This document shows positions 1-32,377 of a stretch of DNA of 32,377 nt, piece after piece. The first letter of the stretch is position 1; every line of letters begins with the position of its first letter. This DNA is from Candidatus Dormiibacterota bacterium. GTDB lineage: Bacteria > Chloroflexota > Dormibacteria > Aeolococcales > Aeolococcaceae. The stretch is from positions 111,939-144,315 of the forward strand of contig PLOF01000074.1 of the NCBI GenBank assembly GCA_003142035.1, given 5' to 3'. The translations under genes and the position numbers were made by a program. The notes below the pieces were generated by a model that saw only the letters and a list, made by a program, of their open reading frames with translations, was not told the origin of the DNA and did not search any database.

Positions 1-42
1 GAGAAGCTCGAGAGCCTCCGAGCCGGGACCGCGAAGAGATGA
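1..42 (+). CDS. tal: Transaldolase, C-terminal end only (partial)
   Basis: Only the last 13 codons and the stop are in the window; frame 1 reads EKLESLRAGTAKR and then TGA. The stop overlaps the ATG of the next gene in an ATGA tetranucleotide (39-42), so the two genes are translationally coupled. The tail resembles the C-terminal helix of transaldolases. In several high-GC bacteria transaldolase is either fused to, or immediately upstream of, the glucose-6-phosphate isomerase seen next. The product name therefore rests on context plus a very short tail. Another sugar-phosphate enzyme cannot be excluded from 13 residues. Confidence 0.6.
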   Translation, partial: EKLESLRAGTAKR

Positions 43-1739
43 GGGCTCATCTCGCCGTCGGGGGGCCCGACCTCGCCAAGCTGGTCGCCGAGGCCCACCG
101 CGCCGGGGTCGTGGAGCGCATCTGGAACCGGGACCCCGACCTCTGGAAGCCGGCCGACGCCGCCCACGCCGCGGTCATCGGCAACCGGCTGGGCTGGCTC
201 GACGTCCCGCTCGCCATGCGCGGACGGGTGGCGGAGCTGACCGCGCTGGCGACCGAGGTGCAGCAGGCCGGCTTCGGCGACGCCGTCCTCCTCGGCATGG
301 GCGGCTCCAGCCTCTGCCCGGAGGTCCTGCGCACCTCCTTCGGCAGCGCCGCCGGACACCCCGTCCTTCACGTCCTGGACACCACCGACCCCGAGGCGAT
401 CGTCAACCTGGAGCGGCACCTCGACCTCCAGCGCACCCTCTTCTTGGTCGCCAGCAAATCGGGGACGACACTCGAGACGTCCTCTCACCTCGCTCACTTC
501 TGGGAGGCGGTCACCGCCTCCGGCGTCGCCGAGCCCGGTCATAGCTTCATCGCCATCACCGACCCCGGCACCCCGCTTGCCCAGCTCGCCACCGAGCGGC
601 ACTTCCGGCGCCTCTTCGAGAACCCGGGCGACATCGGGGGCCGCTATTCGGCCCTCTCCCTCTTTGGCTTGGTTCCGGCGGCGGTGATGGGCCTGGACGT
701 CGAGCTGCTCCTCGACCGCGCCATCGCCATGCGTGCCGCCTGCGGGCCGACCACACCGCCCGAGCAGAACTGGGGCCTGGCGCTGGGCAGCGCGCTGAAG
801 CTCGCCCATGCAGCCGGCCACGACAAGGTCACCATCCTCACACCACCCCAGATCGCCGGCTTCTCTCTCTGGGCGGAGCAGCTGATCGCCGAGTCCACCG
901 GCAAGGAGGGCAAGGGCTACATCCCCATCGGCGAGGAGCCGGTGGGCAAGCCTGGCGTCTACGGCGACGATCGACTCTTCGTCCTGCTCCGGCTCGGCGA
1001 CGAACCCTCCCAGGTGGACATGCCGGATGAGGCTCTGGCCGCGGCCGGGCTTCCGGTGGTGACACTCGAGCTGCGGGACGCCTACGACCTGGGCGCCGAG
1101 TTCTTCCGCTGGGAGTTCGCCACCGCAGTGGCGGCGGTATCGCTCCAGATCGACCCCTTCGACGAACCCAACGTCAAGGAGTCGAAGGACAACACGGGCA
1201 GCGTGCTGGCGGCCTACGAGAAGAGTGGGAGCCTGCCCGAGGAGGCACCCGCCGCCTCCAGCGACGGAGTGACCGTCTACGGAGGGAGCCCCGCGGCCTC
1301 GGTGGAGCAGGCGCTGCTCGCTCATCTCGGCGAGGCGCATGCGGGTGACTACGTCGCGATCATGGCGTACGTCGACCCCAACAGCGCCAACGAGGGCGCG
1401 CTGGAGGAGTTCCGCACCGCGATCCGAGATCGCTACCGGGTGGCCACCACCATGGGCTTCGGCCCGCGGTTCCTGCACTCCACGGGGCAGCTCCACAAGG
1501 GCGGCCCCAACACCGGCATCTTCATCCAGGTGACCAGCGACGACACCGTCGATGCCACCATCCCCGGCAAGCCGTTCACCTTCTCGGTGCTCAAGCGCGC
1601 CCAGGCCGCGGGCGATCTGCGATCGCTGCGTGACCACGGCCGCCGGGTGATCCGTCTGCATTTCGCGGGCAACCTGGACAGCCGGCTGGAACAGCTGGCC
1701 CGGTCACTGCACCACGCCACTCCATCATCGGCGCCCTGA
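39..1739 (+). CDS. pgi: Glucose-6-phosphate isomerase (TAL-PGI type)
   Basis: A 566-residue protein interconverting glucose-6-phosphate and fructose-6-phosphate in the cytoplasm. The SIS-fold phosphosugar motifs are visible: GMGGSS at about residues 86-91 and SKSGTT at 139-144. An ESTGKEGKGY segment follows in the middle. The C-terminal part (about 410-500, including YVDPNSANEG and FGPRFLHSTGQLHKGG) is characteristic of the isomerase half of bifunctional transaldolase/glucose-6-phosphate isomerase proteins rather than of classical E. coli-type Pgi. Here the two halves are separate genes joined by an ATGA overlap, and the start was chosen for that overlap. The gene is followed after 28 bases by zwf in the same direction, so it is part of a pentose-phosphate operon. 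Function is confident. Confidence 0.93.
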   Translation: MRAHLAVGGPDLAKLVAEAHRAGVVERIWNRDPDLWKPADAAHAAVIGNRLGWLDVPLAMRGRVAELTALATEVQQAGFGDAVLLGMGGSSLCPEVLRTSFGSAAGHPVLHVLDTTDPEAIVNLERHLDLQRTLFLVASKSGTTLETSSHLAHFWEAVTASGVAEPGHSFIAITDPGTPLAQLATERHFRRLFENPGDIGGRYSALSLFGLVPAAVMGLDVELLLDRAIAMRAACGPTTPPEQNWGLALGSALKLAHAAGHDKVTILTPPQIAGFSLWAEQLIAESTGKEGKGYIPIGEEPVGKPGVYGDDRLFVLLRLGDEPSQVDMPDEALAAAGLPVVTLELRDAYDLGAEFFRWEFATAVAAVSLQIDPFDEPNVKESKDNTGSVLAAYEKSGSLPEEAPAASSDGVTVYGGSPAASVEQALLAHLGEAHAGDYVAIMAYVDPNSANEGALEEFRTAIRDRYRVATTMGFGPRFLHSTGQLHKGGPNTGIFIQVTSDDTVDATIPGKPFTFSVLKRAQAAGDLRSLRDHGRRVIRLHFAGNLDSRLEQLARSLHHATPSSAP

Positions 1740-1767
1740 CCACCGCGCCGCCGATGATGGAGCGCTG

Positions 1768-3366
1768 ATGGCGACAAAAAACGGCGAGATCCTCCGGACC
1801 GTCGACGCGGCGGTGACCGAGGAGCCGCCCGCGGGGCCGGTGCACCTGCCGGCGCCGCCCCCCGCGGCGCTGGTGATCTTCGGCGCGACCGGCGACCTGA
1901 CCAAGCGCAAGCTGGTGCCCGCCCTCTACGCGCTGGCCGTCGACGACCTCCTCCCCGAGCATTTCACGGTGATCGGCGCGGGGCGCAGCCAGCTGAGCGA
2001 CGATCAGTTTCGCGCCGCCATGCGCGACGCCGTCACGCGATTCGCCCGGCTGCGACTGGACGAGAAGGTCTGGAGCCGCTTCGCCGAGGGGCTGCACTAC
2101 GCCTCCTTCTCGGACCGGGACGGCGGCCTTGACGGGGTCAAACTGGCCCTGGAGACCGCCGACCGTGAGCGAGGGACGGCGGGGAACCGCATCTACTATT
2201 TCGCGGTCCCGCCGAGCGGCTTTGCCCCGCTCGCAGAGCGTTTGCAGCGCGAAGGGATGAGCCGCGAGGAGGAGGGCGGCGGCTTCCGCCGGATGGTGGT
2301 CGAGAAGCCCTTTGGGCGCAATTTCGCCACCGCCCGGGAGCTCAACGCCGCGCTGCACTCCGCCTTCGAGGAACCCCAGATCTTCCGGATCGACCACTAC
2401 CTGGGCAAGGAGACGGTCCAGAACATCCTCGTCTTCCGCTTCGCCAACGGCATCTTCGAGCCGATCTGGAACCGGCGCTACATCGACCACATCCAGATCA
2501 CGGTCGCCGAGACCCTCGGGGTGGAGGGACGCGGCTCCTACTACGAGGAGACCGGCGCGCTCCGCGACATCATCCAGAACCACGTGATGCAGCTCGCCGC
2601 CATCATCGGGATGGAGCCACCCAGCAACTTCGAGGCCGAGACGGTGCGCGACGAGAAGGTCAAGCTGCTGCGCGCGATCCGGCCGATCCACCCCGATGAC
2701 GCGCTGCTGCACACGATTCGCGGTCAGTATGCGGCAGGTTCCGTGGACGGCACGCCCGTACCCGGCTATCGCGACGAGCCGGGGGTTGACCCGGAGTCGC
2801 TGCGCGAGACCTTCGTCGCCATGAAGCTGGACATCGACAACTGGCGATGGGCGGGAACCCCCTTCTACCTGCGCACCGGCAAGCACCTGCCCAGCCGGGC
2901 GACGGAGATCGCGATCCAATTCCGGCGTGTGCCCCACTCCCCCTTCGCGGGCCACCGGGCCATGCCGGGAGGCATGCCGCCACCCGACGGCATCGCCCCC
3001 AACCAGCTGCTCCTGCGCATCCAGCCGGACGAGGGGATCACCCTCCGCTTCGGGGCCAAGGTGCCCGGCCAGTCGATGCGGATCGAGAGCGTCAACATGG
3101 ACTTCTTCTACGGCTCCAGCTTCCAGCGCGCCTCCCCCGACGCCTACGAGCGACTGCTCCTCGACTGCCTGCTCGGCGACGCCACCCTCTTTGCCCGGGT
3201 GGACGAGGTGGAGGAAGCCTGGCGGGTGTGCACCGCGATCCTCGACGGCTGGCGCGCCCACCCCCCGGATCGCATCGACTGCCCCAACTACGAAGCCGGG
3301 ACCTGGGGCCCCGCCGCGGCCGACGACTTCATGCGCCGGGACGGCCGGGAGTGGCGCCGCCCGTGA
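1768..3366 (+). CDS. zwf: Glucose-6-phosphate 1-dehydrogenase
   Basis: A 532-residue enzyme oxidising glucose-6-phosphate to 6-phosphogluconolactone with NADP+, the entry step of the oxidative pentose-phosphate pathway. The dinucleotide-binding motif FGATGDLTKRKLVPALY lies at about residues 38-54. The EKPFG segment is at 179-183. The substrate and catalytic signature RIDHYLGKE is at 207-215. The start at 1768 has GGAG at 1759-1762, a 5-base spacing. The first ~32 residues are a Pro/Ala-rich extension before the Rossmann fold. The gene follows pgi by 28 bases and precedes pgl by 7 bases. Actinobacterial versions of this operon normally place opcA, an allosteric activator of G6PDH, between zwf and pgl; there is none here. 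Confidence 0.96.
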   Translation: MATKNGEILRTVDAAVTEEPPAGPVHLPAPPPAALVIFGATGDLTKRKLVPALYALAVDDLLPEHFTVIGAGRSQLSDDQFRAAMRDAVTRFARLRLDEKVWSRFAEGLHYASFSDRDGGLDGVKLALETADRERGTAGNRIYYFAVPPSGFAPLAERLQREGMSREEEGGGFRRMVVEKPFGRNFATARELNAALHSAFEEPQIFRIDHYLGKETVQNILVFRFANGIFEPIWNRRYIDHIQITVAETLGVEGRGSYYEETGALRDIIQNHVMQLAAIIGMEPPSNFEAETVRDEKVKLLRAIRPIHPDDALLHTIRGQYAAGSVDGTPVPGYRDEPGVDPESLRETFVAMKLDIDNWRWAGTPFYLRTGKHLPSRATEIAIQFRRVPHSPFAGHRAMPGGMPPPDGIAPNQLLLRIQPDEGITLRFGAKVPGQSMRIESVNMDFFYGSSFQRASPDAYERLLLDCLLGDATLFARVDEVEEAWRVCTAILDGWRAHPPDRIDCPNYEAGTWGPAAADDFMRRDGREWRRP

Positions 3367-3373
3367 GATCGCG

Positions 3374-4117
3374 GTGAGCGGCGGCGCCGTGTTGCCAGGG
3401 ACGGTGACCGCAGTCGACGGTCCTGCCGAGGTGGCTGCGGCAGCCGCGGCCTGGCTCGTCGGCATCGCCGAGGAGACACTCACCCGGCGCGACCGCTTCC
3501 GGATCGCGCTCGCCGGAGGCAGCACGCCACGGACTCTCTATCAGGTGCTGGCAACGCCGCCTCACCGCGAGCGGATGGACTGGGGGCGATGGGAGGTGTA
3601 CTTCGGCGACGAGCGGGCCTGCCCTCCGGACGACCCGGCCAGCAACTGCCGGATGGCGCGGGAGGCGCTACTCGACCTGGTGCCGGTCAGGCCCGAGCTC
3701 ATCCACCGGATGGAGGCGGAGCGGGCCGACCTGGACGCGGCGGCCGCTGAGTATTCGTCCATGCTGGCATCAACTTGTCAGTCCGCCGTTTCCGGGTCAG
3801 CGCCGCGGCTGGACTGCGTCCTTCTCGGGCTGGGGGACAACGGGCACACCGCCTCGCTCTTCCCCGGTGATCCGGCGCTCCAGGTGCGCGACCGCTGGGC
3901 GGTTCGTAGCCGGGCCGACTACGCCCCCTTTGACCGCATCACCGTCACCTACCCGGTGCTCAACGCCGCCGCCCACGTCGCCTTCCTAGTGACCGGCCCC
4001 ACCAAGGGGGAGGCACTCCGGGGTGTGGCAGAGGGGAGCGTCCCCGCCGCCGGAGTCCGACCTCCGGACGGTGAGCTGCGCTGGTTCATGGACAGGGTGG
4101 CGGCAGCCAGCATCTGA
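3374..4117 (+). CDS. pgl: 6-phosphogluconolactonase (DevB/Pgl family)
   Basis: A 247-residue lactonase hydrolysing 6-phosphogluconolactone, the product of the preceding gene. Family motifs are GGSTP (48-52), FGDER (77-81) and LGLGDNGHTASLFPG (151-165). The reading frame is open far upstream through zwf, but homology begins around VTAVDGPAEV, so a GTG just after the zwf stop is right. GTG 3374 (7 bases after zwf) is preferred, and GTG 3389 is the alternative; neither has a strong ribosome site, so coupling to zwf is likely. Length is normal for the family. It is the last gene of the tal-pgi-zwf-pgl operon and converges on the next gene with a 45-base gap. Confidence 0.92.
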   Translation: MSGGAVLPGTVTAVDGPAEVAAAAAAWLVGIAEETLTRRDRFRIALAGGSTPRTLYQVLATPPHRERMDWGRWEVYFGDERACPPDDPASNCRMAREALLDLVPVRPELIHRMEAERADLDAAAAEYSSMLASTCQSAVSGSAPRLDCVLLGLGDNGHTASLFPGDPALQVRDRWAVRSRADYAPFDRITVTYPVLNAAAHVAFLVTGPTKGEALRGVAEGSVPAAGVRPPDGELRWFMDRVAAASI

Positions 4118-4162
4118 ATTGGCGCGGCCCCCGGAGGGATCATTCGCCCGGAGCCGGAGCGA

Positions 4163-5257
4163 TCAGGCGGCGGAGCCGACCCCGGAAGCGCTGGGCGTCG
4201 GGGTGGGTCCCGGGGTGGGGGTCTCGGCGCTGCCGTACCCGTCGGGTGGCGTGGAGGTGGTCAGCGTGGACCAAGCCACCGCACCGGCGGGGACGGGTAC
4301 CGAGGGTGCCGTTCCCCACCCGGTGAACGTCATGGTGTTCACAGTGCCGTCGCTGAAGGACATGACGATGGAGGCGGGGAGGTCGGAGTTGGGGGAGATG
4401 TCCACCCGAACCGTCGCGCCCGAGGAGTAGTCGGAGGCGGGCATCGTGCCGGTGATCCGGGTCAGCTTGGCTCCCGCGGCGCCGGTCACCTGCTCGGTCG
4501 AGGTTGCGACGAACCCGGTGATCCCCAATTCGGACGCCACCGTCATGCCTGCCTGTTCTGCCTCGTACGGCCCGTCGGCGGGCTGGACCGAGACCCAGTG
4601 CCCGGCAAGTCCGGGCGCCGTGCTCACCGAGACGCCCAACTCGTCCTCGAGCGCGGGGGCATTGCCCTCGAAATACAAGGTCTGATCCGGAGCCAGCAGC
4701 AGATCGTACTGCTCGTTCCCGTAGTCGGTCGGCTCGATGATCACCTGGGTGCCGTCGTTCTGCCCGGCGTTGCCGGCATAGGTCGTCACGGGCTCCCCGC
4801 CGCCGGTCCAGGTCGATACGTAGTGAAACCCAGCCGAATTCCCGGCAACCTTCATGGACTTCTTGTAGAGGCTGGACGCCTGGGCCGCAGGGCTCTGCCG
4901 GGTGACGAGAAAGACGGGGATGCCAACCGCGGCAGCGATCAGGACCACGCCCAGGAGCACCGCGATGAACTTCCCCGCCCGGTTGCCCGACGGCACGCCG
5001 GGGGGCGGATACTGGCCCGACCATCCCGACGAGCCAGGCCCACCCGAGGGGGCGGGTGGCGGCGGCGCACCCCACCCCGGGGGCATCGCGCCGGGGGCAC
5101 CCGGTGCCCCCCACCCGGGCGGCGTGGCGCCCGGCGCGCCCTGTGATCCCCAGCCGGGAGGTGCCCAGTCCGCCCCCGGGGCGGGAGAGCCCGGAAACTG
5201 CCCGGGCTGCGGCGGGACGCCGCCCAGCTGCGCGGGGTCAAAGGGCTGGTTACCCAT
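4163..5257 (-). CDS. Membrane-anchored Pro/Gly-rich protein with LppX-like exported domain
   Basis: A 364-residue protein of unknown function. Residues 1-95 are Pro/Gly-rich and contain three PPGWG-centred repeats. A single membrane segment lies at about 97-118 (FIAVLLGVVLIAAAVGIPVF), followed by about 240 residues predicted outside the cell. The exported part (Val/Thr/Gly-rich beta strands, ending in FTGWGTAPSVPVP and a PTPGPTPTPS tail) resembles LolA/LppX-like lipoprotein folds. Its end is similar to that of the lipoprotein at 17468-18121. I chose ATG 5257 because GGAG lies 10 bases upstream; an in-frame ATG at 5281 has no such site. A TAACAT box on the minus strand (5350-5345) is a possible -10. 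The fold assignment is an inference. Confidence 0.72.
   Translation of the reverse strand: MGNQPFDPAQLGGVPPQPGQFPGSPAPGADWAPPGWGSQGAPGATPPGWGAPGAPGAMPPGWGAPPPPAPSGGPGSSGWSGQYPPPGVPSGNRAGKFIAVLLGVVLIAAAVGIPVFLVTRQSPAAQASSLYKKSMKVAGNSAGFHYVSTWTGGGEPVTTYAGNAGQNDGTQVIIEPTDYGNEQYDLLLAPDQTLYFEGNAPALEDELGVSVSTAPGLAGHWVSVQPADGPYEAEQAGMTVASELGITGFVATSTEQVTGAAGAKLTRITGTMPASDYSSGATVRVDISPNSDLPASIVMSFSDGTVNTMTFTGWGTAPSVPVPAGAVAWSTLTTSTPPDGYGSAETPTPGPTPTPSASGVGSAA
5069..5161 (-). repeat. PPGWG / GAPGA coding repeats
   Basis: Three imperfect copies of a motif with PPGWG followed by Gly-Ala-Pro-Gly-Ala are encoded in tandem (residues 33-63 of the membrane protein above). The DNA is also repetitive, with runs such as CCCCGGGGG. 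Low-complexity Pro/Gly heads of this kind are common at the cytoplasmic N-terminus of actinobacterial single-pass proteins. Copy number could vary between strains or be miscounted in assembly. Confidence 0.7.
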
Positions 5258-5452
5258 GCTCGGCTGTCTCCAGGTAGGCATCTCAGCGGCCGCTGTGCGC
5301 GGGGTGCGGGGCCCCGTGCAGGACCGAGACGCCTTCCCCGGGGGATGTTAGCGCCGCCCCCGATCACGTCGTCCCTGGAAGGGCGGGGCGCCGGCCACGG
5401 CCCGGAGCACCGCAACCATCTCGGGAGTGCCCACCTGGCACGCCGGTTCGCG

Positions 5453-5464
5453 TACTCTGCGGCC
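5453..5464 (+). promoter_or_regulatory. Putative -10 box of a leaderless rpe transcript
   Basis: TACTCT at 5453-5458 is followed by exactly 6 bases and then the rpe ATG at 5465. A transcript starting 7 bases after the box would begin at the A of ATG. No Shine-Dalgarno-like sequence and no clear -35 box is seen. The same geometry recurs at 11104, 29781 and 30845. Confidence 0.5.
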
Positions 5465-6160
5465 ATGCCCCGCACGTGGCCGCGATGCCTCAACGGTGTG
5501 GTGATCGCCCCCTCGCTGCTCGCCGCCGACTTCGGACGGCTCGCCGAGGCGGTGCACGCCCTGGAGGGGGCTGGCGCCGACCGCCTCCACATCGACGTGA
5601 TGGACGGAGCCTTCGTGCCCAACTTCACCTTCGGAACCGACACCCTGCGGGCGCTCCGTGGGGAGACGGATCTCCCCTTCGAGGTCCATCTGATGGTCCA
5701 GGAACCGGACCGGCACCTGCGCACCTTCGCCGAGGCAGGCGCCGACGCCATGACCGTGCACTGGGAGGCGTGCCCGCACCTGCACCGGACGCTCGTGAAC
5801 ATCCGGGCCCTCGGCTGCCGGGCCGGCGGGGCGGTCAACGTGAGCACCCCGGCACAGAGCCTCTACGACGTCCTGGAGGTCATGGACCTGGCCCTGGTGA
5901 TGACCGTGGACCCCGGCTTTGGTGGACAGTCCCTGATCCCCCGCGCCCTGGCCAAGGTCGCCGAGCTGCGCCGCGAGATCGACGCCCAGGGCGTGGCGGT
6001 CGAGCTGGAGGTCGATGGGGGCGTGGACACCGGCAACGCCGCCCTCTGCGCCGGCGCCGGTGCCACGGTGCTGGTGGCGGGCACCTCGGTCTTCCGCGAT
6101 CCGGAGGGCCCGGGGCATGGGGTCCGCCAGCTCTTGGAGGTTGCCGCCCCCCTGGGCTGA
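5465..6160 (+). CDS. rpe: Ribulose-phosphate 3-epimerase
   Basis: A 231-residue TIM-barrel enzyme interconverting ribulose-5-phosphate and xylulose-5-phosphate in the non-oxidative pentose-phosphate pathway. The N-terminal signature IAPSLLAADFGRLAE is followed by HIDVMDGAFVPN (42-53). Later come EVHLMV, MTVDPGFGGQS and EVDGGV, all diagnostic. An upstream in-frame ATG at 5345 would add 40 non-homologous residues. ATG 5465 fits the family length and lies 6 bases after a TANNNT box, suggesting leaderless translation. It is monocistronic or first in its unit, close to the tal-pgi-zwf-pgl operon. Function is confident. Confidence 0.94.
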   Translation: MPRTWPRCLNGVVIAPSLLAADFGRLAEAVHALEGAGADRLHIDVMDGAFVPNFTFGTDTLRALRGETDLPFEVHLMVQEPDRHLRTFAEAGADAMTVHWEACPHLHRTLVNIRALGCRAGGAVNVSTPAQSLYDVLEVMDLALVMTVDPGFGGQSLIPRALAKVAELRREIDAQGVAVELEVDGGVDTGNAALCAGAGATVLVAGTSVFRDPEGPGHGVRQLLEVAAPLG

Positions 6161-6277
6161 TCGGCGCGAAAGCCGCCGGCGATGGGTAAGGATCACGGCA
6201 AACGCTTCAGGAGCCCCGATTGAGGGTCATGGATATGACTCAGATCGTTCACGGCGTTCATCACCCCAGGCCCCATC

Positions 6278-8764
6278 GTGGGTATGGTCATGGGTTTCCC
6301 TCCGTTCTGGCGTCTGCCGCAGCATCTCCAGACGCGGTTCCGCGTCGCCACGCTCATGCTCGTCATCCCCCTCGTCGCCGTGGGGGCGGTGGGCGCGGTG
6401 GGGGCCGTGGTCAGCGTCCACGCGACCTCGGTGCTGACGGCGCAGAGCGACGATTCGGCCCAGATCCAGGCCCTGCAGGTGCAGGTCCAGGACGTCGCGC
6501 TGGACGGTATGGCCTTCATGGCCACGGGGCAGATCGATCAGCTCTCCGCCATGCGGACGCGCGAGGGTGCGGTCGAGAGCGCACTGGTACGCCTGGCCGC
6601 ATTGCCGACGCTCGGCGCCGGCGAGCGTCCGGGTCTGGCCGGCGCCAAGAAGGCATGGGAAGCCTCCCTGATCGCCCGGAACGAGGTCGAGACGCTGCCC
6701 ACCGCCATCAACACCGCCCTCGTCACCAGCTCGGTCGCCTTCTATTTCAGCTACGTCATCTCGGACGTCTCCTCGCAGCTCCAGAGCGCACTCCAGGCCA
6801 GCCGCGCCGAAGTGGTCTCGATCCAGAAGGAACAGCAGAATGATCAGACGGCCTGGGAGGCCGCCATCCTGGCCGCGCTCCTCGTCGGCGTGCTGTGGGC
6901 GTTCTGGACCTCCCGCCGGCTGACCCGCTCGATCCTCCCGCCCCTCTCCCTCCTGCGCGACGCCTCCCAGCGCCTCGCCAGCGGTGACCTCGCTCATCGC
7001 GTCGACATCGACCTGGACGACGAGGTCGGGGAGGTGGTGCGCGGCTTCAACGTCATGGCGGACGAGCTGCTCGAGCAGCGGAACACCATCCTCCAGCGCG
7101 AGGGACGGCTGATGGCTCTGGTGGAGAAGGCCAGCGACAACATCCTGATCATCGATGCCCGCGAGCAGGTGGTCTTCTCCACCCCGTCCTTCCGCACTGA
7201 CTACATGGACACCTCCAGCGACACCTCGATGCTGCAGGCGCGCATCCACCCTGGAGACCAGGAGACGGTGCACCGCTGCTGGCAGCGGACCACGACCGGC
7301 GGCGCGGGCACAACCTCCGAGGTGGAGGTGCGGATGCGTCGCCGAGATGGCGAGTGGCGCCACATCTGGGTGAGGCTCACCAACCACCTGAACGACCCGG
7401 CGGTGCAAGGGGTGGTCGTCAACCTGAACGACGTCAGCGAGCGCCACGAGTATGAGGAGCGCCTGAGCCGCCAGGCCCTCCACGACGGCCTCACCTCGCT
7501 GGCCAATCGAACCCTCTTCATCGGGCGTCTGGAGCGCACCGCGTCGGACGGGCGGGGTCGCGGCGCACTCAGCGTCCTTTTCATCGACCTCGACGACTTC
7601 AAGGGCGTCAACGACAGCCTCGGCCACCAGGCCGGTGACGCGCTTCTGATCGCGGTGGCGCGGAGGTTGGTTGCCTCCGTGCGCCCCGAGGACACCGTCG
7701 CCCGCGTCGGCGGCGACGAGTTCGCCATCCTCTTGGAGAACACGAAGCCGCGCGAGGCGGTGATCGCCGCCCAGCGCATCCTGGGCGCACTGGCCCTCCC
7801 CGTCGTCCTCGAGGGGCGGGAGGTACAGCCGAGTGCGAGCCTCGGGGTGGCGTCATCGCGCGACGGGAACGCCGGCACGCTGCTGATCGATGCCGACCTG
7901 GCGATGTACTTCGCAAAGCGGGACGGCAAGAACAGCTACCGGGTCTTCGAGCCCGCGATGCGCGCCGGGCGGCTGGAGCGGCTGCAGCTCGGCGAGGACC
8001 TCCGCGCCGCGCTCACGGCCGGCGACGTGACCGTCGACTACCAGCCGATCGTCGATCTGCGCACCGATGACATCGTCGGGGTCGAGGCGCTGGCACGGTG
8101 GCAGCACCCGTCGCAAGGCCGGCTCGGACCGGCTGTCTTCGTTCCCCTGGCCGAGGAGATCGGCGCGGCCACGGAGCTGGACCTGTACGTCATGGAGCGC
8201 GCGTGCCGGCAGGTCCGGGGGTGGAACGAAGCCGGGGTCCCGAACCTCCGCCTGGCCGTCAACCTCTCGGGGAACGACCTCACCTCACGCGACCTGGTGC
8301 CCGGCGTGACGCGCATTCTCGCGACGACCGGGCTGGCGCCGGATCAGCTGGAACTGGAGGTCACCGAGAGCGCTGCCGTCGTCGAGACATCCAGCGTCCA
8401 GGAGGTGCTGGCGCAGTTGAAGGAGCTCGGGGTGCACCTGGCGATCGACGACTTCGGCACCGGCTACTCGGCGCTGGGCCGCCTTCGCAGCCTGCCCTTC
8501 GAGCGCCTCAAGATCGACCGGTCGGTCATCGGGGAACTGCACAACGACACGGGACGGACCACCTTGGTCGACACCATCCTGGACCTCGCCCATGTCATGG
8601 GGCTGCAGGTGGTGGCGGAGGGGGTGGAGTCCTCCAGCCAGCTGGACCAGCTCCGCAAGCGGCACTGCGACCTCGCCCAGGGGAACCTCTTCGGTGAGCC
8701 GGTCGAGGCGGCCGTACTCGAGCCGCTGCTGCTCAAGCGGGTGGTTGCGAGCCGGCCAACCTAG
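6278..8764 (+). CDS. Membrane GGDEF-EAL c-di-GMP synthase/phosphodiesterase (HAMP-PAS-GGDEF-EAL)
   Basis: An 828-residue sensor-type c-di-GMP enzyme. Order: membrane helix at about 23-48; an extracytoplasmic helical sensor at about 50-190; a second helix at about 194-211; HAMP at about 212-268; PAS at about 276-390; GGDEF at about 397-560; EAL at about 575-820. The cyclase motif is intact (GGDEF 478-482), and the inhibitory I-site RxxD (RPED 469-472) sits the canonical five residues before it. The phosphodiesterase motifs EAL (603-605), DDFGTGYS (724-731) and KIDRS (745-749) are also intact, so both activities are possible. The start is uncertain among GTG 6278, ATG 6284 and ATG 6290, none with a good ribosome site. 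The stop lies in a CTAG shared with the convergent glgP. Confidence 0.93.
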   Translation: MGMVMGFPPFWRLPQHLQTRFRVATLMLVIPLVAVGAVGAVGAVVSVHATSVLTAQSDDSAQIQALQVQVQDVALDGMAFMATGQIDQLSAMRTREGAVESALVRLAALPTLGAGERPGLAGAKKAWEASLIARNEVETLPTAINTALVTSSVAFYFSYVISDVSSQLQSALQASRAEVVSIQKEQQNDQTAWEAAILAALLVGVLWAFWTSRRLTRSILPPLSLLRDASQRLASGDLAHRVDIDLDDEVGEVVRGFNVMADELLEQRNTILQREGRLMALVEKASDNILIIDAREQVVFSTPSFRTDYMDTSSDTSMLQARIHPGDQETVHRCWQRTTTGGAGTTSEVEVRMRRRDGEWRHIWVRLTNHLNDPAVQGVVVNLNDVSERHEYEERLSRQALHDGLTSLANRTLFIGRLERTASDGRGRGALSVLFIDLDDFKGVNDSLGHQAGDALLIAVARRLVASVRPEDTVARVGGDEFAILLENTKPREAVIAAQRILGALALPVVLEGREVQPSASLGVASSRDGNAGTLLIDADLAMYFAKRDGKNSYRVFEPAMRAGRLERLQLGEDLRAALTAGDVTVDYQPIVDLRTDDIVGVEALARWQHPSQGRLGPAVFVPLAEEIGAATELDLYVMERACRQVRGWNEAGVPNLRLAVNLSGNDLTSRDLVPGVTRILATTGLAPDQLELEVTESAAVVETSSVQEVLAQLKELGVHLAIDDFGTGYSALGRLRSLPFERLKIDRSVIGELHNDTGRTTLVDTILDLAHVMGLQVVAEGVESSSQLDQLRKRHCDLAQGNLFGEPVEAAVLEPLLLKRVVASRPT

Positions 8765-10929
8765 ACAAGGTCGTACGCGTCGTCGATGTAGTCGAGGAGC
8801 ATCCGCGTCGCCGAGAACTGGGGGCCGATGCTCATCAGCGAGCGCTTGACCATGGCGATCCAGCCGTGGGGGACGCCGTCCGCGCCGCGGTCGTAGAAGA
8901 GGGGCACGACCTCGTTCTGGAGGACGTCGAAGAAGACGGAGGCATCGCGCTGGTCCTGGACGTGGGTGTCGAAGGCGACATCGCCGGGCAACCCCCAGCC
9001 GTTGGTGCCGTCGAATCCCTCCACCCACCAGCCGTCCAGGGTGGAGAGGTTGAGGCCGCCGTTCATGGCGGCCTTCATCCCGCTGGTGCCGCTCGCCTCC
9101 AGCGGCGGGCGGGGCAGATTGATCCAGAGGTCGCAGCCGCCGACCATCTGGAGCGCGATGGCGAGGTCGTAGTTGTCCAGGAAGGAGATCCGCTCGGCCG
9201 AACGGGGATCGTTCTTGAGGGCAAAGAGCCCCTGTGGGGAGCGCTTGCCCTCCTCATCGCTGGGGTGGGCCTTGCCGGCCACCAGGAACTGGACCGGAAG
9301 GGTCGAGCCGTCGAGCACGTCGCGGAGCCGCTGGGGGTCGGTGAAGAGCAGGTAGAGCCGCTTGTAGGTGGCGAGACGGCGGGCGAAGCCGATGGTGAGC
9401 GCGTGCTCGGTCAGGCCTCGCTCCGCCGCCTCCACGTACTCGCGAGGGTCGCTGCGGTCGAGGCGGTTGGCGATGGTCCGGTCGCGGGCCATCTCGACGA
9501 GCGCGGCGCGCTGGGTGTTGCGCACCTCCCACAGCTCCTCGTCGGGGATCCCCTCGACCGCCTTCCACGTCCTGGGGTCGGAGGCCCGCCCGACCCACCC
9601 CTCGCCGAGGTACCGGTCCAGCAGGCGGCGCATCGGAGTGCCCATCCAGGTGGGGAGGTGAACACCGTTGGTGACGTGGCTGATGGGGACGGTGTCGGCG
9701 GGGCGCTCGGGGAAGAGTGGCTGCCACATCTGGCGCGCCACCTCGCCATGGCGCCGGCTGACCCCGTTGGCGAACCGGCTCATTTTGATCCCGAGTGGGG
9801 TCATGACGAAGGGCTCGTGCGGGTTGTCCGGTTGGGTCCGTCCCAGCTGGAGGAAGCCGGCGTCGTCGAGGCCGACCTGGGAGGGATAGTCACCGAGGAC
9901 TGATTGGACCTCTGAGACGTCATACCCCTCGTTGCCCGCGGCCACCGGGGTGTGGGTGGTGAAGACCGTTCTCTCGCGGGCCAGCGCGAAGGCGGTCGAG
10001 CGGTCGTGCCCGGCGAGCATCTCGGTGCGGGCCAGCTCCAGGGGGGCCAGCCCGCCATGTCCCTCGTTGAGGTGGACGATGCAGGGGTCGATCCCCATCG
10101 CGCGCAGAGCCCGCACGGAGCCGATCCCGAGCAGCGCGTACTGGGCGAGACGAATCGCCCGGTCGGCGACGTACAGCCGGCCGGTGATCCAGCGGTCGAC
10201 CCGCCCGTTCTCCGGCCGTTCGGCGTCGAGGAGATAGAGCGGGGTCCGGCCCACCTCCACGCGCCAGACCTGGACCACCACCTCGCGGCCACGGAGGGGC
10301 ACCGGGACGGTGAGCGGGGTGCCGTCCGGCCCGAGCACCAGGGCGGCGGGGAGACGCTCGGGGTCCACCGGCCGCCAGTACTCGTGCTGGTACCCGCTCC
10401 CATCGGTGCGCTGCAGGAAGTACCCCTCTCGATAGAGGAGGCCGACCCCGACCATGGGGAGGGCCAGGTCGGAGGCCTCCTTGAGGATGTCCCCGGCCAG
10501 CACCCCCAGCCCCCCGGCGTAGATGGGCAACGAGCGGTGGATCCCGAACTCGGCGCAGAGGAAGGCGACGGGATGCCTCTCGGACGCCCGGCTCGCCAGC
10601 GGCGGACGGGCCAGCTCGGCGGTGAGCCGGCCCAGCATCGCCTCGGCGCGGCCGATCAGCAGGTCATCGCCGACCGCCCGCTGCAGCGCCTTCGAGGAGG
10701 TCTCGGTGAGGAGGCGGATCGGATTGCCGTTGCAGAGCTCCCAGCGCTGGGGATCGATGGCCTGGAAGAGATCCTCGGCATCCGGGTCCCAGGACCACAG
10801 GTAGTTGTAGGCGATCTGGGCGAAGGGGGCGAGCCGCGCAGGCAGACGCTCGGCAAGGGCGCCGGCCGCCGCCGCGATGTCGGCACGGCCGTCGAGGAGT
10901 GGGGACGCCGCCGGCAACGCCTGGTCCAT
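8761..10929 (-). CDS. glgP: Alpha-glucan (glycogen) phosphorylase, short type
   Basis: A 722-residue PLP enzyme releasing glucose-1-phosphate from storage alpha-glucans. The N-terminal PF11897-like segment (LPARLAPFAQIAYNYLWSWD) and the length mark the shorter TIGR02094-type phosphorylases rather than E. coli GlgP of about 800 residues. Other motifs are CAEFGIHRSLPIYAGGLGVLAGD, HLNEGHGGL and HVTNGVHLPTW. The PLP signature EASGTSGMKAAMNGG has its Schiff-base lysine at about residue 619. The start ATG 10929 has a TACCAT box ending 10 bases upstream on the minus strand, so the leader would be very short. It converges on the GGDEF-EAL gene (shared CTAG stops) and is divergent from the degenerate GGDEF gene. 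Confidence 0.94.
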   Translation of the reverse strand: MDQALPAASPLLDGRADIAAAAGALAERLPARLAPFAQIAYNYLWSWDPDAEDLFQAIDPQRWELCNGNPIRLLTETSSKALQRAVGDDLLIGRAEAMLGRLTAELARPPLASRASERHPVAFLCAEFGIHRSLPIYAGGLGVLAGDILKEASDLALPMVGVGLLYREGYFLQRTDGSGYQHEYWRPVDPERLPAALVLGPDGTPLTVPVPLRGREVVVQVWRVEVGRTPLYLLDAERPENGRVDRWITGRLYVADRAIRLAQYALLGIGSVRALRAMGIDPCIVHLNEGHGGLAPLELARTEMLAGHDRSTAFALARERTVFTTHTPVAAGNEGYDVSEVQSVLGDYPSQVGLDDAGFLQLGRTQPDNPHEPFVMTPLGIKMSRFANGVSRRHGEVARQMWQPLFPERPADTVPISHVTNGVHLPTWMGTPMRRLLDRYLGEGWVGRASDPRTWKAVEGIPDEELWEVRNTQRAALVEMARDRTIANRLDRSDPREYVEAAERGLTEHALTIGFARRLATYKRLYLLFTDPQRLRDVLDGSTLPVQFLVAGKAHPSDEEGKRSPQGLFALKNDPRSAERISFLDNYDLAIALQMVGGCDLWINLPRPPLEASGTSGMKAAMNGGLNLSTLDGWWVEGFDGTNGWGLPGDVAFDTHVQDQRDASVFFDVLQNEVVPLFYDRGADGVPHGWIAMVKRSLMSIGPQFSATRMLLDYIDDAYDLV

Positions 10930-11103
10930 GGGTCTGGCGATGGTACCAGCAGGGCTAAGGCAGCCCAGCGACGGCCTGCCGCGTGGGGCAACCCGGTGAC
11001 ACTTCGGTTCGGATTACCGCGCCCTCTTCACGGGCTGTTCGAAGAACGACCACGACCCATGACAGGGGAATGATGTCGATGCGTCTGACCCGTGTAGTGC
11101 GTT

Positions 11104-11115
11104 TAGCCTACGAGG
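11104..11115 (+). promoter_or_regulatory. Putative -10 box of a leaderless transcript for the degenerate-GGDEF gene
   Basis: TAGCCT at 11104-11109 is followed by 6 bases (ACGAGG) and ATG 11116. The position matches a leaderless start, although the GAGG directly before the ATG could be misread as a ribosome site with no spacing. There is no good -35. Confidence 0.45.
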
Positions 11116-12129
11116 ATGCAACGTGAGGTCACCTCCCTGAACCGGCGTGTCCCGCTGACCGTGGTCGACGCCTCCGACCTGGACTGCATCCCCGAGAGGG
11201 GGACGGAGTGGGCCGACGCGCTCTCCGAGGCGGCGCTCCAGCTGGTGCGCTCGGCCAGCGAGGCGGAGGTGGCCGCTGCCATCCGGACGGCGGCCACCAC
11301 GCTGGCGCCGGGCAGCCCGGTCCGGGTCGCCTCCTCGAGCCCCGGCGGCTGGCACCTGATCCTCGCCCAGGACCCCGACGAGGAGACCCTCCTCCGCCTC
11401 CCGCTCCGGGCCGGCGGCACCCTTCTCGGGGAGCTGTCGGTGCTCGGCGCCGTGCCCCTCCCCGCGGTCCAGGCGACCGCCATCGCGGAGCTCGCATCCC
11501 ATGCCGCGCTCGCTCTGGCCCGCCTCGAGTACGGACAGCTGATCAGCGGTGTCACCCCCGGCCAGGACGACCCGGAGATCTTCGCAGCCACGTCCTTCCG
11601 CGATCCCCTCACCAACCTCCCGAGCCGGATGCTCTTTCACGATCGGGTGGAGCACGCCCTCCACCGGCGGTCGCGGCACGTCCATCCGGTCGCGGTCATG
11701 GTCATCGACCTGGCCGGTTCCATCACGGCCGTCAAGCAGGGGATGGGGGATGATGCCGCCGACCGGCTGATGGTGCAGGTCGCCAAGCGGCTCCAGCACC
11801 TGGTCCGCTCGGCCGACAGCCTCGCCCGTCTGCGCGAGGACCAGCTGGGTGCCCTCCTCGACGACCTCGACAGCGCGGCGGACGCCGGCCTCGTCGCCGA
11901 GCGGCTGGTGGGGGCGCTGAGCATGCCGTTTGTCCTCGAGAGCGATGTCCCGGTCTCGCTCCAGGCTTACGTCGGCATCGCGGTCAACTCCGGCGCCGCG
12001 GAGTCGGCGGTCGAGCTGCTCCACAAGGCGGGGAAAACGGCGCAGGCGGCGCGCGAGCGCGGGGTGGGCTTCGAGGCCAACCCGGGACGGCCACGCGTCC
12101 ACGTCAAGGCCCGATCCGCGCGCTCCTAG
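11116..12129 (+). CDS. GAF-like plus degenerate GGDEF-domain protein
   Basis: A 337-residue cytoplasmic protein. Residues about 30-140 look like a GAF-type sensor (alpha/beta, ending in ATAIAELASHAALALARLEYG). Residues 160-330 follow the GGDEF fold: FRDPLTNLPSRMLFHDRVEHAL replaces the usual DxLTGLxNR start, and VMVIDLAG replaces the metal-binding strand. At the GGDEF position the sequence is RLREDQLGALL (R240-E-D-Q-L244), so the signature glycines are lost and cyclase activity is unlikely. The RxxD I-site is recognisable only as RSAD (231-234), six rather than five residues before the altered motif. It may act as a c-di-GMP effector or a scaffold (inference). It is divergent from glgP and 88 bases upstream of aceE. 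Confidence 0.75.
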   Translation: MQREVTSLNRRVPLTVVDASDLDCIPERGTEWADALSEAALQLVRSASEAEVAAAIRTAATTLAPGSPVRVASSSPGGWHLILAQDPDEETLLRLPLRAGGTLLGELSVLGAVPLPAVQATAIAELASHAALALARLEYGQLISGVTPGQDDPEIFAATSFRDPLTNLPSRMLFHDRVEHALHRRSRHVHPVAVMVIDLAGSITAVKQGMGDDAADRLMVQVAKRLQHLVRSADSLARLREDQLGALLDDLDSAADAGLVAERLVGALSMPFVLESDVPVSLQAYVGIAVNSGAAESAVELLHKAGKTAQAARERGVGFEANPGRPRVHVKARSARS

Positions 12130-12217
12130 CCCCGGGCTGGACGGCGTCCTGGTCGACGCCAAGTCGAGTAGGCTCTTGGGAGGGGGTGGTCAGGAAGCCC
12201 CCTCTCAGCGAGGACTT

Positions 12218-14899
12218 ATGACCTTCGACGCCTTTCTCCAGCAGCTCCCCGACGCCGATCCCGACGAGACCGCAGAGTGGCTGGAATCACTCGACAACCT
12301 GGTCGCCACAGAGGGCGCGAGCCGTGCCCGGTACGTCATCGGCAAGCTGCTGGCCCGGGCCAAGCGCCTTCAGGTCGGCATCCCGGCGATGGTCCAGAGC
12401 GCCTTCATCAACACCATCCCGCCCGAGGAGGAGCCCTGGTTCCCCGGCGACGAGGCGATGGAGCGCCGCATCCGCCGGATCGTCCGCTGGAACGCGGCGG
12501 TCATGGTGGCCCGGGCCAACAAGAAGTTCGACGGCATCGGTGGCCACCTCTCGACCTACGCCTCGTCGGCGTCCCTCTACGAGGTCGGCTTCAACCACTT
12601 CTTCCGGGGCAAGGACGACGGCAGGCCGGGCGACCAGGTCTTCTATCAGGGGCACGCGGCTCCGGGCATCTACTCCCGCGCCTTCCTCGAGGGCCGGCTC
12701 AGCAAGGACCAGCTCGACCACTTCCGCCGCGAGACGGCGGGACGCGGCCTCAGCTCGTATCCGCACCCGCGGCTTCTGCCCGAGTTCTGGGAGTTCCCAA
12801 CGGTCTCCATGGGCATCGGGCCCCTCAACGCGATCTACCAAGCACGATTCAATCGCTACCTCTACAACCGGCAGCTGGTCGACACGTCGGAGTCGCGGGT
12901 CTGGGCCTTCCTCGGCGACGGTGAGTGCGATGAGCCGGAGGCGATCGGCGCTCTCTCGCTCGCAGCGCGCGAGGGTCTCGACAACCTCACCTTCGTCATC
13001 TCCTGCAACCTGCAGCGCCTCGACGGTCCGGTCCGGGGCAACAGCAAGGTCATCCAGGAGCTGGAGTCGATCTTCCGCGGCGCCGGCTGGAACGTCATCA
13101 AGGTGATCTGGGGCAGGGAGTGGGATCCGCTGCTCGCCCAGGATGCCGACGGCGTCCTGGTCAATCAGATGAACACCACCAACGACGGGCAGTTCCAGAA
13201 GTACGCTGTCGAATCCGGCGCCTACATCCGCGAGCACTTCTTTGGGCCCGACCCACGGCTCCGCAAGCTGGTGGCTCATCTCTCCGACGAGGACCTGCCC
13301 CGGCTGCGGCGCGGCGGCCACGACTACCGGAAGCTCTACTCCGCCTACAAGCTGGCAGTGGAGCAGAAGGAGATCCCCACCGTCATCCTCGCCCACACCA
13401 TCAAGGGCTGGACCCTCGGCCAGCAGTTCGAGGGGCGCAACGCCACCCACCAGCTCAAGAAGTTCACCGAAACCGAGCTGCGGGCGTTCCGCGACCGCAT
13501 CCAGCTGCCCATCACCGACAAGCAACTCTCCGAGGGCCTGCCCCCCTACTACCACCCCGGGCCAAAGTCACCCGAGGTCGAGTACCTGATGAGCCGGCGG
13601 CTCGCCCTGGGCGGGCCGGTGCCGCGGCGGAACGTGGTCTCCAAGAAGCTGGACGGTCCGGATGACGGCGCCTGGGACGACTCGTTCAAGGGGTCGGGAG
13701 GCCGGGCCGCGTCGACCACCGCCGCCTTCACCGCCATCCTCCGCAACCTCCTCCGCGACAAGAGCATCGGGCGTCGGATCGTCCCCATCATCCCCGACGA
13801 GGCGCGCACCTTCGGCATGGACGCGCTCTTCCGCGAGGTCAAGATCTACGCGGCCCACGGCCAGCAGTACGAGCCGGTCGACGCCGAGATGGTGCTCAGC
13901 TACAGCGAGGCGAAGGACGGGCAGATGCTCGAGGAGGGCATCACCGAGTCGGGCGCGATGGGCTCCTTCACCGCCGCCGGCACCGCCTACTCGACCTTCG
14001 GCGAGCCGATGATCCCCTTCTACATCTACTACTCGATGTTCGGCTACCAGCGGGTCGGCGACCTGATCTGGGCCTTCGCCGACTCCCGCGGACGCGGCTT
14101 CATGCTCGGCGGGACGGCGGGGCGCACCACCCTGAACGGCGAGGGCCTGCAGCACCAGGACGGCCACTCGCCGCTCCTCTTCTCGGTCCTCCCCCACGTG
14201 CGCGTCTACGACCCCGCTTACGCCTACGAGCTGGCGGTGATCCTCCGTGAGGGTATCCAGCGGATGTGCCGCAACGACGGCGACGCCCTCTACTACCTCA
14301 CCCTCTACAACGAGAACATCGTCCAGCCGCCCAAGCCGGACGGCGTCGATGACGCCATCCTGCGCGGCCTCTACCTGCTGCGGCCAGCGCCGGTCGAGAA
14401 GAAGCACCGGGCCACCATCCTCGCCAGCGGACCGGCGGTGGCGGCAGCGCTCACCGCCCAGGAGCGCCTGGCCGAGAACAACGACGTCGCCGCCGACGTA
14501 TGGAGCGTCACCAGCTACCAGCAGCTCCGCAACGACGCCCTCGAGGTGGAGCGGTGGAACCGGCTGCACCCGGAGCAGGAGCCGCGCATCTCGCACATCG
14601 CGGAGCAACTGGGCGAGCGTCCGGGACCGATCGTCGCCGTCACCGACTACGTCAAGGCGGTGTCCGACCAGGTGGCCAGATTCGTCCACCAGGAGTTCAT
14701 CCCCCTGGGGACCGACGGCTTCGGCCGGAGCGATACGCGGCAGGCGCTGCGGCGCCACTTCGAGACCGACGCCGAGCACGTCACGGTCGCGGTGCTGGAT
14801 GGATTGGCCCGCGCCGGGGAGATCCCCCGCCACGAGGTCGCCGCCGCTCTGGAGCAGTACGAGATCGACACCGAGCTGCCCGAGCCGCGGGTGCGGTAG
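12218..14899 (+). CDS. aceE: Pyruvate dehydrogenase E1 component (homodimeric type)
   Basis: An 893-residue thiamine-diphosphate enzyme that decarboxylates pyruvate and passes the acetyl group to the lipoyl E2. The order is typical of AceE: N-terminal NxI/GGHLSTYASSASLYEVGFNHFFRG, then the ThDP/Mg motif GDGECDEPE (233-241) with NLQRLDG about 25 residues on. The middle segment EARTFGMDALFREVKIYA and the C-terminal transketolase_C-like region (VWSVTSYQQLRNDALEVERWN) follow. The frame is open upstream, but homology starts at MTFDAFLQQLPDADPDETAEW. ATG 12218 has GAGGA at 12210-12214. TAGGCT (12169-12174) could be the -10. No E2 or E3 gene is in the window, so they are encoded elsewhere, as in many actinobacteria. 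Confidence 0.96.
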   Translation: MTFDAFLQQLPDADPDETAEWLESLDNLVATEGASRARYVIGKLLARAKRLQVGIPAMVQSAFINTIPPEEEPWFPGDEAMERRIRRIVRWNAAVMVARANKKFDGIGGHLSTYASSASLYEVGFNHFFRGKDDGRPGDQVFYQGHAAPGIYSRAFLEGRLSKDQLDHFRRETAGRGLSSYPHPRLLPEFWEFPTVSMGIGPLNAIYQARFNRYLYNRQLVDTSESRVWAFLGDGECDEPEAIGALSLAAREGLDNLTFVISCNLQRLDGPVRGNSKVIQELESIFRGAGWNVIKVIWGREWDPLLAQDADGVLVNQMNTTNDGQFQKYAVESGAYIREHFFGPDPRLRKLVAHLSDEDLPRLRRGGHDYRKLYSAYKLAVEQKEIPTVILAHTIKGWTLGQQFEGRNATHQLKKFTETELRAFRDRIQLPITDKQLSEGLPPYYHPGPKSPEVEYLMSRRLALGGPVPRRNVVSKKLDGPDDGAWDDSFKGSGGRAASTTAAFTAILRNLLRDKSIGRRIVPIIPDEARTFGMDALFREVKIYAAHGQQYEPVDAEMVLSYSEAKDGQMLEEGITESGAMGSFTAAGTAYSTFGEPMIPFYIYYSMFGYQRVGDLIWAFADSRGRGFMLGGTAGRTTLNGEGLQHQDGHSPLLFSVLPHVRVYDPAYAYELAVILREGIQRMCRNDGDALYYLTLYNENIVQPPKPDGVDDAILRGLYLLRPAPVEKKHRATILASGPAVAAALTAQERLAENNDVAADVWSVTSYQQLRNDALEVERWNRLHPEQEPRISHIAEQLGERPGPIVAVTDYVKAVSDQVARFVHQEFIPLGTDGFGRSDTRQALRRHFETDAEHVTVAVLDGLARAGEIPRHEVAAALEQYEIDTELPEPRVR

Positions 14900-14942
14900 G
14901 GGCTGATTCCGGACAACGGGAGCCCCCCTCCCTTCTGAACCC

Positions 14943-14968
14943 GGTTAAGGACTTTATTGTCCCAAACC
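14943..14968. terminator. AT-rich imperfect hairpin between convergent genes
   Basis: GGTTaaGGAC-TTTATT-GTCCcaAACC forms two 4-bp stems separated by a 2x2 internal mismatch. It lies 44 bases after the aceE stop and before the convergent GNAT gene. It is an AT-rich island in GC-rich DNA. A bidirectional terminator is the likely role, but the stem is weak and there is no U-tract. Confidence 0.35.
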
Positions 14969-15004
14969 ACCTGGAGCGGGGCCAGGGGGTGGGCGAGCGC
15001 CGCG

Positions 15005-15550
15005 TCAGAGCGGCCGGGTCATCTCCAACTCGAGCAGGGTGGGGTCGTCCTCGCGCACCGGCTGAGTGGCGCCGGTGCGGACAAAGCCGAGGCGGGCGTA
15101 GAGTGCCTCGGCGGCGTCGTTGCCCACCGTGACCCAGAGATCGATCGCCCGAAACGGTGACGCCGTGGCCCAGTCGATGACCGCGCGCACCAGCAGGCCG
15201 CCGATCCCCTGTCGGCGCCAGTCGGGGTGCACCCACATCCCGACAAGGTCGGCGTGGCCCGCCACGTCACCGGGGGTCCCGGCCGCAGTGCCGACCAGAC
15301 CGTCCGAGGCGCTGGCGGCGAAGGTGGACCTCCGGATGAGCCGCGTCTGCAAGTCGGCCGGCGTCATCCCCTCCTCATCGGCGACCGTCGATCCGAAGGC
15401 GCTCGGAGCGTCGGCGAGCGCCGCCAGGCGGATCTGGCGGTATGCGGCCCAGTCAGATGGTCGAAGACGGACGACCGAGATCCCGTTCACCGCGCCACCT
15501 CCGATCAGGGCGTGCAAGGTTCCAGAACGCGGGACGGGGATCCAGCCCAT
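15005..15550 (-). CDS. GNAT-family N-acetyltransferase
   Basis: A 181-residue acetyltransferase of unknown substrate. The acetyl-CoA pyrophosphate loop RRQGIGG is at about residues 112-118, and the C-terminal signature VGNDAAEALYARLGF at 142-156. Both are typical of small-molecule or protein N-acetyltransferases of the RimI-like group. ATG 15550 was chosen because AGGAG lies 5 bases upstream. An in-frame ATG at 15622 would overlap the preceding gene and encode a Pro/Ser-rich non-homologous stretch; GTG 15490 is a further possibility. It starts 10 bases after the stop of the MalY-like gene and is the last gene of that minus-strand operon. Confidence 0.88.
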   Translation of the reverse strand: MGWIPVPRSGTLHALIGGGAVNGISVVRLRPSDWAAYRQIRLAALADAPSAFGSTVADEEGMTPADLQTRLIRRSTFAASASDGLVGTAAGTPGDVAGHADLVGMWVHPDWRRQGIGGLLVRAVIDWATASPFRAIDLWVTVGNDAAEALYARLGFVRTGATQPVREDDPTLLELEMTRPL

Positions 15551-15560
15551 GTCGTCTCCT

Positions 15561-16712
15561 CTATCCGGCGGCCGCCCGCATCCGCCCCACGATCTCGACG
15601 AGGATCTCGGGGGCGGTGGCAATGGTGGCCCGCACCCACCCGGTGCCGACGGAGCCGAAATCCGAGCCCCGCCGCAGGGCGACCCGACCCTTCTTCAGGA
15701 ACACCTTGGCAGGCTCTCCGCCCAACTCCAGCCGCGTGCAGTCGAGCCAGGCCAGGTAGGTGCCCTGGGGCGGGACGTAGCCGACCCCCGGGAGTCGTTC
15801 CGCCAGGAGCTCACCGAAGAGGCGGCGGTTGCGGTCGAGAAGCACCAGGAGCTGGTCGAGCCAGGGTCCGCCATCGCGGTAGGCGGCGGTCGAGGCGATG
15901 ACCCCCAGGATGCCGGCGCCAGCGACGAGCTCCTCGGGCAGGCGGCGGACCAAGGCGCGGAGGGCCGGAGCGGCCGTGATCAGCTGCGCACACTTGAGAC
16001 CGGGAAGGTTCCACGCCTTGCTGGCGGAGACCAGGGCGATGCCGCGCGCCTGCGCCTCGGGGAGGGAGAGGAAGGGGACGTGACGGGCGCCCTCCAGGGT
16101 GAGTGGCGCGTGGATCTCGTCGGCAAGCACCAGGACCCGGAAGCGCTCGGCGAGCTCGGCGATCTTGCGGAGCTCCTCCTCCGTCATCACCAGTCCCGTC
16201 GGGTTGTGGGGGTTGCAGAGGAGATAGACGGCGGCACCCTGGGTGAAGGCCGCCTCGACGGCGTCGAGGTCCAGCACCCATCCACTGCCGGCGCGAGCGA
16301 GCGGAGCCTCGACCACCCGGCATCTCGTCTCGCCGATGTGGTGAAAGAAGGGCGGGTAGGCGGGCGTGTTGATGACCACGCCACTCCCCGGGGGCACGGC
16401 GCGGCGCAAAAGCTCGCTCACCCCGGCCATGACGTCGGGGATCACCCGGATGTCGGCGGGGTCGACATGCCATCCGAAGCGCGCGTGGTGAAAGCTCGCC
16501 GCGGTTTGAACGAGCTCGGGGTCGGAAGTGGCATAGCCCGTGTCACCCGCCGCGATGGCGTCCTCGAGGGCGCGAGTCACCGGGCCGGCCAGGGTGACGT
16601 CCATCTCGGCGACGAAGGTGGGGATCACGTCGGCGGGATAGGCGCGCCACTTGTAGCTCCGCCGCCGGCGCAGCTCGGAGAGCGGGAGCCAGCGCGGCTG
16701 ATCGTCGCTCAT
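15561..16712 (-). CDS. PLP-dependent aminotransferase/C-S lyase, MalY/PatB family
   Basis: A 383-residue fold-type I PLP enzyme. Motifs: VIPTFVAEMD (30-38), DTGYA (57-61), NPHNPTG (167-173), LADEIHAPL (197-204) and the Schiff-base lysine in VSASKAWNLPGLKC (K232). The W-x-AEMD start and the SASKAWN lysine motif fit MalY/PatB cystathionine beta-lyase-like proteins better than generic class I aminotransferases. Its substrate could be cystathionine or a cysteine conjugate, but a true aminotransferase is not excluded. Its ATG overlaps the stop of the RNA ligase-like gene (TCAT at 16709-16712, ATGA on the minus strand), so the two are coupled. Confidence 0.9.
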   Translation of the reverse strand: MSDDQPRWLPLSELRRRRSYKWRAYPADVIPTFVAEMDVTLAGPVTRALEDAIAAGDTGYATSDPELVQTAASFHHARFGWHVDPADIRVIPDVMAGVSELLRRAVPPGSGVVINTPAYPPFFHHIGETRCRVVEAPLARAGSGWVLDLDAVEAAFTQGAAVYLLCNPHNPTGLVMTEEELRKIAELAERFRVLVLADEIHAPLTLEGARHVPFLSLPEAQARGIALVSASKAWNLPGLKCAQLITAAPALRALVRRLPEELVAGAGILGVIASTAAYRDGGPWLDQLLVLLDRNRRLFGELLAERLPGVGYVPPQGTYLAWLDCTRLELGGEPAKVFLKKGRVALRRGSDFGSVGTGWVRATIATAPEILVEIVGRMRAAAG

Positions 16713-17290
16713 CTGGCCGGTCTCCCCGTCCCAGCAGGACGACGCTCGACCCCGATCCCGAACGGGAGCCGCGATCGAACGTGGTAGCCGTTACGGGACT
16801 CGTAGAGGATGACCTGGTCGGCGGTGAAAGCCGGGAGCGCGACGGGCACCGCCACCTCGCTCCGCCAGCCTGCCAGGTCGAATCGCGGCGTCGGCCGGCC
16901 GAGGGTCACGTGCGGACGGAAGGGACGGGAGTCGACCTCGTACCCACACCGCGCCACCGCAGCGCGGACATTTGCCGCCAGCCCGGCAAGGGCGGTGGAT
17001 TCCTCGACCAACCCGACCCAGAGCACCCGCGCCCGCGCCCCCCCGGGGAAGCTGCCCAGGCCGCCAAGCCGGAGCGGAAACGGCTGCTCCCGCGCGGCAG
17101 CCTCGCCAACCGCCTCGACGAGCCCGTCCACCCGATCGAGAGCCAGCTCCGCGAAGAAGTGCAGCGTGATATGGGTGGTGGCGGTGTCGACCCAGCGCAC
17201 GCCCGCGACGCGCGGGCGGAGCTTCTCGACGTGCGCGGCGAGCAGCCCGTGCGCGGGCGGTCCGACAGGGACGGCGAGGAAGGCCCTCAG
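16709..17290 (-). CDS. thpR: 2'-5' RNA ligase / RNA 2',3'-cyclic phosphodiesterase (ThpR-like), 5' end disrupted or CTG start
   Basis: A two-histidine (2H) phosphoesterase acting on RNA 2',3'-cyclic phosphate ends. Both HxT motifs are present: HITL (in THITLHFF) and HVTL (in RPHVTLGR). The nearest standard start is GTG 17200, but that omits the first family strand. The same frame continues upstream to 17290 and reads RAFLAVPVGPPAHGLL..RVAGVRWVD, matching the usual N-terminus (M-R-x-F-x-A-x). The codon at the expected Met is CTG (17290-17288). Further upstream, ATG 17322 lies 7 bases after a TAAACT box but is out of frame by one base: it reads MLVSRSPVRLP and then TGA. One extra G in the GGGG at 17290-17293 would join the two frames. 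So this is either a CTG start, a real frameshift or a base-calling error. Confidence 0.78.
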   Translation of the reverse strand: MRAFLAVPVGPPAHGLLAAHVEKLRPRVAGVRWVDTATTHITLHFFAELALDRVDGLVEAVGEAAAREQPFPLRLGGLGSFPGGARARVLWVGLVEESTALAGLAANVRAAVARCGYEVDSRPFRPHVTLGRPTPRFDLAGWRSEVAVPVALPAFTADQVILYESRNGYHVRSRLPFGIGVERRPAGTGRPAR

Positions 17291-17322
17291 GGGAGGCGAA
17301 CCGGAGAGCGGGAGACGAGCAT

Positions 17323-17335
17323 TGGATTCAGTTTA
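17323..17335 (-). promoter_or_regulatory. Putative -10 box upstream of the ThpR-like gene
   Basis: On the minus strand TAAACT (17335-17330) is followed by 7 bases and an ATG (17322-17320). This is close to the leaderless geometry seen elsewhere in the window and supports 17322 as the ancestral start of the ThpR-like gene. No convincing -35 was found. Confidence 0.4.
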
Positions 17336-17467
17336 CCGGCGGTCGCAGCGGCTCGGAGAGCGCCCGTCCGCCGCTGGAGCGCACTCTGTACACTTCCGGC
17401 CCCGAACGGTGGCCAGAGGGGAGGTACCTCCCCATCACCGAGCCGGACCTGCCAGGGAACGATCTCC

Positions 17468-18121
17468 ATGCGCCAAGGCATCGCCGGGATGGTGGCCACC
17501 GCGGCCGCGCTCACCGCCGCCTGCGGCAGCGGGGGCCTGGCGACGGAGACACCAGCCCAGATCTATGCGGCAGCCGCATCCGCCACCGCCAAGGTGGGCG
17601 GGTACGAGGCGACGGGTGAGGTCGCGGTCGCGGGCTCGAAGGTCACCTTCGACTTCAAGGTGCACGGCAGCGACTTCGCCGGATCCTTTGCGCTGGACGG
17701 GAGCACCATCCAGGTGCTGGCCGTCCAGGCCACCTTCTACATCGACGCGCCGGAGGCCGCCCTCGCCACCGACTTCGGCCTCTCCAGCGTGGAGGCAGCG
17801 CTGCTCGCCAACCGGTGGCTGAAGGTCCCCTCGTCGGAGTCCGCCGACTTCACCGATCTCACCTCGGTGACCGACATCGCGGCCCAGCTGGCCCATCACG
17901 GCTCCCTGACCGCCGGTGGAGCCGCCACCATCGACGGCCAGCTGGTCGTCCTGGTCCACGACGGCAGCGACAGCTTGCTGGCGGTGGCCACCTCGGGCCC
18001 GGCCTACCCGGTCCGGATTACGGCCACCGGGTCGAACGCGGGCCGCGCGGACTTCTCCAACTGGAACGGCATCGCGCCGGTCACCCCTCCACCGAGCCCG
18101 ATCAGCCTGCCCGGATCCTGA
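17468..18121 (+). CDS. Putative lipoprotein, LppX/LprG-like
   Basis: A 217-residue exported protein. The N-terminus has a short charged start, a hydrophobic stretch (IAGMVATAAALTAA) and Cys19 in a TAAC lipobox-like context, so lipidation is likely although the -3 residue is not the usual Leu. The mature part alternates strands (VGGYEATGEVAVAGSKVTFDFKVHGSDFAGSFAL), recalling the LolA/LppX family that carries lipids across the envelope. Its end (DFSNWNGIAPVTPP) resembles that of the membrane protein at 4163-5257. The frame is open far upstream, but the signal peptide fixes ATG 17468; a weak AGGGA lies 10 bases before it. TACACT at 17389-17394 is a possible -10. The specific ligand is unknown. 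Confidence 0.78.
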   Translation: MRQGIAGMVATAAALTAACGSGGLATETPAQIYAAAASATAKVGGYEATGEVAVAGSKVTFDFKVHGSDFAGSFALDGSTIQVLAVQATFYIDAPEAALATDFGLSSVEAALLANRWLKVPSSESADFTDLTSVTDIAAQLAHHGSLTAGGAATIDGQLVVLVHDGSDSLLAVATSGPAYPVRITATGSNAGRADFSNWNGIAPVTPPPSPISLPGS

Positions 18122-18151
18122 CCGGCGGCCGCACTGCGGCACGCCCAGCGC

Positions 18152-18988
18152 TCAGGCCGCCGCCGTCACTCCGGGCGAGGCCACGGCGTCAAGGAAGGTG
18201 GCGATGGCGTCGAGCTGGCCGCGGATGAATCCTTCGTTCCACCCATGGCCGGCGTCGTCGATGCAGGAGTAGCGGACCCGCGGCATCCCCTCCACCAGGT
18301 GCTCCAGCGCGTCGCGGCGGAGGAGGCGATCGTCGCTCGCGACAATGACCAGGCTCTCTCCCCGATGCCCGGCGAGGATGGGGGCGTCATGACGGCGGAG
18401 GCCGCTCCGCAGCCACTCCCTCTGAGCGCGAAGGGATGCCCGCTGCTGGTTGCGGAAGTTCATCTCAGCCTGGCCGGGGTCGACGTCGGCACCCTCCACC
18501 ATCAGCCGCTTGTAGAGGTCGCTCACCACACGGCGGTGGGACAGCCAGCTGATCACCGGGAAGGCCGGTCCGGAGGTCATCACCGCCGCCTGAAGATGGA
18601 ACCGGGCCCGAATCACCGATGGTTCCACCAGCGGGGTGTGGAGGATCAGACGGTCTACCCGTTCTGGCCACCTGGCCAGGTACTCGAAGGCGACCCCCGC
18701 ACCGAGGCAGAGACCGCCGAGGTCAAAGCGCTCCAGCCCCAGAGCCTCGACCAGCGGCTCGAGCGATCGGGCGAGAGCCGCGCAGGTGTGGCGGCCGGGG
18801 AGCGGCGGGCTCTCCCCCGACCCGGGAAGGTCGGGGATGATCAGCGTCCGGTACCGCCCGACGTCCTCGAACCAGGTCTGGAAGTTCTCCGCGGAACCCA
18901 GCCACCCGTGGCAGAGGAGCAGTGGCGGTCCATCTCCGCCAATGAGGTAGCGCAGCGGTCGGGGCGAGTCGAGAAAGCGCTCCTCCAC
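18152..18988 (-). CDS. Alpha/beta hydrolase with cysteine at the nucleophile position
   Basis: A 278-residue alpha/beta-hydrolase fold protein of unknown substrate. The oxyanion motif LLLCHGWLGS is at about 23-32 and PDLPGSGES at 52-60. The acid is around ASDD (217-220) and the histidine is H248 in DDAGHGWNEG. The nucleophile elbow reads GLCLG (92-96), so Cys94 replaces the usual Ser of GxSxG, as in dienelactone hydrolases. The start is GTG 18988, 30 bases after the stop of the aminotransferase, with no clear ribosome site, so translation may depend on the upstream gene. It converges on the lipoprotein gene with a 30-base gap. Confidence 0.87.
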   Translation of the reverse strand: MEERFLDSPRPLRYLIGGDGPPLLLCHGWLGSAENFQTWFEDVGRYRTLIIPDLPGSGESPPLPGRHTCAALARSLEPLVEALGLERFDLGGLCLGAGVAFEYLARWPERVDRLILHTPLVEPSVIRARFHLQAAVMTSGPAFPVISWLSHRRVVSDLYKRLMVEGADVDPGQAEMNFRNQQRASLRAQREWLRSGLRRHDAPILAGHRGESLVIVASDDRLLRRDALEHLVEGMPRVRYSCIDDAGHGWNEGFIRGQLDAIATFLDAVASPGVTAAA

Positions 18989-19018
18989 GGGGTCAGACGC
19001 CCCGCGGGGAGGGTGCGT

Positions 19019-20356
19019 TCATGCTCCGGCGGCCTCCAGCGAGGCTTCCAGGATGTCGAGGCCCTGGGTCAGCTCCTCGTCGGTGAGAGTGAGCGGGGGG
19101 ATCAGCCGGATCACGTTTTCGTCGAGCCCGCAGCTGAGCAGGAGCAGGTTCCGATCCACGGCGGCGTGGATGATCCGTTGGACCAGCTCGGGCGCCGGGC
19201 GCCCGTCCTCCATGAACTCGAGGCCGATCATGAGTCCGCGCCCGCGCACGTTGCCGAGCCGGGGATGATCCGCACGCCAGCCGCGGGCCCGCTCCAGAAT
19301 CCGCTCGCCAAGCACTGCCGCCCGCTCCGGTAGCCGCTCACTGCGCAGGGTCTCGATGACCGCCACCGCAGCCGCGCAGGCCACCGCGTTGCCACCGTAG
19401 GTGGTCCCGTGCTCACCCGAGTGCCACTTGGCCATCACCGAGGCCTTGGCGACCATCGCTCCGATCGGCAGGCCGTTGCCCAACCCCTTGGCCACGCACA
19501 TGATGTCGGGGACCACGCCCTCGTGCTCGACCGCAAACATGCGTCCGGTGCGGCCGAAGCCCGTCTGCACCTCGTCAGCAACCAGCAGGATGCCGTGGGT
19601 GTCGCAGATCTCCCGCAGCTTGCGCAGGAAGCCGTCCGGGGGCACCACGTAGCCGCCCTCGCCCTGGATCGGCTCGACGACGATCGCCGCAACGGACTCG
19701 GGCGGCACGACGGTCTGGAAGAGGAGGTCAAGGTCCTCCCCGGCCGCGATCGGGCAGGGCTCCCCGGGGCCGTGGCTGCACAGGCGGAAGCAGTAGGGGT
19801 AGCGGACGTGGTGCACGCCAGGAAGGAAGGGGCCCATCTGCACCCGGTACTTGGCCCGGCTGGCGGTGAGGGTCAGCGCACCGTACGTCCTGCCATGGAA
19901 AGCGCCGAGGAAGGCGATGATCTCGCTGCGGCCGGTGGCACGGCGGGCCAGCTTGATCGCCGCCTCCACCGCCTCGGCGCCGCTGTTGCCGAAGAACACC
20001 GAGTTGAGGCCGGCGGGGGTGACGCCCACCAGGGCCTCGGCGGCCGCGACGAGCTGGGGATGGTGGGTGGTGCCCGAGACGTGCCAGAGCCGGTCGACCT
20101 GCTCGCGCACCGCGCTCATCACCACGGGGTGGCGGTGGCCGAGGTTGGTGACCCCGATGCCGCAGGTGAAGTCGAGCACCGACCTTCCGTCGAGGGTGTG
20201 CAGCCACGCTCCCTCGGCAGTGTCCACCACGAGGTCGCTCGACCGGCCGAAGGCCGGCGATATCAGCTCCCGGTCCTTCTCGAGGAGGGTGGCGATGGAC
20301 AGGCGGCTATCGACAGTGGGTTGATTCAACGGACCAAGCTCCAGTGTGGGGCACAC
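19019..20356 (-). CDS. Class III aminotransferase (4-aminobutyrate/acetylornithine aminotransferase-like)
   Basis: A 445-residue fold-type I PLP aminotransferase of subgroup II. Motifs: DFTCGIGVTNLGHRHP (62-77), FFGNSGAEAVEAAIKLAR (121-138), EPIQGEGGYVVPP (228-240), DEVQTGFGRTG (261-271) and the PLP lysine K290 in VAKGLGNGLPIGA. The closest fit is GabT-like omega-aminotransferases acting on 4-aminobutyrate or a related omega-amino acid; the exact substrate cannot be read. GTG 20356 lies 9 bases after the upstream gene. An alternative TTG at 20329 has GGAG 8 bases before it and would remove nine non-conserved residues. A downstream hydrolase follows by 30 bases. Confidence 0.92.
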   Translation of the reverse strand: MCPTLELGPLNQPTVDSRLSIATLLEKDRELISPAFGRSSDLVVDTAEGAWLHTLDGRSVLDFTCGIGVTNLGHRHPVVMSAVREQVDRLWHVSGTTHHPQLVAAAEALVGVTPAGLNSVFFGNSGAEAVEAAIKLARRATGRSEIIAFLGAFHGRTYGALTLTASRAKYRVQMGPFLPGVHHVRYPYCFRLCSHGPGEPCPIAAGEDLDLLFQTVVPPESVAAIVVEPIQGEGGYVVPPDGFLRKLREICDTHGILLVADEVQTGFGRTGRMFAVEHEGVVPDIMCVAKGLGNGLPIGAMVAKASVMAKWHSGEHGTTYGGNAVACAAAVAVIETLRSERLPERAAVLGERILERARGWRADHPRLGNVRGRGLMIGLEFMEDGRPAPELVQRIIHAAVDRNLLLLSCGLDENVIRLIPPLTLTDEELTQGLDILEASLEAAGA

Positions 20357-20365
20357 GACGGCGGC

Positions 20366-21115
20366 TCAGGGCGCGCTGACGCCTTCCCGGGGCAGGTTAC
20401 TCCTCACCGGTGAGCGCAGGCGGAGCCTGCCCAGGGAGAGGAAGCCGGCGAACATCACCGCCATCCCGACGGCCTCGTAACCGCCGAGGTAATCCGCGGA
20501 ACCGAGCGTGCAGTGACCAGTGGCGTTGCTGATCTTGGCGGCGCTGAAGCCGGCGGCGATCACCAGGGCTCCGGCGGTGAGCAGGACGTTGCAGACGATT
20601 CTGTCGAGGTGGTCGCGCTCGCGGAGGAAACGCCACCCTGACCAGGCAGCGCCGCCGGCGAAGACCACGGTGCCGACGATGTTGAAGACGACTGCGGCGA
20701 GCGCGACGGGTGCCACCGAGCTGAAGGCACCACCGAAGAGGCCACAGGGCGTCGCCAGGCTGGCGGCGTTGACTGGGGCGACGAAGGCGTCGACCGCCAC
20801 CACCGCGGTGAGGACGGCGACGACCAGGGCGCTGATGTGCGCCACCCAGCGCGGGACGAGGAGGTAGAGAGTGCCGAGTGCCAGGTAGATCACGCCGAGG
20901 GCTCCTCCCAGGAGGTAGAAGAGCCGGAAGAGGAGCACGTGGTCCTGGAATCCCTGCGTCTCCCCCAGAGATTGGGCAGCCGCCGCCGCGGCGAAGATGA
21001 GCAGGCCCAGGGTCCAAAAGGCAAAGGAGGGGCGATGGCTCCTCAGCCACCGGGCGGCGACGACAAGCGCAAACAGGAAGCTCAGGAGGGCGGCGAGACC
21101 GGCAAGGTTGTCCAC
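20366..21115 (-). CDS. Seven-helix integral membrane protein of unknown function
   Basis: About 249 residues with seven hydrophobic helices, connected by short loops, and a short basic tail (LGRLRLRSPVRSNLPRE). Examples of the helices are LAGLAALLSFLFALVVAARWL, FRLFYLLGGALGVIYLALGTLYLL and IVCNVLLTAGALVIAAGFSAA. The layout resembles seven-helix sensor modules attached to kinases or cyclases in other bacteria, but no output domain is fused. The longer frame reaching 21310 would add 65 Arg/Pro-rich residues that run through two DNA palindromes, so GTG 21115 (VDNLAGLAALLSF) is preferred. It is divergent from a diguanylate cyclase and may be co-transcribed with the downstream aminotransferase (9-base gap). 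Confidence 0.75.
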   Translation of the reverse strand: MDNLAGLAALLSFLFALVVAARWLRSHRPSFAFWTLGLLIFAAAAAAQSLGETQGFQDHVLLFRLFYLLGGALGVIYLALGTLYLLVPRWVAHISALVVAVLTAVVAVDAFVAPVNAASLATPCGLFGGAFSSVAPVALAAVVFNIVGTVVFAGGAAWSGWRFLRERDHLDRIVCNVLLTAGALVIAAGFSAAKISNATGHCTLGSADYLGGYEAVGMAVMFAGFLSLGRLRLRSPVRSNLPREGVSAP

Positions 21116-21154
21116 AAGCCGGTGTGGATAGCACACTCGGGGTGGCGACCGCCG

Positions 21155-21172
21155 CCTCGCGCCGCTGCGAGG
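21155..21172. repeat. Inverted repeat CCTCGC-N6-GCGAGG
   Basis: A 6-bp perfect inverted repeat with a 6-base centre, 40 bases upstream of the seven-helix gene start, on the side facing the divergent diguanylate cyclase. It could be an operator half of the pair with the palindrome at 21180-21199. Confidence 0.45.
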
Positions 21173-21179
21173 GGGCTCG

Positions 21180-21199
21180 CACGCGCCGGCCGGCGCGTG
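21180..21199. promoter_or_regulatory. 20-bp perfect zero-spacer palindrome, candidate operator
   Basis: CACGCGCCGG followed directly by its reverse complement CCGGCGCGTG, then five A residues (21200-21204). It lies in the 226-base gap between the divergent seven-helix gene and the diguanylate cyclase. A perfect 20-bp palindrome without a loop suits a dimeric regulator better than an RNA hairpin. No regulator gene for it is identified. Confidence 0.5.
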
Positions 21200-21313
21200 A
21201 AAAACCCCGGAACCTGTGGGATCATGAATCGCATCTTCGACGGGATGAGGGGGGGGTCGGGAGCGGATGCCTAGCAACCCAGTGCGGCGGCGTATCGTGG
21301 ACCACGTCAATTC

Positions 21314-21323
21314 TTGAATTCAA
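21314..21323. promoter_or_regulatory. AT-rich palindrome TTGAATTCAA upstream of the diguanylate cyclase
   Basis: A 10-bp perfect palindrome centred 23 bases before ATG 21342. It is conspicuously AT-rich for this DNA and may overlap the promoter (its TTGAAT half could serve as a -35, although no -10 was found at the right distance). Confidence 0.35.
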
Positions 21324-21341
21324 CCAAGCACCGTACCTCCC

Positions 21342-22052
21342 ATGCCTGACCCGGTCGACCCCGCATCCACACCCGACGATCACGGCGACCTCCCGGTCGA
21401 CCTGGTCGGGTGGGCGACAGGCCATCGCCTCACGGCGGAGGACCCGGTCAGCCCGGAGCTGGCTCGTGAGCTTCTCTCGACGGCACTCGGGGTCCGGGCG
21501 GCACAGCTCTCCGGACTGAGCGACACTGACATCGCCGCCGGGCTGGAGCGACTGCGCGCCCTGGTTCGCCAGATCCAGCGCCTCTCTGCTGCGGCAGCCG
21601 TCGACGACCTCACCGGAGCGCTCCGCCGGGGCGCCGGCCTCCAGGCAATGACCCGGGAGATGGCGCGCTTTGCCCGCTTCGGGGGCAAGGGTGTGGCCGC
21701 GATCTTCATCGACGTCGATGGGCTCAAACGGATCAATGACAGTGAGGGCCACGCTGCCGGAGACACCCTTCTCGCGGGCGTGGTGGCTGCCATCCGCGAC
21801 CGGTTGCGCGCCTATGACCTCGTGATCCGCTGGGGCGGAGACGAGTTCGTCTGCATCCTCCCCGATGCCACCCGCGCAGAGGCGGAGCGGACCCTCGCCG
21901 ACATCGAGCAGCACGTTCGCGACCGGACCTCGGGCCGCACGGTGAGCAGCGGATTGGCTTCCCTGGAGAGCGGTGACACCGCCGCCACCCTGGTCAACCG
22001 CGCCGACCAGGCGCTCTACGCCCGGCGCGAGGCGATCCGGGCCAGGGCCTGA
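21342..22052 (+). CDS. Diguanylate cyclase (GGDEF domain)
   Basis: A 236-residue soluble protein making c-di-GMP from two GTP. Residues 1-85 form an N-terminal helical region of unknown role with no membrane segment. The GGDEF domain begins at AAVDDLTGALRR (85-96), continues with the metal-binding strand IFIDVDGLKRIND (121-133) and carries an intact GGDEF at 165-169. The product-inhibition I-site RAYD (156-159) is exactly five residues before it, so feedback control is expected. The ATG at 21342 lacks a strong ribosome site. The upstream gap shared with the seven-helix membrane gene contains three palindromes. It converges on the receiver-domain gene. Confidence 0.92.
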   Translation: MPDPVDPASTPDDHGDLPVDLVGWATGHRLTAEDPVSPELARELLSTALGVRAAQLSGLSDTDIAAGLERLRALVRQIQRLSAAAAVDDLTGALRRGAGLQAMTREMARFARFGGKGVAAIFIDVDGLKRINDSEGHAAGDTLLAGVVAAIRDRLRAYDLVIRWGGDEFVCILPDATRAEAERTLADIEQHVRDRTSGRTVSSGLASLESGDTAATLVNRADQALYARREAIRARA

Positions 22053-22118
22053 GGCTCAGCCGGGTGCCACCGGGACGGCCACTCGGCCCGGCGTGATCCA
22101 CGGACCCCCGCCCGGGTC

Positions 22119-22688
22119 TTAGTTGGGGATGGGGGTGATCTCCGCGGCGCCGGGTGTGTGGGTGATCTGCTCCCGGAGCAGCGCGACCATGGTTTGGAAG
22201 TCGGCCGGCTTGAGGAGGAGGGTGACGCCGGGCAGGGTCAGCGCCTCCTGGAGCCGCAGGTTGCGTGGATCGATGGCGGTGTGGAGGATCACGGGCACGT
22301 CTCCGCAGAGCGCGTGGCTGCGGACCTTGCGGCAGAGATCCAGACCGTCTTCTCCCCGAAGCCGGAAGTCGGCGAGGATCACGTCCGGCTCGAACGTCTC
22401 GAGGGCCATCTCAAGACCGTTGGTGTCCGTGACGAGGCTCACCTCGAAGCCCCCCTGGGGGAGCACGTCGCGGAGGAGACCGCCCAGGTAGCGATGATCC
22501 TCGACGACAAGGACCCGGGGTGCTCGACCCGCCCGTGGATGCGGGATGCTCCCACTGGTCACCTGGTGCCCCTCCACGCCAGGGGCCTTCCCGACATATG
22601 AGGAGCCTGCGCCACCAGGGGGCTCCCCGGGAACTCCCCGATGTCCCGTTTCGGCGGGACGTTTGCGTCTTGGCAAGAGCCTGGTCAC
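22119..22688 (-). CDS. Stand-alone response regulator receiver domain
   Basis: A 189-residue protein. Residues 1-55 are a Pro/Gly-rich basic extension. Residues 57-175 are a receiver (REC) domain with the acidic pair E63-D64, phospho-acceptor D107 in PDVILADFRL, T137 in ILHTAID and K160 in LLLKPAD. There is no DNA-binding or enzymatic output domain, so it probably relays by protein contact, as CheY- or DivK-like proteins do. No histidine kinase is nearby, so the partner is unknown. The start is GTG 22688, closely preceded by a promoter (22698-22726), leaving almost no leader; a start inside the low-complexity extension cannot be ruled out. Confidence 0.85.
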   Translation of the reverse strand: MTRLLPRRKRPAETGHRGVPGEPPGGAGSSYVGKAPGVEGHQVTSGSIPHPRAGRAPRVLVVEDHRYLGGLLRDVLPQGGFEVSLVTDTNGLEMALETFEPDVILADFRLRGEDGLDLCRKVRSHALCGDVPVILHTAIDPRNLRLQEALTLPGVTLLLKPADFQTMVALLREQITHTPGAAEITPIPN

Positions 22689-22697
22689 TATGGTAAA

Positions 22698-22726
22698 AAC
22701 GTAGACCCTTTTTGCCTCGCCGCCAA
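22698..22726 (-). promoter_or_regulatory. Sigma70-like promoter for the receiver gene
   Basis: On the minus strand TTGGCG (22726-22721), a 17-base spacer, then TACGTT (22703-22698). The GTG start at 22688 is 9 bases after the -10, so the leader would be about 2-3 bases. It sits in the 49-base gap after the membrane gene, giving the receiver gene its own promoter. Confidence 0.5.
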
Positions 22727-22737
22727 GTGACGGTATT

Positions 22738-23697
22738 TCAGCGGGTCACCCAGTAGAGGCCAAAGAGCGCAATCGCGACCACCGCGAGGTGCTCGGCGAC
22801 GCTGGAGAGGCGGCGGGGGGGGATGACGGCGCCAGCCACCATGCCGCGCACTCCATACCAGATCACGAGGGTCACGGCGGCCGCCACACCCGGGGTGACC
22901 ACCGCCCAGTCGACCGCGACCATGGCTCCGGTCACGATGACGGCGGTGAGAGCCGCAAGAGCGGCCGTGTGACGGAGGCGCGTCTCGGTTTGGAGCCCGT
23001 CGAGGGTGACCAGGCCGACCCCCACCAGGGCGACCGCGACCCGGAGCCCGAGGGGCAGGTTCTCGCTGGCCGAGGCGAGAAGCACGGGCACCAGCACCGC
23101 GATGGCAGCGGCGTCGCGGAGGAAGCGAGCCCCCCAGCCCTCCCTGCCGCTGGCCCGGAGCCCACCGAGGTGGGGCAACCCGCCGCAGACCGCGACGGTG
23201 ATGGCGGCGGCGACCAGCCGGGTTCGGATGTCGACCGTGCCGGCGAGGACCAGGTAGAAGGCGCCGAGGGCCGCCACAGGGAGGGCGATCGCTTCCACCT
23301 CCGGCCGGTGCTCCGGCGGGTAGACGAAACGATCGTAGGCGGTGAGGGCCAGCCCAGTCACGAGACAGAGCGCGGTGACCCCGACCACGGAGCCGAAGAG
23401 CCCAACCGCTCCGGGGCGGAGTGCGACCGCAACCGCACAGGCCGCCACCCCGAGCGCCGCGTGCATGATCGGGAATGGAACCTCGGCGAGGCGCGGCTCG
23501 GAGGAGATCCCCAGGGCCCGCCGCGCCTGTTCGGCATAGTAGGCGTGACCCCGCGCGGGGGCACCCGTGCGCAGCCGATCCTCAGGTGGTCCCGCCGCAC
23601 GGCGGCTCCGCGGCGGAGCATCGCCCGCCATGCGCCGAGGCGCGTGGCCGCCATCCCTCTTCAGACGCTCAGGGGGCAGAGGAGCCCTCGCGGCCAT
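22738..23697 (-). CDS. Polytopic membrane protein of unknown function
   Basis: A 319-residue protein. Residues 1-70 are basic and Pro/Arg-rich, probably cytoplasmic. Residues 75-319 contain about eight hydrophobic helices, e.g. MHAALGVAACAVAVAL, VVGVTALCLVTGLALTAYD and DAAAIAVLVPVLLASA, ending in LAVVAIALFGLYWVTR. I do not recognise the family. ATG 23697 has GAGGA 5 bases upstream and overlaps the end of the cupin gene by 29 bases, so translation is coupled to it. As the last gene of the metK-manC-hexomutase-cupin run it may take part in a surface-glycan or lipid step (inference from position only). Confidence 0.75.
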   Translation of the reverse strand: MAARAPLPPERLKRDGGHAPRRMAGDAPPRSRRAAGPPEDRLRTGAPARGHAYYAEQARRALGISSEPRLAEVPFPIMHAALGVAACAVAVALRPGAVGLFGSVVGVTALCLVTGLALTAYDRFVYPPEHRPEVEAIALPVAALGAFYLVLAGTVDIRTRLVAAAITVAVCGGLPHLGGLRASGREGWGARFLRDAAAIAVLVPVLLASASENLPLGLRVAVALVGVGLVTLDGLQTETRLRHTAALAALTAVIVTGAMVAVDWAVVTPGVAAAVTLVIWYGVRGMVAGAVIPPRRLSSVAEHLAVVAIALFGLYWVTR

Positions 23698-24067
23698 ATC
23701 GATCCTCGAGTCTGACGACGTCGTCGATCTCCGCTGAGGAGACCTCGAAGAGATCGGTCCCTTCCACGGCGACGAAGCGATGGCGGCGGCCCGAACGAAC
23801 GCGCGCGCTCATACCGGGGGCGAGACGGTACGTCTCGAGGGTGCCGTCGGCGTTCTCGAGCACCAGGTCCAGAAGGCCCGAGACCACAAAGATGGATTCG
23901 TCCTTCTGGACGTGGTACTGGAGGGAGAGCGCCTGGCCGCCCTCGATGTGAAGGAGCTTGCCCAGGTAGCGGTCGGTGACCGCCCAGCGCAGCTCGTATC
24001 CCCAGGGTTTGTCGACCCGTCCGTGACCGGCGGGCTGGATGTCGGCCGAAAGCGGCCCCTCGCTCAT
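23669..24067 (-). CDS. Stand-alone cupin resembling the C-terminal domain of type II phosphomannose isomerase
   Basis: A 132-residue single cupin. It follows the layout of the isomerase half of fused PMI/GMP enzymes: RVDKPWGYELRW (17-28), a GGQALSLQYHVQKDESIFVVSG core (43-64), then APGMSARVRSGRRHRF (83-98) and VVRLEDRYGR at the end. Possible metal ligands are H52, E57 and H96. The second histidine of the usual HxH is Gln54, so activity or metal binding may be altered. It overlaps the stop of the phosphohexomutase gene (TCAT, 24064-24067). Next to manC it may supply mannose-6-phosphate isomerase activity or bind a sugar; that role is inferred. Confidence 0.82.
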   Translation of the reverse strand: MSEGPLSADIQPAGHGRVDKPWGYELRWAVTDRYLGKLLHIEGGQALSLQYHVQKDESIFVVSGLLDLVLENADGTLETYRLAPGMSARVRSGRRHRFVAVEGTDLFEVSSAEIDDVVRLEDRYGREGSSAP

Positions 24068-25518
24068 CGGGCTCCGCCGCCGGGCTGCGGCTCCCCGATC
24101 CCCACCATCTGCTCCATGGCGTTGAGCAACTCCTCGACCCGTTCCGGGACTGCCGCCTCGGCGTAGACCCTCATCAGCGGCTCAGTCCCGCTCATGCGCA
24201 CCAACACCCAGCTGGTGTCGGCGAGGAGGAACTTGAAGCCGTCGTCGCTACGGGTCCCGACCACGGGGACGCCGGCGATCTCCTTCGGTTGCTGTACGCG
24301 CATCCGCTCCTCGACCTGGTGCTTGCGCTCTTCGTAATCCGCCCGCTCGAAGCGGACATCGCGCCGGGCGTAGCTGTGGGGACCGACCAGGTCAAAGAGA
24401 TGCTGGAGCACGCGGGAAAGCGGCATGCCGTAGGCGACGACCATCTCGGCGATGGTGAGACCGGCGACGATCCCATCGCGCTCGGGGATGTGGCCCCGGA
24501 AGGCGAAACCGCCCGACTCCTCGCCGGCGAGGAGTGCGTCGGTCTCGATCATCTTGGGACCGATGTACTTGAAGCCGACGGGGGTCTCGATGACCGGGAC
24601 ACCGAATCGCTCGCCGAGCCTGTCCAGCATCACGCCACTGGTCAGCGACCGGATCAGATGCCCGCGCAATCCCCGCTTCTCGAGCAGGTACATGGCGAGC
24701 AGCGCCATCACCTCGAGCTGGGTGATGAAGCGGCCGGTCTCGTCGATGATCCCCACCCGGTCCGAGTCGCCGTCGTTGGCGATGCAGAGGTCGAATCCCC
24801 CCGCCGCCATCTTCGCCATGGCCTCGGGCATGTACTTTCCGATGGGCTCGGGGTGCATGCCGCCGAAGCCGGGGTTCCGGTCCGCGTGCAGCTCGGCCAC
24901 CGCAGTCTTGCCACCGGCGACCGCTGCCCGGATCAGGCCCATCCCGGAGCCGTACATCGGCTCGTGGAGGATGCGCAGCCCGGCATCGCGCAGCCGCTGC
25001 AGATCGACGAGGCGGCCCACCTGACGGAGGTAGTCCGGGACCGGGTCCACGATCTGCACCCTGCCGCTCGCCTGCGCCTCCTCGAACGGGATGGCGAGGG
25101 CTCCCTCCTCGAGGGCCCGGCGCGTGTGCTTCTCCAGCTGTTCCACCACCTCGGGAGCGGCGGAACCGCCGTAATCGGGCTTGTATTTGAGGCCGTTGAA
25201 CTCGGCGGGGTTGTGGCTGGCGGTGACGGCCACCGCGCCCGCCTGGTGCCGCTCGACGACCGTCCAGGTGATGGTGGGCGTGGGCACCGGGTGGTCGAGC
25301 AGGAGAACGTTCTGTCCGTTGGCGGCGAGCACACGAGCCACCTCGCGGGCAAAGAGCTCCGCGGAGAAGCGGGTGTCGTGGCCGACGACCACGCCCCGGG
25401 AATCTCCCTCCAGGTACCAGGCCACCCCCTGGGCGACGGCGCGGACCCTCTCGTAGGTGAAGTCATCGGCGACGACGGCGCGCCACCCGTCGGTGCCGAA
25501 GTTGATGGGCAAGGTCAT
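24064..25518 (-). CDS. Phosphoglucomutase/phosphomannomutase family protein
   Basis: A 484-residue alpha-D-phosphohexomutase. All four signatures are intact: FGTDGWRA at the start (7-14), the phosphoserine loop TASHNP (99-104, Ser101), the magnesium loop DGDSDR (249-254) and the sugar loop GEESGG (332-337). The phosphate-binding RMSGTEPLMRVYAE sits near the C-terminus. Glucose versus mannose specificity cannot be settled from the motifs. With manC two genes upstream, mannose-6-phosphate to mannose-1-phosphate conversion (ManB role) fits. It could equally feed glucose-1-phosphate from glycogen phosphorylase into glycolysis. It overlaps the cupin gene by 4 bases. Confidence 0.93.
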   Translation of the reverse strand: MTLPINFGTDGWRAVVADDFTYERVRAVAQGVAWYLEGDSRGVVVGHDTRFSAELFAREVARVLAANGQNVLLLDHPVPTPTITWTVVERHQAGAVAVTASHNPAEFNGLKYKPDYGGSAAPEVVEQLEKHTRRALEEGALAIPFEEAQASGRVQIVDPVPDYLRQVGRLVDLQRLRDAGLRILHEPMYGSGMGLIRAAVAGGKTAVAELHADRNPGFGGMHPEPIGKYMPEAMAKMAAGGFDLCIANDGDSDRVGIIDETGRFITQLEVMALLAMYLLEKRGLRGHLIRSLTSGVMLDRLGERFGVPVIETPVGFKYIGPKMIETDALLAGEESGGFAFRGHIPERDGIVAGLTIAEMVVAYGMPLSRVLQHLFDLVGPHSYARRDVRFERADYEERKHQVEERMRVQQPKEIAGVPVVGTRSDDGFKFLLADTSWVLVRMSGTEPLMRVYAEAAVPERVEELLNAMEQMVGIGEPQPGGGAR

Positions 25519-25575
25519 GGTCAGCCATTGTGCCCCGAGGGGCAGGCCCCACGGGGTGGGCGCGCAGCCCTGCCC

Positions 25576-26475
25576 TCAGCTCCGAAGCTGCCCGTCACCG
25601 GCATGGCGCTCCAGCCATGCCGCGAACGCGCTGGCAACCGCTCCGGCGCGGGCCGGGGCGTACTCCAGGAAGAGGCGGGGCTCGATGCATTCGAGCTCGA
25701 GGAGCAGCAGTTCGCCCTCCTCCCCACGGGCCATGTCGACCCGGGCATAGAGGAGCCGCTCCGGACCGCCCGGAACCGCGTCGAGGACGGCGCGGGCGAA
25801 TCGGACGTGCTCCTCCAGGAGCGGGGATGGCGCCACCTGCTGGTGACGGCCCAGCGAGAGGTCCGGGGCGGGCGGCACCCCGGCCCGCAGCACGCCGGCC
25901 TTGCGAATCGCGTGGCTGACCTCACCTCCGATGACATAGACGCCGACCTCGCCCTCGCGATCGATGGAGGTGAGGTGCGGCTGGACCATGGCGGTCACGC
26001 CTCCCGCGGTGATGGCGTCGACGTGACGGCGGGCCTCCGGCAGGCCGGACCGGCCATAGGTGGCGGATGCCCGGGCGCCGGCTGAGATCACGGGCTTGAC
26101 GACGAATCGCTCCCAGCGGATCCCGGTCAGGGCTTCCCCGGGCCCAACCCAGAGCGTGGGGACGACGGCCACCCCCGCCCGCTCCAAGTCCCGCAGATAG
26201 CGCTTGTCGCTGTTCCAGGCGAGCACGTCGACCGGGTTGGCGAGCGGTATCCGGTTCGAGGTCTCAGCGCACCAGTCGAGGAAACGGCGAGGGTGGTCGA
26301 CGTAGTCCGAGGCGGACCGGATGACGGCGCCGTCAAAAGCGCCGGGCGTGAAGTCCACCCCCCAGCCCACCGGGGTCCCGGCGATCCCGCGCCGGCCGAG
26401 CTCGGGCAGCAGGAGGTCCCCGTCCGCACCGAGGTCGGAGGCTCCGACCGACGTGATCAACGCGAGGCGGAGCAT
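25576..26475 (-). CDS. ATP-grasp family protein of unknown substrate
   Basis: About 299 residues. After an N-terminal alpha/beta domain (LRLALITSVGASDLGADGDLL..), the ATP-grasp region shows NSDKRYLRDLERAGVAVVPT (88-107) and FVVKPVISAGARA (124-136, with the ATP-binding Lys127). QPHLTSIDREGEVGVYVIGGEVSHA (165-189) and the C-terminal magnesium site LLELECIEPRLFLEY follow. This order is that of RimK/glutathione-synthetase-like amide ligases and of DcsG-type proteins. The substrate cannot be inferred. The start is ATG 26475; an in-frame TTG 26487 is an alternative. It lies between manC (51 bases upstream) and the phosphohexomutase (57 bases downstream), probably in the same transcript. Confidence 0.82.
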   Translation of the reverse strand: MLRLALITSVGASDLGADGDLLLPELGRRGIAGTPVGWGVDFTPGAFDGAVIRSASDYVDHPRRFLDWCAETSNRIPLANPVDVLAWNSDKRYLRDLERAGVAVVPTLWVGPGEALTGIRWERFVVKPVISAGARASATYGRSGLPEARRHVDAITAGGVTAMVQPHLTSIDREGEVGVYVIGGEVSHAIRKAGVLRAGVPPAPDLSLGRHQQVAPSPLLEEHVRFARAVLDAVPGGPERLLYARVDMARGEEGELLLLELECIEPRLFLEYAPARAGAVASAFAAWLERHAGDGQLRS

Positions 26476-26526
26476 CTGCCCTACCAAACCGGCCGTGTCC
26501 GTCGAGGCCTGGGGCGGGGCCGCTCG

Positions 26527-27675
26527 TCAGAGGAGATCGGTACGTCCCTCCGCTCTCAGCCGCGCGACGACCTCCTTGACCCGCTGGGTCTGATCGAGCG
26601 GCATCACCAGCAGAGCGTCGCCGCTGTCCACGACGGCCAGCCCGTGAACGCCCACCACCGTCACCAGGCGACCGCCACGGGCGATGACGAAGCTGTCGGC
26701 GGCATCGAGAGCGAGGACCTCCCCCTCGAGGATGTTTCCGGCAGCGTCACCCTCGCCGCGGTTGAGGCGGGTGTCGTGGAGATCGGCGAAGCTGCCGAGA
26801 TCGGACCAGGAGAAGGAGCCCCGGACGACGGTCAGGCGGCGGGTTCGCTCGAAGATCAGGGTGTCGACGGCCACCGGCTGGATGTCGCCGTAGAGGGAGC
26901 TGGCGCGATCCTCCTCGCCCCGGCGTCGCGCGGCCGCCACCTCGGAGACACGCACGGCCAGGCCTGGGTCGGCGGCCGTCAGCTCCTCCTGGAAGATGGG
27001 CGCAGACCAGGCGAAGAGCCCGCTGTTCCAGAGGTGGCGGCCACCCGCCACGTAACCCTGGGCCACCTCCAAAGACGGCTTCTCGACGAAGCCGGCGGCC
27101 CGGAAGGCGGGAACCGCGGCCGCCGCAACACGCTGGGCTGCGCCGGCCCGAGAGCCGTTCGGGGAGCGCCATCGCTCCGGGGCAAGCGGGGGCCCGTCGA
27201 CCGCAACGTAGCCGAGACCGGTGGACGGGTAGCTGGGGCTGACCCCCACGGTCGCCAGCCCCTCGGTGATCGCGGCCCACCCCGCGGCGGCCAGGACGGC
27301 GGCACGGTAGGCTTCCCCATCCTCGATGTGACTGTCGGCGTGCACCGACGAGATCAGCGCTTCGGGATCCTCCTGGGCGATCCACGCCGTGGCGAGCCCG
27401 AGGGCCGGGCCCGTGCCTTTCGCCTCCGGTTCCGCGATGACGGCGTCCGGTGGAAGGCTCAGTTCGGCCAGTGCCCGGCGGCAGGCCTCGGCCTGCGGGG
27501 CCGTGGTGACGACGTGGACCGAGTCCGCGAGGGGAAGCATCCGATCGACGGTCGCCCGAAGCAGAGTGACTCCGGAGGCGTCCAGGGGCATCAGGTGCTT
27601 GGGGACGCCGGCGCGCGAGAGCGGCCAGAGGCGTGTACCGCTGCCTCCCGCCAGGACGATGACGTGGTAACCCAC
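26527..27675 (-). CDS. manC: Mannose-1-phosphate guanylyltransferase
   Basis: A 382-residue nucleotidyltransferase making GDP-mannose from mannose-1-phosphate and GTP. The signature LAGGSGTRLWPLSRAGVPKHLMPL is at residues 8-31. HADSHI (112-117) stands where the family has the metal-binding HADH-like segment. Substrate motifs FVEKP (196-200) and WNSGLFAW (216-223) follow. The C-terminus is a short beta-helix (EVLALDAADSFVIARGGRLVTVVGVHGLAVVDSGDALLV) without the fused phosphomannose-isomerase cupin of longer ManC proteins. GTG 27675 directly precedes the first strand, so the start is firm. It lies 48 bases after metK. Confidence 0.93.
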   Translation of the reverse strand: MGYHVIVLAGGSGTRLWPLSRAGVPKHLMPLDASGVTLLRATVDRMLPLADSVHVVTTAPQAEACRRALAELSLPPDAVIAEPEAKGTGPALGLATAWIAQEDPEALISSVHADSHIEDGEAYRAAVLAAAGWAAITEGLATVGVSPSYPSTGLGYVAVDGPPLAPERWRSPNGSRAGAAQRVAAAAVPAFRAAGFVEKPSLEVAQGYVAGGRHLWNSGLFAWSAPIFQEELTAADPGLAVRVSEVAAARRRGEEDRASSLYGDIQPVAVDTLIFERTRRLTVVRGSFSWSDLGSFADLHDTRLNRGEGDAAGNILEGEVLALDAADSFVIARGGRLVTVVGVHGLAVVDSGDALLVMPLDQTQRVKEVVARLRAEGRTDLL

Positions 27676-27723
27676 GGCGGCGATGCGGCGGTCAGGCCCG
27701 GAGGGCGCTCGGGATGGACGGCA

Positions 27724-28923
27724 TCAGCCAGCCTTCTCCGCGCCCTTCAGAGGCTCAACCCCGGCCTCCGAGGCGAGCTCGGCGGCGAGACCGGTCTGCT
27801 CCCAGGGAAGGTTGAGGTCGCTCCGGCCGAAGTGGCCGAAGGCCGCGACCTGGCGGTAGATCGGCCGCCGGAGCTGGAGGGCGCTGATGATCCCGACCGG
27901 GGAGAGATCGAAGTACTCGTCGACCAGTGCCTCGATCTGGGAGAGCGGCACGCGCTCTGTCCCGAACGCCTCGATCATCACCGACACGGGCTTGGCAACG
28001 CCGATCGCGTAGGCGACCTGGATCTCGCACTTGGCGGCGAGGCCGGCGGCCACGATGTTCTTGGCCACCCAGCGGGCGGCATACGCCGCGCTGCGATCGA
28101 CCTTGGTCGGATCCTTGCCACTGAACGCGCCACCACCATGCCGGGCGTACCCGCCGTAGGTGTCGACGATGATCTTGCGACCGGTGAGTCCGGCATCCCC
28201 CTGCGGCCCGCCGACGACGAACCGTCCCGTGGGGTTGACGTAGCGCTTGGTCTCGGCATCCAGCCATTCGGCGGGGATGATCGGGTTGACCACCAGTTCC
28301 TGGACGTCGGCGAAGATCTGCTCGTTGGAGACATCGTTGGAGTGCTGGACGCTCACCAGCACCGTGTCCACCCGGCGGGGGCGCCCCTCGTCGTCGTACT
28401 CCACGGTCACCTGGGTCTTCCCGTCGGGACGCGCCCAGCGCAGGGTCCCGTCGCGCCGGGCGGTGGAGAGCTGGCGGGCGAGCCGGTGGGCCAGCTGGAT
28501 GGGGGCGGGCATCAGCTCCGGGGTCTCGTCACAGGCAAAGCCGACCATCATCCCCTGGTCGCCGGCGCCACCCGTGTTGACCCCCTGGGCGATGTCGGGG
28601 GACTGCTCGTCGATGGACACCAGGACGCCGCAGGTCTCGAAGTCGAAGCCGAACTTGGCCCGGGTGTAACCGATCTCGCGGATGGTCTGGCGGACGATGC
28701 CCGGGATGTCGACGTAGGCCTGGGTGCTGATCTCGCCGAAGACCATGACCGTGCCCGTGCAGAGGGCCGTCTCACAGGCGACCCGACCCAGGGGGTCCTT
28801 GGCCAGGACGCCGTCCAGCACCGCGTCACTGATCTGGTCGGCCATCTTGTCGGGATGGCCGTCCGTCACCGACTCCGAGGTGAAGAGCCGCTTCTGCGGC
28901 CCATGGGGGTGGTGCGTGGTCAT
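27724..28923 (-). CDS. metK: S-adenosylmethionine synthetase
   Basis: A 399-residue enzyme making SAM from methionine and ATP. Family motifs: [25 protein letters not shown] (13-37), the [12 protein letters not shown] hexapeptide region, a segment corresponding to [23 protein letters not shown], and the closing [16 protein letters not shown] 28923 was chosen over GTG 28944 because GGAGG lies 8 bases upstream. The leader contains several GC-rich inverted segments (GGCCGGCGCCGCG, GGCCGGTGGCC) but matches no SAM riboswitch I know. TACGAT on the minus strand near 29006 is a possible -10. It heads the minus-strand run leading to manC. Confidence 0.96.
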
Positions 28924-29056
28924 CTGGAGGCCCTCCAATCTCACCGGCGGCCACCGGCCCGCCTGTCGCGGCGCCGGCCCACTCCTGTCCGAGATGAGGT
29001 CGATCGTACCAGGCTCCAGCTCGAAACCGCGTCGTCACTAGCCGGAAGCCAGCAGG

Positions 29057-29078
29057 ACGTGTACTGTATCCAACACGT
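29057..29078. promoter_or_regulatory. Inverted repeat ACGTGT-N10-ACACGT over a putative promoter
   Basis: A 6-bp inverted repeat (29057-29062 and 29073-29078) in the gap between divergent metK and the zinc-ribbon gene. A TACTGT box (29062-29067), a possible -10 for the plus strand, lies inside it. An operator covering the start point of the zinc-ribbon transcript would look like this. No cognate regulator is known here. Confidence 0.4.
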
Positions 29079-29127
29079 ATCACCAACCCGGCGACGGATT
29101 CAGCGCCGGACTTTAGGAGCACTGGCG

Positions 29128-29448
29128 TTGGCCGTCGATCAGACTCTGCGCTGCCGCGAATGCGGTGTCGACTTCATCTGGACCGAGGGGGAGCAGCAGT
29201 TCTTCTCGTCCAAGGGACTCACCAACCCCCCCTCTCGCTGCCCTTCGTGCCGCGCCGCCCGTAAAGCGGCCGGGATGGGCGGAGGCGGCTACGGCGGCGG
29301 TGGCGGTGGCGGCGGACGCTCCAGCGGTCCTCGCCAGATGTTCGAGGTCACCTGCGCCGGTTGCGGTGGGATCGCTCGGGTCCCCTTCCAGCCCCGCGGT
29401 GACAAGCCCGTCTACTGCAGCGACTGCTTCCGTACGTCGGCACGGTGA
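29128..29448 (+). CDS. Zinc-ribbon protein with CxxC-x17-CxxC domain and Gly-rich linker
   Basis: A 106-residue protein with four CxxC knuckles. C9/C12 and C38/C41 form an N-terminal zf-trcl-like ribbon (TLRCRECGVDFIWTEGEQQFF). C76/C79 and C97/C100, separated by exactly 17 residues, form the second domain. Between them lies a Gly-rich linker with Arg and Tyr (GGGGYGGGGGGGG). Small zinc proteins with such linkers often bind nucleic acid; that is an inference here. The frame is open far upstream, but TTG 29128, with AGGAG 8 bases before it, gives the family-like start (L/M)AVDQTLRC. It overlaps the next gene by GTGA. Confidence 0.88.
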   Translation: MAVDQTLRCRECGVDFIWTEGEQQFFSSKGLTNPPSRCPSCRAARKAAGMGGGGYGGGGGGGGRSSGPRQMFEVTCAGCGGIARVPFQPRGDKPVYCSDCFRTSAR

Positions 29449-29723
29449 CGGGAGTCCCGAGCGACGCTATCGCGATTGGCGCGAGGGTCAGCTTCCCCTA
29501 TGGAGGGAGCCGGCGCGTCGGCACGGTGGCGGATGTCTCGATGCTCCCTGATGGGGGCGGCGGGCTGAGCGTCTCGTACCTGATCGACGTGGGCAACCGC
29601 AAGGTCTTTGTCCAGGGCGACGGGGTGACGCGCGCCAGCGCCGGGCCTCTGCCTGCATTCGACGCGGTGGCCGAGGGGGCCGCCTACGGCCGTAAGCGGC
29701 CGCGCAACCCCCGCCGGAGGTAG
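29445..29723 (+). CDS. Small protein of unknown function
   Basis: A 92-residue protein beginning at a GTG that overlaps the zinc-ribbon stop (GTGA, 29445-29448). The middle part (IAIGARVSFPYGGSRRVGTVADVSMLPDGGGGLSVSYLIDVGNRKVFVQGDGVTRA) alternates short strands and turns, as in a small SH3-like beta barrel. The tail is very basic (YGRKRPRNPRRR). I do not recognise a family. The coupling to a zinc-ribbon gene and the basic tail make a nucleic-acid-associated role plausible but unproven. A strong GC hairpin follows 24 bases after its stop. Confidence 0.68.
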   Translation: MTGVPSDAIAIGARVSFPYGGSRRVGTVADVSMLPDGGGGLSVSYLIDVGNRKVFVQGDGVTRASAGPLPAFDAVAEGAAYGRKRPRNPRRR

Positions 29724-29747
29724 CCGACCGATCCGATCCGCGCACCG

Positions 29748-29772
29748 CGGCGCCCCCGGCTCGGGGGCGCCG
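29748..29772 (+). terminator. GC-rich hairpin after the zinc-ribbon operon
   Basis: An 11-bp perfect stem (GGCGCCCCCG and its complement plus one C-G pair) with a 3-base GCT loop, 24 bases after the small gene and just before the rnhB promoter box. There is no U-tract, so it could be a U-less terminator or a processing site. Confidence 0.5.
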
Positions 29773-29780
29773 GGCGTGCG

Positions 29781-29792
29781 TAGACTGGCGCC
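29781..29792 (+). promoter_or_regulatory. Putative -10 box of a leaderless rnhB transcript
   Basis: TAGACT (29781-29786) followed by GGCGCC and the GTG start at 29793, again TANNNT plus 6 bases. A -35 at the usual distance would fall inside the hairpin and is not recognisable. Confidence 0.5.
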
Positions 29793-30467
29793 GTGCCCCG
29801 CTTCCGGCTCTCGGCCTATATCACGACGACCTTCGGCGTTGAGGACTGGCGAGGTTTCCGACTCTGCGGCATGGACGAGGTGGGCCGGGGAGCCTTTGCC
29901 GGACCACTTGTGGCTGCCGCGGTGGTGCTGCCGCGCGGCTTCCGCCACCCGTGGCTGCGAGATTCCAAGAAGCTGACAGCACACCAGCGGGAGGTGGTGG
30001 CGGAGGAGGTCCACCGCCGGGCCCTCGCCTGTGCGATCTCGGAGATCACCACCGCCGACATCAACCGCTACGGACTGGGCTGGGCAAACGTGGAAGTGTT
30101 TCGCCGCCTGGTCACCGAGGTCACGGCGGACGGCTACTGCTGCGACGGACGGCTCCGGATCGATGCCGCCCACCCCGTCCACTGCCTGGTGGGGGGGGAC
30201 GACCTGGTGCCGCAGATCTCGGCGGCCTCGATCGTCGCCAAGGTGCATCGCGACGCCCTGATGCGCCGCCTCCACCTGGATGCCCCGGTGTACGACTGGG
30301 CCAGCAACAAGGGCTATGGGGCCCCGGTCCACCGCGCCGCGATCCTGGCCCACGGTGTGCACCCCGAGCATCGCCGCGTCTTCATCGAGAATCTGCTCCA
30401 GCTCCAGCTCGACCTGGGGCTGGACGTCGCGGCCAAGGCCCCGCTGGCGCGATCCAGCAGGAGCTGA
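29793..30467 (+). CDS. rnhB: Ribonuclease HII
   Basis: A 224-residue enzyme cutting the RNA strand of RNA-DNA hybrids and removing single ribonucleotides from DNA. The catalytic start CGMDEVGRGAFAGPLVAAAVVL (from about residue 25; DEVGRG 28-33) is intact. DSKKLT is near 58-63, AASIVAKVHRD is in the middle, and YDWASNKGYG and HRRVF are in the last third. The N-terminus carries about 20 residues before the core. GTG 29793 is preceded by a leaderless-type -10. In many bacteria rnhB is followed by a YraN-like nuclease gene, but none is present; the next 93 bases contain no gene I can support. Confidence 0.94.
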   Translation: MPRFRLSAYITTTFGVEDWRGFRLCGMDEVGRGAFAGPLVAAAVVLPRGFRHPWLRDSKKLTAHQREVVAEEVHRRALACAISEITTADINRYGLGWANVEVFRRLVTEVTADGYCCDGRLRIDAAHPVHCLVGGDDLVPQISAASIVAKVHRDALMRRLHLDAPVYDWASNKGYGAPVHRAAILAHGVHPEHRRVFIENLLQLQLDLGLDVAAKAPLARSSRS

Positions 30468-30560
30468 CCCGTCGTGGCGGGAACTGCCGCGGCCTACCTG
30501 CGCCGCACCTGGCTGCCCGACCCACCTGCGCCCCACCCGGCTCTCGAGGAGGTGAGGTGG

Positions 30561-30794
30561 TCAGCCCGCCCCGCAGCCGCACGCACCACCACAACACCCA
30601 CCTCCGGCCGAGGTTCCGGGACGGTCGGAGGCACCCGCCTTTCCTCCCACCAGCATCCCCACACGGCTGATCAGGGGCATGCTCGCGCGGCTCTCGCAGC
30701 GGGGACAGACGGCCGCCAGCTCACGCTGCGCCATCGGACGCACCACCTCGTAGACGGCGGTGCAGTCTTTGCAGCGGTACTCGTAGAGGGGCAC
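30561..30794 (-). CDS. FmdB-type zinc-ribbon protein
   Basis: A 77-residue protein starting at GTG 30794 (VPLYEYRCKDC), the classic FmdB/CxxC_CXXC_SSSS N-terminus. Zinc ligands are C8/C11 and C30/C33. The hydrophobic SMPLISRVGMLVGG segment follows, then a Gly/Cys-rich tail (GGGCCGGACGCGAG). The frame extends upstream to 30974, but those 60 residues are Arg/Pro-rich and would run across the promoter and LexA box of the divergent gene. TACCCT on the minus strand ends 4 bases before the GTG and may be its -10. The family has no firm role; regulatory or metal-related roles have been proposed. Confidence 0.88.
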   Translation of the reverse strand: MPLYEYRCKDCTAVYEVVRPMAQRELAAVCPRCESRASMPLISRVGMLVGGKAGASDRPGTSAGGGCCGGACGCGAG

Positions 30795-30821
30795 TCGCTC
30801 AGGGTACCGAAGTGGGGGAGT

Positions 30822-30850
30822 TTGACATGCGAACATAAGTTCGCTACCAT
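30822..30850 (+). promoter_or_regulatory. Near-consensus sigma70 promoter, leaderless
   Basis: TTGACA (30822-30827), a 17-base spacer, then TACCAT (30845-30850). The ATG at 30857 is 6 bases after the -10, so transcription would begin on the start codon. This is the only perfect -35 I found in the window. The whole spacer is occupied by a LexA-type palindrome. Confidence 0.78.
30829..30844. promoter_or_regulatory. LexA (SOS) box GCGAAC-ATAA-GTTCGC
   Basis: A 6-bp perfect inverted repeat around a 4-base centre, containing CGAAC-N4-GTTCG, the core of the Gram-positive/actinobacterial LexA operator. It fills the space between -35 and -10, so bound LexA would block RNA polymerase. It is nearer the plus-strand gene; the divergent FmdB gene starts 35 bases away on the other side. 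lexA itself is not in the window. Confidence 0.72.
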
Positions 30851-30856
30851 GTGGGC

Positions 30857-31150
30857 ATGGCCGCACTCGGGACGATCGAGTTGGAGCTACCCCTCGGCGA
30901 CGGACCGACGGGAGAGCTGGCGAGCCGGCGGCTGGGCCACGTCCGCCAGATCGTTGGCGATGATGGCGACGCACTCCTGCGGCTGGCCGCAGCCTTCCCC
31001 AACCTGGCTGCTATGTACGCGGCATCCGAGGAGGAGCTGAGCCGCGTGGTCGGCCCGATCGCCGCCGCCCGGATCCGCTGGTTCCTCGACGCTCCGCTGG
31101 CGACCAGCCTGGCGCCCCGGCACCTGAGAGCGCTCGCCCAAGCGGCCTGA
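30857..31150 (+). CDS. Small helix-hairpin-helix-like protein, probably SOS-regulated
   Basis: A 97-residue protein. Residues 42-80 (RLAAAFPNLAAMYAASEEELSRVVGPIAAARIRWFLDAP) follow the pattern of HhH repeats at the end of UvrC or the start of RadC: a helix, a 'gap/score' segment F-x-x-L-x-x-x-x-x-A-S-x-E-E-L, then the hairpin. The usual G-I-G-P hairpin is changed to VVGP. No catalytic domain is present, so it may be a DNA-binding adaptor (inference). ATG 30857 is preferred over the in-frame GTG 30851 because it lies 6 bases after the -10. The promoter contains a LexA box, pointing to induction by DNA damage. I cannot assign a named family. Confidence 0.76.
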   Translation: MAALGTIELELPLGDGPTGELASRRLGHVRQIVGDDGDALLRLAAAFPNLAAMYAASEEELSRVVGPIAAARIRWFLDAPLATSLAPRHLRALAQAA

Positions 31151-31216
31151 CGAGCTGCGGGGGTTGGCGTACCGACCGGGCCTTCGGCGACCAATGCAAC
31201 GCCCGTTGTGCGGTTA

Positions 31217-31233
31217 GGGCGATGGCTTCGCCC
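31217..31233. repeat. Small inverted repeat GGGCGA-N5-TCGCCC
   Basis: A 6-bp stem with a 5-base loop in the 234-base gap between the HhH-like gene and the next gene. It might be a terminator, but there is no T-tract. Nothing else in this gap was recognised as a gene. Confidence 0.3.
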
Positions 31234-31384
31234 GGGACGTGCCGGCTGTGTCAGCATTGGAGCAAGCGGGAAGTCGAATGACGGCAGCGTCGCTGGTGGG
31301 GCGATGGCGGCGCCCGGCCGTCGGGATCCCCGGTTGGGACCGGCCACCGCCCCGTTCATGACCCGCCCATCGAGGAGAAGGACC

Positions 31385-32005
31385 ATGCAGCGCTCCAGGT
31401 CCGCTGTGATCGAGAGACAGGTGGCAGAGACCGGCACCCGAGCCGCCGAGAAGGCGGCCGACACCGTGACCGAGCTCGCCGAACGAGCGGTGGTGGTGGC
31501 CCGTGAAGCCCAGCGCGTGGCCAGTCCGGCACTGCGCAGCGCCGCCCACAGCTCAGCGGAGACCCTGAGCCGCGCCGCCGAACGAGCGGCCGTGGTCCTC
31601 GCCGACGCCGCTGACCGTCTTTCACAGGAGGTTGCCGACATGCCGATCACCGCAAAGGGCAGGCGCGCCGCAAAAGCCGCGGCGAAAGCCGGGATCAAGG
31701 CCGCGCGGCCGAAGCGGTGGCGTCGCCGGTTTCGCCGGACCGTGGTCCTCACCGGTGTCGCCGGGGCGGTGTACCTCGTCGTGACCAAGACACCTCTCAA
31801 GGCCAAGCTTTCGGAGCTGGTCTTTGGTCCCCCGCTCGACGAGGAGGACCTCGAGCCGATCACCCTGCCGGTCAGCGGTTCGCAGGCCCCGGACGAGGGT
31901 GAGGCATCGGAGCCCCCGGCCGCGGCAGATGGCACCAAGAAGACCCCCAAGGCCAGGGGACACACCTCGACCCGGACACCCAAGGACGACGGTGCCGCCG
32001 AGTAG
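31385..32005 (+). CDS. Ala-rich helical single-pass membrane protein, unknown function
   Basis: A 206-residue protein. Residues 1-85 are Ala/Glu/Arg-rich amphipathic helix with two similar units (LAERAVVVARE and AAERAAVVLAD). Residues 90-118 are strongly basic (KGRRAAKAAAKAGIKAARPKRWRRRFRR). A membrane segment follows at about 119-134 (TVVLTGVAGAVYLVVT), then an acidic Pro-rich tail. ATG 31385 has AGGAG 7 bases upstream. A second ATG in frame (31640, Met86) has a perfect AGGAGG 8 bases upstream, so a 121-residue short form may also be made. No family is recognised. The next gene starts 45 bases downstream with its own AGGAG. Confidence 0.72.
   Translation: MQRSRSAVIERQVAETGTRAAEKAADTVTELAERAVVVAREAQRVASPALRSAAHSSAETLSRAAERAAVVLADAADRLSQEVADMPITAKGRRAAKAAAKAGIKAARPKRWRRRFRRTVVLTGVAGAVYLVVTKTPLKAKLSELVFGPPLDEEDLEPITLPVSGSQAPDEGEASEPPAAADGTKKTPKARGHTSTRTPKDDGAAE
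31577..31589 (+). repeat. 13-bp direct repeat (second copy; first at 31478-31490)
   Basis: GCCGAACGAGCGG occurs twice in the same frame, 99 bases apart, encoding the AERA core of both helical units of the Ala-rich protein. This suggests an internal duplication of about 33 residues. Confidence 0.6.
31626..31642 (+). promoter_or_regulatory. Internal Shine-Dalgarno and in-frame ATG
   Basis: AGGAGG at 31626-31631 is followed by 8 bases and ATG 31640, in frame inside the gene above. This is the best ribosome binding site seen in the window and lies exactly before the basic and membrane part of the protein. Confidence 0.55.
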
Positions 32006-32050
32006 GAGAATCTCCCGGCCCGCGCCATCGCCCATCCTGAAGGAGCGTCA

Positions 32051-32377
32051 GTGACCGATCGCCCATTCCTGCCCCGTCGCCCCCCGGACGATCGGTCCTA
32101 CCCGCCGCGGCCGCCCTACCGTCCCCCGATGCCGGCTCCCCGGCCGAATTCGGAGCCGGCTCCGACCTCCAGCAGCGTCCGGCTGAAGGACGGAGAGCGG
32201 GAGATCGAGGTGAGCGGGACCCCGATCTTTGTCCGCCAGGTGCTTGACGACCTGCCCACGCTGCTCGCCCGCCTTCGCGGGGAGACGCCTCCGACCCCGG
32301 CTGCAATACGCATGCCCGCCCCCTCAGGCAGCCAGCCGCCGGCGGCTCATCGGTCGGTACCCGAGGTTCACGCCCCG
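32051..32377 (+). CDS. Unknown protein, 3' end beyond the window (partial)
   Basis: GTG 32051 has AGGAG 5 bases upstream and opens a frame with no stop to the window end (109 codons). The first 40 residues are Pro/Arg-rich (VTDRPFLPRRPPDDRSYPPR..). A compact segment follows, SSVRLKDGEREIEVSGTPIFVRQVLDDLPTLLARLRGE, whose strand pair and helix suggest a small folded domain. A second Pro-rich stretch follows. No family is recognised. It is 45 bases after the Ala-rich membrane protein gene and probably co-transcribed. Confidence 0.65.
   Translation, partial: MTDRPFLPRRPPDDRSYPPRPPYRPPMPAPRPNSEPAPTSSSVRLKDGEREIEVSGTPIFVRQVLDDLPTLLARLRGETPPTPAAIRMPAPSGSQPPAAHRSVPEVHAP

Follow-up and report, generated by a model that had tools for sequence, protein, structure and literature searches.

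A gene encoding a 97-residue protein (30857..31150, + strand, stop codon at 31148-31150) in the 32,377-nucleotide stretch of Candidatus Dormiibacterota DNA analyzed here, hereafter the window, raises two questions: whether it belongs to the SOS response, and what a protein of this size could contribute to it. The assembly that contains the window (G000) is 2.55 Mb in size and 90% complete. The promoter of the gene comprises the -35 hexamer TTGACA (30822..30827, + strand), a 17-nt spacer (30828-30844) that holds GCGAACATAAGTTCGC at 30829-30844, and the -10 hexamer TACCAT (30845..30850, + strand), which lies 6 nt 5' of the ATG at 30857 in a leaderless geometry. The putative LexA operator GCGAAC-ATAA-GTTCGC (30829..30844, no strand assigned; core CGAAC-N4-GTTCG at 30830-30843) occupies the spacer and, lying between the -35 and -10 elements, overlaps the promoter. 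This layout, including the distance from the -10 element to the ATG, is exactly as the first-pass annotation had read it.

A single box of this kind is weak evidence. From base composition, about 2.3 perfect CGAAC-N4-GTTCG sites are expected per genome and four were found, one of them inside the tmRNA gene; with at most one mismatch, about 1.3 sites are expected in the window, where the promoter box is the single occurrence. A lone perfect box is thus no better than chance, and the reality of the operator rests on its conservation. Orthologous upstream regions were readable in 26 genomes of 12 genera (G029 was excluded because of Ns in its upstream region), and the palindrome was perfect in 25 of them and carried one mismatch in the other. 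When one sequence per genus was compared, the box columns were invariant across the 12 genera. The distance from box to start codon was 13 nt in 24 of the 26 regions, 12 nt in one, and 14 nt in one. The orthologous promoters also keep the box between a -35 element of the form TTG(A/C), with TTGAC or TTGCN at the matching place, and a -10 element of the form TAnnnT directly after the box. A chance palindrome with no role as a LexA site, for which the genomic counts might speak, is ruled out by this conservation at fixed spacing and by the occurrence of this motif before lexA and recA as well; we give it practically no weight.

The coding sequence is conserved along with the box. The gene was searched for in the 50 genomes of the order and, by profile, in the 110 genomes of the class. 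Among the 50 genomes of the order, it was found in 26, all of the family Aeolococcaceae (f1), and in none of the sister family f2. The class-wide profile search added a copy in G019 that runs off the contig end, bringing the total to 27 of 32 Aeolococcaceae genomes; its matches beyond the family were weak and lay within large frames. Against two congeners, 21-23 of the 26-28 differences in the open reading frame fall at codon position 3, indicating purifying selection. The start codon at +13 is conserved in relatives as ATG, with GTG in one, and an in-frame GTG at 30851 was rejected as the start on this ground. Synteny is conserved in the order rnhB, divergent fmdB, small gene, and membrane protein gene. 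The small gene had no match in viral contigs or in the PHROGs and PADLOC collections, and a mobile or phage origin was rejected on this basis together with the conserved chromosomal synteny.

Five Aeolococcaceae genomes lack a detected copy (G015, G009, G006, G021, and G022). True loss was rejected for three of them, since contigs break at the locus in G015 and G009 and no rnhB was detectable in G006. Genus g11 (G021 and G022) is the only genus in which the rnhB-fmdB part of the locus is present and the small gene is absent, and a search of its genomes gave no LexA winged-helix match above the cut-off. In g11, an S24 peptidase gene adjoins a Y-family polymerase gene in a UmuDC-like arrangement, and a clean pairing of LexA loss with gene loss in this genus is weakened by that S24-type gene.

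On the other side of the operator lies a divergent gene for an FmdB-type zinc-ribbon protein (30561..30794, - strand), identified by Pfam Zn_ribbon_8 (E=3e-11) and by synteny. This gene appears to be leaderless too, with TACCCT-GAGCGA-GTG on the minus strand (window 30795-30810), so that a stretch of about 60 bp around a single operator contains both gene starts, and it may share the operator region with the small gene. Could the operator serve chiefly the fmdB-type gene, with the small protein incidental? On the opposite strand, fmdB begins at a distance of 35 nt from the box; the gene is a conserved neighbor with a TACCCT-N6-GTG leaderless promoter of its own. We nevertheless consider this very unlikely, since the box lies exactly in the promoter spacer of the small gene at an invariant spacing (within the 12-14 nt given above) to its ATG. 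Moreover, fmdB is about 1 kb away in two relatives (L051 and L058) and was not found beside the gene in three others (L055, L056, and L059), while box and small gene stay together in all five.

The box also matches the motif found before the core SOS genes of the same genome. Two tandem boxes, CGAACATACGTCAG and GGAACATCCGTTTG, lie upstream of lexA, and one box, CGTACATCTGTTCG, upstream of recA. Two further tandem boxes, CGAACAGATGTACG and CAAACATGGGTTCG, are located upstream of imuA, in the promoter of an imuA-imuB-dnaE2 type cassette (L060, G000:C111, ~5970-12380); the ImuB of this cassette carries a QVDLW clamp-type motif. Comparison of the window-gene box (CGAACATAAGTTCG) with those of lexA, recA, and imuA showed that it matches the genome's own LexA motif. 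A like box was found in the lexA promoters of all 22 readable family members, some 80-100 bp upstream of the first codons that are conserved. Genome-wide, at two or fewer mismatches, CGAACATnnGTTCG was found 73/82 times vs 28/36 when the pattern was reversed as a control. In G000, an NN assembly gap (L007, ~1402) breaks the lexA frame, and for this reason the LexA DNA-binding domain escaped detection there.

Matching boxes, perfect or with one mismatch, were identified before four additional repair genes. Those preceding uvrA (L107, G000:C143, 1501-1587) and radA (CGCACATCCGTTCG; L105, G000:C132, 1501-1514, with the radA ATG at 1485 on the minus strand) are probably SOS boxes, and the candidate sites before the Exo VII large-subunit gene xseA (L096, G000:C34, 1501-1581) and a gene for an SbcD-like calcineurin-like metallophosphoesterase (L005, G000:C92, 1501-1522) are weaker cases. 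The actinobacterial LexA consensus is tCGAAC-N4-GNNCGa (PMC9380542), and actinobacterial SOS boxes share the operator core with the window box, but they belong to another phylum, and the window box occupies the -35/-10 spacer of a gene predicted to be leaderless. In our searches, we found no published SOS regulon for the phylum Dormibacterota. Because the box is conserved and matching boxes stand at lexA, recA, and imuA, the small gene can be regarded as a LexA-repressed SOS gene about as surely as sequence alone allows. The first-pass annotation had taken the motif for a LexA operator and the gene for one induced by DNA damage; the operator assignment is borne out by the boxes before lexA, recA, and imuA, and damage induction, expected from the known action of LexA, is well supported by the same boxes and by the conservation of the site.

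The promoter geometry also bears on how the mRNA would begin. With the -10 element ending 6 nt before the ATG in the window, transcription would be expected to start at or beside the A of the ATG, and the box-to-start distance of 12-14 nt leaves no space for a leader in any of the 26 readable regions. The mRNA of the small gene is therefore predicted to be leaderless, a reading of the first-pass annotation that gains good support from this geometry, fixed in relatives. The further proposal that such an mRNA would remain usable when initiation is impaired found no support: lexA, recA, and imuA have ordinary leaders with SD-like sequences, and radA shares the near-leaderless SOS promoter type. 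At radA, the box is followed by c-TATACT, 8 nt, and the ATG, which makes it a second near-leaderless SOS promoter of like design. A count of general leaderless frequency (6/41 ORFs) was set aside, as it includes shadow ORFs and chance matches.

According to the AlphaFold models, the product would be a five-helix (HhH)2 domain that stands alone, belongs to the XPF/FAAP24/UvrC type, and is attached to no catalytic domain. Invariant residues fall in three segments, namely an N-terminal peptide, a five-helix core (residues 17-80, 30905..31096, + strand), and a C-terminal Ala-Ala. Pfam HHH_2 matched the window protein with E=4e-4, which is below the Pfam gathering score, and relatives with values down to 1.4e-6, while HHH_5 reached 7e-8 in relatives; HHH_2 was matched in 23 of 25 members and HHH_5 in 20 of 25. 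Two AlphaFold2 runs gave moderate mean pLDDT values (69.5 and 71.6), with 76-90 in the core. In Foldseek searches, the (HhH)2 domains of XPF, FAAP24, ERCC1, and UvrC held the top ranks (probability 0.9-1.0, E ~0.05-1); there was no match at E<=0.001, and the best PDB matches were all (HhH)2 repair domains. A profile search of PDB sequences returned FAAP24 (4e-4), Hef (1e-3), and UvrC (4e-3), as well as two topoisomerase V entries with tandem HhH repeats, which had a higher total score and a poor match over any single stretch. No model in NCBIfam, PADLOC, or PHROG describes the protein, and NCBIfam gave weak matches to UvrC, Hef, and LigA. The HhH fold proposed by the first-pass annotation is thus recovered by Pfam, both AlphaFold runs, and Foldseek, and its type is that of the (HhH)2 domains of XPF, FAAP24, and UvrC and not specifically that of RadC. 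The absence of a catalytic domain, claimed there too, agrees with a length of 97 residues without nuclease domains.

Both hairpin motifs of the small protein are degenerate. Motif 1 reads G-[ILVMD]-[DET] and motif 2 V-[VL]-G in the orthologue alignment, and the canonical PG-phi-G hairpin is absent from both. The D/E that replaces the second hairpin glycine in motif 1 makes canonical dsDNA phosphate binding doubtful. The fold assignment is not affected by this; what becomes less secure is canonical DNA binding. FAAP24 and XPF likewise carry degenerate hairpin motifs (PMC3711432). In particular, the pseudo-motif L61-x4-G66-x3-A70 within the (HhH)2 core (+ strand), in which L61 and A70 are invariant and G66 is kept in at least 90% of orthologues, equals the hairpin-less pseudo-motif L195-x4-G200-x3-A204 of FAAP24 (PMC3711432). 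Both proteins share a non-catalytic five-helix (HhH)2 domain with this pseudo-hairpin as second motif, helix ends of the form F-F/W-F followed by P, and a disordered N-terminal extension. FAAP24, in contrast, is eukaryotic and not SOS-regulated; its first hairpin is canonical, and an ERCC4-like domain precedes its (HhH)2 domain. The small protein consists of the (HhH)2 domain alone, flanked on either side by a short peptide. The striking invariance of the signature RWFLDAPL (residues 74-81, + strand, ending at 31099), located at a helix end, suggests that it forms an interface with another protein.

A bacterial counterpart of similar profile and fold is the C-terminal (HhH)2 of UvrC, a DNA repair protein. 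UvrC differs in having GIY-YIG and RNase H-like nuclease domains, while the small gene stands alone without a nuclease: both the GIY-YIG and the C-terminal endonuclease domains are absent from the 97-residue protein, and a separate full UvrC is encoded in G000. The small protein might act in trans as a helper or regulator of UvrABC, its (HhH)2 pairing with or replacing that of UvrC during the SOS response. This would agree with the place of UvrC among the top fold and profile matches, with the SOS box at uvrA in G000, with the C-terminal (HhH)2 of the G000 UvrC, whose second motif is similarly degenerate (SEVVPEVVAQRI), and with the occurrence of (HhH)2 heterodimers in XPF-ERCC1 (PMC3711432). 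Nevertheless, the small gene is unlinked to uvr genes, and within G000 the profile score of UvrC is no better than that of LigA (23.2 vs 25.6 bits), so we hold a UvrABC helper to be rather unlikely. The same two scores are too close to decide whether UvrC or LigA supplied the parent domain.

The N-terminal segment points in another direction. Residues 8-13 form the peptide E-L-E-L-P-L (30878..30895, + strand), which is predicted to be disordered; the orthologue consensus is E-[LM]-x-L-P-[LFM] with invariant L-P. The clamp-binding hexapeptide is QL[SP]LPL, and both QLSLPL of Escherichia coli Hda and 4-QFKLPL-9 of Caulobacter HdaA are N-terminal clamp motifs (PMC3836487, PMC12309361). Like Hda and HdaA, the small protein has its L-P-L hexapeptide among residues 1-15; unlike them, it has E for Q at the first position and no AAA+ domain. 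These similarities, the predicted disorder, and the near-invariance of L-P-L would suit a sliding-clamp accessory in which ELxLPL is a divergent clamp hexapeptide that holds the (HhH)2 core on DnaN where forks have stalled, as a means, for instance, of directing the exchange of polymerases. The change of the E. coli clamp motif QADMF to AADMF costs only about 5-fold, which also speaks for such an accessory. Position 1, however, is E in 24 of 25 orthologues, D in one, and never Q, whereas the DinB and ImuB proteins of family genomes keep Q (QLDLF and QVDLW). For this reason, we do not file the small protein as a clamp-binding protein; a clamp accessory seems to us doubtful, slightly more so than a UvrABC helper, and docking of the peptide to the clamp or another hub is possible.

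The small protein is unlikely to serve translesion synthesis alone, because G017 (1.5 Mb, 98% complete) has the gene without a Y-family polymerase, which also argues against the clamp accessory. In the same genome, the small HhH gene occurs together with a LexA DNA-binding domain, and no Y-family polymerase match was found. A mutasome subunit is unsupported on the same ground, and also because genomes of f2 have two Y-family polymerases each and no small gene.

Proteins that are small, restricted to one lineage, induced in the SOS response, and probably unstable are often checkpoint inhibitors, as in the case of SulA, YneA, and SosA. The small gene fits this pattern and has an Hda-like N-terminus, so that its product might act in a damage checkpoint and, instead of helping repair, slow replication initiation or cell division with the peptide as docking site. 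We judge this improbable, given that the protein lacks the transmembrane segment that most SOS division inhibitors have, that an (HhH)2 core suggests a role in DNA transactions, and that an AAA+ domain of the kind present in Hda is absent.

The third conserved segment is the C-terminal Ala-Ala (31142..31147, + strand), a candidate ClpXP degron. It follows a variable tail and occurs in 23 of 25 orthologues (all except G017 and G005), compared with 4 of 87 background ORFs. The tmRNA (ssrA) tag of G000 is ANNAPQLALAA, and its ending in LALAA makes a ClpXP signal plausible for the terminal Ala-Ala, suggesting rapid ClpXP turnover of the protein. E. coli RecN is SOS-induced and is recognized by ClpXP at its C-terminus (PMC10714372). 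In this respect, the small protein, with its candidate degron, would resemble RecN as an SOS-induced repair protein cleared through a C-terminal signal, but RecN is an SMC-like ATPase of unrelated sequence.

Taken together, the findings make it probable that the small protein is a previously undescribed, short-lived helper in the response of bacteria to DNA damage, and we favor, with reasonable though far from full confidence, the reading that it is an Aeolococcaceae-specific, LexA-controlled, non-catalytic (HhH)2 protein acting as an SOS repair adaptor. From the known biology of such parts, a LexA dimer bound to CGAAC-N4-GTTCG in the promoter spacer would block RNA polymerase in undamaged cells, and RecA-stimulated cleavage of LexA upon DNA damage would free the promoter. 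The freed promoter would then yield a leaderless mRNA starting at or beside the ATG and encoding a non-catalytic protein of about 100 residues, with a disordered N-terminal docking peptide, an (HhH)2 core, and a C-terminal Ala-Ala. The adaptor might engage damaged or branched DNA, the (HhH)2 module of a repair enzyme, or both, while the N-terminal peptide would bring the bound DNA or enzyme to a replication or repair partner. Once damage is cleared, the protein, marked by its Ala-Ala, would be removed by ClpXP proteolysis. More tentatively, and only as one possibility, the small protein may be a bacterial counterpart of FAAP24, that is, an SOS-inducible, rapidly degraded, free-standing (HhH)2 adaptor that would use its Hda-like peptide to dock on a replisome hub such as the sliding clamp and would flag forks that are stalled or damaged as targets for repair.

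An (HhH)2 domain, a LexA operator, and a degron-like tail are ordinary parts, and their combination has not been described before. The first-pass annotation knew of no described SOS gene of this shape, and we likewise found none in the literature searched (most subscription journals lay outside its scope), nor any SOS regulon with an adaptor of the architecture proposed for a FAAP24 counterpart. The searches made found the small gene in no lineage beyond Aeolococcaceae.

Members of the Dormibacterota are abundant in soils, including Antarctic desert soils. The present analysis adds a family-wide gene of unusual architecture to the SOS response of this uncultured phylum. The placement of the operator in the promoter spacer, with the coding sequence following at once, would provide a compact case of an SOS-controlled leaderless mRNA. 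If the small protein is indeed a fork or repair adaptor, bacteria, like eukaryotes with FAAP24 and ERCC1, would employ (HhH)2 modules on their own as partners that are regulated and lack catalytic activity.
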